Shown here: piece after piece, positions 1-64,000 of the stretch
Numbering within the stretch: the first letter of the stretch is position 1
Layout: each line of letters begins with the position of its first letter
Source of the DNA: Candidatus Gastranaerophilales bacterium
GTDB taxonomy: Bacteria > Cyanobacteriota > Vampirovibrionia > Gastranaerophilales > Gastranaerophilaceae
Direction: 5' to 3'
Assembly (NCBI GenBank): GCA_944326425.1
Contig: CALVDX010000001.1
Coordinates: 124,001 to 188,000 of the forward strand
Length of the DNA: 64,000 nucleotides
Made by a program: the position numbers and the translations under genes
The notes under the pieces: generated by a model
Told to the model about the DNA's origin: nothing
Seen by the model: only the letters and a program-made list of their open reading frames with translations
Database searches by the model: none

Positions 1-2
1 AG

Positions 3-1460
3 GTTATTGCAAAGATCCCGGCATCAAAACCTGTACGTGTAACCCATGAGGAGGATTCTTTTCTTGTAAATATTGATAATGAAAAAACTCTCGGGCTGCA
101 ATCGTTTGTTGTTGTGTCTGAAAACGGGTTAATCGGTATAGAAGGGTTAAAACGCAAAGGAAAACCTGCAATTTATCATGGTGCAATGGAGTTTTGCCGG
201 ACAAAACAGAACGACGGTTTTTATATAATTAACCTTATTGAAATGCAGGATTATTTAAAAGGGGTTGTTCCTAACGAAATGCCTGTAAGGTTTGGATTGG
301 AGGCGCTTAAGGCTCAAACTATTGCTGCCAGAAACTATGTTCTTGCCCCGCGATGCAAGGCTTATGATGAATTTGATGTTGTAGATAGTGTTGCAAGCCA
401 GGTTTATTTCGGTGCAAACACGGAGGAAGAGATCACAAATCAGGCAGTGGATGAGACCGAAGGTCAGGTTGCATCTTATAAGGGGGACCTGATACTTGCG
501 TTGTATAGTTCTACGGCGGGCGGGTATACGGAGAGTTATTCAAACGCGTTCTCCGATAAGTATCAGTTCCCTGCAGAACATAAACCGTATCTTGTAGCAA
601 AGCCCGATATGCTTTCGTTTGTTCCTATGACAAAAGAGGAAAATGCAAGAGCTTTTTATACTTCTATCCCGTCTGCGTATGATATGGATTCTCCATATTT
701 TAGATGGAAAAGAACATGGACGCTTCAAGATTTTGAAACTGATATTAATATTAACCTGAAATCATTGGCTCAAACAGGATTTATAACCCCGCCGCCGCAG
801 GATAATTTTATATACAAAGTGAAAGATATAAAAGTCCTTAAGCGGGGCGAGTCCGGAAAAATTATGGAGATAGAAATTGATACGGAGCGCGGTAATTATA
901 TAGTAAGAAAAGAACTTATTATAAGACGTCTTTTCTTAAACCACGGTAAAGCGCTGCCTAGTGCTAACTTTGTACTCGATATTGAACGCGATGAGGCAGG
1001 AAATATAACAAATATAACAGCAATCGGCGGAGGTTTCGGACACGGGGTCGGCATGAGCCAGTATGGTGCAGGGTTTATGGGAAGTAAACTTAATAAAAAC
1101 TATATGGAAATCCTTAAGCACTATTATACGGATATTGTTATCGGTACGCAGCCGGTAGTTGTTAAATCAAAACCTGTAAAGCAGAAGTTTTACACCGCAG
1201 ATAAAAAGGGAATTATTCTTATAGATAATTATCACGGAGTAAAAATACTTCCTGTAAGGATTAACGGTTTACTTTTGGAAATAGGGCTCAGCGGCGGATT
1301 TTTGCAGAAAAATTTTGAGTATGATATTTCAAAATATCTTCAAGAAGGAGAGAACGAAGTAATATATTATCCGCCGGACAGAGGAAGCTCCGGAAAGGAA
1401 ATAAAAGTCCTTATAGATTTAAGCCGGAATGAGGAAAATAATGACGGAAAGCAAGAGTGA
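3..1460 (+). CDS. SpoIID/LytB-domain protein (5' end outside window)
   Basis: The frame is open to the left edge, so the true start lies outside the window; the first in-window candidate start (GTG at 114) is internal. The protein has the SpoIID/LytB amidase-enhancer core: a YLKGVVPNEMP-type segment, then LKAQTIAARNY, and near the C-terminus the family motif GFGHGVGMSQYGA. SpoIID proteins act on peptidoglycan outside the membrane, stimulating amidases or cleaving denuded glycan strands. In non-sporulating bacteria the family usually serves wall remodelling, which is the likely role here. It overlaps the downstream murJ start by 20 nt, so the two are probably co-transcribed wall genes. The family call is secure; the biochemical activity is inferred. 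Confidence 0.9.
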   Translation, partial: VIAKIPASKPVRVTHEEDSFLVNIDNEKTLGLQSFVVVSENGLIGIEGLKRKGKPAIYHGAMEFCRTKQNDGFYIINLIEMQDYLKGVVPNEMPVRFGLEALKAQTIAARNYVLAPRCKAYDEFDVVDSVASQVYFGANTEEEITNQAVDETEGQVASYKGDLILALYSSTAGGYTESYSNAFSDKYQFPAEHKPYLVAKPDMLSFVPMTKEENARAFYTSIPSAYDMDSPYFRWKRTWTLQDFETDININLKSLAQTGFITPPPQDNFIYKVKDIKVLKRGESGKIMEIEIDTERGNYIVRKELIIRRLFLNHGKALPSANFVLDIERDEAGNITNITAIGGGFGHGVGMSQYGAGFMGSKLNKNYMEILKHYYTDIVIGTQPVVVKSKPVKQKFYTADKKGIILIDNYHGVKILPVRINGLLLEIGLSGGFLQKNFEYDISKYLQEGENEVIYYPPDRGSSGKEIKVLIDLSRNEENNDGKQE

Positions 1461-3030
1461 AACAAACGGTATTTTAAGAGCTGCGTGGCTTATTGCAGTT
1501 ATTACGATTTTATCTAAGTTTATCGGCTTTTTACGGGATATGGTGCTGGCCGGTCATTATGGGGCCTCGACAGTTTCTGATGCTTATTTTTATGCAAACC
1601 AGATACCTTCGCTTGCAATTATTCTGCTCGGCGGTGTCGGAGGGCCGTTTCACAGTGCGACAGTTTCTGTTTTTTCCAAAATGATTCCTAATCTCAATAC
1701 TAAGCCGCCGGTGGAGGTTAATAAACTATATTCAACATTTTTTACGGGGACTTTTATTCTTTTTGGTTTATTTTCGGTTCTCTGCTACTTCTTTGCACCG
1801 CAGATTATGAGTTTTATCATATCTAACGGGAGTGAAGAACTCATAACTCTTGCAACGGAACACTTTAAAATAATGTCACCGGTCATACTTTTTGGCGGAA
1901 TAATCGGAATTTATTACGGTTTGCTTGTTTGTTATAAACAGTTTACTCTTCCAAATATGTCGCCTGTTGTTCTTAGTCTTGTAATAATAATTGCTGTTCT
2001 TCTTTGCGGCGATGATCCTAACGGTTTGGTACTGGCATGGGCAACAACAGTTGGCGGACTTTTGCAGCTGGTTATTCAGTACCCGAAACTCAGACAAATT
2101 GGTTTTAGAGTAAAACCAAATTTTGAGTTTGCTAATAATCCGAATTTTAAATTAATATGCGAGCTTCTTTTTCCTGCGGTTCTTAGTTCAACAATCGGGC
2201 AGATTAATATTTACATTGATATGTTTTTTGCATCCTCCTTAAGAGAAGGTGCGTGGACGGCTGTTGTTTATGCAAACAGAATTTTTCAATTCCCTGTAGG
2301 TATTCTTGTAACGGCATTCCTTGTTCCGCTCTTTCCGCTGTTTTCAAGATACGTTGCGGATAAGGATTTTGAGGGTATAAAAAACTATTTTAATAAAGGT
2401 GTCGGGGTTTTGTTTTTTATCTCAATACCTATCATTATATGTGTGTTGCTGCTTGCAAAAGATGCAATAAGTCTTGTGTTTGAACGAGGCGCCTTTGATA
2501 CGCAGGCTGTAATGATGGTTACAGAGGCTCTTTGCTACCTGTCTATTTCAATACTTCCGTATGTGTTCAGGGATTCCATAACCCGGATTTTTTATTCGTT
2601 TAATGACTCCAAGACTCCTTTTATTGTTGCAACATGTTCTATTCTTTTAAAATATATACTTAATGTGGTATTAATAACAAAATTGAATATGGGAATTGCT
2701 GGTATTACGCTTTCAACCTCCTTTATTACACTTTTTAATGCTATTCTGCTTGGAATATTTGTATCAAAGAAGATAAAACTGGATTACGGTTCTCTCTTCA
2801 AAAATCTTGGTAAAATGCTGATAGCCGGCATGTTAACTTTTGTAATTTGTATATTCCTGTCAAAATGGATAACTGTCATGCTGCTGCCAAAATATGTTTC
2901 TGAGGTTGTAAGAATAGTTGTGATAGGAAGTTTTTGTTTTGGTATTTATACTTTATTTAATTTTATATTAAAAATGGAGTATGCTAACGAACTTTATGTC
3001 CGCATTGTGGGTAAGTTTTTGCACAAATAA
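1441..3030 (+). CDS. murJ: Lipid II flippase MurJ
   Basis: This is a 529-residue polytopic membrane protein of the MurJ/MviN family, with about 14 hydrophobic segments. It begins with the typical ILSKFIGFLRDMVLAGHYG stretch, in which the conserved Arg and Asp of the first helix are visible. MurJ moves lipid-linked peptidoglycan precursor across the cytoplasmic membrane. I chose ATG 1441 over the in-frame ATG at 1429 because GAGG at 1431-1434 lies 6 nt before it. It overlaps the SpoIID-like gene, fitting a wall-synthesis unit. The stop abuts the convergent gene ending at 3031 with no spacer. Confidence 0.93.
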   Translation: MTESKSETNGILRAAWLIAVITILSKFIGFLRDMVLAGHYGASTVSDAYFYANQIPSLAIILLGGVGGPFHSATVSVFSKMIPNLNTKPPVEVNKLYSTFFTGTFILFGLFSVLCYFFAPQIMSFIISNGSEELITLATEHFKIMSPVILFGGIIGIYYGLLVCYKQFTLPNMSPVVLSLVIIIAVLLCGDDPNGLVLAWATTVGGLLQLVIQYPKLRQIGFRVKPNFEFANNPNFKLICELLFPAVLSSTIGQINIYIDMFFASSLREGAWTAVVYANRIFQFPVGILVTAFLVPLFPLFSRYVADKDFEGIKNYFNKGVGVLFFISIPIIICVLLLAKDAISLVFERGAFDTQAVMMVTEALCYLSISILPYVFRDSITRIFYSFNDSKTPFIVATCSILLKYILNVVLITKLNMGIAGITLSTSFITLFNAILLGIFVSKKIKLDYGSLFKNLGKMLIAGMLTFVICIFLSKWITVMLLPKYVSEVVRIVVIGSFCFGIYTLFNFILKMEYANELYVRIVGKFLHK

Positions 3031-3570
3031 TTATTCTCCTAAAAACGGATTGTTTTTGTAAATGTTAATAAAATCCTGATTATATTGGTTCATTCTTATC
3101 AGATAGGTCGTTTTTTCTTCGTCATCCAGTGTGAATTTACCATCGGCCGGCAGACCGCCCTGTTTGTCGCACATTAAAACAAACATGGCATATTCTTCTT
3201 TTGAAATATATCCGTCCGAATTTGTATCTAAAGTGTTACTTGTTAACTTAGAGTTGTAGGTAAGCATTTTTTTTATTAAATTTCTCTCATCATTTGGGGA
3301 GTGATATCTTTGTTTCAGAATTTCATAATTAAGTTCAATATTCCCTTGGATGTATTCTTCCTCCGTTACTTTTCCGTCTTTGTTTTTGTCAAAGAAATCT
3401 AGCATTTTTTCTGAGTAATCAAGATATGCTTGTTTTTGTGCCTCCGGAGTTGTCGTTTTTTTATTAAATATGACAAATTCTCTCTCTTCTAATTCTCTGG
3501 TCGGTTTTTGCGCAAGTTGTAATCTAGCGTTGTGTGCTTTTTGGGGTAAATCTCCGGATATTAATGACAT
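3031..3570 (-). CDS. EF-hand calcium-binding protein
   Basis: The protein has 179 residues and two canonical EF-hand loops: DKNKDGKVTEEE at about 61-72 and DTNSDGYISKEE at about 115-126. Both have acidic residues at positions 1, 3, 5 and 12 and Gly at 6. No signal peptide or membrane segment is visible, so the site of action is unclear. A strong AGGAGAG lies just upstream of the ATG, and the promoter region carries TACTTTATATAT (3598-3609, minus strand), a sequence shared with two other genes here. Calcium binding is well supported; the biological role is unknown. Confidence 0.85.
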   Translation of the reverse strand: MSLISGDLPQKAHNARLQLAQKPTRELEEREFVIFNKKTTTPEAQKQAYLDYSEKMLDFFDKNKDGKVTEEEYIQGNIELNYEILKQRYHSPNDERNLIKKMLTYNSKLTSNTLDTNSDGYISKEEYAMFVLMCDKQGGLPADGKFTLDDEEKTTYLIRMNQYNQDFINIYKNNPFLGE

Positions 3571-3654
3571 GTTCTCTCTCCTAAATATATAGTTTAGATA
3601 TATAAAGTAATTTATAATTAAATAATTGACATTTTAGTTAATATATATGAAGTT

Positions 3655-3682
3655 TTGTAACATTTAACCATCGTAGTATAAT
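3655..3682 (+). promoter_or_regulatory. Promoter placing +1 at the ATG of the gene at 3689
   Basis: TTGTAA (3655-3660) and TATAAT (3677-3682) are separated by 16 nt. The ATG begins 6 nt after the -10 box and no Shine-Dalgarno sequence is present, so the mRNA is probably leaderless. Confidence 0.6.
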
Positions 3683-3688
3683 ACAAAT

Positions 3689-4210
3689 ATGGATAAGGCT
3701 GAGTACAGGAAAAAGGCTAAAAAAATACGAAAAGAACTTGATATAGACGGGATAAGTCTGCGGATACAGGAAAAAATTCAGCAGATGAGTTCCTACATAG
3801 AAGCAAAGGATGTAATGCTTTATTATCCTAAAGAAGGAGAACTTAATTTGTTAGGTCTTGCTGGTGATAAAAAAGATTTTTACCTTCCGCGGTTGGACAA
3901 TACGGATATTTTGCCCTGCCCGTGGAAGTGTGGTGACACTCTTTGTTTGTCGCGGTATAAGATTTTAGAACCGTATACAGAACCGGTATCTGCCGGTGAC
4001 ATAGATTTGATAATCCTGCCGGGGCTTTGTGCAGATAAAAATAAAAACAGGTTGGGGTATGGTAAAGGATGTTATGATAGGTTTTTAGAAAAATGCAAAG
4101 CTGCGACAATTTTTGCGGTTCCAGATGAGTTAATTTTTGACGCTATACCTGTAGAAATTTTTGATAAAAAAGCAGATGTAATAGTTTCTCAATGTCGGAT
4201 TATTTTATGA
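3689..4210 (+). CDS. 5-formyltetrahydrofolate cyclo-ligase
   Basis: At 173 residues this is the normal length for 5-FCL (MTHFS/YgfA), which converts 5-formyl-THF to 5,10-methenyl-THF using ATP. The N-terminal basic segment (RKKAKKIRKEL), the central DLIILPGLCAD segment and the nucleotide-binding LGYGKGCYDRFL motif all match the family. The start follows a TATAAT box by 6 nt with no ribosome binding site. A short hairpin follows the stop. The gene appears monocistronic between the EF-hand gene and the STAS-like gene. Confidence 0.93.
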   Translation: MDKAEYRKKAKKIRKELDIDGISLRIQEKIQQMSSYIEAKDVMLYYPKEGELNLLGLAGDKKDFYLPRLDNTDILPCPWKCGDTLCLSRYKILEPYTEPVSAGDIDLIILPGLCADKNKNRLGYGKGCYDRFLEKCKAATIFAVPDELIFDAIPVEIFDKKADVIVSQCRIIL

Positions 4211-4216
4211 GTAATT

Positions 4217-4238
4217 AATACCATGCGTGGTATTTTCT
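4217..4238 (+). terminator. Weak hairpin terminator after the 5-FCL gene
   Basis: AATACCA-TGCG-TGGTATT forms a 7-bp stem with a tetraloop followed by a short T run. It is a plausible but weak intrinsic terminator. Confidence 0.4.
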
Positions 4239-4287
4239 GCTTAAAGATAACTTTAATAAAAACTTCTGTATTTTGTATTCCCCCAGG

Positions 4288-4329
4288 TCTTATAAACTTA
4301 TACTAAAGTTATACAAATCTTATAAGTTT
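4288..4329. promoter_or_regulatory. Direct and inverted repeats upstream of the STAS-like gene
   Basis: TCTTATAA occurs at 4288-4295 and 4318-4325, exactly 30 nt apart, which is about three helical turns. AAACTTATA (4294-4302) and TATAAGTTT (4321-4329) form an inverted pair. The arrangement resembles a pair of operator half-sites just upstream of the promoter for the gene at 4371. The regulator is unknown. Confidence 0.3.
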
Positions 4330-4358
4330 CGGTAATGCAGGAAACTACTCTAAATTGT

Positions 4359-4364
4359 TAAAAT
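4359..4364 (+). promoter_or_regulatory. -10 box (TAAAAT) 6 nt before the ATG at 4371
   Basis: The hexamer ends 6 nt before the start codon and there is no Shine-Dalgarno sequence, the same geometry as other genes here. No convincing -35 box is visible. Confidence 0.4.
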
Positions 4365-4370
4365 TTTAGT

Positions 4371-4718
4371 ATGATAACCTACGAGACGGAAAATTATATT
4401 ATTTTGTGTCCTAAATTCCGAATTTTTTCTAAAAAATCAGTAGAAGAAATAAGGACATTTTTTTTCAATACTCAAAAATATAAACAGCCGGTAATTGATA
4501 TGAGTAATATTGACGCCTTATCACAAGATTTTTTTGAATTTATTGATGAATCTCGCAAAAGAGTAATATTATTAAATCCGAGTGCAGAAGTATTTGCACT
4601 GCTCAATCTTACGGGGTATGATAACAAGGTTAAGCTATATGTTAATACAATTGACCTGGAAGAGGATAAACGTGAACTAAGAAACAGAAAATTTTCTATT
4701 GTTTCTACTGTAAAATGA
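4371..4718 (+). CDS. STAS-like (anti-sigma-factor-antagonist-type) domain protein
   Basis: The 115-residue protein has the alternating pattern of a STAS domain: a beta strand ending in VIDMSNIDALS at about 41-51, a helix, then VILLNPSAEVFALLNLTGYDNKVKLY. The segment after the DMS strand is where a phosphorylatable Ser would sit in SpoIIAA-type antagonists. STAS domains mediate partner-switching regulation or anchor membrane transporters. No kinase or phosphatase partner is adjacent. Its stop overlaps an ATGA, but the downstream dapF uses a later start. The fold assignment is by pattern only and moderately sure. Confidence 0.55.
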   Translation: MITYETENYIILCPKFRIFSKKSVEEIRTFFFNTQKYKQPVIDMSNIDALSQDFFEFIDESRKRVILLNPSAEVFALLNLTGYDNKVKLYVNTIDLEEDKRELRNRKFSIVSTVK

Positions 4719-4726
4719 TATATAAT
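4699..4726 (+). promoter_or_regulatory. Possible dapF promoter
   Basis: TTGTTT (4699-4704) and TATAAT (4721-4726) are 16 nt apart and overlap the end of the preceding gene. A Shine-Dalgarno sequence follows before the dapF ATG. Confidence 0.4.
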
Positions 4727-4747
4727 AATTGTAAAAGCGGAGAAGTA

Positions 4748-5593
4748 ATGGAAACGATACATTTCACAAAGATGCAGGGCTGCGGGAACGATTTTGTAAT
4801 ATTAGATTACCCCGAGTATAAAAAATCCAGAATTTTTATGGCAGATCTCGCAAGAACATTATGCGACAGGCATTTTGGTGTAGGCGCCGACGGGTTGATT
4901 ATTCCTGATTATAAATCTAAAAATGCTGATATAGGCTGGTATTTTTATAATTCTGACGGCTCAACGGCACAAATGTGCGGTAATGGAATGCGTTGTTTTG
5001 CTAAATATCTGTATGACAGAAAAATTATTGAAAAAGAAGAGTTTACCGTACAGACAGGAGCCGGTGTGATTACTCCGCAAATCTTACCTTATGGCGAAGT
5101 TACCGTAAAAATGTCTGTGCCGGTTCTTGATCCGGCGCTGATACCATTTCTGGGGGAAAAGAGTTTGAACTATAGCCTTGTATTAAAAGATATAGTGTTT
5201 ACAGGTAATGCAGTGTCTATGGGGAATCCACATTTTGTAATATTTACAGCCGAAAAAACTATGGATATGGCAAAGAAATACGGGCCGGAAATAGAGGTTA
5301 ATCCGCTATTCCCGGAGAAAACAAATGTAGAATTTGTCCGTATAATATCAAAAAATGAAATAGAGCTGAGTGTATGGGAAAGAGGATGCGGTATTACTTT
5401 GGCCTGCGGAACAGGTGCATGCGCCTCCGTTGTTACAGGAATTTTAAATAACTTAACAGAAAGTAAAGTTTTGGTAAATCTTCCGGGCGGCGCTGTAACT
5501 ATTGAATGGCAAGGTTCAGAGGCCGATGCCAATGTCCCTGTTTTCTTAACAGGTCCCGCAAATTATTCTTTTGAAGGCGATTTCGTATTGTAA
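4748..5593 (+). CDS. dapF: Diaminopimelate epimerase
   Basis: DapF converts LL- to meso-diaminopimelate for lysine and peptidoglycan synthesis. The 281-residue protein has both catalytic cysteines in context: MCGNGMRCFAKYL in the N-terminal half and ACGTGACAS near the C-terminus. MQGCGNDFVILD is at the start and GNPHFVIF in the middle. ATG 4748 is preferred over ATG 4715 because GGAGAAG precedes it and the protein then begins at the family's usual METIHFTKMQG. meso-DAP in the wall agrees with a Gram-negative-type envelope. Confidence 0.96.
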   Translation: METIHFTKMQGCGNDFVILDYPEYKKSRIFMADLARTLCDRHFGVGADGLIIPDYKSKNADIGWYFYNSDGSTAQMCGNGMRCFAKYLYDRKIIEKEEFTVQTGAGVITPQILPYGEVTVKMSVPVLDPALIPFLGEKSLNYSLVLKDIVFTGNAVSMGNPHFVIFTAEKTMDMAKKYGPEIEVNPLFPEKTNVEFVRIISKNEIELSVWERGCGITLACGTGACASVVTGILNNLTESKVLVNLPGGAVTIEWQGSEADANVPVFLTGPANYSFEGDFVL

Positions 5594-5614
5594 TTTTCTT
5601 GTTTATGTTACAAT
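5588..5614 (+). promoter_or_regulatory. Probable promoter of rpsF-ssb-rpsR
   Basis: TTGTAA at 5588-5593 and TACAAT at 5609-5614 are separated by a short 15-nt spacer. AAGGAG follows at about 5624-5629, before the rpsF ATG. Confidence 0.35.
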
Positions 5615-5639
5615 CTTTTGTATAAGGAGAAATATAAAT

Positions 5640-5942
5640 ATGAAAAATTATGAATTGTTAACTATTCTTAAACCCAATCTCGATACAGAAGAAGTAGACA
5701 AGGTTGTAGAAAAATTAAACTCTGATATCGCCGAAATGGGCGGTTCAGTAATCTCTTCCGATAAAATCGGACGTAAAAAATTAGCTTTTGATGTTCAAAA
5801 CTTTAGAGATGGTTTTTTTGTAAATACTGTACTTTCTCTTCCTGCGGAGAAAGTTGCTGATTTTACAAGAAACTTAAGACTCAATGAAAATGTTATTAGA
5901 ACAATGTTTTTAGAATCATCTAAGAAAGCACAGGAAGTATAA
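5640..5942 (+). CDS. rpsF: 30S ribosomal protein bS6
   Basis: The 100-residue protein starts MKNYELLTILKP and has the S6 pattern of KIGRKKLAFDVQNFRDGFF and a late LNENVIRTMFL. bS6 binds 16S rRNA together with bS18 in the platform. ATG 5640 is chosen over an upstream in-frame ATG (5571, inside dapF) because AAGGAG lies about 10 nt before it. The gene is in the classic rpsF-ssb-rpsR cluster and its stop overlaps the ssb start (TAATG). Confidence 0.97.
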   Translation: MKNYELLTILKPNLDTEEVDKVVEKLNSDIAEMGGSVISSDKIGRKKLAFDVQNFRDGFFVNTVLSLPAEKVADFTRNLRLNENVIRTMFLESSKKAQEV

Positions 5943-6358
5943 TGTCATTAGCAAAAGCAGTAATTACAGGAACAGTAGTAAGGACTCCGGAGGAACGTTT
6001 TACTCAAAATAACGTTTCAGTATCATCTTTTGTAGTATCTATAGAAGAACGTAATGCTGAACCAATGTTGTTAAGAGTGATTTCTAAACGTCAGTCACAT
6101 CAGGAAGTCCTTTCTAATCTTTCAAAAGCAGACAGAGTTCTGGTAGAAGGCGCTTTGCAAATATCAAACGTAAAAGACGAACGCGGTAATGAAAGAAAAG
6201 TTTTTGAACTGGATGCTAATACAATTGAAAAAATCGGCGGTGCTTCTGCTGCTTCGATGGCAGCGGTTGAGTCCAATGAACCTATTGTTAAGTACTCCGA
6301 TAGCGAAGATATCGAAGATGTTAACGAACTTATTAACGAGGAAGAAATTCCTTTTTAA
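5942..6358 (+). CDS. ssb: Single-stranded DNA-binding protein
   Basis: This 138-residue protein has an N-terminal OB-fold (MSLAKAVITGTVVRTPEERFTQNN) with LVEGALQISNVKDERGNERKV in the core. It has an acidic tail ending in EEIPF, the tip that recruits DNA repair and replication partners. The fold is slightly divergent from E. coli SSB and the linker is short. The gene lies between rpsF and rpsR, the most common placement, and is translationally coupled to rpsF. Confidence 0.93.
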   Translation: MSLAKAVITGTVVRTPEERFTQNNVSVSSFVVSIEERNAEPMLLRVISKRQSHQEVLSNLSKADRVLVEGALQISNVKDERGNERKVFELDANTIEKIGGASAASMAAVESNEPIVKYSDSEDIEDVNELINEEEIPF

Positions 6359-6398
6359 CGTATGATACTATTTAAGGCTAGAAAGGCAAATTAAAACA

Positions 6399-6632
6399 AT
6401 GGCAAAACAAGATTTACAAGACAAGAAAAAACGCAAAACCTGTTCATTTTGCGCTGAACATGTCGATGTAATCGATTATAAAGATGCGTCTAAGTTAAAA
6501 CGCTATTTAACAGAAGCAGGAAAGATTATTCCGAGACGTGTAACCGGAAACTGTGCAAAACATCAAAGAATGATTACAAAAGCTGTTAAACGTGCGCGTG
6601 AAGCATCTATCATCGGATACGTTTTTGACTAA
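6399..6632 (+). CDS. rpsR: 30S ribosomal protein bS18
   Basis: The 77-residue protein has [20 protein letters not shown], then [18 protein letters not shown] and [16 protein letters not shown], the conserved bS18 core that partners bS6. The CSFC pair is the remnant of a zinc-binding motif common in bS18. It is the last gene of the cluster, followed by a strong terminator. Confidence 0.97.
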
Positions 6633-6642
6633 TTTTTTAAGT

Positions 6643-6690
6643 AAAGCGGAGTTAATCAGAAAGAGGGTTAATTCTGCTTTATTTTTGTTT
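6643..6690 (+). terminator. Terminator of the rpsF-ssb-rpsR operon
   Basis: AAAGCGGAGTTAA (6643-6655) pairs with TTAATTCTGCTTT (6668-6680) with two G-T pairs, followed by ATTTTTGTTT. Confidence 0.85.
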
Positions 6691-6716
6691 AAAACTTAAT
6701 TATAAGGATTAAAAAA

Positions 6717-6905
6717 ATGGATAACAAAATTACTATCAGGTCAGACAGAAAAGATGATTATACTTTCCAATACAAGGGTGAGGATGTAGTCCTGAAAGCC
6801 GGCAGTATAATAAGTATTGCTGACGGGCTCCACGAAGTAGTGCTTCCAACTTGTGTGATGAAAATATTTAATAATCTTATTGTTATAAAAGATAGTGTAA
6901 AATAG
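6717..6905 (+). CDS. Small hypothetical protein (62 aa)
   Basis: I do not recognise this protein. It is short, mostly beta-like by pattern (ITIRSDRKDDYTFQYKGEDVVLKAGSI), and carries a single Cys in LPTCVMKIF. It lies between two good terminators, so it is a separate transcription unit. A TAAGGA precedes the ATG by about 9 nt, supporting translation. It is a soluble protein with no signal peptide. Confidence 0.6.
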   Translation: MDNKITIRSDRKDDYTFQYKGEDVVLKAGSIISIADGLHEVVLPTCVMKIFNNLIVIKDSVK

Positions 6906-6921
6906 TTCATTTGTGTAAAAT

Positions 6922-6953
6922 AAAAAGCCGGAGTGTAATACTCCGGCTTTTTT
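6922..6953. terminator. Bidirectional terminator
   Basis: AAAAAGCCGGAG (6922-6933), loop TGTAATA, CTCCGGCTTTTTT (6941-6953). It separates the small gene on the plus strand from the end of the GH13-like gene on the minus strand and can work both ways. Confidence 0.9.
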
Positions 6954-6975
6954 GTATATTTACATTAATTATCAG

Positions 6976-8853
6976 CTATTCAACTGTTTCATCGTTTTCT
7001 GTAATAGTATTATCATCAATTTCTTCATCAGTATCATTTGCTTCTTGAATTAATTCACCTTTATCAAAATTTTGCTTATAGACAAAATCCTGATAATAAT
7101 CTTCTAATTCCGGTGTGTCAACTTCAAATACATACGCTTTAGCTGGAGCAAGTATTGCTCTTATTTCATTTTCAGCTGTTTGGATTTCGCTTTCTTCACC
7201 ATACGACGGTGCTTCATTCTTAAGAATTTGTCCTTCTTTAATTCCTGGAACAAATACTTTTACTGAAATTGGACGGTTAACATTCTTATTTGCAATAACA
7301 ACCAGTGTTTTACCATTCAATGTCCTTGCGTAAGGTATGACCCAGTCGCCTTTATCACCTTCTTTATAAAGTTCAACAAAGCTGCCTTTGGTTATTATAT
7401 CATTATATTTTTGACGCATTTCGTTGGTTTCTTTCATAACCCTGCCGATATCGTGGCATTTCCCTTCAGCAGGTGCTGAAAAGTTAAATAAATCAAGTTT
7501 GTTATGGTGAACTTTATTTATATAACTATCTGTCTGGGTTTCGATATCTTCCTTGCCGGCATACGGATAATCATAGTAATCACCATATTGGAAACCGTCT
7601 ACATAATAGGGGTTTGTCATCGGAATTGTAGATTGAATTATCGTTGATAAATCACTGAAAATTTCACCGCCCCTTACCATTGCAGACATATCATCGTGGG
7701 TTGTAAAAGATCCTATTAAGGATTTTCCTGCAAGTTCTTTTATTCCATCACCTTCATAGTCGCGGTTTGTTAAATCTAAGTTCATGGTTACATAATCAAT
7801 GAACTCTCCTGCTTTCATTTCATGAAACATGTGGTACTGTCCGTAATAACAGTCAAAACCGGCTCTTAACGAGTCAATAGGTCTGTCATGCATCATATTT
7901 AACTGCGGAGACGCACATTCATAAGTATAGGTTTCTGCAAGCCATGCAAACTCAGGGTCTTTTTCATGAGAGTAGTTTATTAAAATATCCCAGAATTCTG
8001 TTGGCTTAGCACGTGCAACGTCTGCTCTGATACCGTCAATACCGAGCTCTATGCAACTATCGACAAATTGTTTATGCATTTCTAAGAGCTTTGGATTTAA
8101 TTGCCGTTTGGTTTCATCTGCCCATGGATCAAACATTCTTATGTCTACCCAGCCTTGTGGACATTTATCTTCTCCATGTCTGCCGCGGGCCATCAGTGCC
8201 TGTTCATTATTACTCATATCCAGTGATGCGCAGCTTGGAAGATCAAGCATTACACGGATTCCGCGTTCATGACAGGCATCAATAAAGGCTTTAAACTGTT
8301 CTTTAGGACTTCTCGGGTCTGAAAAATCTACAAGGACAGGATCAATAGCAAGATCACCATTGTCTTCAACAAATTTTAAAGGCGCATAAACAGAGCCGGC
8401 TGTTCCCATTGCATGATTTTTCCCCGGCGGATGGATAGGCAGTACATGAAGAGTATTTATTCCAAGGTTTTGAAAATCGTCGAGCTTTTCTATGCAGCTC
8501 AGGAATGTTCCCGGTTTTTCACCAAGCTTGGGATTAATCCTTCTGTCACCGTTTAAATCTTTTGCACCAAGCATTCTCGGAATAATCGCCATAATGATTG
8601 CATCATTATCTTGTATCATTGAACGAAGGTTATTATGATAATCAACCGGCGTAGTTTTTTTATCATCAACCGGAGTTATCTTTTTTATTCCGGCAGCATT
8701 AACAGCAGCCTGACTGTCCAGATATTTGCCAAACGGATTTGTTATTTTATTGTTTTTTTCTCCGTCATTAGCCTGTACATCTGTTCTTTGTGCTGACTTG
8801 AAATTTGTTTGATATTGCGGGATTTTTACATTGTAATAAGAATTAATTTGCAT
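6976..8853 (-). CDS. GH13-like (alpha-amylase family) glycosidase without signal peptide
   Basis: The 625-residue protein has an (alpha/beta)8 GH13-type core. IDGIRADVARAKP holds the nucleophile Asp at about residue 280, AWLAETY the acid/base Glu at about 306, and FTTHDD the transition-state Asp at about 387. An EF-loop-like stretch DLNGDRRINPKLGE precedes the barrel. ATG 8853 follows GGGGAGG; an upstream in-frame ATG at 8880 has no such site. There is no Sec signal; the N-terminus instead has the motif YQTNFKSAQ. It is the last gene of a three-gene operon and overlaps the preceding stop by 11 nt. The C-terminal tail is acidic. The substrate cannot be told. A close paralogue with a signal peptide is at 24791-26335. 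Confidence 0.85.
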   Translation of the reverse strand: MQINSYYNVKIPQYQTNFKSAQRTDVQANDGEKNNKITNPFGKYLDSQAAVNAAGIKKITPVDDKKTTPVDYHNNLRSMIQDNDAIIMAIIPRMLGAKDLNGDRRINPKLGEKPGTFLSCIEKLDDFQNLGINTLHVLPIHPPGKNHAMGTAGSVYAPLKFVEDNGDLAIDPVLVDFSDPRSPKEQFKAFIDACHERGIRVMLDLPSCASLDMSNNEQALMARGRHGEDKCPQGWVDIRMFDPWADETKRQLNPKLLEMHKQFVDSCIELGIDGIRADVARAKPTEFWDILINYSHEKDPEFAWLAETYTYECASPQLNMMHDRPIDSLRAGFDCYYGQYHMFHEMKAGEFIDYVTMNLDLTNRDYEGDGIKELAGKSLIGSFTTHDDMSAMVRGGEIFSDLSTIIQSTIPMTNPYYVDGFQYGDYYDYPYAGKEDIETQTDSYINKVHHNKLDLFNFSAPAEGKCHDIGRVMKETNEMRQKYNDIITKGSFVELYKEGDKGDWVIPYARTLNGKTLVVIANKNVNRPISVKVFVPGIKEGQILKNEAPSYGEESEIQTAENEIRAILAPAKAYVFEVDTPELEDYYQDFVYKQNFDKGELIQEANDTDEEIDDNTITENDETVE

Positions 8854-11629
8854 GTGCTGCCTCCCCTTCAAGCTCTTCATTAAGTTCTTGATTTATTTGG
8901 TTATCAATGGCGTTTTGCTGGTTTAATTTTTCTTGTTTAAGCCGGTCTTTTTCAAGTGGAATAGTTGAGTCTTTCTTGCCGAAGAAGAATTGAGCGATAA
9001 CGGAAAGACTGAATACCCCGATAAAGAGTCCGCCAAACATTCTTAACCACTTATTGCTGTTATATGAATTTTTAAGCCCCTGATTTAAGAATTCGACCGG
9101 ATTTTTCCCCTGCGCTCTGTATCTTGCGTCTGGAGTTGATAATAAGTTATCTTTATAGGTATCTCCAATCGGACAATTATTGTGACCGAATTCTGAATAC
9201 TGCCAGTTCTTCTTATCATTAAATAAGAGTGCTCTGAGTTTATCAATCCAGCCATCCATTGTATATCTTGATGCTTCACTCATATTTGCCTTTGTCAGGT
9301 CATCAAGATATTTGTTTGGTGCAAAGATAAGATCCATGTATTGCCTGAATTTAACGGATTTGCTTCTGTTATTAAATCTGGCAAAGAAATCATTGGATTG
9401 AGCACTTATTACATTATGTTTTGCTTCGTTAAATAAATCCTGTTCTACATGTTTTGACGCGGGATTCAGATAAGCTCTTCTGTAGATGTCCAGAGAATGT
9501 ATTATTCTGTCACAGGCAGTAACAAAGTTTTCAACCTTTTTAACATTAGCAGCTGCATCATGGAATGTAACTGTTTTGCCAAAATTATTTCCATTCTGGT
9601 TGTTTGTTATTGTTGTGAGCAGATTATTAAATAAACCTCTTTTATTTCCTTCAATTCCCTCATAGAAGTTTCTTGCCAGTTTTGTTTCAATCTCGAGATA
9701 TTTATCTATTTGAGTTCCATAATCACTATATGTTCTGGCATTCCAATTTACACCTCCGTGAGCGTTGTTGCCTTTAATAAATTCGTTATACTGAATATAT
9801 TGTCTTTCATCATTACCAAATACAGCCTTTAAGTACTCGGTTTTAAGAGCATCGATTTTTTTTATTGCTTTTGCGTAGCGTTCATCATCTTTCACAAGTT
9901 TTTCAATATTTGCCTGTGCTGTTTTTTCTATATCGCTTGTATTATCAATAAGGGGTTTAAAAGATTTTGATGTAAATACATTGTTAGGATAAACAATGTT
10001 TGTAAATGCTGTTTCAAGTTTTTTCCAGAGGTATGCATCCATAGAGTCTGCAACATTCCCCATCTTTAGCTCATTTATACCTCTCAGCTGCCTGAAATTG
10101 TATAAATATTCACCCATTGCGCCGGCAATTGATTTAATATTATTAGCGGCACTTTCTGTCATAACATAAGTTTCTGATTTTGGTAAAAGGGCATTATTTC
10201 TTATAACGTTTCCTGCCATATCTATTACCCGTTGTCGAATTTTTTCTGCTGGTATATTATTTGTGTTTGTAAAATCAGCCGCTGCAAGTTTGTCATTTAC
10301 AGCTTTGGTTATTGCTTTATTGACACGTTCTTTATCAAGTAATACTCCTTTTTTAATAACATCATCAACCTGATCTTTTGTTAATTCTTTACCTTCTTTG
10401 AAGGCTTTTATTATATCATCTGCTGATGGTTTTTTATCGTTGGCTGCATTTTTTTCCGGTGCTTTTATCGGACATAAGGCTCTTACGATTTCATCAAACG
10501 ATACAATTCCTTTTTTCAGTAGATTATGCCCCTGGAATTTTGCTTCAATATTTTTAGCAATTTCTTCAATATATTTGTTATCAACAACGGCTTTGTCAGG
10601 CTGCGCAAGTATTGCCCTGATATCTTTTGCCAGTGCTGCTGAAACTCCTGACCCGGCATCCTTAGCAACCGTATTTACAAAGTTTGTAATCTGTTCGCCT
10701 GTCAAGACTTTTTCTGAACGGTTAACAGTTGCAAAATTTCTGATTTGATTTGCAATTTTTTTAGCCGGTTTTGGAGTTGTATGTTTTTTATCAGTGCTAT
10801 TGATTAGAGTTTCATACATTTTATTAAGCTTTGAGTCTGAAAGTGAGTTTTTATACTTTACAAGAAGCGGTTCATAAATCCTTTCAAAACCATTGCATAA
10901 CAGAGCCGTAAGAGTTGGAACTGCAACTCCTGATGTAAGCATCCAGAGTGTATGATTTTGAGTTGCAACTTTTCTCATTTGATCTTTAGCCATTTCATTT
11001 CTGTTAGGCGCATCTTTTGAAATACCCATATAATCTGCAATTGCGGATATATCTTCGCTCTTTTTGTCTCCGCGGAATAATTCAAACGGTACATAATTTG
11101 GATCCTGAAATACGGATTTATTTCTCCCCTGATCATCAATATAACGTTTATCCGCATCAAAGCCATGAACAGCTCTTGCCGGTCCAAAAATACCTATTTT
11201 AGGCCACAGTGCCATTGAAGAAAGGAATGAAGCCAGACCAATAAACTCCATATGCTTAGGCATTGTTGCAATCCGTTTAGTTGTTAAGAATGAAGCAATA
11301 CCAAGTCCGCCCAGCACAAGTCCTACATCGTTTGTTCTGCCGAGCTGGTGATCATTTGCTGTACCTGTGTATCCTTTATAAACGGATTTAATATCATAAA
11401 TCCTATTGGAGAAAAATCTTCCTAAAGAGCTGAAGAAACCGCCGTTTAATAAGTGGCCTTGCCCCGGCTCCGGTCTAATTCTGTTTACAGAGTCAGGAAT
11501 TTCGTTATGATTTAAGTAATGTTTTCTGGGAAGCGGAAGAAGGCGTTCCATATTTACATTGCCGGAATTCGTATCAATGTTAGGTTTTTGAGTAAATGAT
11601 ACTTGATTTTGAATTTTACTTACTGCCAT
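8843..11629 (-). CDS. Large membrane-associated protein of unknown function
   Basis: I do not recognise this 928-residue protein. It has at least three hydrophobic segments in the first third (VGLVLGGLGIASFL; FIGLASFLSSMALW; MLTSGVAVPTLTALLC). A long charged helical middle follows, repeatedly alternating short helices (IIKAFKEGKELTKDQVDDVI and similar), and there is one C-terminal membrane segment (LFIGVFSLSVIAQFFFG) with an acidic tail. Its N-terminus carries QVSFTQKPN, resembling the NFKSA element of its operon partner. It starts 2 nt after the stop of the upstream membrane-protein gene and overlaps the downstream GH13 start, so the three products probably work together at the membrane. No catalytic motif is visible. 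Confidence 0.75.
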   Translation of the reverse strand: MAVSKIQNQVSFTQKPNIDTNSGNVNMERLLPLPRKHYLNHNEIPDSVNRIRPEPGQGHLLNGGFFSSLGRFFSNRIYDIKSVYKGYTGTANDHQLGRTNDVGLVLGGLGIASFLTTKRIATMPKHMEFIGLASFLSSMALWPKIGIFGPARAVHGFDADKRYIDDQGRNKSVFQDPNYVPFELFRGDKKSEDISAIADYMGISKDAPNRNEMAKDQMRKVATQNHTLWMLTSGVAVPTLTALLCNGFERIYEPLLVKYKNSLSDSKLNKMYETLINSTDKKHTTPKPAKKIANQIRNFATVNRSEKVLTGEQITNFVNTVAKDAGSGVSAALAKDIRAILAQPDKAVVDNKYIEEIAKNIEAKFQGHNLLKKGIVSFDEIVRALCPIKAPEKNAANDKKPSADDIIKAFKEGKELTKDQVDDVIKKGVLLDKERVNKAITKAVNDKLAAADFTNTNNIPAEKIRQRVIDMAGNVIRNNALLPKSETYVMTESAANNIKSIAGAMGEYLYNFRQLRGINELKMGNVADSMDAYLWKKLETAFTNIVYPNNVFTSKSFKPLIDNTSDIEKTAQANIEKLVKDDERYAKAIKKIDALKTEYLKAVFGNDERQYIQYNEFIKGNNAHGGVNWNARTYSDYGTQIDKYLEIETKLARNFYEGIEGNKRGLFNNLLTTITNNQNGNNFGKTVTFHDAAANVKKVENFVTACDRIIHSLDIYRRAYLNPASKHVEQDLFNEAKHNVISAQSNDFFARFNNRSKSVKFRQYMDLIFAPNKYLDDLTKANMSEASRYTMDGWIDKLRALLFNDKKNWQYSEFGHNNCPIGDTYKDNLLSTPDARYRAQGKNPVEFLNQGLKNSYNSNKWLRMFGGLFIGVFSLSVIAQFFFGKKDSTIPLEKDRLKQEKLNQQNAIDNQINQELNEELEGEAAHAN

Positions 11630-11630
11630 A

Positions 11631-12773
11631 CTACACCGCCATACTATCTTTTGATCTGTCTATAACGTCAGGGTCGCACAAATTTTTACTCATATTACGC
11701 GCCCTTATAATGGTATTAGCTACCCCGAACACTGTGGACCCGAGAGCTGTAAAGAACAGAACTTTCCCGGCATGCTTTTTGAAGCCTTTTGTGCCGGGTG
11801 CTCCATTGTAGAATTCTTTAGCCGAAGTTTTAAATGTTTCTTTTAATGCTATAGTTCCTTCTTTTGTGTGCTGCCAGAAGTTTCCAAGCCGGGCTTTCAT
11901 TTTATCTTTAAACGGAGCATCTTTCTTAATCGGATTTTTCCCTAGTTTTGTTCCGCTAAGGTAGGTATCGTAATAGCTGTCCCAATTCCCGCATGCTGCA
12001 AGTGCAACCCCGCATGCTGCCCACAGGAATGACGATACACGGGATGCTGTTGTTGCGGTTGAAATAACATTTTTAAGGATAGGTTTAACTTCATTTTCTG
12101 CTGAGTTGAGGTTTTCTCCTAAACCGTTCTTCTTTGCAACTTTATCGAAGAATTCCGGTTTAACAAGATCAATACGTGGAAATTCCCCGCTTTCCCATAA
12201 TTTTTGGTATTGATATTGGGGATCTAAGTCTTGAATAATCCGGGTGGGTGTTTCGTTATTATTATTTTTATCATTTGGTTTTGGAGGTTCGCTTAAAATA
12301 ACTTTCGGGAAAGGATAAACAACATTTAAGTAAGGCTGTTCAATATCAATACCGGTAGCCCATGAAACCGGTCTGGTGATAAGGTCTTTGGATAGAGTTT
12401 TGGCTAGTGCATAGAATATAACTCCGGCAGCTAGCTTCAGTCCTATTTTCTTTGATTGCTGCATCCCTCTGCTGTCGAAGAATTGGCTTGCCGCATTGAA
12501 CACGCCGATAAATGTAGCACTTCCGAGTAAATATGGGACGCGTCCCATTGCTAAGAATTCATAAAAATTTGAATTTATATCTCCCTTAAGTCCTTTGGCC
12601 GGATATTCAGTAAAAGCGTTTGCTGTTCGGTGGAATCCTGACATCATCCGATTTTTTATATTGCTGGAGAGAACTTTCGGCTCCTCGTTTTCTTTTTTTT
12701 GCTGCATTTGATTACGGTGCTCTTTACGACCCGCAGCATAATTAACTGTCTCACCTGTTACTTTTGGTATCAT
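11631..12773 (-). CDS. Multi-pass membrane protein of unknown function
   Basis: The 380-residue protein is not recognised. Four hydrophobic stretches are visible: YLLGSATFIGVFNAAS, LKLAAGVIFYALA, SFLWAACGVALAAC and VLFFTALGSTVFGVAN. A soluble Pro/Asn-rich linker lies in the middle. ATG 12773 is chosen because TTGGAG lies about 7 nt upstream; an ATG 39 nt further up lacks a site. It heads the minus-strand operon that continues with the 928-residue membrane protein and the GH13-like enzyme. The gene pair looks like a specialised envelope assembly. Confidence 0.7.
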   Translation of the reverse strand: MIPKVTGETVNYAAGRKEHRNQMQQKKENEEPKVLSSNIKNRMMSGFHRTANAFTEYPAKGLKGDINSNFYEFLAMGRVPYLLGSATFIGVFNAASQFFDSRGMQQSKKIGLKLAAGVIFYALAKTLSKDLITRPVSWATGIDIEQPYLNVVYPFPKVILSEPPKPNDKNNNNETPTRIIQDLDPQYQYQKLWESGEFPRIDLVKPEFFDKVAKKNGLGENLNSAENEVKPILKNVISTATTASRVSSFLWAACGVALAACGNWDSYYDTYLSGTKLGKNPIKKDAPFKDKMKARLGNFWQHTKEGTIALKETFKTSAKEFYNGAPGTKGFKKHAGKVLFFTALGSTVFGVANTIIRARNMSKNLCDPDVIDRSKDSMAV

Positions 12774-12989
12774 AATAACTCCAAATACACTACCATATAT
12801 ATCAAAATTCAAAAATGTCTAAATTTGCTATTTATTTAGTATAAAATTTACAAAAATTTACAATTATTTTGTCAAAAATATATTCTCCCAAAACACTATT
12901 GCCATCAAGCTTTAAAGAATGTTAAATAATAAAAAAAATATATGGTGTATATTTAGTTTTTCATGCTAAAATCGTTTTAGGAAAGCATG

Positions 12990-15629
12990 ATGAAAATATT
13001 AGATATCAGAGGCAATTTAGTAAAAATAGAGAGCAGTAAACCTGTTAGTGTTTCTTCACTGCTTAAAATTGTTGATAATGACAACAGTTATGTTGCTCAG
13101 GTTTTATATGCCGAGGCAGGGGGCGCTTCATATATGATTTTTGCTAAATTACTGGCAAATTTTGCATCCCCGAAAATACCGGTTAATATTCAGGATATTT
13201 CTAAAGATGCGCATTGTGAAAAAATTGATACATTGAGTCTTATATCTAATTTAGGCAGCAATGCGGATGTTGTATTAGGGGAATTAGCTTATGACAGCGG
13301 CATGCTTACGTCCGATAGATTGATATTGGATAATAGAATACTTATAGCTTCAGAAAAAAACGCCAATACAAATCTTATAATTAATAATCTGTCATTACAG
13401 ATTATTAATCTTGGATATAATACTTTAATATTTGATACCGATGGGACCTCGGACGGAGTAAGACTTAATGCAGGTATTGATTTTAAACTTCCTTTAAATT
13501 CTCATGCAATTGAATTCGTGTACAATAAATATTTTTCTGATATCACGGACGAAAGCCGTTCGCTTATTAATTCTATTTTTACGGAATTAAAAGAGTATGC
13601 AGCAACAGTTCCTTATATACCGTTTAAAGCATTTAAGTCTGTTATTGACGAAGTTTTGGATTATTCACAAAATCTTAGTCTTTATTTTTTTAAAACTAAA
13701 CTTGAAAAATTAGCAGAAATAGATATTTTTGCTAATACACATGACGAGATTATGGACTGGACATCTTTATCGGAGTTTGGTCCGGGGACTATTGTTATTG
13801 ACCTTAGTCATATAAACAAGATTTTTGTCAGCGAATATATCAGTCTTGTTCTTGAAGCTTTTAAAGGGACGGAGTCCAAGCTTTATGCTTTTGCAAAATT
13901 GTCGGATGTGTTTATTAATAAGGATTTAGTTAAAGAAATAATAGAAAGTAGTAATGTTATAACATCATGTGTTGTTCATTCAAACTGTAAATTTTTATCG
14001 GCATTAAAGCAAAATAGCGGAAGTTTTATAGTTACAGGCGGAATTAGAAAACCGGAAAATTTTGATTATTGTAAATTTCTGCTGAAAAATTTACCTAATG
14101 ATAAGTATATTTTAACAGGTAATATATCTGCCCCGTATTCTTTTATCTTTCAGTTAAAAGAAATAACCGAAGTAATTCCTAAAAAACAGGATGATAATAC
14201 CGGGGTAAACGGAACTGTTGCAGAACAGTCACCTGTAGATACGAGTTTAGAAAACGTTGTAAAACCTGTTAGTGAACAGGATGGGTATGAGCCGCTGCCT
14301 GTTATAGAAGAGGAGCCGCATGCCGAAATTGCGGATTATCAGCCGGAAACTATTAATACGAATAGTTTAGAACAGGAAAAAACGGACTTTGAAGAGGAGG
14401 GTGGACTTCCTGTTGCGGAGGTTGAACAACCAGATGAAAAAGAAGTTTCGGAACTACTTTCAATTTCAGCAGAAGAAAACGAAGAAGAGTCTGTTTCTGC
14501 TCAGTCTGCCGAGGTTATTCCGGAAGCTGATTATGATCAGCCAGTAGATGATAAATTGCCGGATACCAATCTTCCTGCTGTACCTGTGGCTGTCCCTGAA
14601 ACTGAAAAAGAAGTACATGACGAGCGTTCTGATGTCGGGCTGCAGAAACAAGCAAGTGATTTAAATTCGGACGGAAATACACTGTCTTTAAATTCCGAAC
14701 ATAACCCGGAACAATCACAGCCCGAAAGTGTACCTGCTGATACAACTATTGAAGAGCCTGACATTCAAGATAGTAATGATCAGCTTTCTCTTGACGAGGT
14801 ATCAGGTACTGATGAAAATATTGAAGAATATAAAGTTGATGATAATGAGTTGGATTTAACAACGCAATATGAACCTGTTGTCGATAACGAAGCGGGTATA
14901 GATACAGGGTTGGATATTGTTGATGAAATTCCTGAGTTGGAGGATGATTTAGATGCAGAATTGGTTATAGAAGAAGATACTGGAAAAGAACAGAAAGTTG
15001 TTCAGGAATTGCCGGCTGCTGATGAATTAGAGTTAAAATTTGAGGATGATTCTCTAAATCTTGCTTTAGACAATAATAATACGGAAATTGTACCTGAAGA
15101 TTTACCTGAAGAGCAGGAAAAAACTCCGGAAGAATTGTTAGATGAAGAAATCAGACGAGATGTTGATAAAGTATACATGGCGCAGCATCAAGAGGAATCT
15201 GATGAATTGTCGGAAGACGATTTGGATTTTATTGAAGAATTAGTTGGTACAGATGATGTTGTCTTGGAAGAAGCAGAGCGGGAGACCGATTTAAATTCTT
15301 TTACAGATAATCATTTAATGGAACATTCGGATTTGCTGCCTGAAGAAGATCAGCAGCCGGTAGTTTCACCTGATGACGACGGGGCTATTTTGCCGCAGCG
15401 GAATACCGCAGCACCGGCTGTACCTATTTATACGGCGGAAATACCTGAAGATGCACTTGTTCATAGTGACCCGATTCAGCAAGGGGACAGGGTTGTACAT
15501 GTTAAGTTCGGCGTTGGTGTCGTAGAAAAAATATTTAGTTACGGGACAAAGAATTTTTGCTCTATAAATTTTGAGAACATTGGCAGAAAAGTTTTGGATC
15601 CTAATATTACGGAACTTAAAAAGGCCTAG
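12990..15629 (+). CDS. Degenerate HerA-like ATPase with acidic linker and PcrA-type Tudor tail
   Basis: The 879-residue protein has three parts. Residues 1-400 follow the layout of HerA/VirB4-type ATPases (RILIASEKNANTNLII then LGYNTLIFDTDGT), but the Walker A signature GxxxxGK[ST] is missing, so ATP binding is doubtful. Residues about 400-810 are a very acidic, low-complexity linker. The last 50 residues (GDRVVHVKFGVGVVEKIF, then INFENIGRKVL) match the RNA-polymerase-binding Tudor-like domain at the C-terminus of PcrA/UvrD. ATG 12987 and 12990 are adjacent; AGGA at 12979-12982 suits the second better. It is monocistronic. The domain calls are mine by pattern. Confidence 0.55.
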   Translation: MKILDIRGNLVKIESSKPVSVSSLLKIVDNDNSYVAQVLYAEAGGASYMIFAKLLANFASPKIPVNIQDISKDAHCEKIDTLSLISNLGSNADVVLGELAYDSGMLTSDRLILDNRILIASEKNANTNLIINNLSLQIINLGYNTLIFDTDGTSDGVRLNAGIDFKLPLNSHAIEFVYNKYFSDITDESRSLINSIFTELKEYAATVPYIPFKAFKSVIDEVLDYSQNLSLYFFKTKLEKLAEIDIFANTHDEIMDWTSLSEFGPGTIVIDLSHINKIFVSEYISLVLEAFKGTESKLYAFAKLSDVFINKDLVKEIIESSNVITSCVVHSNCKFLSALKQNSGSFIVTGGIRKPENFDYCKFLLKNLPNDKYILTGNISAPYSFIFQLKEITEVIPKKQDDNTGVNGTVAEQSPVDTSLENVVKPVSEQDGYEPLPVIEEEPHAEIADYQPETINTNSLEQEKTDFEEEGGLPVAEVEQPDEKEVSELLSISAEENEEESVSAQSAEVIPEADYDQPVDDKLPDTNLPAVPVAVPETEKEVHDERSDVGLQKQASDLNSDGNTLSLNSEHNPEQSQPESVPADTTIEEPDIQDSNDQLSLDEVSGTDENIEEYKVDDNELDLTTQYEPVVDNEAGIDTGLDIVDEIPELEDDLDAELVIEEDTGKEQKVVQELPAADELELKFEDDSLNLALDNNNTEIVPEDLPEEQEKTPEELLDEEIRRDVDKVYMAQHQEESDELSEDDLDFIEELVGTDDVVLEEAERETDLNSFTDNHLMEHSDLLPEEDQQPVVSPDDDGAILPQRNTAAPAVPIYTAEIPEDALVHSDPIQQGDRVVHVKFGVGVVEKIFSYGTKNFCSINFENIGRKVLDPNITELKKA

Positions 15630-15631
15630 GC

Positions 15632-16648
15632 TTAAACTACACGGTTAGTTGAATTGTCTCCTTTAAGGTAATTTCTTATATTTTGGAATGTAATTTCGAG
15701 GATTGTATTAATTGCATCTATAGTGTTGTATGCTATATGCGGGGTAATAATTACTTTATCAGATTCTGCGAGTTTCTGGGTAATTATGGCACGTTGTATG
15801 CAAAATTTGTCAGCCTTTGAAATGTTAGATATTAAATGCTCATCATTGTTAATTACTACATTTTCGCACTCCAGAACATCAAGTGCGCATCCGGCAATTT
15901 TACCGCTTTCGATAGCGTTGTATAGTGCTGCTGTATCTATGAGTTCTCCACGTGCGGTATTTATTATATAACTTCCTGTTTTCATTAATGATAATTCGTA
16001 TTCAGAAATTAAGTGAAAAGCATCTTTTGTATATGGAATATGCAGGGTTATGATATCAGCTTCTTTAAGCAGTGTTTCAAAGTCTGTATAATCAGCTATA
16101 TCCTTGAGCTCTGTATTTTTTTGCCGGTCGTTTGCAATAATTTCCATACCAAGGGATTTTGCTACTTTACAGACAGAACTGCCTATTGCACCCGTTCCAA
16201 TAACTCCGAGCTTTAATTTGTTGAGGTCTCTTCCTATGTATTTTTGTGTGTCTAAATTTTCATTTCGCATATCCCGGATTGCCGGAACGATTTTTCTTAC
16301 AAGGGTAATAATCATACCTATTGTATATTCTGTTACCGAACTTTTCCCGTAGTGTTCTATATTTAGTACTCTTATATTTCGTTTTGCACATTCATCAATA
16401 TCAATGTGATCGAATCCAGTTGAACGTGTTGTTATCACTCTAAGATTTTTAAATTTATTAAGAACAGTACTTGTAATTTTTGAGGTCATAAATATACTGA
16501 TAATACAAGTTTCTTTTGCATCGTGCTCACTAATTTCAGTGTCATCATTGAGCGGGCTTTTTACAAACTTTATATCAAAATCATCGTTAGGATGTTTTTG
16601 AAAGTATTCTTTTTCAGAGTTTCTGAAGTCGTAAAATATCATATTCAT
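15632..16648 (-). CDS. NAD-dependent D-2-hydroxyacid dehydrogenase (D-lactate dehydrogenase-like)
   Basis: The 338-residue protein has the Rossmann NAD-binding motif LGVIGTGAIGSSVCKVAKSL, the catalytic Arg in NTARGELIDT, Glu in DVLECE and His in TPHIAYNT. These are the standard triad of the D-isomer 2-hydroxyacid dehydrogenases. Overall length and the TRSTGFDHIDIDEC segment resemble D-lactate dehydrogenases, which reduce pyruvate in fermentation. Substrate choice cannot be read from the sequence. GAGAGG lies upstream of the ATG. The gene converges on the preceding one with only 2 nt between stops. Confidence 0.9.
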   Translation of the reverse strand: MNMIFYDFRNSEKEYFQKHPNDDFDIKFVKSPLNDDTEISEHDAKETCIISIFMTSKITSTVLNKFKNLRVITTRSTGFDHIDIDECAKRNIRVLNIEHYGKSSVTEYTIGMIITLVRKIVPAIRDMRNENLDTQKYIGRDLNKLKLGVIGTGAIGSSVCKVAKSLGMEIIANDRQKNTELKDIADYTDFETLLKEADIITLHIPYTKDAFHLISEYELSLMKTGSYIINTARGELIDTAALYNAIESGKIAGCALDVLECENVVINNDEHLISNISKADKFCIQRAIITQKLAESDKVIITPHIAYNTIDAINTILEITFQNIRNYLKGDNSTNRVV

Positions 16649-16808
16649 TATGTATATCCTCTCTTGTTTCTTTATTATCCGGTTAGAGATAGTATTTCAC
16701 TATTCCCCTGTCGTATTAGACAGAAAATAAAAAAAATAGTACAAATGGCTAATGTTTAAAAAGAAAACAGGGTTAATATGGAAGAGTCCAACGAAAGGAG
16801 CAGACAAA

Positions 16809-17285
16809 ATGAAAACAGATTTAATAATACGGGAACCGGATTTGTATTTTGACAGTATACATAATGAATTAAATAATTTTTTACGGGATACGGTTTTGCA
16901 TCCGGTTTTTTCAAATCCGCTTACGCTTAAAAAGAATTCAATATGGCGTCCGGCGGTTGAAGTAAAACAAACAGACAAAGCGTATAGAGTAAAAGTTCAA
17001 ATTCCCGGTGTAAAAAAGGAAGATATAGATGTAGAACTTGATAACGACTTTATGACAATAACTGCAAAGATAGAAGAGGAGAAAGAAGAACAGCAGGAAA
17101 AGGAAAAGAATATAAAATATCACACCTGTGAATTCAGGTATGGTAAATATCAGCGAACAATTTCTTTTGATACCCCGGTTAAACCGGAGGAGAGTACAGC
17201 TGAGTATAAGAACGGAGTTTTAAATATTAATGTTCCTAAAGTTACCGAAAAAGAAGCAAAGTCGCATAAATTAGAGATATCGTAG
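16809..17285 (+). CDS. Small heat-shock protein (Hsp20/alpha-crystallin family)
   Basis: The 158-residue chaperone has the alpha-crystallin core (WRPAVEVKQTDKAYRVKVQI through GKYQRTISFDTPV) and the signature GVLNINVPK near the end. The C-terminal KLEIS fits the I-x-I/V anchoring tail loosely. Hsp20 proteins bind unfolding proteins without ATP. ATG 16809 is chosen because AAGGAG precedes it; an upstream in-frame ATG at 16752 lacks a site. Two small hairpins, ATAGT/ACTAT and CTGTC/GACAG, lie at about 16687-16728 and could be regulatory. No CIRCE element is seen. Confidence 0.93.
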   Translation: MKTDLIIREPDLYFDSIHNELNNFLRDTVLHPVFSNPLTLKKNSIWRPAVEVKQTDKAYRVKVQIPGVKKEDIDVELDNDFMTITAKIEEEKEEQQEKEKNIKYHTCEFRYGKYQRTISFDTPVKPEESTAEYKNGVLNINVPKVTEKEAKSHKLEIS

Positions 17286-17343
17286 AATTCTGGAAACCGC
17301 CGCAGCCGTACTTCTAGAGATTATCAGGCTGTATTGATGCGGT

Positions 17344-17371
17344 AAAGGGTGGCGCTTGTCCACCCTTTTTT
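17344..17371 (+). terminator. Terminator after hsp20
   Basis: AAAGGGTGG (17344-17352), loop CGCTTGT, CCACCCTTTTTT (17360-17371). Upstream, at about 17297-17340, CAGCC/GGCTG and CCGC/GCGG can pair, so the 3' UTR is structured. Confidence 0.85.
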
Positions 17372-17462
17372 AACAAAGATATATCACTTAATCTACTACT
17401 AAACTCTAATGAAAAATTGAATATAAGAAGTTATCATATACTTGAAATCCTCATCGCTCAAT

Positions 17463-17486
17463 CCTCTCGTTTAGAGAGGTTTTTTT
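17463..17486 (+). terminator. Second plus-strand terminator
   Basis: CCTCTC-GTTTA-GAGAGG (17463-17479) followed by seven T. It points in the plus direction although no plus-strand gene ends here, so it either backs up the hsp20 terminator or ends a short RNA made from 17372-17460. Confidence 0.65.
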
Positions 17487-19455
17487 AATTATAAATATTA
17501 GAGTACATCCAGTATGTCCGGATAATTTTCTTAACGTAATTATTGGTTTCAGGATAAGGAATTTGTTCTACAAACTCATCAATATTATTAAATTTAAGCG
17601 ATTTTTGCCAGCTTTTAACAGAGCCGATGCCGCCGTTATAAGCGGCAAGGGCAAATAATGCTTTGTTATCTAACTGATAGAGCAGATTAGCAAAATAAAT
17701 ACTTCCAAGTTTAATATCATTAACTACCGGGTCTTTGCCTTTTTGAATATTGTAACTTGCTATTAATTCTCTTTCAGTGGCAGGCATCATTTGCATTAAT
17801 CCTTTAGCACCGGCATGGCTTTGCGCGTTTGGATTGAAATGGCTTTCTTCTTTTAAAATTGATAGAAGAATAACCGGATTATTAGAATATCTGTATTTAG
17901 TAATGGTGTCCCAGTAATGAATAGGGTAAACAAGCCGCCATCTTAAATCATCAAAATCGGGTTTGACCGGCAGTTTGTCCATTGCATCTCTTGCAAGGAT
18001 GCAGGATCGGGTGAACTGTCCTTTTTTATATGCTATCCAGCTTTGTACGAAATCATCGGATTTACAAATTTCTTCGACTAAATCGTAATCCCCCAGTAAT
18101 GCAAGTTTTATGACAAGATTTTTTTCCATCGATTTTTTATAAGGGAAAACAACTGTAACTGCGTCAAGTTTATCTTCGTCAAATAATTCAATATCGCGAT
18201 TCAAAGATAAATAAGCGCGATAAGCGTAATAGCTGTCCGGATATTTTGCTAAAGTATGTTTGAAATAAGCATTAGCAGCTTCATGGTGTTTTGTTTTATC
18301 GGACATTTTACCCATAAAATAAGAAACCATAGGTGCTGATTTTGCTTCAGGAAATTTTTTCATGTGGATTTTCCCGAAACGGTCTACATCAGAATACTGT
18401 TTAGCCAGATATTTTGCTAAAAACACATTAGCCAGAGCTTCTGCAGCAAATTGTCCGTTCGGATACTGTTCATATAAGGATTTATAACATGCTGTTTTTG
18501 CGCTCCCAGATTTATTATTGCAATCAAGGTATTGGATATAATCAGAACATTTGATTTTTTTGTTTTTAAATAACCCGTTTAACCTGTTTAGTCCTTCTTT
18601 TTGAGTCGGGAAGAAAGTTAAATAAGTATCAATAATCTGGTATAAATCACTTGTTTCAACAGCTTCGGAAGATTTATTCAGACCTTCTTCTATATACTGC
18701 TTTGCTTTTACTTTATCCCCCAGCTTTGTTGCTAATTTTGCCCAGTCATTCCAGTTCTCCTCTCTTTTTGTTTTATCCATGTAGAGTTTAGAGTTATTGT
18801 AATCACCCTGTTCATAATAGGATTTAGCAATAATAAGATTATCGTATTCCGAATTTATAGCATCGAGCTGTATAAGTGTATCAATTGCTGATTTTGCAAA
18901 TTTACCTGCAGGATTGTTTGTAAGATAGTTGTATAGTTTTTGTATAGCCTCATTTGTTAGTTTTTCACTGCGTTTTTCTCCAGAGTCGGCTGCTTTGAGC
19001 AAGTTAATCTGTGCCAGATAATACTGGGAGGGAGCTGCATATTGGGAGCCCGGATATTTTTTTACTATTTTCTTAAAGTATTTTTCTGCTGAAATATTTT
19101 GTTCTTCAAAATTTAATACACCGGCATTATACAGGCTTAATACAGCAATTGAGGAGCGTGGATGAAACATAAATATTTTATTGTATTTTTTCTTTGCATT
19201 ATCATTATCTTTTAGCAGGGTAAAGCAGCGGGCTTCCCTAAATAAAGCTGCAGATTTTATACTCGAAAATACCGGCACTTTTGCAAAATGTTCCTGAGCG
19301 GCCTGATAGTTTTGTTTTTTATATTCTGCAAGAGCTGTGCTGTATTGCTTAAACCCGAGAGATTCTGCTCTGGTGATATCAATAATAAGAATTGTGAGTA
19401 TTGCAAAAAATACAAATACTATTACATATAGAACTTTACTATTAATCTTTTCCAT
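17485..19455 (-). CDS. Lytic murein transglycosylase with TPR-like solenoid
   Basis: The 656-residue protein has an N-terminal membrane anchor (VLYVIVFVFFAILTILII), a long TPR-like helical solenoid, and a C-terminal SLT goose-lysozyme domain. The catalytic Glu is in ILKEESHFNPNAQ at about residue 537, followed by GAKGLMQMMPAT and LALAAYNGG-type motifs. This is the Slt70 layout: the enzyme cleaves the glycan strands of peptidoglycan in the periplasm with 1,6-anhydro product formation. ATG 19455 is preferred over an adjacent TTG. The gene is divergent from the TPR gene at 19552. Confidence 0.93.
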   Translation of the reverse strand: MEKINSKVLYVIVFVFFAILTILIIDITRAESLGFKQYSTALAEYKKQNYQAAQEHFAKVPVFSSIKSAALFREARCFTLLKDNDNAKKKYNKIFMFHPRSSIAVLSLYNAGVLNFEEQNISAEKYFKKIVKKYPGSQYAAPSQYYLAQINLLKAADSGEKRSEKLTNEAIQKLYNYLTNNPAGKFAKSAIDTLIQLDAINSEYDNLIIAKSYYEQGDYNNSKLYMDKTKREENWNDWAKLATKLGDKVKAKQYIEEGLNKSSEAVETSDLYQIIDTYLTFFPTQKEGLNRLNGLFKNKKIKCSDYIQYLDCNNKSGSAKTACYKSLYEQYPNGQFAAEALANVFLAKYLAKQYSDVDRFGKIHMKKFPEAKSAPMVSYFMGKMSDKTKHHEAANAYFKHTLAKYPDSYYAYRAYLSLNRDIELFDEDKLDAVTVVFPYKKSMEKNLVIKLALLGDYDLVEEICKSDDFVQSWIAYKKGQFTRSCILARDAMDKLPVKPDFDDLRWRLVYPIHYWDTITKYRYSNNPVILLSILKEESHFNPNAQSHAGAKGLMQMMPATERELIASYNIQKGKDPVVNDIKLGSIYFANLLYQLDNKALFALAAYNGGIGSVKSWQKSLKFNNIDEFVEQIPYPETNNYVKKIIRTYWMYSNIYN

Positions 19456-19551
19456 CAATTTTTATTCCAAATTAAAACTACTTGTAACATATACAGAGAA
19501 GCGCCCTGTCTGGTATTAAAAAATAACCTGATACTATTGTAACCTAATTTT

Positions 19552-20091
19552 ATGAATAAGAAAACATCTGTAATAAAAAACTATGCTCTTTCCCCAAATG
19601 TGCTATACTTAGACTATACAAGCAGTGTTGAAGAGGGGGTACAAATAGATACTCTGATAACAAAACTAACGTTATTAACAGGCAAGTTAAGAATACTGGG
19701 GGCCATGAAGCAGATGGAGGCGGCCTTCAAGGCAGAAAAGTATTCTTTATCAAAGAAATATGCGGCAAAAATTCTTGAAGTTTATCCGGATAATGTTAAT
19801 GCTTTAAGGGGAATGGGATTAAGCCTGTTTATGCTGAAAGATTATGAAGTTGCCTTGAAGTATTTGCTAAAATCGCTGGAACTGTCGGAAGATAAGGAAT
19901 TTGATTATACTTATATTGGCTGGTGTTACTGTAATTTAAATAATCATTTGAAGGCTTGTCAGGCATTTGATTGTGCGGTGGAAATTAATCCCTTGTATGA
20001 ACCGGCCTTAACCGGACGTACACAGGCTATTATTCATCTTCATGGCGACAGATTAGAAACTGTTGAATCTCTTGAAAAACGAAGGAATTAA
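19552..20091 (+). CDS. Small TPR-repeat protein
   Basis: The 179-residue cytoplasmic protein has at least three TPR-type helical hairpins (MEAAFKAEKYSLSKKYAAKI; ALRGMGLSLFMLKDYEVALK; YTYIGWCYCNLNNHLKACQA). The N-terminal 50 residues are not TPR. TPRs act as protein-binding scaffolds; the partner is unknown. The start is 6 nt after TAACCT and lacks a Shine-Dalgarno, so it may be leaderless, though no -35 is clear. It is followed by the flavodiiron gene, which has its own ribosome binding site and a -10-like TATAAA. Confidence 0.75.
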   Translation: MNKKTSVIKNYALSPNVLYLDYTSSVEEGVQIDTLITKLTLLTGKLRILGAMKQMEAAFKAEKYSLSKKYAAKILEVYPDNVNALRGMGLSLFMLKDYEVALKYLLKSLELSEDKEFDYTYIGWCYCNLNNHLKACQAFDCAVEINPLYEPALTGRTQAIIHLHGDRLETVESLEKRRN

Positions 20092-20162
20092 CTCTTTATA
20101 TTAAATTATCTTTAGTATAAAATGTCTTTGGTTAGAGACAGTTTAATTAAGGAGAATTAATT

Positions 20163-21353
20163 ATGGCATTTAAAAAAATAACAGATTCTGTGTTATATTG
20201 CGGAATTAATGATTTTGACCGTGTTATATTTGATGAACTTATTCCGCTGGATAACGGTACTACTTATAACTCATATATTGTTAAGGGTAATGATAAAATT
20301 GCTGTTATTGATACAATGTATCCTAAATTTACGGAGCAATATCTTAAGTCATTTGATGAAAATGGTATTACAAAAGTCGATTATATAATCGCAAACCATG
20401 GCGAACAGGATCACTCAGGCTCAATTCCGGCCCTTCTTGAAAAGTTCCCGATGGCAAAAGTTGTTACAAACTCTAATGTTGCGGGGAATATTAAAGAAAT
20501 GCTTCTTGTCCCTGATGATAGAATTCAGGTTATTTCAAATAATGAAGAACTAGAGCTTGGCGGGAAGACGCTTAAATTTATTCTGGCGCCCGGAGTTCAC
20601 TGGCCGGATACAATGTTTACTTACCTGAAAGAAGATAATGTTATTTTTACCTGCGATTTTCTCGGCTCTCATCATACGTTCGACGATGTTTTTGCAGTTC
20701 CTTCCGATAAATTAACAAGAGGTATTAAAAAGTACTATGCAGAAATTATGATGCCGTTTAGAATGCTTTCTAAAAAGTACACGGCGCAGATACGCGAAAT
20801 GAATGTGGATATAATATGCCCGAGCCATGGTCCGATGTATAAAGGTGAAGGGCTTGATTATATTCTATCCTTATATGAGGATTGGACAGCGGATGAGGGG
20901 AAAAATCTTGTTCTTCTTCCATATGTTTCAATGTACGGCTCTGTTGAAGAGATGGCAGACTATGTGGAAAAAGGACTTGAAGAAAAGGGAATAAAAGTAT
21001 TTAAGTATGATGTTATCCGTGGAAATTTAGGCGATTTAGCTGTCGCGCTTGTTGATGCGACAACTATAGTTATGGGGGTTTCAATGGTTCTTGCAGGCCC
21101 TCACCCTGCGGCTGTAAATGTTGCATACCTTGCAGGAGTCTTAAAACCTAAAGCAAAATTTGCTTCAATAATCGGTTCTTACGGCTGGGGCGGCAAACTC
21201 TTTGATAAGATTGTAGAATGTATTGCACCTATTAAGCCGGAAGTTATTGAGCCTGTTCAGGTAAAAGGAAAATCCAAAAAAGACGATTTTGCTAAACTGG
21301 ATACACTAGTAAACTCAATATATGAAAAACATAAATCACTTGGTTTAGTATAG
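20163..21353 (+). CDS. Flavodiiron protein (A-type flavoprotein, O2/NO reductase)
   Basis: The 396-residue protein has the standard two domains. The N-terminal metallo-beta-lactamase-like domain carries the diiron ligands H79, E81, D83 (HGEQDHSG), H146, D165 and H222, with H84 adjacent. The C-terminal flavodoxin domain starts at about residue 255 (YVSMYGSVEEMADYVEKGL). Such proteins reduce O2 to water or NO to N2O in anaerobes. No rubredoxin gene is next to it. AAGGAG precedes the ATG, and a small GTCT/AGAC hairpin lies in the leader at about 20124-20139. Confidence 0.96.
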   Translation: MAFKKITDSVLYCGINDFDRVIFDELIPLDNGTTYNSYIVKGNDKIAVIDTMYPKFTEQYLKSFDENGITKVDYIIANHGEQDHSGSIPALLEKFPMAKVVTNSNVAGNIKEMLLVPDDRIQVISNNEELELGGKTLKFILAPGVHWPDTMFTYLKEDNVIFTCDFLGSHHTFDDVFAVPSDKLTRGIKKYYAEIMMPFRMLSKKYTAQIREMNVDIICPSHGPMYKGEGLDYILSLYEDWTADEGKNLVLLPYVSMYGSVEEMADYVEKGLEEKGIKVFKYDVIRGNLGDLAVALVDATTIVMGVSMVLAGPHPAAVNVAYLAGVLKPKAKFASIIGSYGWGGKLFDKIVECIAPIKPEVIEPVQVKGKSKKDDFAKLDTLVNSIYEKHKSLGLV

Positions 21354-21362
21354 TATAAATGT

Positions 21363-21398
21363 AAAAACACCTTTCATAATTTATGAAAGGTGTTTTTT
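21363..21398. terminator. Bidirectional terminator
   Basis: AAAAACACCTTTCATAA and TTATGAAAGGTGTTTTTT form a long perfect stem with almost no loop between the convergent flavodiiron gene and the small membrane protein gene. Confidence 0.9.
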
Positions 21399-21399
21399 A

Positions 21400-21807
21400 T
21401 TACTTAGTTTCTGCTTGTTTTTCTTTATCTGTTCGTTTTGCTATTATGCTGTTTGCAATTGAATCTCCTATAGCACCTATGCCCAGCCCAATTGCTGTCA
21501 TTATAGCTAGAACAATGGCATATCCGGTATATTTCCCGAGTTTAACTACTTTTTCTGTTTTAGGTAATTTTACATCGGCATCAAATTCTTTTATTTGTTT
21601 TATAAAATTGTTGGCAAGGTTCACTAGAAAATTGGTCTCGTCCGGAAGCTTGAGAACATTATTTATTTTGTATACTTTATATCCGCCTAGTACCGCTCCT
21701 GCCCCTGCACCGATATATTTGCCTATATTGGTTTTATCGTAAATATTGTTGTTTTTAGTAACCCCTTTACTTTGAAAATTAGGATTAACTTGTTGTATTG
21801 TACTCAT
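21400..21807 (-). CDS. Small membrane protein with N-terminal NPNFQSKG element
   Basis: The 135-residue protein is not recognised. It has a glycine-rich hydrophobic stretch (YIGAGAGAVLGGYKVY), a charged amphipathic middle, and a second hydrophobic segment (YAIVLAIMTAIGLGIGAIGDSIA). ATG 21807 has GGAG upstream; an in-frame TTG 12 nt earlier does not. The first 16 residues (MSTIQQVNPNFQSKGV) resemble the N-terminal element seen in other proteins in this window. The gene has its own promoter region with TATATA. Confidence 0.6.
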   Translation of the reverse strand: MSTIQQVNPNFQSKGVTKNNNIYDKTNIGKYIGAGAGAVLGGYKVYKINNVLKLPDETNFLVNLANNFIKQIKEFDADVKLPKTEKVVKLGKYTGYAIVLAIMTAIGLGIGAIGDSIANSIIAKRTDKEKQAETK

Positions 21808-21966
21808 TTTATTCTCCAAACCATCTACATATATACTAAGTTGGGAGCATGTGTTTTTTTGACATAATTAGCAGGTTTTTGTAATAAAAATTTACATTAA
21901 AAAGATATTTAAAATATAGGGACGAAGCCTTATGATAAATTATTAAAAAACATCCGGGACGGGATT

Positions 21967-22785
21967 TTAAAAATCCGCAAGCGTCGCAAAATCCCTGAAC
22001 GCGATTTCCCAGTTTCTGTATCGTCCGTGGTTATCTAATACACTGTATTTAGGGCGTTTAACATTTGATTGCAGGTCGCTTGTTTTGCAGGGAACAATGT
22101 TTGCCTTTATATCAAACACTGCAAATATTTCTTCTGCAAATTCAAAGCGCGATACGGCTCCGCTGTTACATACGTGATAAATTCCGTATTTTTCGCTTCC
22201 GATAATATTGACTATACCTGTTGCAAGGTCTACTGTCCAGGTTGGAGACCCGATTTGGTCATCAACAATTTTTATTTCTTCATCAGGATTTTTTAAGAGC
22301 AGTTTTGTTACAAAATTACTTCCATGGTGTCCGTAAAGCCAGCTTGTACGGATAATATAGTACTTTGAAAGTCCCTTAACCGATTCTTCTCCGTCTAATT
22401 TAGTCTGCCCGTAATAGTTAACAGGGTGTGGTCTATCCTCAGGCTTGTATGGTGTGTCTTTTTCTCCGTCAAATACAAAGTCGCTTGAAATGTATACTAA
22501 CGGTATATTTTGCTTCTTACAAACCTGCACAATATTTCTTGTTCCGGTTACATTTACGAGATGCGCCTCTTCCCTTTCAACTTCTGCTTTTTCAACGTCG
22601 GTGTAAGCGGCGGTGTGTATTATCAGTTCAGGATTATGCGCAAGGATAATATTTTCAACTTTATCCTTATCTGTGATATCCATGCTCTTTCGGGTTGTTT
22701 CAACTACTTCGTACCCTTCGTCCTCAAGAACCGGACATAAATCCTGCCCGAGCATTCCGTTAGAACCTGTTACAAGAACCTTCAT
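21967..22785 (-). CDS. rfbD: dTDP-4-dehydrorhamnose reductase
   Basis: The 272-residue SDR enzyme has the NADPH motif TGSNGMLGQ at 7-14 and the catalytic YGQTK (Y125, K129). DFVFDGEKDTPYKPEDRPHP is typical of RfbD/RmlD. It makes dTDP-L-rhamnose for surface polysaccharide. The other rml genes are not in this window. ATG 22785 follows AAGGAG and overlaps the stop of the upstream HEAT-like gene by 1 nt (TGATG), so they are co-translated. Confidence 0.92.
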   Translation of the reverse strand: MKVLVTGSNGMLGQDLCPVLEDEGYEVVETTRKSMDITDKDKVENIILAHNPELIIHTAAYTDVEKAEVEREEAHLVNVTGTRNIVQVCKKQNIPLVYISSDFVFDGEKDTPYKPEDRPHPVNYYGQTKLDGEESVKGLSKYYIIRTSWLYGHHGSNFVTKLLLKNPDEEIKIVDDQIGSPTWTVDLATGIVNIIGSEKYGIYHVCNSGAVSRFEFAEEIFAVFDIKANIVPCKTSDLQSNVKRPKYSVLDNHGRYRNWEIAFRDFATLADF

Positions 22786-23495
22786 CAATTACTCCTTCCT
22801 TTTGTAGCTGCAAATCTTACGTAGAAATTTTCATCATTTGTCACTTTGTTGTACAGAGTAGTAAAAGCTTCGTCGCCTTTATATTTAGACAATATTTTAG
22901 CTGCCTTTTCTCTTATAGTATATTCCGGACGCTCCAGAACTTTATTAAGGATACTCAATAGTGTGTTTACTTCAATCGAGTCGGAAAATGTGTATAGACC
23001 TTCTAATGCCCAATATATTTTAAATAATTGTTTATTTAGGACATATTTTTTATCACGGAATTTAATTTTGGAAATTTCTTCAAAGCCATCATTAATAAAG
23101 TTGATTAGTTTGTTAGTATAAGTAATGCTAAAATCGTTGTTATCTTTGAAATATTCAAGAGCGTCAATTACCATTCTTGAAATATTTGCATTAATATCAA
23201 TAGATGCATCTGCAAATATTTCCGGATATTTTTTTAAATAGCGGGTATTTTTTACAAAATCCTGCAATCTGGAAGCAGCGGCTTCTCTAATTTTACCATC
23301 GCAGCCTGTGAGGTTTGATATAAAGATATCGGCTTCCTCTTGATTTAAAAAGGTGTCAAGGTTGAGTGCTGCTATTTGTTTTTCTGCAACAGAGCCATTT
23401 TTAAGCAGGTTTATCATTTCATCATGGCTTATATTTTGTTCGCATAAATTCAAAGCGTGATTAAAGTTTTCTTCAATATTGCAATTCAAGTTCAA
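22785..23495 (-). CDS. HEAT-repeat-like helical protein
   Basis: The 236-residue protein is all-helical, with repeats of the pattern A-A-x-x-L (KQIAALNLDTFL; REAAASRLQDF; REKAAKILSKY; VRFAATKG). These match HEAT/PBS-lyase-type repeats that bind proteins. There is no signal peptide. It is the upstream partner of rfbD with overlapping stop and start, but a functional link is not obvious. A shorter HEAT-like protein is at 29028-29381. Confidence 0.65.
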   Translation of the reverse strand: MNLNCNIEENFNHALNLCEQNISHDEMINLLKNGSVAEKQIAALNLDTFLNQEEADIFISNLTGCDGKIREAAASRLQDFVKNTRYLKKYPEIFADASIDINANISRMVIDALEYFKDNNDFSITYTNKLINFINDGFEEISKIKFRDKKYVLNKQLFKIYWALEGLYTFSDSIEVNTLLSILNKVLERPEYTIREKAAKILSKYKGDEAFTTLYNKVTNDENFYVRFAATKGRSN

Positions 23496-23591
23496 CTCCC
23501 GGATTTTATATATTATTATTTTACCACGAGTGATATTGCTTTATGCACAAAAAATAGTTTTAATGTATGATATTGATAAGGAAAAATACGA

Positions 23592-23610
23592 TATAATAAT
23601 AGATAAGGAG
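23592..23610 (+). promoter_or_regulatory. -10 box and ribosome binding site of the small gene at 23616
   Basis: TATAAT (23592-23597) and AAGGAG (23605-23610) precede the ATG at 23616 by 18 and 5 nt, supporting expression of the short reading frame. Confidence 0.6.
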
Positions 23611-23615
23611 CCATA

Positions 23616-23783
23616 ATGAAAACTTTTTTGAATTTTATTCTGGAACTTTTTATGATAAAGAAATCAGACAGAACAATAGGGCTTTCCCAGTATAGGAAAG
23701 AGCCTGTGACAGCTGTTAAAAAAGAAGTTTCTATTAAGACTAAGGATATTAAGCTTTCTGATTTAATGCGCAGGGCAAGCTAG
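23616..23783 (+). CDS. Small protein (55 aa)
   Basis: This short reading frame begins MKTFLNFILELFMIKK, an amphipathic or membrane-touching helix, then a basic, soluble tail ending LSDLMRRAS. It has a clear TATAAT and AAGGAG and overlaps the end of trpS (opposite strand) by 4 nt. I recognise no family. The signals before it make it more likely to be a real gene than chance. Confidence 0.55.
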   Translation: MKTFLNFILELFMIKKSDRTIGLSQYRKEPVTAVKKEVSIKTKDIKLSDLMRRAS

Positions 23784-24775
23784 TAGATTCTTACGGCTTT
23801 TCTTACTTCTTGCAGAGTTTCCTGTGCCGTTTTTCGTGCTTGTTCAGATCCGCTTAGTATAATATCCCTAACAATTTCAGGATGTTCTTCATAATATTTA
23901 CGTTTTTCCCTTATTGCCTGGAAACGTTCATTAACTTTTGCCGCCAAACAGCGCTTGCAGTCGGCACAGCCCATAGTTCCTGTTTCACAACCCTGCTTAA
24001 TCTTTGTAATATCTTCTTCTGCACCAAAGATTTGCCAGTATTTAAACGCAACTTCACACTGGTCGGTGTGCCCTAAATCATCCCGTCTGATTCTTGAACG
24101 GTCTGTAATTGCCTGCATAATGCGTTTTGTTGTAGCCTCTTCTGAGTCAGATATTTTGATATCATTGTTGTAGGATTTGCCCATTTTGTTACCATCTACT
24201 CCGCAAATGTAAGAACACTCATTTAAAAGCGGCTGAGGCTCATTGAATACTTCAACTCCGTAAATAGAATTAAATCTCCTTGCAATATCGCGGGTAATTT
24301 CTACGTGTGCTACCTGATCAATTCCTACAGGAACATAAGCTGCATTAAATAACAGAATATCGGCGCTCATTAGTACGGGATAACCTAAAAGCCCGTAACT
24401 TATACCTTCTCCCTGACCGTCTTTGACTATTTTTACTATGTCTTTTAGTGTAGGATCTTTTTCAACCCAGTGCTGCGGAGTTATCATGCTTAGATAAATA
24501 TGAAGTTCGGCAGTTTCAGGTACCAGCGATTGAACGTATATAGTCGATTTCTCAGGATCAAGCCCGCTTGCAAGCCAGTCAGTTACAACATCTATACTGT
24601 CTTGGCGCAGATTTTCGGTTTTATCATACTTTGTTGTGAGAGCGTGCCAGTCTGCGACAAAAAAGTAGCTTTCATACTGATTTTGGAGTTTTACCCAATT
24701 ATCAATAACCCCTAAATAGTGGCCTATGTGTAACTTACCTGTGGGACGCATCCCTGACATAATTCTGTTATTCAC
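23780..24775 (-). CDS. trpS: Tryptophanyl-tRNA synthetase
   Basis: The 331-residue class I synthetase has the HIGH motif at residues 16-19 (GKLHIGHYLG) and the KMSKS-type motif as GNKMGKSYNN. It lacks large extensions and is the normal bacterial length. A Cys cluster (CETGTMGCADCKRC) near residue 270 resembles the iron-sulfur binding insert found in some bacterial TrpRS. Translation starts at GTG 24775 with AGGAG upstream. It follows the secreted GH13 gene by 15 nt and is probably co-transcribed. Confidence 0.96.
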   Translation of the reverse strand: MNNRIMSGMRPTGKLHIGHYLGVIDNWVKLQNQYESYFFVADWHALTTKYDKTENLRQDSIDVVTDWLASGLDPEKSTIYVQSLVPETAELHIYLSMITPQHWVEKDPTLKDIVKIVKDGQGEGISYGLLGYPVLMSADILLFNAAYVPVGIDQVAHVEITRDIARRFNSIYGVEVFNEPQPLLNECSYICGVDGNKMGKSYNNDIKISDSEEATTKRIMQAITDRSRIRRDDLGHTDQCEVAFKYWQIFGAEEDITKIKQGCETGTMGCADCKRCLAAKVNERFQAIREKRKYYEEHPEIVRDIILSGSEQARKTAQETLQEVRKAVRIY

Positions 24776-24790
24776 TTTTTACTCCTTTTA

Positions 24791-26335
24791 TTATTCTATT
24801 GATAAATCGTTAATTAAATATACCTGAATATCTCCAGGCGGGATTTCAAGTATAAATTTGTCTTTCTTCTGAACAAGCGTGCAATGACCGGATGAGCCTT
24901 TTATAACCATAGGCTTGTGTTTATTATTCATTTTTGGTACTGTAATTTTAACTTTTTGCTTAGCATTTTTAAAATCCAGATTGCCTATTGTTACAATTGT
25001 TTTGTCACCGTATGAGCGTGCATAAGCAAACACTGATTCATCAGACACTGATAACGGTGTAAAGCTGCCTTTTGAAAATATTTGGGAGAAAGTTTTCTTG
25101 TACTTGTTTGCAATAATAAAATTGTTATTGATATCCTGATTTTGTCCTTGTGGTCTTGCTGAGAAGTTAAATAAGTCAAATTTACCCCTGTGGACAAAAT
25201 AATAATCGTCATCTGTGTATGATTTATCGGCTTTTTTATTCCCCCAGAAATATATATACTGTGCACCGGTTTGGAAACCGTCTACGTAATAGGAGTTTAC
25301 GGGGAGTGTTGTGTTGAGCCATATAATCATTTCCGAAAGTCTTTGCCCGTTTATTAGTACAGGACTAAGTTCATCGTGAGTTGTAAAACTTCCTATAACT
25401 GATTTAGGTGTATCATATTTAGCAAACAGTTTTTTGTTGAAATTAACGTGGTTGATAAGCTGTGAACCTTTAGTCCAGTCTTTGATATTAAAGTAACTGC
25501 CGTAGTAACCGTCAAATCCTGCGTCTAAAAGTTTGTCATAGGGCGTAAATACAGCGTATTCAGATGGCGGTTCCCTCCAGGAGTCAGAAGCTTCTGCCAG
25601 AAATAAAAAATTCGGGTCTTTGCTTCTTGCATAAGAGATTAAGTTTTTCCAGAAAGTATAGGGTTTAAGAGTTGCAACATCTGCTCTTATTCCGTCAAAA
25701 CCCAGCCCCATAACCATATCAATGTATTGTATATGTAAATCATAAAGGGCTTGATTGAGACTTCCATCTACACCGGTATCAAACAGACGTACGTCTGTCC
25801 AATCTGTTGGAACAATCGGCATCTGGTTTTTGTCTTTTTTGAATAAATCGGATTGTTCCAGGTACATATCATAAGAACCGCAGCTTGGCAGGTCTACGAT
25901 AACCCTTATGCCTCTTTTGTGGCATTCATCAACAAATTTGCGGGCCTGATCCTTTATGTCTACTCCGGAATGAATATCTCCAAGATACGGATTTAGTTCT
26001 GTAAGTGATGCAGGAGAATAAACAGAGCCTGCTGTCCCCAGAGCTTTTAATTTACCGGTCGGGTTAATGGGCATAACATGCAGAGTATTTACCCCTTCTT
26101 CTTTTAATTCGTCCAAACGTTCTATTGCATTAAGGAATGTCCCTTTTTCTTCGTTTTCATCAATAAGCCCGTTTTTATCTGTGTCTTTCGCATTAAATGT
26201 TCGTAGGTTAACGGCCATTATTATGGCTTTATTGTTTAGAAATAAATTTCTAAGGTCATTAATATAGGCCTCGGCATTTGCTGTTTGGCCTATACAGGCT
26301 ATAAGAAATGACATAATGAATATTTTTTTTAACAC
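24791..26335 (-). CDS. Secreted GH13-like (alpha-amylase family) glycosidase
   Basis: The 514-residue protein has a Sec signal peptide (MLKKIFIMSFLIACIGQTANA). Its GH13-type barrel parallels the protein at 6976-8853: GFDGIRADVATLKP (nucleophile Asp about 218), FLAEASDSW (Glu about 248) and FTTHDELSP (Asp about 319). DTDKNGLIDENEEKG is a good EF-hand-like loop just before the barrel, so calcium may stabilise it. The start is GTG 26335 with AAGGAG upstream. It is followed by trpS on the same strand. The substrate is unknown; an alpha-glucan is the first guess for GH13. Confidence 0.88.
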   Translation of the reverse strand: MLKKIFIMSFLIACIGQTANAEAYINDLRNLFLNNKAIIMAVNLRTFNAKDTDKNGLIDENEEKGTFLNAIERLDELKEEGVNTLHVMPINPTGKLKALGTAGSVYSPASLTELNPYLGDIHSGVDIKDQARKFVDECHKRGIRVIVDLPSCGSYDMYLEQSDLFKKDKNQMPIVPTDWTDVRLFDTGVDGSLNQALYDLHIQYIDMVMGLGFDGIRADVATLKPYTFWKNLISYARSKDPNFLFLAEASDSWREPPSEYAVFTPYDKLLDAGFDGYYGSYFNIKDWTKGSQLINHVNFNKKLFAKYDTPKSVIGSFTTHDELSPVLINGQRLSEMIIWLNTTLPVNSYYVDGFQTGAQYIYFWGNKKADKSYTDDDYYFVHRGKFDLFNFSARPQGQNQDINNNFIIANKYKKTFSQIFSKGSFTPLSVSDESVFAYARSYGDKTIVTIGNLDFKNAKQKVKITVPKMNNKHKPMVIKGSSGHCTLVQKKDKFILEIPPGDIQVYLINDLSIE

Positions 26336-26355
26336 AGCTATTCTCCTTTGGTATA

Positions 26356-26832
26356 TTATAAATCAGAAGTACAGAACGGGCACTTTGTGGCTCTTATATC
26401 AATTGAAGAAAAACAGTGCGGACATATTTTATTTTTTGTTTCTTCAACGGTTGTTTCTTCCCTCGCAACTGTACAGCGGAGTTTGTTTATGCTTTTTATA
26501 AGCAGAAAAACAGCAAACGCAGTAATTGCAAAGCCAATGCAGACATTTATAAATAAACCGTAATTAATAGTAACAGCACCGGCTGTTTTAGCCGCTTCAA
26601 GCGAAGGATAAGTTACGATTTTGCCATCTACAGGAAGTGTCAGATAAAGGTTTGAAAAATCGACTTTCCCCATAATCCATCCGAGCGGCGGCATAAGTAT
26701 ATCTGTGACAAATGAGTCGACAATTTTTGTAAACGCTGCTCCTATTACAATACCGACGGACATGTCTATTACGCTGCCGCGTATTGCAAAAGTTTTAAAT
26801 TCATTTCCAAGAGACTTTAGTTTGCAAAGCAT
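26356..26832 (-). CDS. mscL: Large-conductance mechanosensitive channel with C-terminal zinc ribbon
   Basis: MscL opens under osmotic downshock. The 158-residue protein has the N-terminal FKTFAIRGSVIDMSVGIVIGAAF pore helix, the second helix (VCIGFAITAFAVFLLIKSIN), and then, in place of the usual end, CPHCFSSIDIRATKCPFC, a zinc ribbon with two CxxC pairs. Such ribbons are known in some MscL homologues and may control assembly or gating. GGGGAGAG precedes the ATG. Confidence 0.93.
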   Translation of the reverse strand: MLCKLKSLGNEFKTFAIRGSVIDMSVGIVIGAAFTKIVDSFVTDILMPPLGWIMGKVDFSNLYLTLPVDGKIVTYPSLEAAKTAGAVTINYGLFINVCIGFAITAFAVFLLIKSINKLRCTVAREETTVEETKNKICPHCFSSIDIRATKCPFCTSDL

Positions 26833-26913
26833 TTTATTTCTCTCCCCATATTGTTATCTGCAGTAGTATTTATTCTAACACAATAAGTATAATTTTGTCT
26901 TATACAAGACTTA

Positions 26914-26945
26914 TAAAAAAGGGGAAGAATACCCTTCCCCTTTTC
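26914..26945 (-). terminator. Terminator of pyk
   Basis: Read on the minus strand, AAAAGGGGAAG-GGTATT-CTTCCCCTTTTTT forms an 11-bp stem followed by a T run just after the pyk stop. Confidence 0.85.
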
Positions 26946-26953
26946 CTATTGTT

Positions 26954-28375
26954 TTATATTGTATGAATTTTAATAAAGTTTGTACCCTCTTCCAGAATAT
27001 GCGGTACTGAACCTGTAACAATTATCATGTCCCCTTTTTTGAGGAAGGTATTTTTAACCAGAAATCTTGACATTAAAGTTAACATAATCTGGTCGATTTT
27101 TCCTATTGCTCCTGTTATTTTGAGAGGGTATACACCTCTGTACAATCTGAGCTGTCTGCATAGTTTCTGGCTTGTGCAGCATGCAAATACCGGCACTGAC
27201 GGGTTGCTTTCTGAGATAAGTTTTGGAGTGTATCCAGACTGGGAAATCGTAACAATTGCTTTTACATTAGGAATATTCCTTATCATATCTGTAAGAGCAA
27301 CACCGATAGCCATTGATGCGGTATTTTCTGTCTGGAACATTTTTTCCGGCAGTCTGTTATGATTGATTCTTTCGCTGTACTGAACGCTTTTTGCAATGTC
27401 GTCCATCATTTTAACGGTTGCTTCCGGATAAGCCCCTACAGCGGTTTCCCCTGAAAGCATAACTGCGTCCGCACCGTCAAATATTGCGTTTGCAACGTCA
27501 GATACTTCCGCTCTTGTAGGTATTGGGTTTGTAATCATACTTTCAAGCATTTGAGTCGCAACGATAACACATTTACGTGCAACATTTGCTTTTTCTACGA
27601 TTGTTTTTTGTACGATTGGTACTTCCTGTGCAGGGGTTTCAATACCAAGGTCGCCGCGGGCAACCATAATCCCGTCAGAAACAGCTATTATCTCATCAAT
27701 ATTTCTTATTGCTTGCGGTTTTTCTATTTTAGAAATTATTTTTATATCGCTGTTTTTAATTAATTCTCTTAAAAATCTAACGTCGTCTGCGCATCTTACA
27801 AAAGAAAGGGCAATGTAATCAACATCCCATTCCACCGCTTTTTTAACGTATTCGATATCTTTTTCAGACATAACTTCAAGGCTTCCGGTTGCTCCCGGTA
27901 TATTTATGCCTTTTCTTTTATTTATTGTACCTTTGGTAAGTACTTTGGCTGAAACTATATCATTATTGATTTCTGTTGCAACAAGCTGTATTTTCCCGTC
28001 GTCAATAAGAATTTTATCTCCGGGTTTAACGTCTTCCGCAATACCTTTGTAATCAACAGGGATAACTTTTCCGTCATAGCCATCTTTATGCTGGAATTGA
28101 AGTATGTCGCCAACGTTAACTTTTATCGGCTCCGGAAGCTCTCCTACTCTGATTTTAGGACCTTGAAGGTCAATCATAATAGGGATGAGGGTTTTTGTTT
28201 CAGCTTCGACTGCGCGAATACTTTTAACAACTTCTTCGTGTTGTGCAAAATCTCCGTGTGAAGCGTTGAGTCTGAACATGTCAGCACCGTTTTGTGTAAG
28301 TGCCGTTATTTTTTCTTTTGTATTACAAGCGGGGCCTATCGTGCACACTATTTTGGTTGATGTATAATTTTCCAT
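26954..28375 (-). CDS. pyk: Pyruvate kinase
   Basis: The 473-residue glycolytic enzyme turns PEP and ADP into pyruvate and ATP. It has STKIVCTIGPA at the start, FRLNASHGD, the active-site signature (IISKIEKPQAIRNIDEII) and MVARGDLGIE. ATG 28375 has AGGAGG ten nt upstream and gives the usual N-terminus; an earlier in-frame ATG is less likely. TATAAT sits just upstream. No extra PEP-utiliser domain is present. Confidence 0.97.
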   Translation of the reverse strand: MENYTSTKIVCTIGPACNTKEKITALTQNGADMFRLNASHGDFAQHEEVVKSIRAVEAETKTLIPIMIDLQGPKIRVGELPEPIKVNVGDILQFQHKDGYDGKVIPVDYKGIAEDVKPGDKILIDDGKIQLVATEINNDIVSAKVLTKGTINKRKGINIPGATGSLEVMSEKDIEYVKKAVEWDVDYIALSFVRCADDVRFLRELIKNSDIKIISKIEKPQAIRNIDEIIAVSDGIMVARGDLGIETPAQEVPIVQKTIVEKANVARKCVIVATQMLESMITNPIPTRAEVSDVANAIFDGADAVMLSGETAVGAYPEATVKMMDDIAKSVQYSERINHNRLPEKMFQTENTASMAIGVALTDMIRNIPNVKAIVTISQSGYTPKLISESNPSVPVFACCTSQKLCRQLRLYRGVYPLKITGAIGKIDQIMLTLMSRFLVKNTFLKKGDMIIVTGSVPHILEEGTNFIKIHTI

Positions 28376-28566
28376 TTGTCTTAATCCTCCTATTATATAT
28401 TGCAACATAAATTTATAATTTCAACTAAATAATAATAAGAAAAGAGAGTAAAACTCCAACTATAGTATGGTATCAAATTTTAAATAATACTCTAAAATCA
28501 GGATTTTATTTTCTGTTAATACTGGTATTCTTGTAGAGTACTAGATTTTAAGAAAGGATACATACT

Positions 28567-29028
28567 ATGGCAACAATTGACAAAATCGGTGCGATTTTGA
28601 ACACAAAAATCGAGATTCCTTTCAAAATAAAAGCTAGGGAAAGTATACACACTAATCCGTTCAGAGATTCAAAGTTTGACGGTTCAATCCTCCCTGCTGA
28701 TATTTTTGAAGGTACTCAGCTCAAATCGCAAAACAAAGCAAAAATGGTTATGAGTGCAATTGCAGGGAGTGTTTCTAACTTCTCTAAGAAGATTGCGGAA
28801 CCGGTAGCAGCATTCTGTAACAAAGTGAAAACAAATCTTTCTAATGCGTTGAATTATGCAAAGACAACAACTCTTTCTGAGGCATTGTCTGATTTAGGTA
28901 ATTCTATTTCCCAAAAGGTTTCTACTATAAGGAAAAATGCGGAAATGAATAAAATCTCGGATAAAATGCCTGTTGCAGAGTTAGAAGCCGCATGGAAAAA
29001 TGAGAATAAGTTGATGGAGGCTGCATAA
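28567..29028 (+). CDS. Hypothetical helical protein, IPFKIKA N-terminal element
   Basis: I do not recognise this 153-residue protein. It begins MATIDKIGAILNTKIEIPFK, followed by a soluble segment and an amphipathic, Lys-rich helical region. No signal peptide or transmembrane segment is clear. AAGAAAGGA precedes the ATG. Its stop overlaps the ATG of the HEAT-like gene (TAATG), so the two are co-translated and may interact. The N-terminal IPFKIKA loosely fits the F-K element shared by other proteins here. Confidence 0.6.
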   Translation: MATIDKIGAILNTKIEIPFKIKARESIHTNPFRDSKFDGSILPADIFEGTQLKSQNKAKMVMSAIAGSVSNFSKKIAEPVAAFCNKVKTNLSNALNYAKTTTLSEALSDLGNSISQKVSTIRKNAEMNKISDKMPVAELEAAWKNENKLMEAA

Positions 29029-29381
29029 TGAATAAGAAAATTTCACAGATTATAGATGCATTAACCACTCATCAGGATAATGATTCTATCAGAGTATTAG
29101 AAAATTTAGGAACGAATTCTTCTGATAACGATATAAGAGAAAAGACTTCAAGAGCTTTGGTAAAGAAGAATGTGCACGATTCACTTAAAGTGGTTATTAT
29201 TAATGAAGGCAAAGGTATCAATGATTTAAGCCCTGTTGTCGCAATGAGTACAATCAACGAAATTCTGGCACTTAAAGACAAGACAGAAGTTCTGCATATT
29301 TTGGAAGATACAATCAATATGCACTCAAGCGAAACAGTAAGAGAAAATGCGGCTTCTGTAAAATCATTGTTAGCATTATAG
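29028..29381 (+). CDS. Small HEAT-like protein
   Basis: The 117-residue all-helical protein shows HEAT-style periodicity (REKTSRALVKKNV; VRENAASVKSLLAL) like the longer protein at 22785-23495. It is translationally coupled to the upstream gene and likely binds a protein partner, perhaps the product of that gene. No enzymatic motif is seen. Confidence 0.55.
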   Translation: MNKKISQIIDALTTHQDNDSIRVLENLGTNSSDNDIREKTSRALVKKNVHDSLKVVIINEGKGINDLSPVVAMSTINEILALKDKTEVLHILEDTINMHSSETVRENAASVKSLLAL

Positions 29382-29605
29382 TTTTTCTACGTGCTATAGT
29401 ATCTTGTGTTATTTCGGCGGCGGCTTCGGATTTTCCGGGGCTGCTGCTGCTTTTAGAATGCTTTTTCCCTGAAATGTAATGTATCAATAATTGTTTGGCC
29501 CCCGCCCGAGCGGCTCATGCCCGGGTATACTCCCTTTTCTATGGCTATTGTCGTGAACTTTCCTTTTAACTTGTAATAAATATTTCTTTTATTTATAATT
29601 TTTTT
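29382..29605. other. GC-rich structured intergenic stretch upstream of kdsA
   Basis: These 224 nt contain two unusually GC-rich patches (about 29415-29450 and 29500-29525) in an AT-rich genome. No forward gene is convincing. On the minus strand, 29483-29409 reads YITFQGKSILKA, then a Pro-rich end and a stop, but it has no start codon and is preceded by TGA. It could be a decayed N-terminus or an RNA. The last 35 nt are the kdsA promoter. Confidence 0.35.
29571..29599 (+). promoter_or_regulatory. kdsA promoter giving a leaderless mRNA
   Basis: TTGTAA (29571-29576), 17 nt, TATAAT (29594-29599), then 6 nt to the kdsA ATG. No Shine-Dalgarno is present. Confidence 0.65.
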
Positions 29606-30424
29606 ATGAGTATTAGGTTAAATAATTTTGAAATAGGGGCAGAAAACGGGGACATGACAATTCTGGCCGGCCCTTGTGCGATTGAGGATATTGATATACT
29701 TAGAAAAACAGCTGATGTTTTGTCTAAGGTTTGTGGCGAATTAGGTATTAATTATGTTTTTAAATCCTCTTTTGATAAGGCAAACAGGACATCTATTAAT
29801 TCTTACCGCGGAGTTGGAATGGAAAAGGGGCTTGAGATTCTTTCCAAGATTAAGACAGAATTTGGGGTTCCTATCGTAACTGATGTTCACCTCCCCGACC
29901 AATGCGCACCGGTTGCTGAAGTCGCGGATATTATCCAAATCCCTGCTTTTTTATGCCGGCAAACTGATTTGTTGGTTGCTGCAGCCCAAACAGGGAGAGT
30001 TGTAAACATAAAAAAAGGACAGTTTTTGGCACCCCGGCAAATGAAGCCTCTTGCTAAAAAGGTTGAGGAAAGCGGAAATAAACGTATTATGCTGACAGAA
30101 CGCGGAACAACCTTCGGTTATAATAACCTTGTTGTTGATTTTCGTTCTTTTTATATTATGCAGGAGTTTGGTTATCCTGTTGTGTTTGACGCTACTCACA
30201 GCGTTCAAATGCCGGGAGCAAACGGAGAGACAACAGGCGGAGACAGAAGATTTGTTCCTCTGCTGGCAAAAGCTGCTGTTGCTGCAGGGGTAAATACATT
30301 ATTTTTTGAAATTCATCCCGAGCCGGATTGTGCCCCTTGTGACGGGCCTAATATGCTTAAGCTTGAAGATGCCAGGGCTCTGTTTAAAAAATGCAAAGAA
30401 ATTTATGAGGTGGTTAGGGGATAA
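29606..30424 (+). CDS. kdsA: 3-deoxy-8-phosphooctulonate synthase
   Basis: KdsA condenses PEP with arabinose 5-phosphate to make Kdo-8-phosphate for lipopolysaccharide. The 272-residue protein has KSSFDKANRTS, TDVHLPDQ, IQIPAFLCRQTDLL and FDATHSVQMPG. Cys24 in LAGPCAIED is the metal ligand of the metal-dependent class, where E. coli KdsA has Asn. Its presence implies an outer membrane with Kdo. The start is leaderless by geometry. It is followed closely by an MBL-fold hydrolase and pheS. Confidence 0.96.
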   Translation: MSIRLNNFEIGAENGDMTILAGPCAIEDIDILRKTADVLSKVCGELGINYVFKSSFDKANRTSINSYRGVGMEKGLEILSKIKTEFGVPIVTDVHLPDQCAPVAEVADIIQIPAFLCRQTDLLVAAAQTGRVVNIKKGQFLAPRQMKPLAKKVEESGNKRIMLTERGTTFGYNNLVVDFRSFYIMQEFGYPVVFDATHSVQMPGANGETTGGDRRFVPLLAKAAVAAGVNTLFFEIHPEPDCAPCDGPNMLKLEDARALFKKCKEIYEVVRG

Positions 30425-30428
30425 AATA

Positions 30429-31046
30429 ATGATTTTAAAAACATTTGTTGAACCGCCGTTGGACAATAATAATTATCTTTTAATAGATGAAGAGGTAAAA
30501 GAAGCTGTATTAATTGATTGCAGCCATTATGATGATAAAATTATTAAAACTCTGGAAGAGACTGGTGCCAAATTAAAATACATATTGCTTACTCATGCGC
30601 ATTTTGACCATGTAATGGGTGTATATGAGATGGTCATGAAAACAGGGGCTGAAGTTATATTACACCCTGCTGACGAGTTGTTGTTAAAGGATCTCAATTC
30701 ATTTACTTTTATGCTCGGACTGCCTGCGGCAAATATACCGGAAGTTTCCCGCTATGTAAACGACGGTGATATTATAAAGTTTGCGGAACATGAAATAAAT
30801 GTTATACACACCCCGGGACATACAAAAGGCGGGGTGGGTTATCAGGTTGACGGAAAGTTATTTTCGGGTGATACTCTATTTAAGGAAAGTGTAGGCCGGA
30901 CAGACTTAGAGGGAGGCAGCCATGCAGAGCTGGAACATAGTATAAGAACGAAATTTTTTACACTTCCGGATGATACTGTTGTTTATCCCGGACACGGTCC
31001 ACACACAACAATCGGACACGAAAAAAAATATAATAAATTTATATAG
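30429..31046 (+). CDS. MBL-fold hydrolase (glyoxalase II-like)
   Basis: The 205-residue protein has the dinuclear zinc motif THAHFDH, a second His in HTPGHTKGG, the Asp in FSGDTLFKESVGR, and a late PGHGPHT. This is the small, single-domain hydroxyacylglutathione-hydrolase-like type common in anaerobes; the substrate is unknown. ATG 30429 is chosen, 5 nt after the kdsA stop region, with AGGGG upstream; an in-frame ATG further up would overlap kdsA by 119 nt. pheS follows by 9 nt. Confidence 0.9.
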   Translation: MILKTFVEPPLDNNNYLLIDEEVKEAVLIDCSHYDDKIIKTLEETGAKLKYILLTHAHFDHVMGVYEMVMKTGAEVILHPADELLLKDLNSFTFMLGLPAANIPEVSRYVNDGDIIKFAEHEINVIHTPGHTKGGVGYQVDGKLFSGDTLFKESVGRTDLEGGSHAELEHSIRTKFFTLPDDTVVYPGHGPHTTIGHEKKYNKFI

Positions 31047-31055
31047 AGGTGGGGT

Positions 31056-32090
31056 ATGAAATCACAATTAGAAAGTATATATAGAGCAGCGTCAGCAGAT
31101 TTGGATAAGGCTTCCAATGTTGATGATATAGAAGAAATAAGAAATAAGTATTTAAGCAGAAAGGGTGAGTTTAATTCAATAAAAAAAGGCTTGAAAGATT
31201 TGCCGGATGAGGAAAAACGCATTGTCGGAGCGCTTGCAAACGATATCAGCAATAAACTCGAAGCAGCAATAAAAGAAAAATATGATTTGTTCTATCGCAA
31301 AGAAATGAATGAAAAACTTCAAAAGGATAGGATTGATATTACTCTTGACGGTGCGTATACTCCGTTGGGTAAGATTCATCCTATTACTTCTACAATTAAT
31401 GAAATCGTTGAAATTTTTCAAAATTTAGGTTTTTCGCTCCTTCCAAATATTTTATCGCCGGAAGTGGAAACAGAGTATTATAATTTTGACATGCTTAACT
31501 TTCCGCCGGATCATCCTGCTAAAGACATGCAGGACACTTATTATACAAAACTTGCACCTAACACTATATTAAGAAGCCAAACTTCATGTGCGCAAATAAG
31601 AGCAATGGAGGACAGCAAACCTCCAATCAGGGTGGTTGTCCCCGGAAGAGTTTACAGAAATGAAACTGTAAATGCCCGTAAGAATAATTTCTTTCATCAA
31701 ATAGAAGGCTTGTACGTGGATAAAGGAATCACTTTTGGTGATTTAAAAGGTGTCCTTAATGAATTTATACGTATTTATTTTGGCGCAGCTCGTCCAACCC
31801 GTTTTAGAAGCAGTTTCTTCCCGTTTACAGAACCTTCTGCAGAAGTCGATGTACAGTGTATTATGTGCCAGGGCAAAGGCTGCCGCACCTGCAGCGGCAC
31901 AGGCTGGCTTGAAATTCTCGGAGCAGGTATGGTTGATACTAATGTGCTAAAGAATGTAGGTGTTGATCCGGAAGTATATAGCGGTTTTGCTTTTGGTATG
32001 GGGGTTGAAAGACTTGCAATGCTTAAATACGCTATAGATGATATAAGATTATTCTTTAATAACGATAAACGTTTCCTTAATCAATTCTAG
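31056..32090 (+). CDS. pheS: Phenylalanyl-tRNA synthetase alpha subunit
   Basis: The 344-residue class II synthetase subunit has the N-terminal coiled-coil, LPNILSPEVETEYYNFDMLN, motif 2 around RVYRNETVNARKNNFFHQIEG, and motif 3 GFAFGMGVERLAMLKY. A CxxC pair (IMCQGKGCRTCSGTGW) is present before the end, typical of bacterial PheS. GAGGTGGG precedes the ATG. The beta-subunit gene pheT is not next to it, unlike the usual pheST operon. Confidence 0.97.
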   Translation: MKSQLESIYRAASADLDKASNVDDIEEIRNKYLSRKGEFNSIKKGLKDLPDEEKRIVGALANDISNKLEAAIKEKYDLFYRKEMNEKLQKDRIDITLDGAYTPLGKIHPITSTINEIVEIFQNLGFSLLPNILSPEVETEYYNFDMLNFPPDHPAKDMQDTYYTKLAPNTILRSQTSCAQIRAMEDSKPPIRVVVPGRVYRNETVNARKNNFFHQIEGLYVDKGITFGDLKGVLNEFIRIYFGAARPTRFRSSFFPFTEPSAEVDVQCIMCQGKGCRTCSGTGWLEILGAGMVDTNVLKNVGVDPEVYSGFAFGMGVERLAMLKYAIDDIRLFFNNDKRFLNQF

Positions 32091-32196
32091 GTTTAGTTAT
32101 TCCTCAGAATCAGTTGTTGTGGGTATTTCTACCTATTATTTCATGATGCGGTTTTGTTGCAATTGTAAAGAATTGTAAATGTTTTGATAAAATTCC

Positions 32197-32223
32197 TAAA
32201 GTTTTTTTAAATTCTGCCGTAAA
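32197..32223 (+). promoter_or_regulatory. Sigma-28 (FliA)-type promoter
   Basis: TAAAGTTT (32197-32204), 11 nt, GCCGTAAA (32216-32223). This is seven of eight plus six to seven of eight against the FliA consensus TAAAGTTT-N11-GCCGATAA, with the exact spacing. It lies 38 nt before the ATG of the gene at 32262. Confidence 0.75.
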
Positions 32224-32261
32224 CATGGGTACAAAGGGAACGAAGAAAAAGGAAAAACATT

Positions 32262-33242
32262 ATGGGAATGGCATCATCACAAGCAAGATTTTTGCAATTA
32301 ACAGCGAGATTGAACAACACAGAGTTTCAAGGACAACAAATCAACCAACAAAGAACTTTATTGTCCAATGAGTCTTCTCAGGCTTATAATTCTTTGCTCG
32401 GTATGACCGTTCCTACACCTCCCTCTAAAACGGATTATACAAAAACGGTTTATACCTTTGCACAAGGGGCCTATGATTATACTATAGATTCAGTTTACCC
32501 GAATGCTGATAATCAAAATTATACTATTAATTATACAAGAAGCGGTAACCTTGTTGGTATTGTTAATACAAGCACTTCTGCTACTATCAGGCAAGGTACT
32601 AATCCGGACAGCAGTGTATCTGGAGATGCAGTAGACTGGTTAGCTAACGGCTCTCAACTGTATGAGGTTAATGCAAACTTTGTACACGAAGGTAAAACCG
32701 GAGAAGAACTGTTTCAACAAATGTTTAACAATACTTCCGGAGCAGAAATGTCTGATTACTATGTTTACATATCAACAGATGCAAACGGTATTGAATCTTA
32801 TAAATTTATATTGAAAGATGATGTTGAGGCAATCAGTGTATCATCAACAGCTTCAGGACTTGCCGATATTTGGGAGCAAGGTACTGTAAATACAAAAGAA
32901 GCTCTTACCACTGATAGCGGTTCGGTTATTTTTGACACATCAGGCAGAATGACATCTGTTATTATTGATGGTGTTGAATATGTTCTTAATGCAGAAACAA
33001 CAACTGATGACGATGCCTATGAAGATGCATATAATCAATACGAATATGAAAAATATCAATACAACCAATATGTAGCTGAAGTTAATGCCAAAATTTCAAT
33101 TATTCAGCTTCAAGATAAAAAACTTGAACTTCAACTTGAACAACTTGATACTGAAAGAACTACAATCACTACAGAAATTGAAGCTGTACAAAAAGTATTA
33201 ACAGATAACATTGACAGAACTTATAAAGTATTCAACGGCTAG
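32262..33242 (+). CDS. Sigma-28-driven coiled-coil protein of unknown function
   Basis: The 326-residue protein has no signal peptide. It begins MGMASSQARFLQLTARLNN, then FQGQQINQQRTLLSNES, a helix resembling the D0/D1 helices of axial flagellar proteins. The middle is a Thr/Ser/Asn/Asp-rich beta-type domain, and the end is a long coiled coil (KLELQLEQLDTERTTITTEI). The head-to-tail helical layout around a beta domain, plus a FliA-type promoter, suggests a protein exported by the flagellar apparatus or a filament-like structure. GGAAAAAC before the ATG is a weak Shine-Dalgarno. I know no named family for it. Confidence 0.65.
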   Translation: MGMASSQARFLQLTARLNNTEFQGQQINQQRTLLSNESSQAYNSLLGMTVPTPPSKTDYTKTVYTFAQGAYDYTIDSVYPNADNQNYTINYTRSGNLVGIVNTSTSATIRQGTNPDSSVSGDAVDWLANGSQLYEVNANFVHEGKTGEELFQQMFNNTSGAEMSDYYVYISTDANGIESYKFILKDDVEAISVSSTASGLADIWEQGTVNTKEALTTDSGSVIFDTSGRMTSVIIDGVEYVLNAETTTDDDAYEDAYNQYEYEKYQYNQYVAEVNAKISIIQLQDKKLELQLEQLDTERTTITTEIEAVQKVLTDNIDRTYKVFNG

Positions 33243-33279
33243 TATAATAAGTTGTAAGATGCCCATATAATGTAGTTGC

Positions 33280-33305
33280 AAATTTAACTCGAGAGAGTTA
33301 AATTT
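33280..33305 (+). promoter_or_regulatory. Palindrome in the leader of the glutathione-synthetase-like gene
   Basis: AAATTTAACTC-GAGA-GAGTTAAATTT is a perfect 11-bp inverted repeat with a 4-nt centre. TATAAT at 33267-33272 would start transcripts at its left edge. It may be an operator or 5' hairpin; the lack of a T run argues against a simple terminator. Confidence 0.45.
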
Positions 33306-33325
33306 GTACTATATATGAGGTTTTT

Positions 33326-34285
33326 ATGAGAATACTATTTGTAATAGACAAAGTTGAGTATAAATATTTTGAGTTTAATAATCTGGTAACAAATTTTTGG
33401 CTGATAAAAGAATATGCTCAAAATAATGATGTTTATATATCAATAATAAACAGGCTTTCGTTAAAAGGTGACAAGGCTTTTGCTTTATGTAATAAAGTTC
33501 TTGCCGCTGGTGATGATATTATTTATGATAAAACATTTGTTAATCTTGAGATAGATAGCTTTGAGTTAGTATTTTTCCGCCCTGATCCGCCGGTTGATAA
33601 TAATTATATTAATGGAACGTATATTTTTGATTTTGTTAAAAAACCTTTTGTTGTTAATAACCCTGAGTCAATCAGGAATTTTAATGAAAAAATACACGCT
33701 TTAAAATTTAAGGAGTATATGCCGGAAACAATAGTTTCTTCCTCCCTTGATGAAATTGAAGAATTTCTGCGGCGGCAGGGCGAAATAATACTTAAACCGC
33801 TGGATAAATGTTTTGGTGCGGGGGTTATGTATCTTAAACACGGGGATTTGAACACAAGAAGTATTATTAACATGATGACTTCTAACGAAACATCGTTTAC
33901 AATGGTTCAAAAATATATATCATCCGGTATTTATGGTGATAAACGTGTTTTGACACTTGGAAATCAGGTTCTGGATTATTGTATTGTAAAACATGCTACT
34001 GCTGATGACTTTAAATTTAATAATCACAGCGATGCGTATATAACAAAAGGCAGTTTGACAGAAGAAGAAAAAACTAATTTCAGCAGAGTAGCTCAGGAAT
34101 TAAATAATTCCGGCATTTATATGGCAGGGCTGGATGTCATCGACGGTAAAATTATTGAAATAAACGTTACCAGTCCGTGCTATTTTATAAAGGAAATTAA
34201 CGCATTTTTTGGAATTAGCCTTGAGAAGCAGATTTGCAATTATTTTTTGGAAAACTCTTGTTATAAAGTCAAAAATGTAGTATAA
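33326..34285 (+). CDS. Glutathione synthetase-like ATP-grasp ligase
   Basis: The 319-residue protein follows prokaryotic GshB: MRILFVIDKVEYKYFEFNN at the start, FFRPDPPVDNNYINGTYI, VVNNPESIRNFNEK, the ATP-grasp segment IILKPLDKCFGAGV, and EINVTSPCYFIKEIN at the metal site. GshB joins gamma-Glu-Cys and Gly. No gshA is nearby, so the substrate could be another dipeptide thiol precursor. ATGAGG precedes the ATG. It may be under a hairpin or operator just upstream. Confidence 0.85.
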   Translation: MRILFVIDKVEYKYFEFNNLVTNFWLIKEYAQNNDVYISIINRLSLKGDKAFALCNKVLAAGDDIIYDKTFVNLEIDSFELVFFRPDPPVDNNYINGTYIFDFVKKPFVVNNPESIRNFNEKIHALKFKEYMPETIVSSSLDEIEEFLRRQGEIILKPLDKCFGAGVMYLKHGDLNTRSIINMMTSNETSFTMVQKYISSGIYGDKRVLTLGNQVLDYCIVKHATADDFKFNNHSDAYITKGSLTEEEKTNFSRVAQELNNSGIYMAGLDVIDGKIIEINVTSPCYFIKEINAFFGISLEKQICNYFLENSCYKVKNVV

Positions 34286-34374
34286 TTCACCTATATAGTG
34301 TATATCTATATTTAAAATATATACTATCATGTAAGAAGAGTTGACTAAGAGTTATATTTAATTAAAAGGTAGAT

Positions 34375-35136
34375 ATGAGAAAGCATATTTTTTTATTAGG
34401 ATTAGCATTGATGTTTGCAGGCGCATCGGTTTTAAATGTACAAGCTGCGCAAAAAAGTGATTTAAATACGGCAATAAGTATGTATAAGGCCGGGAACTAT
34501 TCCGGATGTATTCAAACCCTTGGTCCCTTGCTCTCCAAGGATCCTTCTAATGCAGTTGCACATTATTATATGGCAATGGCCAGCGTTCAAGCAGGTCGTG
34601 TTGAAGATGCAATCAGCCACTATGATTCGGTTATACAGCTGAATACACAGGAAACTCTTGTAAGATATGCTAAACGCGGTAAGCTTTGTCTTGAAGATGC
34701 AGAACAATGCAATGCAAACAATACGCTGGATGATTTTATACGCAGCAGCCGCGGTTTTGATATAACGAATGCTGTTAAAAATAACATTGAAACCCAAAAG
34801 CTTGAAAGTATCAGAAGGGATATAAACGATAATAAAGAAATACCGGCTGAACGCTTTAATCAGTATAAAAGATTTACCGGCAGTGCTGATACAGCTCCTT
34901 CTAATGATGAAATAGTTGCTGCTCTTCGTACACTGCAAAGAGCCGGTTTCGGTGCACCTGCTATGCCTTATTCGGATTTAAGTGCTATTTATGCAGGTAC
35001 GGTTCCTTCTGGAAACTATGATTCTATGGCTAATCTTATGAATTTACTTTCCGGTACAAATAATGCACGAAATACAAACGGTGTAGATCCTAAAGTTCTT
35101 CAGACTATTATGACATCTCAAATGATGGGCTTATAA
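34375..35136 (+). CDS. Exported TPR protein
   Basis: The 253-residue protein has a Sec signal (MRKHIFLLGLALMFAGASVLNVQA) and two TPR units (AISMYKAGNYSGCIQTLGPL; AHYYMAMASVQAGRVEDAIS). A charged helical middle and a Gly/Ser/Asn-rich C-terminus follow. It is the first gene of the run to fliW and csrA (13 nt apart). TPR proteins at the head of flagellar regulatory operons may aid assembly at the envelope; here that is a guess. AAAAGGTAG precedes the ATG. Confidence 0.75.
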   Translation: MRKHIFLLGLALMFAGASVLNVQAAQKSDLNTAISMYKAGNYSGCIQTLGPLLSKDPSNAVAHYYMAMASVQAGRVEDAISHYDSVIQLNTQETLVRYAKRGKLCLEDAEQCNANNTLDDFIRSSRGFDITNAVKNNIETQKLESIRRDINDNKEIPAERFNQYKRFTGSADTAPSNDEIVAALRTLQRAGFGAPAMPYSDLSAIYAGTVPSGNYDSMANLMNLLSGTNNARNTNGVDPKVLQTIMTSQMMGL

Positions 35137-35149
35137 TTCAGAGGGTAGA

Positions 35150-35590
35150 ATGGATATAGAAACTAGCAGGTTCGGTAAAATAACTGTTAATGAGGAAAAA
35201 CTGTTTAACTTTGTTCTTCCGGTAGTAGGCTTTGATGAGTTGTCTAAGTTTGTTTTGCTTGAACATAGTAATGACTCTATGTTTAAATGGCTTCAGTCTG
35301 TTGAAAACCCGTTATTAGCGTTTCCAATAGTTTCTTGTGCAAATCTATCAATGGATTATGTTATTGATTTGCCGGATAGTGCGGTTGAAGCTTTGCAGAT
35401 AGAAAATGTTGATGATTTGCTGGTTATGAATATAGCCTCAATTCCATCTTCTGATCCATCAGGCGCAACTATTAATTTACTGGCTCCGCTTATATTTAAT
35501 ATAAAAAACAAATTGGCAGGACAAATAATTTTATCAGGGTCCGGTTATGAAGTCAGCTGCCCTATATTTGAGAAGGGAGACGCTGAATAA
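35150..35590 (+). CDS. fliW: Flagellar assembly factor FliW
   Basis: The 146-residue protein starts with the family pattern TSRFGKITVNEEKLFNFVLPVVGFDELSKFVLLEH. The mid-section ESVENPLLAF-like FKWLQSVENPLLAFPIV and the late LLAPLIFNIKNKLAGQIIL are also typical. FliW binds flagellin and antagonises CsrA, linking flagellin assembly to translation. It overlaps csrA by 1 nt (TAATG). Although no structural flagellar gene is in this window, the fliW-csrA pair is a strong sign of flagellar regulation. Confidence 0.95.
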   Translation: MDIETSRFGKITVNEEKLFNFVLPVVGFDELSKFVLLEHSNDSMFKWLQSVENPLLAFPIVSCANLSMDYVIDLPDSAVEALQIENVDDLLVMNIASIPSSDPSGATINLLAPLIFNIKNKLAGQIILSGSGYEVSCPIFEKGDAE

Positions 35591-35928
35591 TGCTGGTTAT
35601 TGCAAGAAAAAACGGACAAAAAATTATTATAAATGATAATATCGAAGTAACAGTAATAGAAACAAAACCCGGCTCATGCCGTCTTGCTATAAAGGCTCCG
35701 CTGGAAGTAAAAATTTATCGTGAAGAAGTTTATATGCAAATAAAAATGGCTAACATGGTTGGCCAAAATACTACGGATGATTTGATTGCTCAAGTTGATG
35801 CAATTCTTAAGAAACCCGATGGTAAAGTTAATAAATCTATTGTAAGACATTCTGATGAAGAATTTATTGCGGATGCCAAGCCAAATAAAAGGATTATTAT
35901 AAAGAAAATTAATGAAAACAACTCTTAA
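35590..35928 (+). CDS. csrA: Carbon storage regulator CsrA with extended C-terminus
   Basis: CsrA binds GGA motifs in mRNA leaders and represses translation. Residues 1-55 match (MLVIARKNGQKIIINDNIEV, VRLAIKAP-like CRLAIKAPLEVKIYREEVY). The protein is 112 residues, about 45 longer than usual, with a charged tail ending in KRIIIKKINENNS. The tail could change RNA or FliW binding. It overlaps the next gene by 17 nt and is directly coupled to fliW. Confidence 0.93.
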   Translation: MLVIARKNGQKIIINDNIEVTVIETKPGSCRLAIKAPLEVKIYREEVYMQIKMANMVGQNTTDDLIAQVDAILKKPDGKVNKSIVRHSDEEFIADAKPNKRIIIKKINENNS

Positions 35929-36517
35929 TACTCCTGCCGTGAAGATGCTTTTAAACGGGGATTATATTTCTGCTCTGAATGATATTAATATTTCTGATGA
36001 GCCTCTTTTGTGCGCTTATGCCTTATTTTTGGCCGGCGATTTTGATAAAGCAAGGCAGTTTTTGTTACAGATTGATTCAATACGTGCAAATTGGCTTAAA
36101 GAATTAATTAATTTAATGATTAGCGGGGAAATGCAGAAACCGACATATTTTGAAGTTAGAAACTTTTTGGAACTTGACATAGACCTGTTTATTGTCTCTC
36201 AAAAAATAAATTTTCTGGAAAAACTGCTGAAGTCATCTGCAAGATTAGCGGAGGTTAATAAAGAAACCTATAAACTTATCGGCAGAGTGTTATTCAATAA
36301 TAATTTACTATCTCTTTCCAAGTATTACTTTGATTTGTATAAAAATATGGTTTACTATGACCCTGAACTTCATTTTATGTATGCTAAATACTATATATTG
36401 CAAAAAGATTATAAAACTGCGCTGGATTCAATAAACAGCTGTCTGGCGGCTCTTCCGGAATATTATCCTGCAAAAATTCTGAAAAGGGATATAATAGGTT
36501 TATTGAACGGATTGTAA
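35912..36517 (+). CDS. TPR-like helical protein at the end of the fliW-csrA operon
   Basis: The 201-residue protein is all-helical with a terminal TPR-like pair (HFMYAKYYILQKDYKTALDS, then LAALPEYYPAKILK). It has no signal peptide. It starts inside csrA, overlapping by 17 nt, so it is translated with it. The coupling suggests a role in the same regulation, though no domain is identified. Confidence 0.65.
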   Translation: MKTTLNTPAVKMLLNGDYISALNDINISDEPLLCAYALFLAGDFDKARQFLLQIDSIRANWLKELINLMISGEMQKPTYFEVRNFLELDIDLFIVSQKINFLEKLLKSSARLAEVNKETYKLIGRVLFNNNLLSLSKYYFDLYKNMVYYDPELHFMYAKYYILQKDYKTALDSINSCLAALPEYYPAKILKRDIIGLLNGL

Positions 36518-36556
36518 CAAAAAGGTAAATTTTTATTAAAATCGTACTTTTAGTTA

Positions 36557-36585
36557 TTCACAAAATTAGATTTAAAGTGTACCAT
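36557..36585 (+). promoter_or_regulatory. Promoter giving a leaderless mRNA for the acyltransferase
   Basis: TTCACA (36557-36562), 17 nt, TACCAT (36580-36585), then 7 nt to the ATG. No Shine-Dalgarno is present. Confidence 0.55.
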
Positions 36586-36592
36586 ATAAACT

Positions 36593-37411
36593 ATGATTGA
36601 ATTAGATAGACTGTATGCAGATGTAGAACCGACTAAGCGCAGAAATATTAATGAAAAATTTCGTCCGGCAAAGACTTCCCCATTCTGGCTATGGGTTGCG
36701 GACAGATTTTTTTATGGCATGCTTGAAAACAGATTCTATGCATTCAGGTATAAAGGGGCTGAAAATTTTTATAACAGAGACCAGAGTGTTCCGACTATAA
36801 TGTTTGCGCCGCATAGCAATTGGTGGGATGGTATTGTCGGGTATCATATTTGTAACAGAATATTTAAAAAAGAAATCCGGTTGATGGTTGAAGAATTAAA
36901 TCGTTTTCCTTTGTTGAGACGCGGCGGAGCGTTTTCTGTAAATAAAAAGTCGCCGCAGGCCTCTATGGAAGCCTTGAATTATGCTATCGACATTCTTTCT
37001 GATTTAAATAATATATTGTATATTTTCCCTCAGGGGATAATTAATCCGCCAAATTATCGTCCGATAGAGTTTCAGACCGGTCTGGTTTATATAGCGCAGA
37101 AGGCTGTTAAACGCTACGGGGCTGTTAACTTAGTTCCAATAGCTGTGAATTATTTCTTTTTAAGAGATAACAGGCCTGAAGTTCTGGTAGAAATAGGTAA
37201 AAGTATTTACCTTAATGAATTTAAAATTGATAGAAAGGGGTATACTCACTTTCTTGCAGAAGAACTTGAAAAGCTTTGTGACAGCCAGTTTGATGATATA
37301 AGGCATGCCCGTTTTGCAGGCTATGAAACACTTTTTCAGCAACGACTTAAGTGGTATAGAAGAATAGAGCAGCGATTAAAAAAAGTTGAACTCCCCAAAT
37401 CCGGTGTTTAG
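36593..37411 (+). CDS. 1-acylglycerol-3-phosphate acyltransferase-like (PlsC family)
   Basis: The 272-residue protein has the acyltransferase catalytic HxxxxD motif HSNWWD at residues 74-79, followed by the FPQGIINPP-type substrate motif. It transfers an acyl group to a lysophospholipid or a related acceptor at the membrane. The N-terminus is not a classical membrane span. Position after the TPR gene suggests its own transcription unit. Confidence 0.85.
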   Translation: MIELDRLYADVEPTKRRNINEKFRPAKTSPFWLWVADRFFYGMLENRFYAFRYKGAENFYNRDQSVPTIMFAPHSNWWDGIVGYHICNRIFKKEIRLMVEELNRFPLLRRGGAFSVNKKSPQASMEALNYAIDILSDLNNILYIFPQGIINPPNYRPIEFQTGLVYIAQKAVKRYGAVNLVPIAVNYFFLRDNRPEVLVEIGKSIYLNEFKIDRKGYTHFLAEELEKLCDSQFDDIRHARFAGYETLFQQRLKWYRRIEQRLKKVELPKSGV

Positions 37412-37452
37412 TTCTTGCTTTTATAAAAAAAAATATTAAAATATATAATGTT

Positions 37453-38082
37453 ATGATTAAACTGAGTAAAATATTTTTAGCATTATTTATTATTACACTG
37501 GCAATGCCTGTGCCGGCCAATCAATTAGAGTATACGGTTTCTCCGGAGACAAATACTGTTTCAGCTGTTTCTGATGATGAACAAAAAAGGCTGGAGGATA
37601 TTTATAGGAATTTAACGATGCCGGATTTTTCATATCAACATGATGTTGATCCCGAGCAGTATTATGATACCCAAAACACAACGTGGTCTCCGTATCCGCT
37701 TTTACGCTTAAACTCAGCATTATATTTTAAAGATATTGTTATAGAGCCCGGATATTATCTTTTAACTCCGCGTAAAAATCAGGATAACTGGTATTTATTA
37801 TTTAAAGAGGCAGGAAAAGTAAAACATATAATCCCTGTTTATGACAGAGGATATACTCCGGAAACTTTTTATGATGATAATATTCCTAAGCCTGAATTGA
37901 CGGCGAGGCAAAAGGTAAGGAATGCGGTTACAAACTTCGCGGGTAAGTTTAAGAGTTCAAAACGACCCAAGGAAAAACAATCTTATCTTGAAGTAAATGA
38001 TTTGAATAATAATTTTTTGCAGCTAATACTTTACTGGGGCGATTTTAAATATTATACAATTTTTAGAACAGTGCCTCTATAA
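37453..38082 (+). CDS. Exported protein of unknown function
   Basis: The 209-residue protein has a Sec signal (MIKLSKIFLALFIITLAMPVPA). It continues with a mature domain with aromatic-rich segments (YYDTQNTTWSPYPLLRL; IVIEPGYYLLTPRKNQDNWY) and a basic stretch near residue 160. I recognise no family. TATAAT lies only 3 nt before the ATG, so the promoter is uncertain. Confidence 0.7.
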   Translation: MIKLSKIFLALFIITLAMPVPANQLEYTVSPETNTVSAVSDDEQKRLEDIYRNLTMPDFSYQHDVDPEQYYDTQNTTWSPYPLLRLNSALYFKDIVIEPGYYLLTPRKNQDNWYLLFKEAGKVKHIIPVYDRGYTPETFYDDNIPKPELTARQKVRNAVTNFAGKFKSSKRPKEKQSYLEVNDLNNNFLQLILYWGDFKYYTIFRTVPL

Positions 38083-38088
38083 GATAAC

Positions 38089-38117
38089 TTGAACATATTT
38101 TTATTAAACGATATAAT
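38089..38117 (+). promoter_or_regulatory. Promoter giving a leaderless mRNA for the gene at 38124
   Basis: TTGAAC (38089-38094), 17 nt, TATAAT (38112-38117), then 6 nt to the ATG; no Shine-Dalgarno. Confidence 0.65.
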
Positions 38118-38123
38118 TCTTAT

Positions 38124-39083
38124 ATGGCAAAGATTAGGAAATTTTATTGCATAAAGAAAAAAGCGCGTCAGAACGAAGCAGGTTTGTACTCAATATCTTC
38201 TTACCGCTTTAGTCCTTTTTTGTTTTTTCATAGTATGCTGCCTTTAAAATTTAAATTCCGGAAAGAGTATTTTCAAGCTGTTAGTAATGGTGCTTTATTA
38301 GGAAGCATTGCAGTAAAATTTGTTAAAGGTATCCCATATAAAATAATTATTGATGAACTTCTTTTTGTGGAAGAAAATTATGATGTAGCAAAACAGCTTC
38401 TGGAGTTTGTGTTTTCTTATTATGGTGCAAAAGGGGCGGTATCTTACGGGATAAAGGTAAGTGATGTATATTCGGAATTGTTAAATATGCTTGTTACGCA
38501 ATATAATTTCAGACAGTGTTCGTATGAACGTTTATGGAAGGTAAGCAGGCGGAAATACGAGGAGTATGAGTATAATCTGAAGGCAAGAACCTTTAGAAAT
38601 AGTGATTCTGCTTCTGTTGCCATTATGTATAATGAGTCATTAATTTCGCATTTTAGAACGGCATTGTCTCTTGCAGCAAAATCCTTTACTGAACCGCTAT
38701 GCCCGGGAATTACCCAGGGAATAGAATATAAGTATATAGTTGAAGATAAAACTTCTTCAAATATGCTTGCTTATTTGTCAATATCATCAAATGATAACGA
38801 AAATTATGTTTTGGATATAGTTCAAACCTCCTGGTATGAGGCGCCGGTAAATGATATAATCGCATTTGCGTGTGCTGAGGTAAAGAAGAGAAATCTAAAT
38901 TTTTCTCTGTTTGTTAAGTCAAAAAAATATACCCAGTCGGGTGCTTTTTATGAAGAATTCTTTACAAAAAATAAATTTTTGTTATCCCAAACAGATATAT
39001 TGTTAATAAAAGATTATTATAAAACTATAAGTATTAAAAATGAAAAGAGCAAATTTGTAATGTTAGGGCAGCCGTCGTACTAG
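38124..39083 (+). CDS. GNAT-like acyltransferase (tentative)
   Basis: The 319-residue protein has two halves with GNAT-like strand-helix order: GALLGSIAVKFV, then LLFVEENYDVAKQLLEFVFSYYG at about 70-105, and YIVEDKTSSNMLAYLSISS with LDIVQTSWYE near 240. The acetyl-CoA-binding R/Q-x-x-G-x-G/A loop is not clear, so the assignment is weak. There is no signal or membrane segment. The stop abuts the convergent MBL gene. Confidence 0.45.
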   Translation: MAKIRKFYCIKKKARQNEAGLYSISSYRFSPFLFFHSMLPLKFKFRKEYFQAVSNGALLGSIAVKFVKGIPYKIIIDELLFVEENYDVAKQLLEFVFSYYGAKGAVSYGIKVSDVYSELLNMLVTQYNFRQCSYERLWKVSRRKYEEYEYNLKARTFRNSDSASVAIMYNESLISHFRTALSLAAKSFTEPLCPGITQGIEYKYIVEDKTSSNMLAYLSISSNDNENYVLDIVQTSWYEAPVNDIIAFACAEVKKRNLNFSLFVKSKKYTQSGAFYEEFFTKNKFLLSQTDILLIKDYYKTISIKNEKSKFVMLGQPSY

Positions 39084-39746
39084 TTACACTGTAATAACCT
39101 GATTAATGCTCATAATTTCAACGTGTTTTCCGTCACTTTCTGCAAGGGTTTTAAAATTGTGCGGATTTGCTTCTATAGCGGGGAAAGAATTATAATGCAT
39201 AGGAATAACTGTATTTGCGCCAAGCTTTTTAGCCGCTATTGCTGCATGTTCTTCATCCATTGTAAAATGTCCGCCAATAGGTAATAGTGCAACTTGCGGG
39301 GCATATAGGTCTTTGATAATATCCATTTCACTATTTAAGCAGGTATCACCGGCATGATAAATAGTTACACCGTCAATGTGAAAAACAATGCTGGCCGGCA
39401 TGCCCGCATATTGTCCGTCAGGGGTAGAAGAAGAATGGAAAGCCGGTGTAAAGACAACCCAGCCCCAGTTGAAGGATAATTTACTCCCAAAGGAGATGCC
39501 GTTAGTATATGCACCCTTATTTTGACAGTAATTTGCAAGTTCAAAAATTGCTGTTATTAGAGCCTTATGTTCTTTTGATATTTCAATTGCCGACCCTAAG
39601 TGGTCGCCATGTCCGTGAGTGAGGAAAATATTAATAATGTTGCTTGGAATGTAGTTTCTGTTAAGGGCAAGAAATGGATCAACAAGAATATTGCCGGATT
39701 TTGAAATAAATTCAAATGCACTGTGTCCTAAGTATTTTATTTGCAT
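39084..39746 (-). CDS. UPF0173-type metal-dependent hydrolase (MBL fold)
   Basis: The 220-residue protein has MQIKYLGHSAFEF, the THGHGDH zinc motif, GDTCLN and IPMHYNSFP, the pattern of the UPF0173 family of the metallo-beta-lactamase superfamily. The substrate is not known for the family. It has an AAGGAG-type site and is a single gene on the minus strand. Confidence 0.92.
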   Translation of the reverse strand: MQIKYLGHSAFEFISKSGNILVDPFLALNRNYIPSNIINIFLTHGHGDHLGSAIEISKEHKALITAIFELANYCQNKGAYTNGISFGSKLSFNWGWVVFTPAFHSSSTPDGQYAGMPASIVFHIDGVTIYHAGDTCLNSEMDIIKDLYAPQVALLPIGGHFTMDEEHAAIAAKKLGANTVIPMHYNSFPAIEANPHNFKTLAESDGKHVEIMSINQVITV

Positions 39747-39858
39747 TTTGTCTCCTTTTTATATGCTTGTATATTTATGCTCTTTAATTCTTTAAAAATT
39801 TATTCAAATTAATTATATCATTAAAAGAATAAGCTATAAATCTTATATACGATATTTC

Positions 39859-39885
39859 TAAAGTATTTATTTTTTTTGCCGTAAT
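39859..39885 (+). promoter_or_regulatory. Sigma-28 (FliA)-type promoter
   Basis: TAAAGTAT (39859-39866), 11 nt, GCCGTAAT (39878-39885). Spacing is exact for FliA promoters and the core TAAAG and GCCG are kept. It lies 23 nt before the ATG of the small gene at 39909. Confidence 0.7.
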
Positions 39886-39908
39886 AAGTTTATGAAAGGA
39901 TGAAAAAG

Positions 39909-40082
39909 ATGGCAAAAATAATAGAAAATATTGATGGAAAACGTAAGCTTATTAAATTATCATCAGATGATGTAATAAGTATTGTAAGAGAGTACCAAAA
40001 TATAACCCGCGGATGTATGACATGCAGAGAAATTAGGTCAGCGCTTTCAGATGCGGTTATATATGTTCCTGAGGAAATGTAA
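39909..40082 (+). CDS. Small sigma-28-driven protein (57 aa)
   Basis: The protein begins MAKIIENIDGKRKLIKLSSD and ends SALSDAVIYVPEEM, with a central CMTC pair in ITRGCMTCREI. I recognise no family; the pair may bind metal or form a disulphide. ATG 39909 has AAAGGA upstream (39896-39901) and is chosen over ATG 39900. Its FliA-type promoter links it to the flagellar regulon, possibly as a small regulator or secreted effector. Confidence 0.6.
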   Translation: MAKIIENIDGKRKLIKLSSDDVISIVREYQNITRGCMTCREIRSALSDAVIYVPEEM

Positions 40083-40108
40083 ATTTATATTTCATTAAGA
40101 ATATAATG

Positions 40109-40137
40109 TTTACATATTCTTTATTTTATAGTAAAAT
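40109..40137 (+). promoter_or_regulatory. Promoter giving a leaderless GTG-started mRNA
   Basis: TTTACA (40109-40114), 17 nt, TAAAAT (40132-40137), then 6 nt to GTG 40144. No Shine-Dalgarno is present. Confidence 0.6.
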
Positions 40138-40143
40138 TGTTTT

Positions 40144-41298
40144 GTGCAAGAAGTATTATTTTCATATATACAATTTTTAATATTACAGATATCGACACAT
40201 ACGTTAGAGTTTTTGTTGGTTTTTCTTGGTGTACCGGTGGTATGGCTGATTCTAAAGCTTACTAATATATTGTACGAGGACAGAGCTCTTTCTTTGGCAT
40301 CAATCGTATTTGCGTTATGTTCTGTTATTTCTGTAATAATGTTTTTTACAAATTCCTCTCCGTCTGATTATTACAAACCGCTATTGTTTCTTTTAGCGGG
40401 GATAATGACCTTTTTGTGTGTTTCTCCAATTTATTTGGAATCTCAGCCTTTTGAAATTAATAACCGTAAAAAATATTTCGCACTTGATGGCAATACTTTT
40501 CCTGTTGCACTTGTTACTCAGGTTAGTGTTAAAAGATGTTTTAAACGTACAAGCCCTTCTTGTAAAATGGAAATATTTCTTTCAGAGGAAGGGCAGCGGG
40601 CTCGTTCATTATATTATGAAACCAACGATGTCAAAAAGTTTAGAGAAGTTGTAGATTGGTTGAAAAAATATACAAAGATAGAGTATGATTCTTCTTTTAC
40701 CCAGGCAACCATTGAAAACCCTTCTTTTACTTTTATTTTTTCAATGGTGATGTTGTCTCTTCTTGTTTTTTGTTTTGTTATCCCTGCATCTGTGGATTTA
40801 AATCAAAAAAGAAATTCAAGAGCTTTGCCTGAGTATAAAATGTTGACACTCCCTAAAGAGATAAAAGAATCACTTAAAAAAAGTTCTTTAATTATAGATC
40901 CGTTTAAAGATGTCTTTACAAAACAAGGGATTCAGATTATAGTATTCGATGGTGCTCATAGTTCGCATTTTGTAGGTAATCTTAGAAAGGAATTATATTC
41001 ATATCCCGATCAAAGTTATGATTATAATATTGTGTTTGTAACACCTAAAGGAATGTCTTTAAAAACAGCATTGAGCGGTAAAGTTGCTCTTTCTTCTTCC
41101 CCGCAAAATGTTTATACAAAATATGTTGTAGATAATTGTAATAAATTTTGTCTGCTTGATAATGAATTAGGTGTATTTTACCGAACAAATCTTGAAACGA
41201 TTGATCCCCGTATTGGAAATGTTCAAGATGCAATTAATATGCTTACTTATGCTTCTGAAAAACGTCTTGATGCCAGAAAAAAAAGTTATTGCATCTAA
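40144..41298 (+). CDS. Membrane protein of unknown function, C-terminal frame shift likely
   Basis: The 384-residue protein has an N-terminal membrane segment (FLLVFLGVPVVWLILKL), further spans (LASIVFALCSVISVIMFF; PLLFLLAGIMTFLCVSPIYL) and one more near residue 205 (FIFSMVMLSLLVFCFVIPA), plus a soluble C-terminal domain. It ends at 41298 within an A8 run (41277-41284) followed by KSYCI. Skipping one A would continue the protein as KVIASKQAELERKAIEDEE to 41356, a charged helix typical of a real C-terminus. So either slippage or a sequence error affects the end. No domain is recognised. Confidence 0.7.
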   Translation: MQEVLFSYIQFLILQISTHTLEFLLVFLGVPVVWLILKLTNILYEDRALSLASIVFALCSVISVIMFFTNSSPSDYYKPLLFLLAGIMTFLCVSPIYLESQPFEINNRKKYFALDGNTFPVALVTQVSVKRCFKRTSPSCKMEIFLSEEGQRARSLYYETNDVKKFREVVDWLKKYTKIEYDSSFTQATIENPSFTFIFSMVMLSLLVFCFVIPASVDLNQKRNSRALPEYKMLTLPKEIKESLKKSSLIIDPFKDVFTKQGIQIIVFDGAHSSHFVGNLRKELYSYPDQSYDYNIVFVTPKGMSLKTALSGKVALSSSPQNVYTKYVVDNCNKFCLLDNELGVFYRTNLETIDPRIGNVQDAINMLTYASEKRLDARKKSYCI

Positions 41299-41352
41299 GC
41301 AGGCTGAGTTGGAAAGAAAAGCCATAGAAGATGAAGAATACGAAGATGAGTA

Positions 41353-44154
41353 TTAATCTTTCATCGTTCCGTCAAGTTTATTAAAATAGTCCTTATTTGC
41401 TTTTAATGTTTCTTCAGTTGCAGTAATAGCATATACAGGCGGGTTATTAAATATGTAATTAGCTGCATCTATGATTTCAGCTTTTGAAATAGTATCTATG
41501 ATGGAGTACTCTAAGTTTGTTCCCAAGGCCCCGTAGAATGAGCTCATATCAGATTGTATAGTATAAATTTTCCCTGCATCGGTATCGGTTATACTTAAAA
41601 TATCTCTTTTTAATTCAAGTTTTGCCGCATTAAGTTCTTCTTCTGTAAATTCACCATTTTTTAGTGAATTGATTAATTTTGTAAATCCGTCAATTGATTT
41701 TTGAACATTGTTGTAAGTTTTTTCTCCGGTTTCTTCATCCTCTGTTGTTGTAAGAATACTGCAGAACAGTATATTTGCGTCACCATGACAGTTACTTGTG
41801 TAAGAGTTTACACTGTAAGCTAATTGTTGTTTTTCGCGTAAATCATTGAACGCGTTTTTTCTCAGAATAGAATTTAAAAGTTCAAAGATAACAGAGTCTC
41901 TTATATTCATATTTGTTTTATATTCATACCCGATTTTTATATCTGCCTGAGAATTTTTTGTTGCCTGCGTAAGTACTTCAGGTTTTTGAGGTCGTGTATA
42001 TATTTTTTCTGTTTTATACGTTTGATTTTTAACTTTAGGCAGGGCATTGAATGCCGAAAGTATTCGTTCAGTGTACTCCGGTTCATCTTTTGAGGTGGTG
42101 AAGGCAATCTTACCATAACCGTTAGTTATTATATGGTTATAAAGTTTTTTTACATCATCAAGGGATATATTATCTATGTTGTCTAAAATTTGTTCCTTGG
42201 AACAATAATATGGATGGGTTGGAAATAACTGATTATAAATCAAACGTTTAGTATTGGGTTTGGAGGCTGTAAGTGCTTCTTTTAATAGCGCTTTTGCATC
42301 TTTTAAAGTACCTTCAGTGAATGCAGGGTTGAGTACTTGTTCTTTAAGGAGTTCTGCTGCCAGTTTCATATCGCCTTTATCAGCATGCGTTATAATTCTG
42401 ATTTCATCAGGATCAGCTTCTATACTGTTAGATATAAGTTTAGAAAGAAATATATTTTTTAGAGTTGTTTTGGAGATATTTGCTGTTCCGCTGTTAAGGA
42501 GCAGATCTAGTAATTCTGCTGTTCCTGGTTTTGAATCAGGCATTTTTTCACAGCAAATTGAATAACTTAGGTATCTGTAGTCGTTTGATGTATCGTATGC
42601 AGCAGCTTCGTAATTATTGCCCAGCGTATAAATATGCAAATTATCAGGTTTTATAACGCGTTTTTCTTTAATACCTTTAAAGGAGGGGGCGGGCTGATGA
42701 ATTATTTTATTTTCAGGATGTGCAATGGCAATTGAAACCTTATTCAAATCGAGATACTTTTCTGCGCATTCTGAGATATCATCCGGGGTAATGCTTTTTA
42801 TTGTTTGGGCATACTCTGCAATACTGTTATCGCCAGCCGTAAAGTGAGAGTTCCCAAGCAGCGTTAAGAGACCGTCAGGTGATTGTAATTGTTTATCAAG
42901 CTGGCTTAAAAGTTTTCTCTTTATTAATTCTACTTTTTTATCAGAAGGTTTTTGAAAGTTAGCCAGTTCATCATAAATCGTTTTTAAAATAAAATCTGTC
43001 TTTTCATCCGCTCCGGAAAATTCAAAATATACAGTTTGCCGGTCTTGCGGACGTGTGCTTATTTTTTCAACACCCATATCAACAGAAATTACATGGTTAG
43101 TAAAATGATTTTTAATCAAGGAATTAGAATTATCAACCAAAAGTGCTAAAAGAAACCGCATGGTAATATTGTCTTTAAGGTTGTTATTTGCGGGGCCGTT
43201 AAAGAGCATGTATCCGGACATTTCTTTAGTTTTGGGTGATATAAAATCGCGCCTTACCGGTTTATCAATCGGAGTTAATTTATCGACTTTTTTGAGCGGC
43301 GGATTAATTGTTTTAGTATGAAAATGCTTTGCAATAAGTTTTATTGCATCGTCAGGCGTGACATCTCCTGCCAGCGTTGTATACATGTTAGCCGGATAGT
43401 AGTTATTTCTGTAATACTTAAGTACATTATCCCTTGTAAGTTTTCTGATATTTTCAACACTGCCGGCAATATAATCCTTGGATGTTGTTTTTAAACCATA
43501 TAAATTTTTGAGAGCAATATTAAATGCAGTATTGTCGGGATAATCACTGTACATATTTATTTCAGAAATAACCGGACCGCGCTCTTTTTCAATCATGTTA
43601 TCAGGGAGTGCAAGATTATTCATCATAGCACCCTGAATACTGATTATTTCCTCCAAATCGCTATCATAGAAAATTGGGGCTTGTATATAATAATCAGTGA
43701 GAGCAAAGTTTGTAGAAGCATTAGTATCACCTCCTATATTACCTACAATTCTAAACACATCACCGGTAGACAGTTTTTTATATCCGTCTGCGCCTAATGT
43801 TCCGTTAAACGCCATATGTTCAAGAAAATGACTAATACCTCTCTGATTGTCGTCCTCGTTTATAGAGCCTGTGTTAACAAAGGTTTTTATCATTGTAAAA
43901 TTTGTATCCATCGGAGCAATAGAAACTCTTAATCCGTTAGACAGTTTGTAGTTATGTATTTCCTGTCCGTTATCGAGTTTTATTACCCCGAGTTTTGTAT
44001 ATCCGGCAGGGATATTAACCGTAAGCGGTATTTTGATATCCGGCAGCGGTGTTACCTCCGGATTTGTATTTGTTTTTTGCTCCGGAGTTTTTGGTATATT
44101 ATTTTGCACTGCACTTTTAAAAGCGGGTGCTTTCACTGACTCAAACCTTATCAT
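41353..44154 (-). CDS. M16-family (insulinase/pitrilysin-like) zinc peptidase
   Basis: The 933-residue protein has the inverted zinc motif HFLEH (H109, E112, H113), with FNGT after it and the downstream Glu in the ERGPVISEIN segment (191-198). The four-domain length fits a full pitrilysin or the two-lobed M16B form. M16 enzymes degrade peptides in a closed chamber. ATG 44154 begins MIRFESVKAPAFKSAVQ, which carries the AFKSA element instead of a Sec signal. It is followed by a TTG-start alternative without a site. The stop overlaps the possible tail of the plus-strand gene. Confidence 0.9.
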   Translation of the reverse strand: MIRFESVKAPAFKSAVQNNIPKTPEQKTNTNPEVTPLPDIKIPLTVNIPAGYTKLGVIKLDNGQEIHNYKLSNGLRVSIAPMDTNFTMIKTFVNTGSINEDDNQRGISHFLEHMAFNGTLGADGYKKLSTGDVFRIVGNIGGDTNASTNFALTDYYIQAPIFYDSDLEEIISIQGAMMNNLALPDNMIEKERGPVISEINMYSDYPDNTAFNIALKNLYGLKTTSKDYIAGSVENIRKLTRDNVLKYYRNNYYPANMYTTLAGDVTPDDAIKLIAKHFHTKTINPPLKKVDKLTPIDKPVRRDFISPKTKEMSGYMLFNGPANNNLKDNITMRFLLALLVDNSNSLIKNHFTNHVISVDMGVEKISTRPQDRQTVYFEFSGADEKTDFILKTIYDELANFQKPSDKKVELIKRKLLSQLDKQLQSPDGLLTLLGNSHFTAGDNSIAEYAQTIKSITPDDISECAEKYLDLNKVSIAIAHPENKIIHQPAPSFKGIKEKRVIKPDNLHIYTLGNNYEAAAYDTSNDYRYLSYSICCEKMPDSKPGTAELLDLLLNSGTANISKTTLKNIFLSKLISNSIEADPDEIRIITHADKGDMKLAAELLKEQVLNPAFTEGTLKDAKALLKEALTASKPNTKRLIYNQLFPTHPYYCSKEQILDNIDNISLDDVKKLYNHIITNGYGKIAFTTSKDEPEYTERILSAFNALPKVKNQTYKTEKIYTRPQKPEVLTQATKNSQADIKIGYEYKTNMNIRDSVIFELLNSILRKNAFNDLREKQQLAYSVNSYTSNCHGDANILFCSILTTTEDEETGEKTYNNVQKSIDGFTKLINSLKNGEFTEEELNAAKLELKRDILSITDTDAGKIYTIQSDMSSFYGALGTNLEYSIIDTISKAEIIDAANYIFNNPPVYAITATEETLKANKDYFNKLDGTMKD

Positions 44155-44305
44155 ATTATTATTAAAACAATTCAACGGGGAAAATTGCGTTTTTGTAAAC
44201 TTTTTTTTACACAGTCCTCCTGCATAATTGAATTTTGGCGAAAAATGGTTTAAAATGTTAAGAGATGTTAAGAAAACTCAAACGAAAAAGGCAATTTTTT
44301 AACAT

Positions 44306-44323
44306 TTATATACTTTATATATA
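44306..44323 (+). promoter_or_regulatory. Shared promoter element TTATATACTTTATATATA
   Basis: The 18-nt sequence is identical to 48685-48702, and TACTTTATATAT recurs on the minus strand at 3598-3609. It lies 14 nt before the ATG of the gene at 44338, at the position of a promoter core. Confidence 0.45.
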
Positions 44324-44337
44324 CACGAGGTGAAAAA

Positions 44338-44502
44338 ATGGAAAAAGATTTAAAAAAGTTTGAGTATAGAGTGATAGAAAATAAAGATCGTATAGAGCAG
44401 GAAAATAAGATACGAACATCACGGCATCAGACCAACCCTATGTTGGAGAAGTTTTTAGAGTTCAGGCATGCAAAGAAAATGATGCCTAAAGATTTAGTTT
44501 AG
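44338..44502 (+). CDS. Small charged protein (54 aa)
   Basis: The protein is MEKDLKKFEYRVIENKDRIE, then a basic stretch and LEFRHAKKMMPKDLV. It is highly charged and helical, with no recognisable domain. GAGG lies 8 nt before the ATG. It is 1 nt from the next gene, so the two are a small operon with prmC. Confidence 0.55.
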   Translation: MEKDLKKFEYRVIENKDRIEQENKIRTSRHQTNPMLEKFLEFRHAKKMMPKDLV

Positions 44503-44503
44503 T

Positions 44504-45022
44504 ATGTATGAAATAAAAAACAGAATTTACGGAAAATTAAACAGAGTTCAGAAGACGGGGCTCTGTAATTTTCTGCGAGCACTTGTAAAACAGAACATGG
44601 ATTTGTCGGTTGACGAGATATACGATAAATTTATAGAGGATGAGAGGTACTACGAGGAGCTTAATGTTTCAAAATTTGAGTTTCTGGCAGATATAATCAA
44701 TGATGAACAGTTTTCTTATGATACAAAACTTTATTTAAGAGAATGTAAAAAGTATTATGAGTACAAAAAAGCGCAGGCGCCGGTTATTGCTGCAAATAAG
44801 GAATTTGAAAAAAAGAAACGGAAATTTTTGCAGGAAGTAAAGATGTCAAAGGAGAAACCGACAAAAAAACAGCTTTACTATTACGAAAAACTCTGTAAGC
44901 GGTATAATGTAGAGGGTATTGATACAGAGACAGCGAGCAGGTTAGATTTAAGGAACGAAATAGAGAGAATATTGGATGAACATTCAGGAGATTATAAAAA
45001 TATTAACGGATGCAGGGATTGA
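44504..45022 (+). CDS. Hypothetical protein upstream of prmC
   Basis: The 172-residue protein is basic and helical (KNRIYGKLNRVQKTGLCNFLR at the start, KKKRKFLQEVKMSKEKPTKK in the middle). I recognise no family. It overlaps prmC by 47 nt and follows the 54-residue gene by 1 nt, so it is co-translated with prmC. A role in translation is possible from its context but unproven. Confidence 0.6.
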   Translation: MYEIKNRIYGKLNRVQKTGLCNFLRALVKQNMDLSVDEIYDKFIEDERYYEELNVSKFEFLADIINDEQFSYDTKLYLRECKKYYEYKKAQAPVIAANKEFEKKKRKFLQEVKMSKEKPTKKQLYYYEKLCKRYNVEGIDTETASRLDLRNEIERILDEHSGDYKNINGCRD

Positions 45023-45809
45023 GCCTAATGAGGCAGAAGCGGAAGTTAAATTAATGATAAGAGATATTTGTAAATGGAGCCCTGTGGATATCTTACTGGA
45101 ACGTCCTCTGGATACATCAAGGCTTGATGCGGTCGCAGAATTTGCAAGGCGGCGTGCACAAACAAGACGTCCAATTCAGCAAATACTTGGTTTTACTCAT
45201 TTTTATGGTAATAAGTACCGTGTTACAGAAGATGTACTTATTCCGCGGGACGAAACTGAATTACTGGTTCAGAAGGCCTTAAGGATTATTTTTGCAAATA
45301 ATTTTAAAACCGTTCTTGATATAGGTACAGGAAGCGGATGTATTGCGTGCTCCATTGCCCTTAATTCTGATACTTATGTTCTTGGGGTGGATATTTCATC
45401 AGATGCCTTAAGAATTGCTCTTGAGAATGCCTCTGCACTAAATCTTAATAACAAGGCTGTGTTTAGGAAATCGGATGTATACAGTAAAATTAATCCTAAC
45501 GAAACATTTGATATGATTGTTTCAAATCCGCCGTATATTCCTGAAGGAACACCGGTTCAGAAAGAAGTCGAATTTGACCCTAAACTTGCACTGTTTACTA
45601 AAGACAGAGAGGGGTTGGAGTTTTATAAGAGAATTGCGGAAGGGGCAAGAGGAATATTGAAAGAGGGCGGTTATTTGCTTTTTGAGTGCGGTGAGGGACA
45701 GGCGCAAAAGATAAAGCGTGTACTGGCACAGAACGGATTTGGCAATATAGAGATAGATAAGGATCTGGCAGGAATTGAGCGGATTGTATCCGCACAATTG
45801 TTGGGGTGA
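44976..45809 (+). CDS. prmC: Peptide chain release factor N5-glutamine methyltransferase
   Basis: PrmC methylates the Gln of the GGQ motif of RF1 and RF2. The 277-residue protein has the SAM motif LDIGTGSGCIACSIAL and the catalytic SNPPYIPEG, with FYGNKYRVTEDVLIPRDETE before it. GAGAGAAT precedes the ATG inside the upstream gene. The gene ends just before the copy 1 repeat. Confidence 0.94.
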   Translation: MNIQEIIKILTDAGIEPNEAEAEVKLMIRDICKWSPVDILLERPLDTSRLDAVAEFARRRAQTRRPIQQILGFTHFYGNKYRVTEDVLIPRDETELLVQKALRIIFANNFKTVLDIGTGSGCIACSIALNSDTYVLGVDISSDALRIALENASALNLNNKAVFRKSDVYSKINPNETFDMIVSNPPYIPEGTPVQKEVEFDPKLALFTKDREGLEFYKRIAEGARGILKEGGYLLFECGEGQAQKIKRVLAQNGFGNIEIDKDLAGIERIVSAQLLG

Positions 45810-45815
45810 TTGCAC

Positions 45816-46097
45816 ATTTTATCGGGGGCTATGCACCCCCGTGCCCCGCACCAAGTTTCTTTCTTGTCTTGAATTGCTCGCGTTAAACGGCATTACGGGC
45901 AAAAACTCATGTTTTGCCCTCCAGCCTCTGCTCGCAATCCGCTTTTGTATTGCGATGAAAAAAGAAAGAAACTTGGACAAAGAAAGCAGAAGTCCTGCAC
46001 TTCATTTACCCCTCTCTAAACTCAACCCGAGGCAAAATAACTCGCTGCGCTCAAACAAATTTTGCCCTGTCATTGTTTCGTTAAGAGACTGTAGAAA
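45816..46097 (+). repeat. Multi-stem intergenic repeat, copy 1 (with inserted block)
   Basis: About 282 nt that match copy 2 at 51422-51620 over most of its length. Stems: CGGGGG/CCCCCG (45823-45841); CCAAGTTTCTTTC pairing with GAAAGAAACTTGG; GGCAAAAT pairing with ATTTTGCC. The second stem's loop carries an extra block of about 80 nt, absent from copy 2, that has its own hairpin (GGGCAAAA/TTTTGCCC). It fills the tail-to-tail gap between prmC and the GH13-like gene. It contains no convincing gene. Confidence 0.8.
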
Positions 46098-46146
46098 GTG
46101 TAACAGTTAAATATCAAAATAAATATGTGGCATTATAATTATGGTA

Positions 46147-46178
46147 AAAAGCCCCGCTTTTAAAGCGGGGCTTTTTTT
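46147..46178. terminator. Bidirectional terminator
   Basis: AAAAGCCCCGCTTT (46147-46160) and AAAGCGGGGCTTTTTTT (46162-46178) form a 14-bp stem with a T run on both strands, ending the GH13-like gene and any transcript through the repeat. Confidence 0.9.
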
Positions 46179-46184
46179 ATATCC

Positions 46185-48464
46185 CTAGACCTGTTCTACC
46201 GTGTAGAATTTGAATTCTGCCGGCATGATTTTGCTGAACATCAACTGGTCTGTCGGGGTTTGGAATTTTTCTTCAACGTAGTTATCCCCGTCAAAGTTGT
46301 ATTGACCGGTTATTTTGTAATCGCAGGAGAGTGAAATATTTTTATCAAAAACTTCTCTGCCTTCTCTTACTTCTATATGCTGTTCGCTCCCTTCCCATAC
46401 CCAGAATTTTTCTGACGGGTTATGGTAGTTTGCTGCAACAAGGATTGAAGTTTTTAGCCCTTCTTTTGAGATTTGCCATACAACAAATCCATCCTCATCC
46501 TGACGTATTATGTGGGCTTCTCCGCCTGAGATAATCGGAGAGTTTTTAACAAAACGGTCGATTGCATCAAATTTTGCATAGAATTCGTAATCCTTTTCCC
46601 GCGGCATAGAAATTTCTGCACCTATAACACTTTCAATTCCTTTGGTGGTAAAGGATTCATCGCCGTCAATGTACATAACGGGGCGCTGCGCAAATTTGCC
46701 GCCCGGTAAAAATTTGTATTTGAACCACTTAAATAATGCCCCCTGTTCGCCTAACTGTCCCGGGTATCTGTCTATTGCAGAAAACTCTCCGTCCTGATTG
46801 TTGTAAGTTTTTAAAATTGATAAACAGTTTTTTGCATTGCTTGAAGTGTTGTAATTTGTTAATTCAAGATTATCATTTGCAATCCTTTCAGGAGTTTTAT
46901 CACTCTGTGCAACAATATCGCTGCCCCAGAGAAGGTCGAAATTCATATCTTCGTGGTATTCTTTAAGGTAATTATCCCAGAGCATATATTCTGCAAGTGT
47001 TCCAAAGTATGGAATTTTGTTTTTAAGTGCTGTGTTTAATTTGCCGAGAACTTTTCTTGGGGCCCTGTAACTAATCGGGACGCCGTCTTTTTCTGACACC
47101 TCATCAACAATATGGTCTATGTGGTCAACTCTGAACCCGTCGAAGTTAAAATCTGCCTGCAAGTCTTTCATGTAATTGATAAAGAAATCTATTACATTGT
47201 TGTTGTATTCGCCGGTTTCAAGATTAACAAAGTAGTAAGGTGTCTGGCAATCAAGGTTTGCATATTGCGTAACATCTTCACCTTTGTAGTTGTAGTGCTT
47301 AAAAGTAGGGTATGAGCCGCAGTCGCTCATTCTGTTGAATACGGGAACGCCCGCAGAACACCATGCACCGCCGGGGGACGGCCACATTCCCGCTTCAATA
47401 AGTTTTTGTATAACATCACCCTGATTGGTAATATCAGACTCTTTAAGCTTCTTAGAATTATTGTTGATTACAGAAGAAATTATATTTCTTGCTTTTCGGT
47501 GAAGTTTTACCTGAATATCTTTTTCAAGCATAGCGTTTGAAAGGTATTTTTTCTTTTCAACAAGCGCCTCATCAATATCGTTGTAAATGGCTTTGTAATT
47601 TTCAGCCAAATCGCCGATTCCCGAACGCAGTGACTTTTTATATAAGTCTTTAACTATGTTGATATCATCCTGTGAATATTTTTCTTTTAATGTTTTACAA
47701 ACCTCATCGACATTTTTTTCTATTTCAGAAATAAGTGCATTAATATCAAACCATCTTGCACATTCAGGATTTGCAAGAACGATTTTTGAATACCTTGCGG
47801 TTTGCGGCAGTATGTCATAAATTACAGGGTGTCCGGCAAGCTGTGCCATTTCAATAAACAGTTTAACCTGTCCGTCAGCGTTAAAACCTGTTTTTTCTGT
47901 AATATTTTTATCTTCTAAATTCGGGCTTACGCTTGATGACATCGGAAGGTATGCGCATCCGAATTCTCTCGGGTGGAACGGTATAAGGTAAATCGTTGTT
48001 GAAAAAATGTTATTTTCAAGATTTCCGGTCGGTAAGATGGCAAGCTGTTTGAGCCAGTCTGCAAGTTTGCCTGTATCGGATTTTTCATTCCCGTTGCCCA
48101 GTCCTGCGAGATTGATAAGTTTTATATTGTGTCCTTCTTTTTTTATCCAGTCGGAGTTTTGGATGTTATTTCTTGCAAGAACGGACGGATTATCAAAATG
48201 AAACTCGCTGTTTCCGTTATAAACGCCGTTTTGTCTCCATTTGTATTCAAGACAGTATAGTGCTTCCGCGTCACTGATTTCTTCCAGCGCGCGTATATGC
48301 GGGTACGGAAGATATCCGTTTGTTTCCAGTAACGAATTCAAATAATTTTTCCGCTCATCAGATATTGAGTTGTAGGAGTAAATTTCTTTTAACTTATTTA
48401 CAAACTCTGTTAATTGGGCGGACTTGTCCACTTTTGTTTCCTTTTTGAATAAAAAATTCAGCAT
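46185..48464 (-). CDS. GH13-like (alpha-amylase superfamily) glycosidase, third paralogue type
   Basis: The 759-residue cytoplasmic protein has FDGFRVDHIDHIVDE (nucleophile Asp about 445) and FGTLAEYMLWDN (Glu about 490), a GH13-type arrangement, and a C-terminal beta domain. An N-terminal alpha-helical part and a long insert (SEIEKNVDEVCKTLKEKYS) make it unlike the other two. No signal peptide. AAGGAG precedes the ATG. It resembles sucrose- or maltose-phosphorylase-type or unclassified GH13 proteins; substrate unknown. Confidence 0.75.
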   Translation of the reverse strand: MLNFLFKKETKVDKSAQLTEFVNKLKEIYSYNSISDERKNYLNSLLETNGYLPYPHIRALEEISDAEALYCLEYKWRQNGVYNGNSEFHFDNPSVLARNNIQNSDWIKKEGHNIKLINLAGLGNGNEKSDTGKLADWLKQLAILPTGNLENNIFSTTIYLIPFHPREFGCAYLPMSSSVSPNLEDKNITEKTGFNADGQVKLFIEMAQLAGHPVIYDILPQTARYSKIVLANPECARWFDINALISEIEKNVDEVCKTLKEKYSQDDINIVKDLYKKSLRSGIGDLAENYKAIYNDIDEALVEKKKYLSNAMLEKDIQVKLHRKARNIISSVINNNSKKLKESDITNQGDVIQKLIEAGMWPSPGGAWCSAGVPVFNRMSDCGSYPTFKHYNYKGEDVTQYANLDCQTPYYFVNLETGEYNNNVIDFFINYMKDLQADFNFDGFRVDHIDHIVDEVSEKDGVPISYRAPRKVLGKLNTALKNKIPYFGTLAEYMLWDNYLKEYHEDMNFDLLWGSDIVAQSDKTPERIANDNLELTNYNTSSNAKNCLSILKTYNNQDGEFSAIDRYPGQLGEQGALFKWFKYKFLPGGKFAQRPVMYIDGDESFTTKGIESVIGAEISMPREKDYEFYAKFDAIDRFVKNSPIISGGEAHIIRQDEDGFVVWQISKEGLKTSILVAANYHNPSEKFWVWEGSEQHIEVREGREVFDKNISLSCDYKITGQYNFDGDNYVEEKFQTPTDQLMFSKIMPAEFKFYTVEQV

Positions 48465-48684
48465 TTGTGACAGCTCCTTAATATATCTTATTTATATGAT
48501 AGTTGTAATTTGATACTAGCATGGCAGAAAATATTTTACAAGAAAATTATCGGATTAAGATTGTAGGATAATATCCTGTAAAAACTTATTATTACTAATA
48601 TTTATACAGATTAAAGATGTAAAAAAGATTAAATAATTGTTAAGTTTTGTAACAATTATTTCTTCTTATGAAATTAGAAAAAAA

Positions 48685-48702
48685 TTATATACTTTATATA
48701 TA
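48685..48702 (+). promoter_or_regulatory. Shared promoter element TTATATACTTTATATATA
   Basis: Identical 18 nt to 44306-44323, 29 nt before the ATG of the coiled-coil protein gene. Confidence 0.45.
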
Positions 48703-48731
48703 TAAGATGTAAGATATATGAGGATAAAGCT

Positions 48732-49790
48732 ATGATGAATCCATTGATGTTATTAATGAGCGGATGTTTCGGCGGCTTCGGCGGCGGATATGGCTATGGG
48801 ATGTCCGCTAATACAATGGGCACAATGATGGATATCTGGGGTATCGCCGGAATGCAAACTGCAATGCAATGCGGTATGCCGGGTGCTTTAGGCGGAATGT
48901 ATTCAGCCGGATATGCGCCGGCTGCAGGCGGCAGAACTTATCAAACGGCGCCGTCACAGGATAATTCTCCGGCAGCGTTGAAACAGCAGATGGATGCTGC
49001 TTACGATGAATATGAAAAATACATAAATCTTTGTTCTAAAATAGCAGAATATGAAGCTGATACGACAACTAAGGCTGAAGATTTGACAAAAGCTGTTTCT
49101 GATGCAGAAATAAATGTTTTGAACAAGGATAAAGACTTAGGCAGATTGTTATCAGAATTAAAAACTTTACAAGACAATCCATTGTTGGATGTTAAGAAAA
49201 AGTCTAAGTTAACACCTGCTCAACAATTGGAACTTAATAACTTGAATAAGGCAATTCAGGATAAGCAAGCTGAAATCCAAAACACAGAGGCGGATAAACT
49301 AGAAGCACAGAAAAAACTTGAAGAAGCAAAACAAAATCTTGATGCATTTAATATAGCAAAATCTGAAGATAAAAAATTACGTGATGAGATTTTTGCTAAA
49401 AAAGAGCAAGTCTATAAACTTTACACTGAATTATCCGCAGCGTATGCTTCTGCATTAGCAAGAGAACGCTCAGAAGAGGCTGTAGTTCATGACAGAGCAG
49501 CTGATTCAAGAGAAGCAGGCAAATGGTGGGATAGAACGGTATTAAATCCAACCAACTGGTTTAATAAAAAAGGCGCCTTCTGGGGGCAAACAACAGATAA
49601 TGCAGATATTGCAAAATGTTTGAGAAAACTGAAAAAAAGCGGCAGGAGTGAGGCACTGGCTTATGCCGTACAAGAGAGCTTAATAACAGTTACTAACGGG
49701 GTAGCATCTACTACACATAGTGAACTTCAAGGCCTTGTAGATTTATACAACGGCAAAGACCCTGTAGCAGCTGATCCGTTAAATTCATAG
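48732..49790 (+). CDS. Gly-rich and coiled-coil protein of unknown function
   Basis: The 352-residue protein starts with a hydrophobic Gly/Met-rich stretch (MMNPLMLLMSGCFGGFGGGY). It then has a long coiled coil of charged heptads (KLTPAQQLELNNLNKAIQDK; KLEEAKQNLDAFNI) between about residues 85 and 265. The last part is soluble with WWDRTVLNPTNWFNKKG. It is not recognised. It has its own promoter element and a strong terminator. Confidence 0.6.
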   Translation: MMNPLMLLMSGCFGGFGGGYGYGMSANTMGTMMDIWGIAGMQTAMQCGMPGALGGMYSAGYAPAAGGRTYQTAPSQDNSPAALKQQMDAAYDEYEKYINLCSKIAEYEADTTTKAEDLTKAVSDAEINVLNKDKDLGRLLSELKTLQDNPLLDVKKKSKLTPAQQLELNNLNKAIQDKQAEIQNTEADKLEAQKKLEEAKQNLDAFNIAKSEDKKLRDEIFAKKEQVYKLYTELSAAYASALARERSEEAVVHDRAADSREAGKWWDRTVLNPTNWFNKKGAFWGQTTDNADIAKCLRKLKKSGRSEALAYAVQESLITVTNGVASTTHSELQGLVDLYNGKDPVAADPLNS

Positions 49791-49800
49791 CAGAGAGATA

Positions 49801-49832
49801 AAAGACCGGTTAAAAAATGACCGGTCTTTTTA
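49801..49832 (+). terminator. Terminator of the coiled-coil gene
   Basis: AAAGACCGGT, loop TAAAAAATG, ACCGGTCTTT (49801-49829), then TT. Confidence 0.9.
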
Positions 49833-49836
49833 TTTA

Positions 49837-49865
49837 TCGACAAACGTGTGTGTTTATCCTAAAAT
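49837..49865 (+). promoter_or_regulatory. Promoter giving a leaderless mRNA for the MATE gene
   Basis: TCGACA (49837-49842), 17 nt, TAAAAT (49860-49865), then 6 nt to the ATG; no Shine-Dalgarno. Confidence 0.6.
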
Positions 49866-49871
49866 TCTCTT

Positions 49872-51188
49872 ATGAGATTTACACGCTATATGAAAGAGAT
49901 AGCTGAAATATCCGCTCCGATTATTATGGGTAATCTGGGGTTTATTTTTATCGGTGTCGGCGATGTTATTGTTGCGGGCAGGCATTCTACCCAGACACTT
50001 GCGGCGGTTAGTATTGCTACAGCCATACTTAATTGTATTATGATGATTGGTATAGGTATACTTTCTGCGGTTGCACCGATTGTTTCTAATATGCGCGGGG
50101 AGGGAAAACAGCCTGAAAAGTATTTTTATCCTACGGTCAAGTTTGCACTTATAATGGGTCTTTTTATTTCACTGTGTATTTTTGCAGTTGTACCTGTGAT
50201 TGACCTTTTGGGATATGAGCCGGAACTTGCGGAACTTATAAAAACATATTCTATAATTACTGCGTTTTCGACATTCGGGGTGCTGCTGCACAGTTCTATA
50301 AAGGATTTTTTGCAGTCGTTTGAAATAGTCCTGTTCCCAAATATTCTTACCGTACTTGCAGTATTTCTAAATCTCGGGTTAAATATAATCTTTGTATTCG
50401 GGTACTTCGGACTTCCGGAAATGGGTGCTGCAGGGCTTGCAATTGCAAGTTTGATTACCAGATATATTATGGGGTTTGGATTGTATTTTTATGCACTGTA
50501 CAGGCTAAACATATCAATGTACAGTGACCACTCTTATTATAAAAATCTTCTTATAGTTGGAACCCCGATAGCGTTTGCGATACTTATAGAGTTTGTTGCA
50601 TTTAATCTGGTTACTATTATTATGGGCAGGGTTTCCGGCCTGTATGCTGCTGCACAGAATATTATAACTACTTTTACTACTGTTTCATTTATGGTTCCGC
50701 TTGCTATTGCTAACGGCTTATCCGTAAAAGTCGGGTATTCCAACGGGGCAAAAAATTACCTTGATGTAAGACGTTATGCCGTATCAGGTATTATAATGTC
50801 AGAAATTTTTATGTTTTGCAGTGCTTTAACTGTTGCGTCATTTCCGCATTTCTGGATAGGGTTGTTTACTCCTGATAAAGAACTTATTGCGGTAACTGTT
50901 CCGATAGTGTATGTGCTTGCCGGGTTTCAGCTTTTTGACGGTTTACAAGTTACACTTGCCGGGATTTTTAAGGGGCTTAAAGATACCAATATTGTAATGA
51001 TTGCTAATCTTGTGAGCTACTGGGGTGTGTCAATACCTGTAGGAACTCTTCTTGCTTTTCATTTTAATATGAATATTATGGGCTACTGGTACTCTATCGG
51101 GATGGCAGCAATTCTTTTGTGTGTAATTATGATTGCGAAACTTATCTTTAAATACCGCGAATGGCAAAAACTGGCACCTTCAAAGTAA
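49872..51188 (+). CDS. MATE-family efflux transporter
   Basis: The 438-residue protein has about 12 membrane segments in two halves, starting EIAEISAPIIMGNLGFIFIG and with FLNLGLNIIFVFGYFG in the middle. MATE proteins expel drugs or toxic metabolites with Na+ or H+. The natural substrate is unknown. It is a single gene followed by the 507-nt repeat region. Confidence 0.9.
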   Translation: MRFTRYMKEIAEISAPIIMGNLGFIFIGVGDVIVAGRHSTQTLAAVSIATAILNCIMMIGIGILSAVAPIVSNMRGEGKQPEKYFYPTVKFALIMGLFISLCIFAVVPVIDLLGYEPELAELIKTYSIITAFSTFGVLLHSSIKDFLQSFEIVLFPNILTVLAVFLNLGLNIIFVFGYFGLPEMGAAGLAIASLITRYIMGFGLYFYALYRLNISMYSDHSYYKNLLIVGTPIAFAILIEFVAFNLVTIIMGRVSGLYAAAQNIITTFTTVSFMVPLAIANGLSVKVGYSNGAKNYLDVRRYAVSGIIMSEIFMFCSALTVASFPHFWIGLFTPDKELIAVTVPIVYVLAGFQLFDGLQVTLAGIFKGLKDTNIVMIANLVSYWGVSIPVGTLLAFHFNMNIMGYWYSIGMAAILLCVIMIAKLIFKYREWQKLAPSK

Positions 51189-51276
51189 ATTGCCGGTTAA
51201 AACAGTAGTTTGTTTAGTAAAATCAACCTGCTACACAGGGGATTTATTTGCATTTTACACTAAAAAAGGTTAAAAT

Positions 51277-51302
51277 TGTCACCCTGAACTTGTTTCAGGG
51301 TC
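51277..51302 (+). repeat. Hairpin ACCCTGAA/TTCAGGGT in the left flank of repeat copy 2
   Basis: ACCCTGAA-CTTGT-TTCAGGGT (51281-51301) is preceded by TGTC. TCTTAC-TACCG-GTAAGA follows at 51301-51317. Such CCTGAACTTGTTTCAGG units recur in many bacterial genomes as dispersed palindromes. Confidence 0.6.
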
Positions 51303-51331
51303 TTACTACCGGTAAGATTCCGAAACAAGTT

Positions 51332-51663
51332 CCACTGCTGTTCCGAATAATTTTACATTAATTATTCATATAACAATATATTACTGAAATAATAGTACAT
51401 CAGGAAAATATTAAGACAATAATTTTATCGGGGGCTATGCACCCCCGTACCCCGCACCAAATTTCTTTCTTTTTGTTGCGATGCAAAAAGAAAGAAAATT
51501 GGACAAAGAAAGAAAAAACACGCTCCCCAATACAGTCTCTAAACTCAACTCGAGGCAAAATAACTCGCTGCGCTCAGACAAATTTTGCCCTGTCATTGTT
51601 TCGTTAAGAGACTGTAGAAAAAGACAGAAAAATAAATATCAAATTTATCTTGGACAGCAGTGG
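51332..51663. repeat. Inverted-repeat pair enclosing repeat copy 2
   Basis: CCACTGCTGTTCC (51332-51344) and GGACAGCAGTGG (51652-51663) are inverted, differing by one T. The right arm is followed by AAACAAGTTCGGAATGACA, the inverse of the CCGAACTTGTTTC-type sequence on the left. Copy 2 of the multi-stem repeat lies between the arms. Confidence 0.55.
51422..51620 (+). repeat. Multi-stem intergenic repeat, copy 2 (compact form)
   Basis: About 199 nt. Stems: CGGGGG/CCCCCG (51429-51447); CCAAATTTCTTTC pairing with GAAAGAAAATTGG around TTGCGATG; ACAGTCTC pairing with GAGACTGT, enclosing GGCAAAAT/ATTTTGCC. It lies tail-to-tail between the MATE gene and the gene ending at 51696. The whole gene-free gap 51189-51695 holds this element and its flanks and no gene I can support. 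Confidence 0.8.
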
Positions 51664-51695
51664 AAACAAGTTCGGAATGACATTATATCTGTCCC

Positions 51696-52829
51696 CTACA
51701 CAGCCGCTGCAGCTTTTGCCTGTTTTGCCTTCCGTTGTTTTCTTCTCATAAGGTCAACAAAAGCTTCGAGTCTTGTAATGTATCCGGCACGCCCTGTTTG
51801 TTCATCCATAATAAGCGTAAGAATAGGAACTTCACAGTCCTTACGCATTGCAGGGAATATGTTTTGCGACATAATTTCCGGCATGCAGGTAAACGGACTT
51901 ATATGGATAATCCCGTCTTTGTGCTGTTCATTAGCATAAGCGACATCAGATACACATTCAAGCGCATCGCCGCCTATATCTCTCATTAAGTATGGCTTAG
52001 CAAGCCGTTCTGCTCTTTGCAGGTGGGTTTCCCCTTTTCTAAAAGCTTTAGGTATAATTGCATCCTTTAAAAAGCTGCTTACCGTAAGGCTGCGTCTTGT
52101 TTGAACGCCCATTCTGCCAAGTTCGCGTTCAATATTCTGATTAGAAAAATCATCGTTTACAAGGTAAATTTCACCCGTAATATCAACATTTAAAACTTCG
52201 CGTTTAGGGTCAATCGGTGTCTTTTCTATTTCTGCAAGTGCTTTATGGTAAGCTTTTTTTAATTCATGGGTGCTGTTAACTTTGTCAATAAGTTTTAGCG
52301 CTTTTTTGTAATTCTTTTCAGCTGTACCCGGCGTGATTTCTCTTGCGCGGTAATAAGAAAGCGCAGAGTCTAAATCATCAACCACAAAAACTTTTCTTAT
52401 ACCTATGTTAATAGCACGCATAAACAAAATCGGGTCATTTTTTTGTGTAAGTTCTTTTAAGAAGTTATAAAGTCCTTTTATTCCGTCATAGAGTGAAAGC
52501 TCAATATAATTTGCACTGTACCCCATATCCTGTAATGTTTTGTGGATATTCTGCCCGTATTCTCCCAGTCTGCAAATCCCCGGAGATGTAATCATAGCAA
52601 CATAATCGGCACCGCCTTCTATTGCTTCAATGAAGTTTCCTAAAATCAGTTTGTACGGCAGGCAAATGGCCTCAGGTGAATTTTTTGTGCCAAGGGACAG
52701 CGTTTTTTTGTTTGTATAGGGCGGAATGTATGGTTCTACTCCTACTTTTCTGAGCGCAGCTGCCCAGGCTATTGATATTGACCCCATGTGCGGGAATGCT
52801 ACTTTAATTTTCTTTTCTTTTTCTTTCAT
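51696..52829 (-). CDS. Acyl-CoA dehydratase/activase-related protein (DUF2229/HgdB-like)
   Basis: The 377-residue protein resembles the family of 2-hydroxyacyl-CoA dehydratase-type and activase-related proteins: VAFPHMGSISIAW at the start, SPEAICLPYKLILGNF, VAMITSPGICRLGEYG, and HISPFTCMPEIMSQNI. Several Cys (ICLPY, GICRL, TCMPE) could bind an Fe-S cluster. The substrate is unknown. It is the third gene of the sigma-gcvPB unit, 81 nt after gcvPB. The start is ATG 52829 with AGGA upstream. Confidence 0.75.
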   Translation of the reverse strand: MKEKEKKIKVAFPHMGSISIAWAAALRKVGVEPYIPPYTNKKTLSLGTKNSPEAICLPYKLILGNFIEAIEGGADYVAMITSPGICRLGEYGQNIHKTLQDMGYSANYIELSLYDGIKGLYNFLKELTQKNDPILFMRAINIGIRKVFVVDDLDSALSYYRAREITPGTAEKNYKKALKLIDKVNSTHELKKAYHKALAEIEKTPIDPKREVLNVDITGEIYLVNDDFSNQNIERELGRMGVQTRRSLTVSSFLKDAIIPKAFRKGETHLQRAERLAKPYLMRDIGGDALECVSDVAYANEQHKDGIIHISPFTCMPEIMSQNIFPAMRKDCEVPILTLIMDEQTGRAGYITRLEAFVDLMRRKQRKAKQAKAAAAV

Positions 52830-52910
52830 TGGTTTGTTTCCTGTTCTAACGTTTTGTGTTTTATGTGGTGTTAGTTAAATTTATCCGGAGTCCCTTATTT
52901 TACGAGCTAT

Positions 52911-54335
52911 TTACCCCTCTTTGAACTGTAAATCCGGATGCCGCGCAGCAAGTGTTTCATCAACCCGTTTTACAGGAGTTGAGTGCGGTGATGCCATTAC
53001 AAATTCAGGTCTTTCTTTTATTTCATCCGCGATTTTAATCATTACATCTATAAAGTTATCTAATACTGCTTTTGATTCCGTTTCTGTCGGCTCAATCATA
53101 ATTGCCTCATGAACAATGAGCGGGAAATACACGGTTGGCGGGTGAATACTGTAGTCCATAAGTCTTTTGGCGATACCTATGGTATTAACCCCCTGTTCTT
53201 TCTGCCAGTCTCCGCTTAAAACAAACTCGTGCATGCAAGGTTCATCATAAGGAAGAAGGTATTTACCTTTTAACTTTTCTTTTATGTAATTTGCGTTAAG
53301 AACGGCATCTCCGCTTGCTTTTTTCAGGTTATCGCCCATCATAAGAATGTAAGCGTAGGCTTTTACAAGAACTCCAAAATTCCCAAAGAATGCTTTAACC
53401 TTGCCTATAGAGTGTTTTAAATTATAATTCCGGTAATATTTTTTACCGTCAAAGTCAATAACCGGCGACGGTAAATATTCTTTTAGTGCTTCTGTTACAC
53501 AAATCGGGCCGGCGCCGGGGCCTCCGCCGCCGTGAGGGGTTGCAAAAGTTTTATGCAGATTTAAGTGAACTACATCAAATCCCATTATGTACGGGTTTGT
53601 ATAACCCATTACCGCATTAAAGTTTGCCCCGTCATAATAAAGCAGGGAGCCGTTATCGTGCATTATTTTTGATATTTCTAACACTTTTTCTTCAAACAGC
53701 CCTAAAGTATTAGGGTTTGTCATCATAATTGCAGCTACATCTTTATCAAGGTGCGCTTTTAGGTCTGCAATATCAACCTGTCCGCGTTCATTGGATTTAA
53801 TTTGTACAATCTCAAACCCGCACATTTTTGCGCTTGCAGGATTTGTTCCGTGTGCGGAATCAGGTACAAGAACTTTTGTCCTTTTTTCGCCTTTTATTTC
53901 AAAGTATTTTTTTATAACCATCATTCCGCTCAATTCTCCGTGAGCACCTGCGCAAGGTTGCAAACTTACAGCCTGCATCCCTGTTATTACTTTGAGTGCT
54001 TCCTGCAGTCTGTACATGAGTTCCAGCGCGCCCTGCGAGTCTTCATCGCTTGAAAGCGGATGAAGGTTTGTAAAACCTTCCAGTGATGCCAGAAATTCAT
54101 TAACCTTCGGGTTGTACTTCATTGTGCAGGACCCCAGCGGATAGAACCCTTTTTCTATACAAAAATTCCTGTCAGAGAGTTCTTTATAGTGCCTCATAAC
54201 TTCAAGTTCACTAAGCTGCGGCAAACCAATATTTCCCTGTCTTAAAAACTTGGATGAGATACAATCACAGGACTTAGTTTCCGACTCCAGCAATATCCCG
54301 TTAACTCCGCTGCTTTTTTCAAAAATAGTTTTCAT
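52911..54335 (-). CDS. gcvPB: Glycine dehydrogenase (decarboxylating) subunit 2
   Basis: The 474-residue PLP enzyme is the P2 subunit of the glycine cleavage system. The PLP Lys is in LNLHKTFATPHGGGGPGAG at about residue 261, with GSCTMKYNPK, AGAHGELSGM and ADSAHGTNPAS-like PDSAHGTNPASAKMCG. The partner gcvPA and the other gcv genes are not here. It overlaps the upstream sigma-factor gene by 4 nt (ATGA), an unusual pairing. Confidence 0.95.
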   Translation of the reverse strand: MKTIFEKSSGVNGILLESETKSCDCISSKFLRQGNIGLPQLSELEVMRHYKELSDRNFCIEKGFYPLGSCTMKYNPKVNEFLASLEGFTNLHPLSSDEDSQGALELMYRLQEALKVITGMQAVSLQPCAGAHGELSGMMVIKKYFEIKGEKRTKVLVPDSAHGTNPASAKMCGFEIVQIKSNERGQVDIADLKAHLDKDVAAIMMTNPNTLGLFEEKVLEISKIMHDNGSLLYYDGANFNAVMGYTNPYIMGFDVVHLNLHKTFATPHGGGGPGAGPICVTEALKEYLPSPVIDFDGKKYYRNYNLKHSIGKVKAFFGNFGVLVKAYAYILMMGDNLKKASGDAVLNANYIKEKLKGKYLLPYDEPCMHEFVLSGDWQKEQGVNTIGIAKRLMDYSIHPPTVYFPLIVHEAIMIEPTETESKAVLDNFIDVMIKIADEIKERPEFVMASPHSTPVKRVDETLAARHPDLQFKEG

Positions 54336-54925
54336 TCACACTCCTGTTTTATTAGTTCCTTCTTTATTTTTTCCAGTGCGTACTGGATAATTCTTGAAAT
54401 ACGTGATTGTGAAAGGTTAAACTCGGATGATATGTCTTTGAGCTTTTTGTTATAAAAAAACTTAGCTTTAATAATTTCTCGTTCTTTTTCAGGCAGATCA
54501 TTTATTGCAGACTCAATACAACGACGAATTTCTGCCATTTGTGCGTGGGCTTCCGGTGAGGCTGACGTGTCCTTTAAAACAACAGGAGTGTCATTGTCAC
54601 TTACATCATCAATTGATAAAATCGGGGTGTAATGCGGTGCTGCGTTTTCCTGGGTTTTCAAAAGATACCACTTATACCGCCGGCGGACTTCGTTTCTTAT
54701 GGCCCACTTAATTGCGTTTGATAAGTATGCGTTATTAAAAAACGTATTTGTACGTGCATTTTTAAATAAATAGTAAACCGTGTAGTTTCCAACATTTACA
54801 ACTTCATTAAATTCAATCAAACCGAGCGAAGAGAATTTCTTGAATTCTACTTTGCTTATTGTTTCAATCAGCTCTTTATATTGTGATATGTCTATTTTCT
54901 TTTTGTTATCAATAGCTTCGCCCAT
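54332..54925 (-). CDS. Sigma-70 family factor, FliA-like
   Basis: The 197-residue protein has a region 2-like part (LIEFNEVVNVGNYTVYYLF, then YLSNAIKWAIRNEVRRRYKW) and a clear region 4 (LPEKEREIIKAKFFYNKKLK, then FNLSQSRISRIIQYALEKIK). The short linker and region 4 wording resemble sigma-28/FliA/WhiG. Region 3 is hard to see, so it could also be another group-3/4 factor. It starts 6 nt after TATGAT and is probably leaderless. It is co-translated with gcvPB. Two FliA-type promoters in this window may be its targets. Confidence 0.8.
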   Translation of the reverse strand: MGEAIDNKKKIDISQYKELIETISKVEFKKFSSLGLIEFNEVVNVGNYTVYYLFKNARTNTFFNNAYLSNAIKWAIRNEVRRRYKWYLLKTQENAAPHYTPILSIDDVSDNDTPVVLKDTSASPEAHAQMAEIRRCIESAINDLPEKEREIIKAKFFYNKKLKDISSEFNLSQSRISRIIQYALEKIKKELIKQECE

Positions 54926-54931
54926 ACTTAT

Positions 54932-54959
54932 ATCATACCCTAAAAATTATACTGGTAAA
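54932..54959 (-). promoter_or_regulatory. Promoter of the sigma-factor gene (leaderless)
   Basis: On the minus strand, TTTACC (54954-54959), 16 nt, TATGAT (54932-54937), then 6 nt to the ATG. No Shine-Dalgarno. Confidence 0.5.
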
Positions 54960-55121
54960 GGGGGGCGAGGGGTAAATTTTGGGGGCTGTATTTTGAAATT
55001 GTCACACTGAAATTCTAACCAGAAATGGTCTTGGTAGTTTACTGTATATAAAACTTCATAATTGTTATTATTTTATTGTTTATAGGGTTTATGAATGTTA
55101 ATATTTTTCTGGGTAGCAGAT

Positions 55122-55838
55122 ATGAAAAAATTAATTTTTGTATTATCTTTTGCATTTTGTTTTATTCTTCCGGTGATGGCGGAGGAACAAACTGAATTAA
55201 ATAAATCTGTTGAATTCTATAATTCTGCGGTTACAGACTACAAGTCTGAAAAATATGTTCCTGCGCTAAAGTCTTTGAATAAAGCAATAGCGGAAGAGCC
55301 TGAAAACGATTTGTACCTGTTTACGCGCGGTGTGCTAAGGTATGACGCTTTTAAAGACTATCCCGGTGCTATTGCGGATTTTAAAAAGGTTGAGGAAATT
55401 AATCCTGATTATCCTGAATTGTATTCAGAGCTTGCGTATGTATCTGTTTTCAATCATGATATTCCAGGTGCGAATGAATATTTAGCTATTGCCGAAACCA
55501 AAGGGAAAAATGATTTAAAAATATTTTTAACGCGTGCGCTTATTTGCATTGCTTATCAGAATTATTCCGGTGCAATTTTACAATATGATAAAGCTATTGA
55601 AATTTATCCGGAGAATTCTGATTTATATTTGCGCAGAGGGTATGCAAAGTCGTATATGCGCAAATACCGTGAAGCGATGAAGGATTATGATAAAGCAATT
55701 GAATTGAATCCTAAAAATTATTCAGCATACGAAAAAAGGGCAGAAATTCATAACACGATGCTCAGAAGCGGTAAAGCGCGTAAGGATTGGATTAAATCTG
55801 ATGAATTAAGGTTTGAAAGAAACGGCAAAAAAGATTAA
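55122..55838 (+). CDS. Exported TPR protein
   Basis: The 238-residue protein has a Sec signal (MKKLIFVLSFAFCFILPVMA) and about five TPR units (YNSAVTDYKSEKYVPALKSL; NYSGAILQYDKAIEIYPEN; YREAMKDYDKAIELNPKN). ATG 55122 is chosen because it starts the signal peptide; an in-frame ATG 27 nt earlier adds nothing typical. It likely works in the periplasm as a binding scaffold. Confidence 0.8.
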   Translation: MKKLIFVLSFAFCFILPVMAEEQTELNKSVEFYNSAVTDYKSEKYVPALKSLNKAIAEEPENDLYLFTRGVLRYDAFKDYPGAIADFKKVEEINPDYPELYSELAYVSVFNHDIPGANEYLAIAETKGKNDLKIFLTRALICIAYQNYSGAILQYDKAIEIYPENSDLYLRRGYAKSYMRKYREAMKDYDKAIELNPKNYSAYEKRAEIHNTMLRSGKARKDWIKSDELRFERNGKKD

Positions 55839-55966
55839 GTTATTTGCACCAACCACTTGCACAAAATTATTTATGCGTTATGATAACCAATGTGGGTGGA
55901 CAGTCCTTTGAGGTTGGATTGGCTGCGAGACGGTAACCCGTCGAAAAAATTTTCACAATTAAATAT

Positions 55967-56038
55967 AGACCAGTGGCGCAGTGGTAGCGCAGAAGACTCT
56001 TAATCTTTTGGTCGTGGGTTCGAATCCCACCTGGTCTA
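55967..56038 (+). tRNA. tRNA-Lys (CTT)
   Basis: Acceptor AGACCAG (55967-55973) pairs with CTGGTCT (56031-56037), discriminator A 56038. The D-stem is GCGC/GCGC. The anticodon loop is CTCTTAA with anticodon CTT, and the T-arm has GGGTTCGAATCCC. No CCA is encoded; a T run follows. The first base A is unusual. Confidence 0.93.
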
Positions 56039-56101
56039 TTTTTTATTGCTTTTTTCAGTTCTAACCTGACATTCTGGAATATTAGGTTGTTCAAGTCCGT
56101 A

Positions 56102-57235
56102 TCAGGTATTATGTAGATTTAGAGATTCTAACAATTTTTTTGTGAGTTCATCATTTTGTTTTTTACTTTTCTTTAGGTTATATTCATAGTTTTTAGGCAA
56201 AGCATTTTTGTTAAATTCTTTTTCTGTTTTATTATCTTTAAATGAAAATGTTATATCCATAACTTCTTCTGTAAAAACTTTCCAAGGCACTTTTATATCA
56301 TAATCTGAATAATGTGGGTCTGTTAAAATTACTTCTTTTCCATAATTAACAGCCTTTATAGAGTATGCATGTCCACCATGTAGATAGTTTTTCGTTGCTT
56401 TATCACCATAATCAGTGAATGGTGTAAAAGCGCACCAACCTGAAATATTTGTCTTATGTTGAGCTAAATATTTAAGCATATTATCTACATCTTTTCCCGC
56501 AGTAGATTGTTCCTTCATATGAGAGATATAAACTTTTTTTGTTTTTATACCTAACAATTCCGAAATTGGATATTGGTCAAATTTGTCTGTTGTTATTCCT
56601 GCAAAAATATATGAACGATAGTTTCCTCCCATTTCTTGTATATAATCATCGTCTTCTTTTCTAGCGGCTAAACCCTGTTTTACAATTTCTTTAAATGTTA
56701 TTTCTGTCGCTAATTCAAAGGCAATCATGTCATCATCGCCATCAGAATAATTGCCGCTTTTTCTTGCTTGCTCTATTTGATATGCTGTAATATGAATTTC
56801 TTTTTGTTCTAATGGTGAACCTTTAAATATAATCGTAACACCACTACTACCGTCTTCATCAGGAATTATAGCATTATAAATTGCATTTCTCCCCCATTCT
56901 GTTTGACTTAATGCATTAATATCAGATAGCAGCCAACAATCCCCTTGTGTCATTGGTTGTTTTGTTGGTTCAATTCTTCTGTTAAATCTTGTTTCTGGTT
57001 GTGTTCTAGTAAAGTTTCCTCCCAGGATTTCGGTTATATCAATATCATTAGTTTTAGCAGGTTTGAATAATTGTTCATTATCTATTAAAAATAAACTCAC
57101 ACCTGATTTAATTTTTTTTGCAACTTCAAATGTAATAGCTCCATCGTTTAACATCTCTTCTACAATTGCATCTCTTGAGTAGAGCGGGTATTTTTGTTGA
57201 TATTTATTGTATAATGATTGAATTCCATCGAACAT
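56102..57235 (-). CDS. Calpain-family (C2-like) cysteine protease
   Basis: The 377-residue protein has the calpain catalytic Cys100 in TQGDCWLLSDINAL and His289 in LHGGHAYSIKAV. The usual Asn position reads LTDPHYSD, with an Asp306 instead of Asn. A helical N-terminal part precedes the domain. No signal peptide is visible. AAGAGG lies 7 nt before the ATG. It sits next to tRNA-Lys and an AsmA-like fragment, possibly from transfer. Calpain-like enzymes cut proteins at few sites. Confidence 0.85.
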   Translation of the reverse strand: MFDGIQSLYNKYQQKYPLYSRDAIVEEMLNDGAITFEVAKKIKSGVSLFLIDNEQLFKPAKTNDIDITEILGGNFTRTQPETRFNRRIEPTKQPMTQGDCWLLSDINALSQTEWGRNAIYNAIIPDEDGSSGVTIIFKGSPLEQKEIHITAYQIEQARKSGNYSDGDDDMIAFELATEITFKEIVKQGLAARKEDDDYIQEMGGNYRSYIFAGITTDKFDQYPISELLGIKTKKVYISHMKEQSTAGKDVDNMLKYLAQHKTNISGWCAFTPFTDYGDKATKNYLHGGHAYSIKAVNYGKEVILTDPHYSDYDIKVPWKVFTEEVMDITFSFKDNKTEKEFNKNALPKNYEYNLKKSKKQNDELTKKLLESLNLHNT

Positions 57236-57328
57236 GTCAAAACCTCTTATCTTACAGTTTATATATCGTCTAAAATTTTTTAATCTTTAATTAGTTTGAA
57301 TAAACTGTTACAAATCTTTACATACAAT

Positions 57329-57889
57329 ATGGATAATGCGGAAACATTTAATAATTTAGAACGGTTAAAAGCAAAAGGACAATTTGAGATTAATGACGGA
57401 TTTTTACCCAAGTTGGGTAATACAGAGTTTATGGTTAAAAAGTTTAATATGAGTAAAAAAGTAAAAATTTCAAGTTTAACAAATGCGGACTTAACCAGTG
57501 CTGATACTTTCAGGTCTGATATAAATGGTTCGTTAATTCTTGATAATTATAAACTGGAAGATATTGAAATGACTACACGGCATAAGTCATTTGCAACACT
57601 TTTGCAAGGCTCTTATAATATACGCGGACAGGAGGCGGATATTAATATTTATGGTAAATATGACAGGCAGGCCCCCAAGGGGGTTAAAATTCTTTTCCTT
57701 CCGCTGAACTGGATAATTAATTTTGCACTCAGAAACGATGAGTCTAAGGCTTTTTATCAGAAAGAATTAAACAAAATTCCTTCTATAGAATGTTTGGATA
57801 AAGATAAAAATGAGAGATATTTTAAGATAAATCTAAAAGGAAATTTGAATACAGAACAGATTAAAGTTGATATTAAGGCGCTTCAATAA
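57329..57889 (+). CDS. AsmA-like C-terminal fragment (possibly 5'-truncated)
   Basis: The 186-residue frame reads like the C-terminal part of an AsmA/DUF3971-type envelope protein: LKAKGQFEINDGFLPKLG, DINGSLILDNYKLEDIEMTT and LLQGSYNIRGQEADINIYGK. The frame extends without stop to 57281 but has only TTG 57296 or ATG 57329 as starts, both without a Shine-Dalgarno, and starts mid-domain. It is likely the remnant of a longer gene cut off near the calpain gene. AsmA proteins sit in the envelope. Confidence 0.5.
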   Translation: MDNAETFNNLERLKAKGQFEINDGFLPKLGNTEFMVKKFNMSKKVKISSLTNADLTSADTFRSDINGSLILDNYKLEDIEMTTRHKSFATLLQGSYNIRGQEADINIYGKYDRQAPKGVKILFLPLNWIINFALRNDESKAFYQKELNKIPSIECLDKDKNERYFKINLKGNLNTEQIKVDIKALQ

Positions 57890-57954
57890 TTATTGTTATT
57901 ATTTTGTTTGTATTATACTTTATTTTGATAGGGTATGAGAAAACGGAAGCAGGC

Positions 57955-58590
57955 ATGAAAAAATTAATTTTAGTATTAACTGTAATATTTATGGCAGCGG
58001 TGGTTAATGCTGCTGAATATGATTACGGTGTTAAAGAAGCGTGTTATAATCCCCAGACTTCGTTCTGGGCAGCTAAAAAACAGACGGATAATGATGTTTG
58101 TTTGACTTACAGCGGTTATGCCGGTTCCGGCGGGTTTAGCGAGTACCGTTACCAGGACGGGAAACTTGCAATAGGTCCTGTGACTAATATTGAGTTTATT
58201 ACGGATGGTAATTTTATCGGGATTAATTCACACGATTTGAAATTTGTTAAGTATCTTTATAATGACGGGCAGGTAAAATCAGTATTCCTTACGGAGGAAG
58301 AAGTCCAAAAACTTTATCCTGATTATGAAATTGTAAAAATATCCCAGTTTAAAGATAACGAATTAACAATTAGTAAAAAAATATTTACCAAAAAGAAAGT
58401 ATTATTACTAAACGATACGCGTGATTCTTTTTATAAGTACACATACAAACCTGCAGGTGTTAACAGCTCCGGTATAAAACCTTTTGTAAAAATATCACAT
58501 CCGGGGAAAATAGTATTCTCTCACTACGGTGTCGATACAGAAATCTTCCCTGCTCTGAAGATATATGTTAAGAATAAACTTCGCGGATAG
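57955..58590 (+). CDS. Exported protein of unknown function
   Basis: The 211-residue protein has a Sec signal (MKKLILVLTVIFMAAVVNA) and a beta-rich mature part (SGYAGSGGFSEYRYQDGKLA; PFVKISHPGKIVFSHYG). No family is recognised. ATG 57955 is chosen because it starts the signal peptide and has AAGCAGG upstream. It follows the AsmA-like fragment. Confidence 0.7.
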   Translation: MKKLILVLTVIFMAAVVNAAEYDYGVKEACYNPQTSFWAAKKQTDNDVCLTYSGYAGSGGFSEYRYQDGKLAIGPVTNIEFITDGNFIGINSHDLKFVKYLYNDGQVKSVFLTEEEVQKLYPDYEIVKISQFKDNELTISKKIFTKKKVLLLNDTRDSFYKYTYKPAGVNSSGIKPFVKISHPGKIVFSHYGVDTEIFPALKIYVKNKLRG

Positions 58591-58646
58591 TGTAAACGTA
58601 GATTTTAGCGGAGTATCGTAAATTTTAAAAACTTAAGGAGATTTTT

Positions 58647-59168
58647 ATGAAAGTATCATCAATAAAAACAATTTTGCCGGTTGCGGCTGCAGGACTTATG
58701 GCTTTAGCGACTTCATGCTCTACTGCTACCGAGCGGGCTGAAAAATATATGGAAGAAACAAACAGAACGCAGGCAGAGTTGAATGCAATTAAGTCAGGTA
58801 ATGTGCAGTCCAAATTGGATTCCATTGCTTACAGGGATATATTTATGGGGACTGAAGCGGCAAAGGATTCAGCTAATCTTGCGGAATTTAATAAAATTGC
58901 TGCAAGGCTGCGTGTGCCAGACGATATGTATTTCAGTGAGACATCTAAGTATTTGGATGATAAACTTGCAGAGGAAGGTATTTCTATTAAAGATATAAAT
59001 GGTATAAAATCTAAAGAGACCTTTTGGGATTGGGATTTAGTAAAGGTTAATAGAAAACAACATTATGCGGATGATTGGGCATACAGGGAGTTTTTTGAAA
59101 AAATCGGGATTATGGATGAAGATCTTGCTAAAAAGTGTGATTCAATAAGTGAAAAAATAGCGCCGTAG
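58647..59168 (+). CDS. Lipoprotein of unknown function
   Basis: The 173-residue protein has a lipoprotein signal ending LMALATSC (Cys at about 24), then a charged helical mature part (ERAEKYMEETNRTQAELNAI). No domain is recognised. AAGGAG precedes the ATG at a good distance. The signal suggests lipid attachment to the inner or outer membrane. Confidence 0.8.
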   Translation: MKVSSIKTILPVAAAGLMALATSCSTATERAEKYMEETNRTQAELNAIKSGNVQSKLDSIAYRDIFMGTEAAKDSANLAEFNKIAARLRVPDDMYFSETSKYLDDKLAEEGISIKDINGIKSKETFWDWDLVKVNRKQHYADDWAYREFFEKIGIMDEDLAKKCDSISEKIAP

Positions 59169-59221
59169 GCCAGGCCGGTTATATTACTGCAGACCGTTTT
59201 GTTTATCCACTTTACTGAGGC

Positions 59222-59249
59222 TTGACATAAAAAAGTTTCGTACGACAAT
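59222..59249 (+). promoter_or_regulatory. Possible promoter of the small membrane-protein gene at 59288
   Basis: TTGACA (59222-59227), 16 nt, GACAAT (59244-59249). The -35 is perfect, the -10 fits moderately. Confidence 0.4.
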
Positions 59250-59287
59250 AGAGTTTGTGGGCAATTTTAGTCAGACCGGAACAGAAG

Positions 59288-59572
59288 ATGAAAGTACAAA
59301 AAATAACTTATGCCCCAGCTCCGGTATTTACCCGCAGAGCCGCAGGGCATCATCATACACAAACAAATACAAATAAACAAATATCGACAGGGCTTAATAC
59401 AGCTGCTGCATGGTTTTGTTTCGGTGTCGGACTTGATTTCGTATCAAGGCGTGTAAACTTTTTTAAATCTCCGCTTAAAAATTCTTTTGCAATAAACGGC
59501 TTAATTGCTTCTACTGCCGGTGTTGTAACAGGAATTAAAGGGGTAAAAAATTCTTCTAGTAGTAAAGGTTAA
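59288..59572 (+). CDS. Small membrane protein with PVFTRRA N-terminal element
   Basis: The 94-residue protein starts MKVQKITYAPAPVFTRRAAG, like the F-centred element in other proteins here, then a His/Thr/Asn linker and two short hydrophobic stretches (AAAWFCFGVGLDFVS; AINGLIASTAGVVTGI). ATG 59288 has GGAACAG upstream and is chosen over an in-frame GTG-type start. It overlaps the opposite-strand gene by 17 nt. No family is recognised. Confidence 0.55.
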   Translation: MKVQKITYAPAPVFTRRAAGHHHTQTNTNKQISTGLNTAAAWFCFGVGLDFVSRRVNFFKSPLKNSFAINGLIASTAGVVTGIKGVKNSSSSKG

Positions 59573-60362
59573 CATCCTCTCTTAATTTTATGACAAAGTC
59601 GCTCCCTGCCGGAATTGATACGTGCCCGCCTTTGGAGAACAGTGCAAAAAGCGGTGACGTTAAAGTGTTCAACCCTAAAACCACTGTCCCGTAGCAGAAA
59701 GGAAATGGCGACAGAATAATAGTTGAGCCGTCTTTCCCGAGTTTTGCAGTCAGGGTAAGCATTCTGTCAAATAAATTCCGTCCGAAACCGGTTTTGTTCC
59801 ACAAAGTTTTCCAGTATGTTCTTTTGCCTTTTATATTGTTTAAGAATATTTTTTTATCATCGGCTCTTGTAATATATCCGTCAATTTGAGTTACTGAATT
59901 ATTTAAAACAATGGAGTGTACTTTTAATACTACCAGTCCACCGTTGCAGCTTAATTGGGGTTGATGTGAGTCCTCGACTTCTGCGTAGAACTTTGTTCCA
60001 ACAGGTATTGTTACACCTTTTGCGTAGATTTGTGATTTTGTATGGAATGTAACTTTTGATCCTTTGCGCAGCCAGTCACTTATTTTAGTATCATTTACAA
60101 CCGGAACCTTTGTTCCTTTTTTTATCTTTCCCCGATATGCAGCGGGAGTAAGTTTTTGTTTAATTACTTCTGTTGTATCGGGTTTGACTTTTGCCTGTTC
60201 CTGCTGCAAAAATTTTGGGAGTTCAGGGAGATTTTCATCAATCAGTTTGTCTGAATTATAGTTTTTACGAATTTCATCGTCAACGGTTGTATCCAAATCA
60301 ATGGCAGGAATACTTGAAATCGTAAATAATATTACAAATATAGTATACAAAATCCGTTTCAT
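59556..60362 (-). CDS. Exported protein of unknown function
   Basis: The 268-residue protein has a Sec signal (MKRILYTIFVILFTISSIPA) and a mature part with repeated beta-type segments, IPVGTKFYAEVEDSHQPQLS, then near the end SIPAGSDFVIKLREDVNLYY. The two P-[AV]-G-[ST]-x-F-x-x-x-x-x-x strands resemble those in surface-assembly proteins, but I cannot name a family. The start is 6 nt after TATAAT and has no Shine-Dalgarno. Confidence 0.65.
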   Translation of the reverse strand: MKRILYTIFVILFTISSIPAIDLDTTVDDEIRKNYNSDKLIDENLPELPKFLQQEQAKVKPDTTEVIKQKLTPAAYRGKIKKGTKVPVVNDTKISDWLRKGSKVTFHTKSQIYAKGVTIPVGTKFYAEVEDSHQPQLSCNGGLVVLKVHSIVLNNSVTQIDGYITRADDKKIFLNNIKGKRTYWKTLWNKTGFGRNLFDRMLTLTAKLGKDGSTIILSPFPFCYGTVVLGLNTLTSPLFALFSKGGHVSIPAGSDFVIKLREDVNLYY

Positions 60363-60368
60363 ACTTTA

Positions 60369-60374
60369 ATTATA
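60369..60374 (-). promoter_or_regulatory. -10 box (TATAAT) 6 nt before the minus-strand ATG at 60362
   Basis: A perfect TATAAT lies 6 nt before the ATG on the minus strand; no -35 box is clear. Leaderless geometry. Confidence 0.5.
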
Positions 60375-60422
60375 ACATTCTGCTATTATTGCGCTATACA
60401 GCAGAAAATTGATTCCGGCGGA

Positions 60423-60451
60423 TTTACATTGAAAACTTTAACTGTTACAAT
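60423..60451 (+). promoter_or_regulatory. Promoter giving a leaderless GTG-started mRNA
   Basis: TTTACA (60423-60428), 17 nt, TACAAT (60446-60451), then 6 nt to GTG 60458. No Shine-Dalgarno. Confidence 0.65.
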
Positions 60452-60457
60452 AAATGG

Positions 60458-61750
60458 GTGTTTACAGTAATTATAAAATATATTTTTTATATTGGACTGT
60501 TTGTTCTTGCAGCGATTGGCAGCATGGTTTTTCGTCGGAGGAAAAACAGAGCAGAGGAAGAGCTGGCTTCTTTAAAAAACTATTTTCAAACGGTGGAAGC
60601 GACTCTAAATTCAGTAAGGTACGGAAACCTTGCAAAAAAGATTGACATGGATTTATATCCTGATTACAGTGCCCTTACCAGAACAATTAACAGAATGATT
60701 GAAACGCTGAATGATAGGGAGCAAATGCTTTATGAATCACAAACAGAACTTAGAAACCAGAACAAATTTCTGCAGGCTTCTATAAATTCTCTTTCTGACG
60801 GGATTGCGATTATCGACCATGAAGGTACAATTATTAATGCTTCAAATAATATGTACAGGTGGTTTGACGTTGATGTGATAAGGGGAAAGAATATTCTTGA
60901 ATTTATAAATCTCCTTGATGATGTAAATTTATTTGACCTTAATAATCACGAAATTTCGATAAAGAGTAATGTGGAATTAAGCTTTTTGGCTGATTGTAAT
61001 AAGTTGGAACTGGAAGATAGAAAAGAACGTTATGTCCTTGTTTTAAAAAATATTTCAGACCAAAAAGAGATAGAAACATTAAAGGAAGATTTTGTAGCAA
61101 CCCTTACGCATGATTTGAAAGTCCCTATTATTGCCGAGTCTAATATGCTTGATTTACTTCTTTCGGATAAATTTGGAGAAATTTCTGATAAGCAGAGAGT
61201 TGCTCTTAATAATATGAAGGCATCAAATAATGAATTGATTGACTTAGTTCAAACAGTTTTAGAAACATATAAAGTCAATTCTGCAGGTCTTTCTATCTAT
61301 CCGGAATTGTTTGATTTGAATACATTTTTAACAGAAATTATAGAAGAAATGCAGCCTATAGCTTTACATACGGAAAATAAAATTAATCTGGATATTAATG
61401 ATGAAATTTTTATAACTGCGGATATAACACACCTGAGACGTGTTATTAAAAATCTTATTCATAATGCAATATCATATGGTTCTGCCTGTACTGACATCGA
61501 TATAAAAGCATTTCAAACTGATGATAAAATCACTATTACTGTAAAAGATTACGGGAAAGGGATTTCTAAAGACGATATTAAGAAGATTTTTCAAAAATAC
61601 TATTCAACAGCAAAGAAATTCAGAAAAACAGGTACAGGTTTGGGATTGTTTTTATCCCAGCAAATAATAAAAGCTCACAATGGAACATTAGAAGTTCAAA
61701 GTGAGCCTGATAAATATACGGAATTTTGTATAATTATTCCTAAACAATAA
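60458..61750 (+). CDS. Membrane-anchored sensor histidine kinase
   Basis: The 430-residue protein has one N-terminal membrane segment (YIFYIGLFVLAAIGSMVF), a HAMP-like or helical linker, a PAS-type domain from about 104 (SLSDGIAIIDHEGTIINAS), and HisKA with the phospho-acceptor H218 in FVATLTHDLKVP. The HATPase domain carries the N-box LIHNAISYG and the G-boxes DYGKGIS and GTGLGLFLSQQI. No response regulator is adjacent, so it is an orphan kinase. The GTG start is leaderless by geometry; the ATG at 60454 is in another frame. Confidence 0.93.
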   Translation: MFTVIIKYIFYIGLFVLAAIGSMVFRRRKNRAEEELASLKNYFQTVEATLNSVRYGNLAKKIDMDLYPDYSALTRTINRMIETLNDREQMLYESQTELRNQNKFLQASINSLSDGIAIIDHEGTIINASNNMYRWFDVDVIRGKNILEFINLLDDVNLFDLNNHEISIKSNVELSFLADCNKLELEDRKERYVLVLKNISDQKEIETLKEDFVATLTHDLKVPIIAESNMLDLLLSDKFGEISDKQRVALNNMKASNNELIDLVQTVLETYKVNSAGLSIYPELFDLNTFLTEIIEEMQPIALHTENKINLDINDEIFITADITHLRRVIKNLIHNAISYGSACTDIDIKAFQTDDKITITVKDYGKGISKDDIKKIFQKYYSTAKKFRKTGTGLGLFLSQQIIKAHNGTLEVQSEPDKYTEFCIIIPKQ

Positions 61751-61801
61751 ACACTGTATTTTTACAATCCATTCACTTATTTAAAGCGGTTTATATTAAA
61801 C

Positions 61802-62353
61802 TTATTCTTCGTCTGACGGATATTTATAATCCATCATACTGCCTTCAAATTCCGGCAGGTCATCGGTATAAAGGGACATTTGGCTTATATTTCTGTTAAG
61901 ATCCTCTACCTTTTGTTTATATATGTCAGACTTAATATTATATGATTGTATTTCGGCCGTAGTAACACGGTTATCATTGTTAGCATCTATTTCGTCAAAA
62001 TGTGCAAGTACTGTTTCCTGCAGTGAAGAGGAAAGCCCCGCGGAACTGCCCAGGGTCGTAATTTGTTCTCTGGTAAGTCCTTGTGCAGAAATAGTATTCA
62101 TATATGACTGAATATCAGAAGCCGACAGAACTCCGTCATTATCCTTGTCAATACTTGAAAAATTAGTCATCATATACGATGCAAATGTGGCTCCGTAGTT
62201 GTTAGCAAGAACAGTTGAATTACTCATCGCAGAAGTAAGGTTTTCTAAAGTAAGTCCTTCTTCTTTGTATAGCCCTGTAAGAAAGTTATAAGAGCTTGCT
62301 AATCCGGAGTTTACTGCGGTATAGAGTGACGTGCCGTTTAAATACTTAGACAT
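61802..62353 (-). CDS. EF-hand calcium-binding protein
   Basis: The 183-residue protein has two EF-hand loops, DKDNDGVLSASD (about 69-80) and DANNDNRVTTAE (about 123-134); the second has Asn at position 6 instead of Gly. No signal peptide. A Ser/Thr/Asn-rich N-terminus and an acidic C-terminal tail are present. AAGGAG lies before the ATG. It is the second EF-hand protein of this window, and the pair at 3031-3570 and here suggests calcium signalling or buffering. Confidence 0.85.
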   Translation of the reverse strand: MSKYLNGTSLYTAVNSGLASSYNFLTGLYKEEGLTLENLTSAMSNSTVLANNYGATFASYMMTNFSSIDKDNDGVLSASDIQSYMNTISAQGLTREQITTLGSSAGLSSSLQETVLAHFDEIDANNDNRVTTAEIQSYNIKSDIYKQKVEDLNRNISQMSLYTDDLPEFEGSMMDYKYPSDEE

Positions 62354-62484
62354 ACGTTCTCCTTATAATTGTCCTATACTAGCAGTTTAATAATATTTTT
62401 CCAAAAATCAACCCTTCAAATAAATTATTTTTAATTATAACTATAGTATGAGATTTTAGGATTTTTATATTATAATAATAGTCA

Positions 62485-63171
62485 ATGGTTAAGATTATCA
62501 CTAAAGAAAATGTGCACAAATTCGCGCGGGCTGCGTATTTTATATATCGTTTTCAGGAATTGTTCACGAGGATAGTTGAAGTGAATAACCCGAAACATTA
62601 TCCGTGTGTGTATGCAATGTGGCATGCGCATCAGTGCTGTGTTCACGGTATTGAAGATAAAGAGAATTTGAATATTTTAATAAGCCGCTCTAAAGACGGG
62701 GATATTGTTGCATATATTTGTGAACACTGGGGATTTAAAGTTATTAGAGGCTCTGCCGGTAAAAAAGGCGGTGCTGCATCAATGATGCAAATGATATCAG
62801 AACTAAAAGAAAATCGTTGCTGTGCAATTATGGTAGATGGTCCAAACGGACCGGCAAAGGTTGTAAAAGAGGGAGTTATAAAAACAGCAAAGTTAGGCGG
62901 GGCTCCGATTGTTCCTGTCGTATGGTACTCGGATCAACGTACTTTGCTTAAATTTAACTCCTGGGATAATTTCAGAATGCCGTTTTTACGCTGTAATCTC
63001 CTTAATTTGTACGGCGAGCCGATATATGTTAACCCTGATAATACTCCTGAACAGGATGAAGAGTGCCGTTTGAAGGTTCAAAATGCATTACTTGAACTTG
63101 AAAAACAGGCCCCGGAAGTCTATAAGGATTTAAAGAAGAAACGCGCATGGAAGAAAATAAAATCAAAATAG
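62485..63171 (+). CDS. DUF374/lysophospholipid-acyltransferase-like protein
   Basis: The 228-residue protein has MWHAHQCCVHG near 50, VIRGSAGKKGGAASMMQMI and IMVDGPNGPAKVVKEGVIKTAKLGG, the pattern of DUF374, a PlsC-like family found next to lipid A genes. It may acylate lipid A or another envelope lipid. The start is 8 nt after TATAAT. It overlaps the next gene by 25 nt. Confidence 0.85.
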   Translation: MVKIITKENVHKFARAAYFIYRFQELFTRIVEVNNPKHYPCVYAMWHAHQCCVHGIEDKENLNILISRSKDGDIVAYICEHWGFKVIRGSAGKKGGAASMMQMISELKENRCCAIMVDGPNGPAKVVKEGVIKTAKLGGAPIVPVVWYSDQRTLLKFNSWDNFRMPFLRCNLLNLYGEPIYVNPDNTPEQDEECRLKVQNALLELEKQAPEVYKDLKKKRAWKKIKSK

Positions 63172-63965
63172 CAGCACTCCAGATGGCATCAGTCTTAGGA
63201 GATGTTAATGCTAATCATAAAAAACTAGTAGAGTTACTGGATAATAATCTTTATGGTAAGGCTTTTGACCTCCTTATTCTTCCGGAGGTTTGGACTGTGG
63301 GCTGGGAATGCAGTAAATTCCGTGATAGTGCAGAAGAAATTTCTGCTTCTAAAACTATAAATTTACTTTCTGAAATTGCCCGTAAGTATTCAGCTTATAT
63401 CCTTGGCGGCAGTTTTATCGAAAAAGAAAATGAAAAATATTATAATACCTGTCCTGTTATTAGTCCGGATGGCAGTTTAATTGCCAAATATAGAAAAAAT
63501 CATTTATTTTCTTATTACGGTTGCGGGGAGGGCGATTACGTTTTACCGGGGGAAAATCCTGTTATGGTTAATATTAAAGGAATAAAAACCGGATTGACCA
63601 TCTGTTATGATATACGTTTTCCCGAAATCTACAGGGCGTATAGAAAAGCCGGTGCCGATTTAATTGTTAATATGGCAGCCTGGCCTTTAGGAAGGGTAAA
63701 TCACTGGCTTGCTTTAACCAGAGCCCGCGCGGTTGAAAATCAGGTGTTTTTTGCTGCTTTAACACAATCGGGTATCCTTGCAGACGGTTCTTATAATTTA
63801 GGTCATTCTCTCATTTATGATTATAACGGAGAAGTTCTTGATGAAATAACTTCCGGTGAAGGTTTAATTTTTGCTGAAATTTCTACCGGAAAAATGTATG
63901 AATTTAGAGAAAAATGTACTGTTCTTAATGATATTCACAAAAATTATGAGGTGCGTGTATGCTGA
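63147..63965 (+). CDS. Carbon-nitrogen hydrolase (nitrilase superfamily, NIT2-like amidase)
   Basis: The 272-residue protein has the triad E47 (LILPEVW), K117 (AKYRKNHL) and C153 (GLTICYDIRFPE). This fits omega-amidase or other NIT2-type amidases that release ammonia from alpha-keto acid amides; the substrate is not proven. It is translationally coupled to the DUF374 gene and overlaps the next gene by 7 nt. Confidence 0.93.
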   Translation: MEENKIKIAALQMASVLGDVNANHKKLVELLDNNLYGKAFDLLILPEVWTVGWECSKFRDSAEEISASKTINLLSEIARKYSAYILGGSFIEKENEKYYNTCPVISPDGSLIAKYRKNHLFSYYGCGEGDYVLPGENPVMVNIKGIKTGLTICYDIRFPEIYRAYRKAGADLIVNMAAWPLGRVNHWLALTRARAVENQVFFAALTQSGILADGSYNLGHSLIYDYNGEVLDEITSGEGLIFAEISTGKMYEFREKCTVLNDIHKNYEVRVC

Positions 63966-64000
63966 AAAAACTTCTTGGCTTAATTTTTGCGGCAGCAATG
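63959..64000 (+). CDS. Start of an exported protein (3' end outside window)
   Basis: The ATG at 63959 overlaps the amidase stop. The 14 codons read MLKKLLGLIFAAAM, the beginning of a Sec signal peptide. GAGGTG lies about 9 nt upstream. Nothing more can be said. Confidence 0.6.
   Translation, partial: MLKKLLGLIFAAAM

Follow-up and report, generated by a model that had tools for sequence, protein, structure and literature searches.

A putative late, FliA-controlled axial component of a second flagellar-type export system in Gastranaerophilales

The gene located at positions 32262 to 33242 of the window is preceded by a sigma-28-type promoter that is conserved upstream of its homologues, and its 326-residue product belongs to a family, designated SQAR, that persists in Gastranaerophilales genomes encoding neither flagellin nor a flagellar-type FlhA. 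On balance, we favor the conclusion that this product is a late, FliA-controlled, axial-type protein of a second (FlhA2) export system found across the Gastranaerophilales. These cyanobacteria-related gut bacteria are common and mostly uncultured. The window, i.e., the whole stretch of DNA that was analyzed, spans 64 kb (C1:124001-188000) of a 2.01-Mb genome assembled in 40 contigs (G000, referred to below as the source genome). The comparison set comprised 99 genomes, mostly drafts and in many cases metagenome bins, so that single absences in this set are weak evidence. The features of the window are listed in Table 1.

Table 1. Positions of the features of the 64-kb window discussed in the text
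Feature	Positions	Strand	Basis
HLR1-like direct repeat TGTAAAGAATTGTAA, 33 bp 5' of the -35 box	32164..32178	+	Zero mismatches in composite pattern
Sigma-28 (FliA) type promoter TAAAGTTT-N11-GCCGTAAA	32197..32223	+	Pattern scans of window, genome, and homologues
Late-class protein of the MGM(A/S)xxQARxL (SQAR) family, 326 aa	32262..33242	+	Homologue comparison
N-terminal helix (residues 2-46), the best-conserved block	32265..32399	+	AlphaFold, alignment
Beta-rich variable middle, residues 60-248	32439..33005	+	AlphaFold
C-terminal helix, 76 residues, 250-325	33009..33236	+	AlphaFold
Calpain-like cysteine protease candidate, 377 aa, QGDCWLL motif, no Sec signal	56102..57235	-	Peptidase_C2, sub-threshold
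Second composite promoter: TGTAA repeat, 18 bp, TAAAG-N14-GACGATA	57261..57322	-	Located before gene 56102-57235

Sigma-28 promoter, upstream operator, and regulon

The boxes of the promoter (32197-32204 and 32216-32223) are followed, after 38 bp, by the ATG at 32262 and provided the sole zero-mismatch match to the pattern within the window. Allowing up to three mismatches, the window contained 6 matches versus 1.9 expected. Genome-wide, the pattern TAAAGNNTN{10,12}GCCGNNA gave 45 matches in the source genome versus 6 for the reversed control. The spacer was of 11 bp in 29 of the 31 strong sites of that genome, and 23 of the 31 were located at most 70 bp upstream of a plausible start with a ribosome-binding site. 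The 32197-32223 promoter displays the -35 TAAA(G) and -10 GCCGATAA-like boxes, separated by approximately 11 bp, by which the FliA regulon was defined. In other genomes, a perfect TAAAG-N13-15-GCCG core was present upstream of 40 of 77 homologues and a one-mismatch core upstream of a further 28 (0.0 and 2.3 expected, respectively, from mononucleotide shuffles of AT-rich DNA). Cores with at most one mismatch were thus found in 68 of the 77 upstream regions, usually 55 to 75 bp 5' of the start. The preliminary description had reported a near-consensus sigma-28 promoter and had suggested a genome scan for further TAAAG/GCCG promoters; the scan gave the 45 matches mentioned above, and the promoter proved to be real and stronger than claimed, with no other perfect match present in the window and with conservation before homologues.

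The reverse complement of the direct repeat found upstream of the -35 box fits (G/T)TTACAWW-N2-(G/T)TTACAWW. HLR1, at which the OmpR-type regulator RpaB acts in cyanobacteria, consists of two (G/T)TTACA(T/A)(T/A) repeats with 2 nt between them (PMC9241938). In comparison to the cyanobacterial element, the Gastranaerophilales copy is reversed and is fixed 33 bp before the sigma-28 box. TGTAA-N5-TGTAA starts exactly 33 bp before TAAAG in 15 of the 31 strong sites of the source genome, in comparison to 0.02 sites expected from shuffles to contain this repeat anywhere within 70 bp upstream. Before homologues (n = 68), 16 perfect and 11 one-mismatch elements were detected, mostly at -33 or -34 (0.015 and 0.74 expected from shuffles). 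The fixed spacing and the conservation across genomes hold independently of these shuffle expectations. The repeat at 32164-32178 is a candidate activator site, and the cognate regulator, to judge from the operator, is probably of the OmpR/RpaB type. At several other sites of the source genome (L021-L024, L045, and L066), GATATGATATGATATGATGTGGTGGGGTGGGC-like repeats abut TAAAG and replace the TGTAA element, forming a second class of sigma-28 promoters.

The sigma-28 set of the source genome comprises dozens of genes, mostly coding for proteins of no named kind, among them many diverse signal-less proteins, including EF-hand and DUF2963/RHS-like proteins. The second composite promoter of the window has zero mismatches in the repeat and in TAAAG and one mismatch in GCCG, and the gene that follows it is probably a second member of the regulon within this window. 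The product of this gene scored 15.7 bits against Peptidase_C2, below the cut-off of 23.8, and had no relative in a PDB sequence search. Small EF-hand proteins lacking an evident Sec signal are also encoded at window positions 61802-62353 and 3031-3570 (-); they are of a similar type to the EF-hand proteins found in the sigma-28 set (L027 and L028). Several contigs of the source genome (C5, C7, C16, C18, C21, C25, and C28) end at sigma-28 promoters or flagellin genes, and the assembly may have broken at these positions because late genes are repeated.

The presumed cognate sigma factor is encoded outside the window. The preliminary description had placed a FliA-like sigma factor at 54332-54925 and fliW-csrA at 35150-35928. 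Pfam confirmed fliW-csrA; the sigma factor is not FliA, with 50 bits against TIGR02479 (FliA_WhiG) for a cut-off of 190. The genome does encode FliA, on another contig (C19:4311-5159; 233.7 bits, above the TIGR02479 cut-off of 189.6). The transcription logic of the SQAR gene, i.e., a FliA-type promoter within a regulon, is well supported by conservation at the sequence level, and we infer that FliA occupies the 32197-32223 promoter.

Conservation and predicted structure of the SQAR protein

The source genome encodes at least five SQAR paralogues, three preceded by the sigma-28 core and two, on contigs C5 and C4, devoid of it. The closest homologue of the 326-residue protein displays 80% identity, and nearly all homologues originate from assemblies labeled 'Candidatus Gastranaerophilales / Melainabacteria'. 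An alignment of the protein with 75 homologues revealed invariant residues at both ends and a variable middle, the length of which differs strongly between paralogues. Invariant positions of the N-terminal block are M1, G2, Q7, A8, R9, E21, Q25, Q26, R31, and L34, and the C-terminal helix contains the conserved residues D285, L288, L292, and E305. The same alignment was used as the input for AlphaFold, which returned a model with a mean pLDDT of 93.2. The modeled succession of a helix, a beta-rich middle, and a second helix is the architecture of flagellar axial proteins. Long helices had been proposed at both termini around a Thr/Ser/Asn-rich middle; the helices are found in the model, in which the middle is beta-rich. 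Inspection of the N terminus bore out the proposed absence of a Sec signal, since no hydrophobic Sec-type segment is present.

Searches against Pfam and NCBIfam returned only sub-threshold noise and no named family for this protein, and a PDB sequence search revealed no meaningful relative. Comparison with the source genome's own flagellins by hhalign was null (probability, 0.1%). With the model as the query, Foldseek returned nothing below 1e-3 in the PDB. The best match, the Salmonella cap-filament complex (E value, 0.02; probability, 0.33), and the match at rank 7, the Pseudomonas flagellin FliC (E value, 0.23), are both below significance; flagellar matches at these two ranks are suggestive at most. 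The structural comparison with axial proteins that had been proposed thus gave an axial-like predicted plan, rather than a structure unlike axial proteins, but no significant match to any of them.

The SQAR protein resembles flagellin, FlgL, FlgK, and FliD by its long terminal helices, its variable beta-rich middle, the absence of a Sec signal, and the sigma-28 promoter of its gene. Unlike these proteins, it has no Pfam or NCBIfam match and no significant fold match, its profile is null against the flagellins of its own genome, and its family is kept in the absence of flagella. Plasmid sequences searched for the SQAR protein contained no match. The single match in a search of phages covered 44 residues of the N terminus and was to a Microcystis phage record (MW495066.1:132602-132733); the N-terminal 40 to 70 residues of the family also occur in eight viral contigs (IMG/VR loci L294-L301).

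Persistence in flagellum-less genomes and the FlhA2 system

Flagellin was absent from 33 Gastranaerophilales genomes among the 99 examined, and none of these 33 genomes encodes a flagellar-type FlhA. All 33 contain the SQAR family, which is consequently not confined to genomes with a flagellum, and all 33 contain a FliA orthologue, as do 93 of the 99 relatives in total. Sigma-28 sites persist in the same 33 genomes (223 versus 24 for the control, an approximately ninefold excess summed over genomes), and the perfect core was directly read before SQAR family members in four flagellum-less genomes (G007, G026, G033, and G052). The SQAR protein had been proposed to be a late flagellar export substrate or to be otherwise associated with the flagellum. 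The sigma-28 promoter and the axial-like plan on which this proposal was based stand, but the tie to the flagellum is not supported, since the family, FliA, and the sigma-28 sites persist in the absence of flagellin and flagellar FlhA.

The source genome itself encodes a flagellar FlhA and contains eight flagellin-N loci. No sigma-28 motif was found within 200 bp upstream of its flagellin genes, and the flagellins were for this reason rejected as members of the same regulon. Two of the flagellin loci (L048 and L049) have TTGTAAACTTTTGTAA upstream, without the sigma-28 core, which suggests, from the sequence motif, a shared regulator. The regulon resembles the FliA class III regulon of flagellated bacteria in having the same -35 and -10 boxes, the same spacing, and a sigma factor of the FliA/WhiG family. 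It differs from the classical regulon in that the flagellin genes of the source genome are outside the set, the members are mostly of no known kind, FliA is kept in flagellum-less Gastranaerophilales, and an additional HLR1-like operator is present at -33. A FliA promoter in Gastranaerophilales cannot, therefore, be taken as a sign of a flagellar function.

Phylogenetic analysis of FlhA resolved two clades with full support, one flagellar and the other designated FlhA2. FlhA2 is spread through the class, and families f11 and f12, which lack flagellin, have no other FlhA. Nearly all of the 33 flagellin-less genomes encode this second export system (FliE-FliF-FliH-FlhA2). The operon codes for FliE-, FliF-, and FliH-like proteins and for a protein of approximately 340 residues at the position where FliG might stand; in the basal family f7, it additionally codes for FlgF/G-like, FlgG, FlgB, and FlgC proteins, a lytic transglycosylase, and FliI. 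The FlhA2 operons that were read contain neither a recognizable FliG nor a secretin. FlhA2 of G012 scored closer to FlhA (706 bits) than to SctV (595 bits), both scores being under the cut-off.

As a flagellum-related core without a flagellar filament, the FlhA2 system is similar to nonflagellar type III secretion systems, including the secretin-less system of the Myxococcales (Abby and Rocha 2012; PMC3459982). The latter systems lack FlgBCDEK and FliEG (PMC3459982), whereas the FlhA2 system keeps FliE and, in family f7, also FlgB, FlgC, FlgG, and the transglycosylase. Unlike in nonflagellar type III systems, FlhA2 scores nearer to FlhA than to SctV, at the sub-threshold values given above. 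The literature that was searched contained nothing relevant on a type III system in Gastranaerophilales; in earlier genome papers, the flagella of many of these bacteria were described as incomplete or decaying (PMC4040986, PMC3787301).

FlhA2 and FliF2 are absent from the assembly of the source genome. The sequences flanking the FlhA2 locus in a congener (G004) correspond, in this assembly, to the termini of contigs C7 and C30. Since each flank stops at the end of a contig, the absence is most likely an assembly gap, and it is doubtful that the second system has truly been lost. A stand-alone gene for a soluble 489-residue protein containing the FlhA cytoplasmic domain alone (FHIPEP 321-656) is located approximately 12 kb before the window (L091:7079-8548, corresponding to G000:C1:111078-112547), and similar proteins of approximately 500 residues are encoded by several relatives.

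The SQAR family was found in all sampled Gastranaerophilales except G074 and in families f9 and f14 and was absent from f8 and f10 to f13, a distribution that matches one FlhA2 subclade. This co-occurrence, which in part reflects shared ancestry, has three exceptions, namely, G050, which has kept weak SQAR matches without FlhA2, G074, and the incomplete genome G036. The genes are also linked: in five flagellum-less genomes (G012, G013, G028, G040, and G043), a SQAR member and the FlhA2 operon are no more than approximately 12 kb apart. Near FlhA2, a SQAR gene leads a four-gene cassette coding for the family member and for proteins of approximately 271, 90, and approximately 108 residues, the three small genes being conserved; the source genome contains the same cassette on contig C5. 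Most of the cassette members closest to FlhA2 have no sigma-28 core, which assigns the 32262-33242 protein to a late class whose genes are dispersed. A sigma-28 site is present in G002 upstream of a gene that diverges from the FlhA2 operon. Judged from gene content and gene order, the persistence and the linkage are indicative of a second export apparatus of the flagellar type, encoded outside the window.

Proposed function and alternative explanations

We propose that FliA, encoded elsewhere in the genome, would transcribe the SQAR gene late from the composite promoter, aided by a regulator, probably of the OmpR/RpaB type, at the HLR1-like operator located 33 bp upstream. The conserved N-terminal helix of the signal-less protein would be recognized for export, and the protein would be exported unfolded, most likely via FliE2-FliF2-FliH2-FlhA2. 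Outside the inner membrane, the terminal helices would pack as in flagellin and hook proteins, carrying the variable beta domain, and the packed protein would form a filament, a tip, or a surface layer. Export, the choice of the apparatus, and polymerization are steps that we infer. The flagellar gate of the source genome may also export the SQAR protein, because this genome also has a flagellum.

It is unlikely that the protein is instead a late substrate of an ordinary flagellum, i.e., a hook-associated, cap, or filament-decorating protein exported via flagellar FlhA under FliA. Such a role would fit the FliA promoter, the axial helix plan, the flagellar FlhA and eight flagellin-N loci of the source genome, and the weak top Foldseek match to a flagellar cap-filament complex. 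However, the family, FliA, and the motif are kept in the 33 genomes lacking both flagellin and flagellar FlhA, the flagellin genes of the source genome lie outside the regulon, and no sequence relation to flagellins was detected.

Two further explanations concern the destination of the protein. We see rather little chance that it is a secreted effector or translocator of the second system, acting on or inserting into a neighboring cell. It is more typically the assembled axial proteins that have helical termini and conserved ends with a variable middle, and several genomes keep a SQAR paralogue near the apparatus, within a fixed cassette, even though the many paralogues per genome, their variable middle, and a regulon of diverse signal-less proteins (EF-hand, DUF2963/RHS-like, and the calpain-like candidate of the window) would be expected of effectors. 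Many cytoplasmic proteins likewise contain long helices, and the SQAR protein might be a merely coregulated coiled-coil protein of the cytoplasm or inner membrane that is never exported; the FliA regulation, the helix-beta-helix plan, and the confinement of the family to genomes of the FlhA2 subclade, save for a few divergent or incomplete cases, make this quite improbable.

Our preferred reading, that of a late axial-type protein of the FlhA2 system, can be tentatively extended. It is possible that the second machine of the gut Vampirovibrionia is an independently derived flagellum-type machine with its own rod, to which FliA, the HLR1/RpaB-type operator, and a large set of signal-less late proteins have been reassigned, the SQAR family forming its external filament or tip. 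If so, the 'incomplete flagella' of earlier papers would be a complete, conserved, and different machine. If the leftover genes form a working export system with a dedicated FliA regulon, they would add a further case in which a flagellum has become a secretion machine, and the regulon would identify proteins that Gastranaerophilales may place in the gut, either on their surface or beyond it.

Follow-up and report, generated by a model that had tools for sequence, protein, structure and literature searches.

A probably mobile intergenic repeat of nested palindromes in Candidatus Gastranaerophilales, with a conserved mini-hairpin loop and loop-seated insertions

The 64,000-nucleotide stretch of the Candidatus Gastranaerophilales genome analysed here (the window) contains two copies of a multi-stem intergenic repeat, each located in a gap between genes that face each other tail to tail. 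The source genome is a 2.0-Mb assembly of 40 contigs that is 99.99% complete. The close match of the two copies at both ends and in the middle, as described in the original prediction, was borne out: the two copies, at 45816-46097 (copy 1) and 51422-51620 (copy 2), are 96% identical over the 50 nt of the left end, 88% over 48 nt in the middle and 98% over the 85 nt of the right end. The additional block noted in the loop of the second stem of copy 1 is also real, and measures 77 nt (45866-45942). The two copies and their parts are as follows.

45816..46097, plus strand: copy 1, a short form with the extra block
45823..45842, plus strand: copy 1, hairpin of stem 1, CGGGGGCTATGCACCCCCGT; pairing in helix 1 holds in 98.2% of cells
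45851..45865, plus strand: left (pyrimidine) arm of stem 2 of copy 1, CCAAGTTTCTTTCTT
45866..45942, minus strand: extra block of copy 1, 77 nt, inverted, of the minus-strand type GCGGATTG..GTTTAACGCGAG..CAAGAC
45962..45976, plus strand: right (purine) arm of stem 2 of copy 1, AAGAAAGAAACTTGG
45978..45986, plus strand: third purine segment of copy 1, CAAAGAAAG, which mirrors the right arm and is shorter than that of copy 2
46031..46066, plus strand: inner hairpin of stem 3 of copy 1, GGCAAAAT..ATTTTGCC
46039..46057, minus strand: conserved loop of copy 1, TGTTTGA-GCGCAGC-GAGTT, containing the GNA mini-hairpin
51282..51300, plus strand: palindrome CCCTGAACTTGTTTCAGGG, of a family that hosts copy 2 here and the block elsewhere in the genus
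51322..51332, plus strand: left 11-bp target-site duplication of copy 2, GAAACAAGTTC
51333..51662, plus strand: long form of copy 2, 330 bp, with TIR CACTGCTGTTCC / GGACAGCAGTG
51422..51620, plus strand: core of copy 2, stems 1-3, without the block
51663..51673, plus strand: right 11-bp target-site duplication of copy 2, GAAACAAGTTC

Copy 2 folds 6.2 standard deviations below its shuffles (z -6.2) and copy 1 folds 2.4 below (z -2.4), with 5 of 200 shuffles equally good in the latter case. One open reading frame, of 111 aa (45775-46110), overlaps copy 1, and another (51481-51939) overlaps part of copy 2; a coding reading of these frames seems unlikely, as the block and the arms are free to vary. 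Copy 2 sits inside the CCGAAACAAGTTCGG hairpin of a repeat (51276-51332) that consists of the hairpins CCCTGAACTTGTTTCAGGG and CCGAAACAAGTTCGG, and its 11-bp duplication corresponds to the centre of the CCGAAACAAGTTCGG hairpin. A GC-rich hairpin, AAAAGCCCCGCTTTTAAAGCGGGGCTTTTTTT (46146-46178), separates copy 1 from the gene that converges on it and is absent from the terminator scan list; this terminator appears to be older than the insertion of copy 1, since congeners without the element have similar hairpins at the same place. Elsewhere in the window, a 35-nt direct repeat with 86% identity (7581-7615 and 25264-25298) probably lies inside related genes.

The comparison with the complete genome that had been proposed as a check identified further copies, which bring the total to 16 near-full ones, in addition to fragments and two elements from sister subfamilies. 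All or part of the element was matched in 25 of the 59 genomes sampled (its own genome counted), and the exact loop of stem 3 was found in 35 of 386 sampled genomes of the phylum, where all counted matches belong to the element's own family. The many copies, together with the covariation described below, rule out a chance duplicate. In one congener, two identical copies 423 bp apart form a tandem duplication (L070 307-922; G002 C16).

Mobility had been suggested from the two copies, and is supported by the dispersed copies, by empty orthologous sites, by the behaviour of the block as a separate module, and by TIRs and 11-bp target-site duplications (TSDs) on long forms. For the empty sites, window positions 44500-52900 were aligned with six congeners, in which the flanking genes are in place without the element. 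At the copy 1 locus, the gap between the flanking genes is no more than a few tens of bases long in four congeners (G004, G005, G002 and G003), and G006 carries a different relative there, inverted. This comparison is at the level of presence or absence, as the sister species are too divergent for base-exact junctions of copy 1. At the copy 2 locus the element is missing from G004, G002, G003 and G006. Since sister species lack the element at both window loci, it must have moved. The gap of copy 1 has been hit twice: the G006 relative (L233; G006 C106:350-950) belongs to another subfamily, lies in the opposite orientation and carries a GGTACGAAGTACC mini-hairpin.

Several copies, including copy 2, have a long form of about 330 bp with the ends CACTGCTGTCC..GGACAGCAGTG. 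In four copies TSDs occur at matching distances from the core (left 82-93 nt, right 41-46 nt), namely GAAACAAGTTC in copy 2, and GAACTTGTTTC, TTATAAATATTTA and GCCGGAGTGCT; the flanking repeats are 11 to 13 nt in four long copies and imperfect in others. A common string of at least 10 nt on both sides of the element was found in 10 of 37 genus copies (permuted fraction: mean 0.081, maximum 0.222), several of which have the repeat at other distances, where it may be due to chance or to other repeats. The long forms, copy 2 among them, thus combine TIRs with a TSD of fixed length, as MITEs do. Copy 1 itself is not classed as a MITE, because it has neither a TIR shell nor a TSD, the longest string common to both its flanks being 7 nt. 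No transposon-sized pair of facing CACTGCTGTCC ends (at most one mismatch) and no autonomous partner were found in the TIR search. Mobilisation by reverse transcription or by a Y1 transposase was rejected, as reverse transcriptase families and the Y1 family PF01797 (controls positive in 5/14) are both absent from the element's own genome; the absence of PF01797 and the presence of TSDs on long forms also set the element apart from REP/REPIN and IS200/IS605-type units. A second element of about 207 bp in the same genome has near-identical ends, CACTGCTGTCCGGTAAAA..TTTTACCGGACAGTAGTG, and is without the stem 1-3 core (L299 1-501; own C12:11350-11850), and one end of this type also occurs on contig C28 (L303).

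On its own strand, the extra block is one member of a module of about 77 nt with the layout GCG[arm]..GAGGG..[hairpin]..GACCCGTTTAACG[arm']..CAAGA. A search of the genus loci, whose pattern mostly leaves out the type present in copy 1, identified 30 distinct instances, and the palindromes that host them are of at least four kinds. By our reading, 13 are seated in the stem 3 loop, three in the stem 2 loop, seven in a CCCTGAA..TTCAGGG palindrome, two in a GATGTA..AAAGTTTT context, four in other hairpins and one elsewhere. Blocks occur in both orientations, and in one congener a block lies within another (L058). The spread of the instances over varied hosts and the block within a block indicate an independent repeat that is found in loops. 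A longer pattern, taken from the 3' part of the block, has 15 occurrences in the own genome.

Covariation of the helices, proposed as a check of selection for structure, was analysed in 23 genus copies without the block, over 41 pairs in five helices and with 500 shuffles, and was clearly present. Two-sided changes were counted in 87 cells, compared to 31.3 expected (sd 3.9), and the covariation score was 0.246 versus 0.100 in shuffles; none of the 500 shuffles reached either value. Pairing holds in 94.0% of the cells, and 15 of the 41 pairs show two-sided change, with fewer pair types than in shuffles (24 versus 27.9). Whole arm blocks (GGCAAAAT, GCCTCGTT, GACACATT and GCCGTGT, with their complements) have been swapped as units, so that the covariation events are fewer than the cells. 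The compensating substitution originally cited as an example was mistaken: in copy 2, CCAAATTTC/GAAAATTGG places A opposite A, unpaired in the fold, and this pair (39-78) is unpaired in nine of the 23 copies.

The loop of stem 3, AACTCGCTNCGCTCARACA on the plus strand, reads TGTYTGA-GCGNAGC-GAGTT on the minus strand. Its central GCGNAGC corresponds to a DNA mini-hairpin of exceptional stability, in which a GNA triloop closes a 2-bp stem; this combination is stable in DNA and not notably in RNA. Loop variants retain GNA while the small stem varies (ACGAAGT, ACGCAGT, GGTACGAAGTACC), and the pattern is broken in four GCAAAGC variants and a few others. A scan of 84,980 species identified at least 118 stretches with this loop, 80 of them with record titles, from which we assigned phyla. 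Among the matches listed, 125 instances are fully flanked, and in 90 of these an inner stem of at least 6 bp is present (permuted: mean 2.33 instances, maximum 7); the adjacent 7-mers comprise 97 different sequences. Such stems were found, again among the matches listed, in Pseudomonadota (35/38), Bacteroidota (13/17), Bacillota (8/16), Desulfobacterota (4/5), Fusobacteriota (1/1), Nitrospirota (1/1) and Patescibacteriota (1/2), in 25 of 39 instances without a title and two of four without a phylum, and in neither the single Gastranaerophilales record nor the single Nitrospinota record. The GNA mini-hairpin loop recurs within unrelated stems in at least seven phyla.

In stem 2 the right arm is purine (AAAAAGAAAGAAA in copy 2), and a short linker separates it from its mirror image (AAAGAAAGAAAAA in copy 2). 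As set out in PMC4666352, the PIT criteria of Hoyne et al. describe a pyrimidine arm, a purine arm and a mirrored purine strand on one strand, with a stem of more than 7 triplets and loops of 0-10 nt. By eye, copy 2 has this layout (TTTCTTTCTTTTT / AAAAAGAAAGAAA / AAAGAAAGAAAAA, loops of 10 and 7 nt); copy 1 falls outside it, with a third segment of 9 nt and a first loop that is 96 nt long because of the extra block. The third segment tracks arm changes as a mirror. In other genera of the same order, 31 of 39 informative hairpins were mirror, none direct and eight tied, a set that was found by stem 2 similarity and counts some hairpins twice. Across phyla, in hairpins retrieved through the stem 3 loop alone, the 29 informative ones comprised 19 mirror, four direct and six ties (shuffled partners: mean 8.44, maximum 15). 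Four control hairpins were found elsewhere in the loci, none of them informative, and the Bacteroidota copies have direct or neutral third segments, not mirror ones. Among the matches listed, the purine-motif count was 39/112 upstream of the cross-phylum loop versus 13/112 downstream, and a crude inverted-repeat score did not separate the two sides (42/112 and 41/112). Two adjoining stem-2-like hairpins with third purine segments and no stem 1 were observed in one congener (L086 170-700; G011 C15). According to the same source, a purine-motif triplex is impossible in RNA, pyrimidine-motif intrastrand triplexes do occur in RNA, and a stable triplex in vivo was unsupported in E. coli (PMC4666352). 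The complementary strand of the element has the pyrimidine order, which is open to RNA.

Taken as a whole, the element is probably a non-autonomous mobile intergenic repeat of nested palindromes, whose fold as single-stranded DNA is conserved and whose loops are invaded by a separate block. From the sequence patterns we infer that the conserved feature would be the folded DNA single strand, i.e. a class II triplex hairpin plus a GNA mini-hairpin, and that single-stranded DNA may be the working form, with a preference for loops as target rule and an enzyme acting in trans. The long form inserted with a staggered 11-bp duplication, as seen in four copies including copy 2. As to the steps, replication would expose a strand, which then folds; and a putative enzyme, encoded elsewhere or in other cells, would recognise and move the unit. 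Hairpin loops would be favoured targets, leading to nesting, and template switching across the arms would keep these near-perfect, leaving two-sided Watson-Crick changes with few G-T intermediates.

The original prediction had also considered a small structured RNA. This alternative holds that a structured non-coding RNA is made from the minus strand, with a GCGNAGC loop, mismatches that lean towards G-U, and stem 2 as a pyrimidine-motif U-A-U triplex, a motif for which RNA has precedents in the text available (PMC4666352). The mismatches do lean this way: in minus-strand cross-phylum stems G-T exceeds A-C by 25 to 13 with 3-bp flanks and by 8 to 3 with 4-bp flanks, and on the plus strand G-T is the rarer type both across phyla (12 versus 34, gapped stems) and in the genus copies (9 versus 15). 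The ungapped count is preferred, because the gapped one mixes in internal-loop positions; both lean alike, on small numbers. However, G-T makes up only 9 of 884 paired cells (1.0%) in the genus copies, against 27 of 287 (9.4%) in 13 tRNAs from the same loci, a low share that would be unusual for an RNA with a long evolutionary history and agrees with palindromes in DNA. Rfam 15 matched one tRNA only in the 64-kb window, and scores in 12 related loci were far below the gathering thresholds; at permissive E-values nearly all Rfam hits were eukaryotic microRNA hairpins, which were taken as chance. Neither promoters nor terminators at the element were clearly above shuffled expectation, no fixed orientation or gene association was seen, the plus strand has the purine-motif triplex layout, and the GNA triloop on its 2-bp stem is a stable form of DNA rather than notably of RNA. 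We consider the RNA unlikely, and read the element as structured DNA instead.

The tail-to-tail position of both window copies would suit a cis-acting terminator or mRNA-end element of convergent gaps, but this position, correct for the two copies, does not hold as a general rule. Only five of the 19 elements and fragments in the own genome are convergent; nine are tandem (five on the same strand, four on the opposite), three are divergent and two unclassified. Among the matches listed, 136 cross-phylum loops were considered; 44 of them lay at contig edges and 20 within a long ORF and were set aside, which left 72 that could be classified, namely 19 convergent, 41 tandem and 12 divergent cases. 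As no hairpin of the element exceeds expectation as an intrinsic terminator either, we give this explanation hardly any credence. Mutational debris is another candidate: template switching would make and perfect the palindromes, and the cross-phylum likeness would be convergence or horizontally transferred junk. Template switching at quasipalindromes is indeed described as making them more perfect in the text available (PMC7202029), and the two-sided changes with few intermediates agree with it; the palindromes may be kept either in this way or by selection on the folded strand, the two not being separable here. Yet the empty sites, and 11-bp TSDs whose distances from the core agree between copies, show that a defined unit was inserted, and arm correction cannot yield a conserved loop amid 97 different adjacent 7-mers, which makes debris as the full explanation very doubtful. 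A mobile, folded DNA element is the more probable reading.

Several known repeats resemble the element in part. ERIC/IRU are palindromic intergenic repeats with internal insertions, as here, and the small dispersed repeats of Nostoc, also in Cyanobacteriota, share nested hairpins and compensatory changes; compared by anatomy only, both differ from the element in size, sequence, triplex arm, conserved loop and cross-phylum spread. The succession of pyrimidine arm, purine arm and 3' purine reverse-Hoogsteen strand corresponds to the PIT / class II, BoxC / TM-ECO motifs, which are likewise intergenic, multi-copy and variable between strains and occur in H. influenzae (PMC4666352, as far as its available text goes); a Haemophilus record in the present set (L161) has the mirror layout. 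In contrast to the G/C-rich TM-ECO motifs, for which that text reports no link to mobility genes (PMC4666352), the element is A-rich, belongs to a larger multi-stem mobile unit, and adds a conserved second loop, TIR/TSD forms and inserted blocks. With the MITEs Nezha (PMC3049150) and RUP (PMC2229807), as described in the excerpts available, it shares small size, lack of coding capacity, strong base pairing and, in the long form, TIR and TSD; it differs in the short forms such as copy 1 that are without TIR and TSD, in its large conserved internal structure, and in that the Y1, reverse transcriptase and facing-TIR searches found no matching transposase. The BOX repeats of Streptococcus, which are expressed according to the same excerpt (PMC3049150), are also modular with optional internal blocks, in a comparison of anatomy only, but their modules are in tandem, whereas the block here is seated in the loops of hairpins, occurs either way round and can be nested. 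BLAST against plasmids and phages gave no match, and literature searches by name, sequence string and related terms, with subscription journals mostly outside their coverage, found no recognised description.

More tentatively, it is possible that the stem-AACTCGCTNCGCTCARACA-stem hairpin and the triplex hairpin upstream of it represent a superfamily, spread across bacteria, of modules structured as single-stranded DNA that are mobile or have been transferred repeatedly. What unites them would be a single conserved DNA-binding factor, encoded by the host or by an element, that would read the GNA mini-hairpin. With only the fold being read, the arms could then change freely, and modules would invade one another's loops. 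Intrastrand triplexes and structured intergenic repeats have been catalogued in bacteria for decades, with a mechanism missing. The present element combines a triplex hairpin and a conserved mini-hairpin loop with modules that invade loops, and one of its forms carries TIR and 11-bp duplications. It offers a practical starting point for understanding the spread of such repeats, and if one factor does read the loop in at least seven phyla, that factor could be fished for directly.
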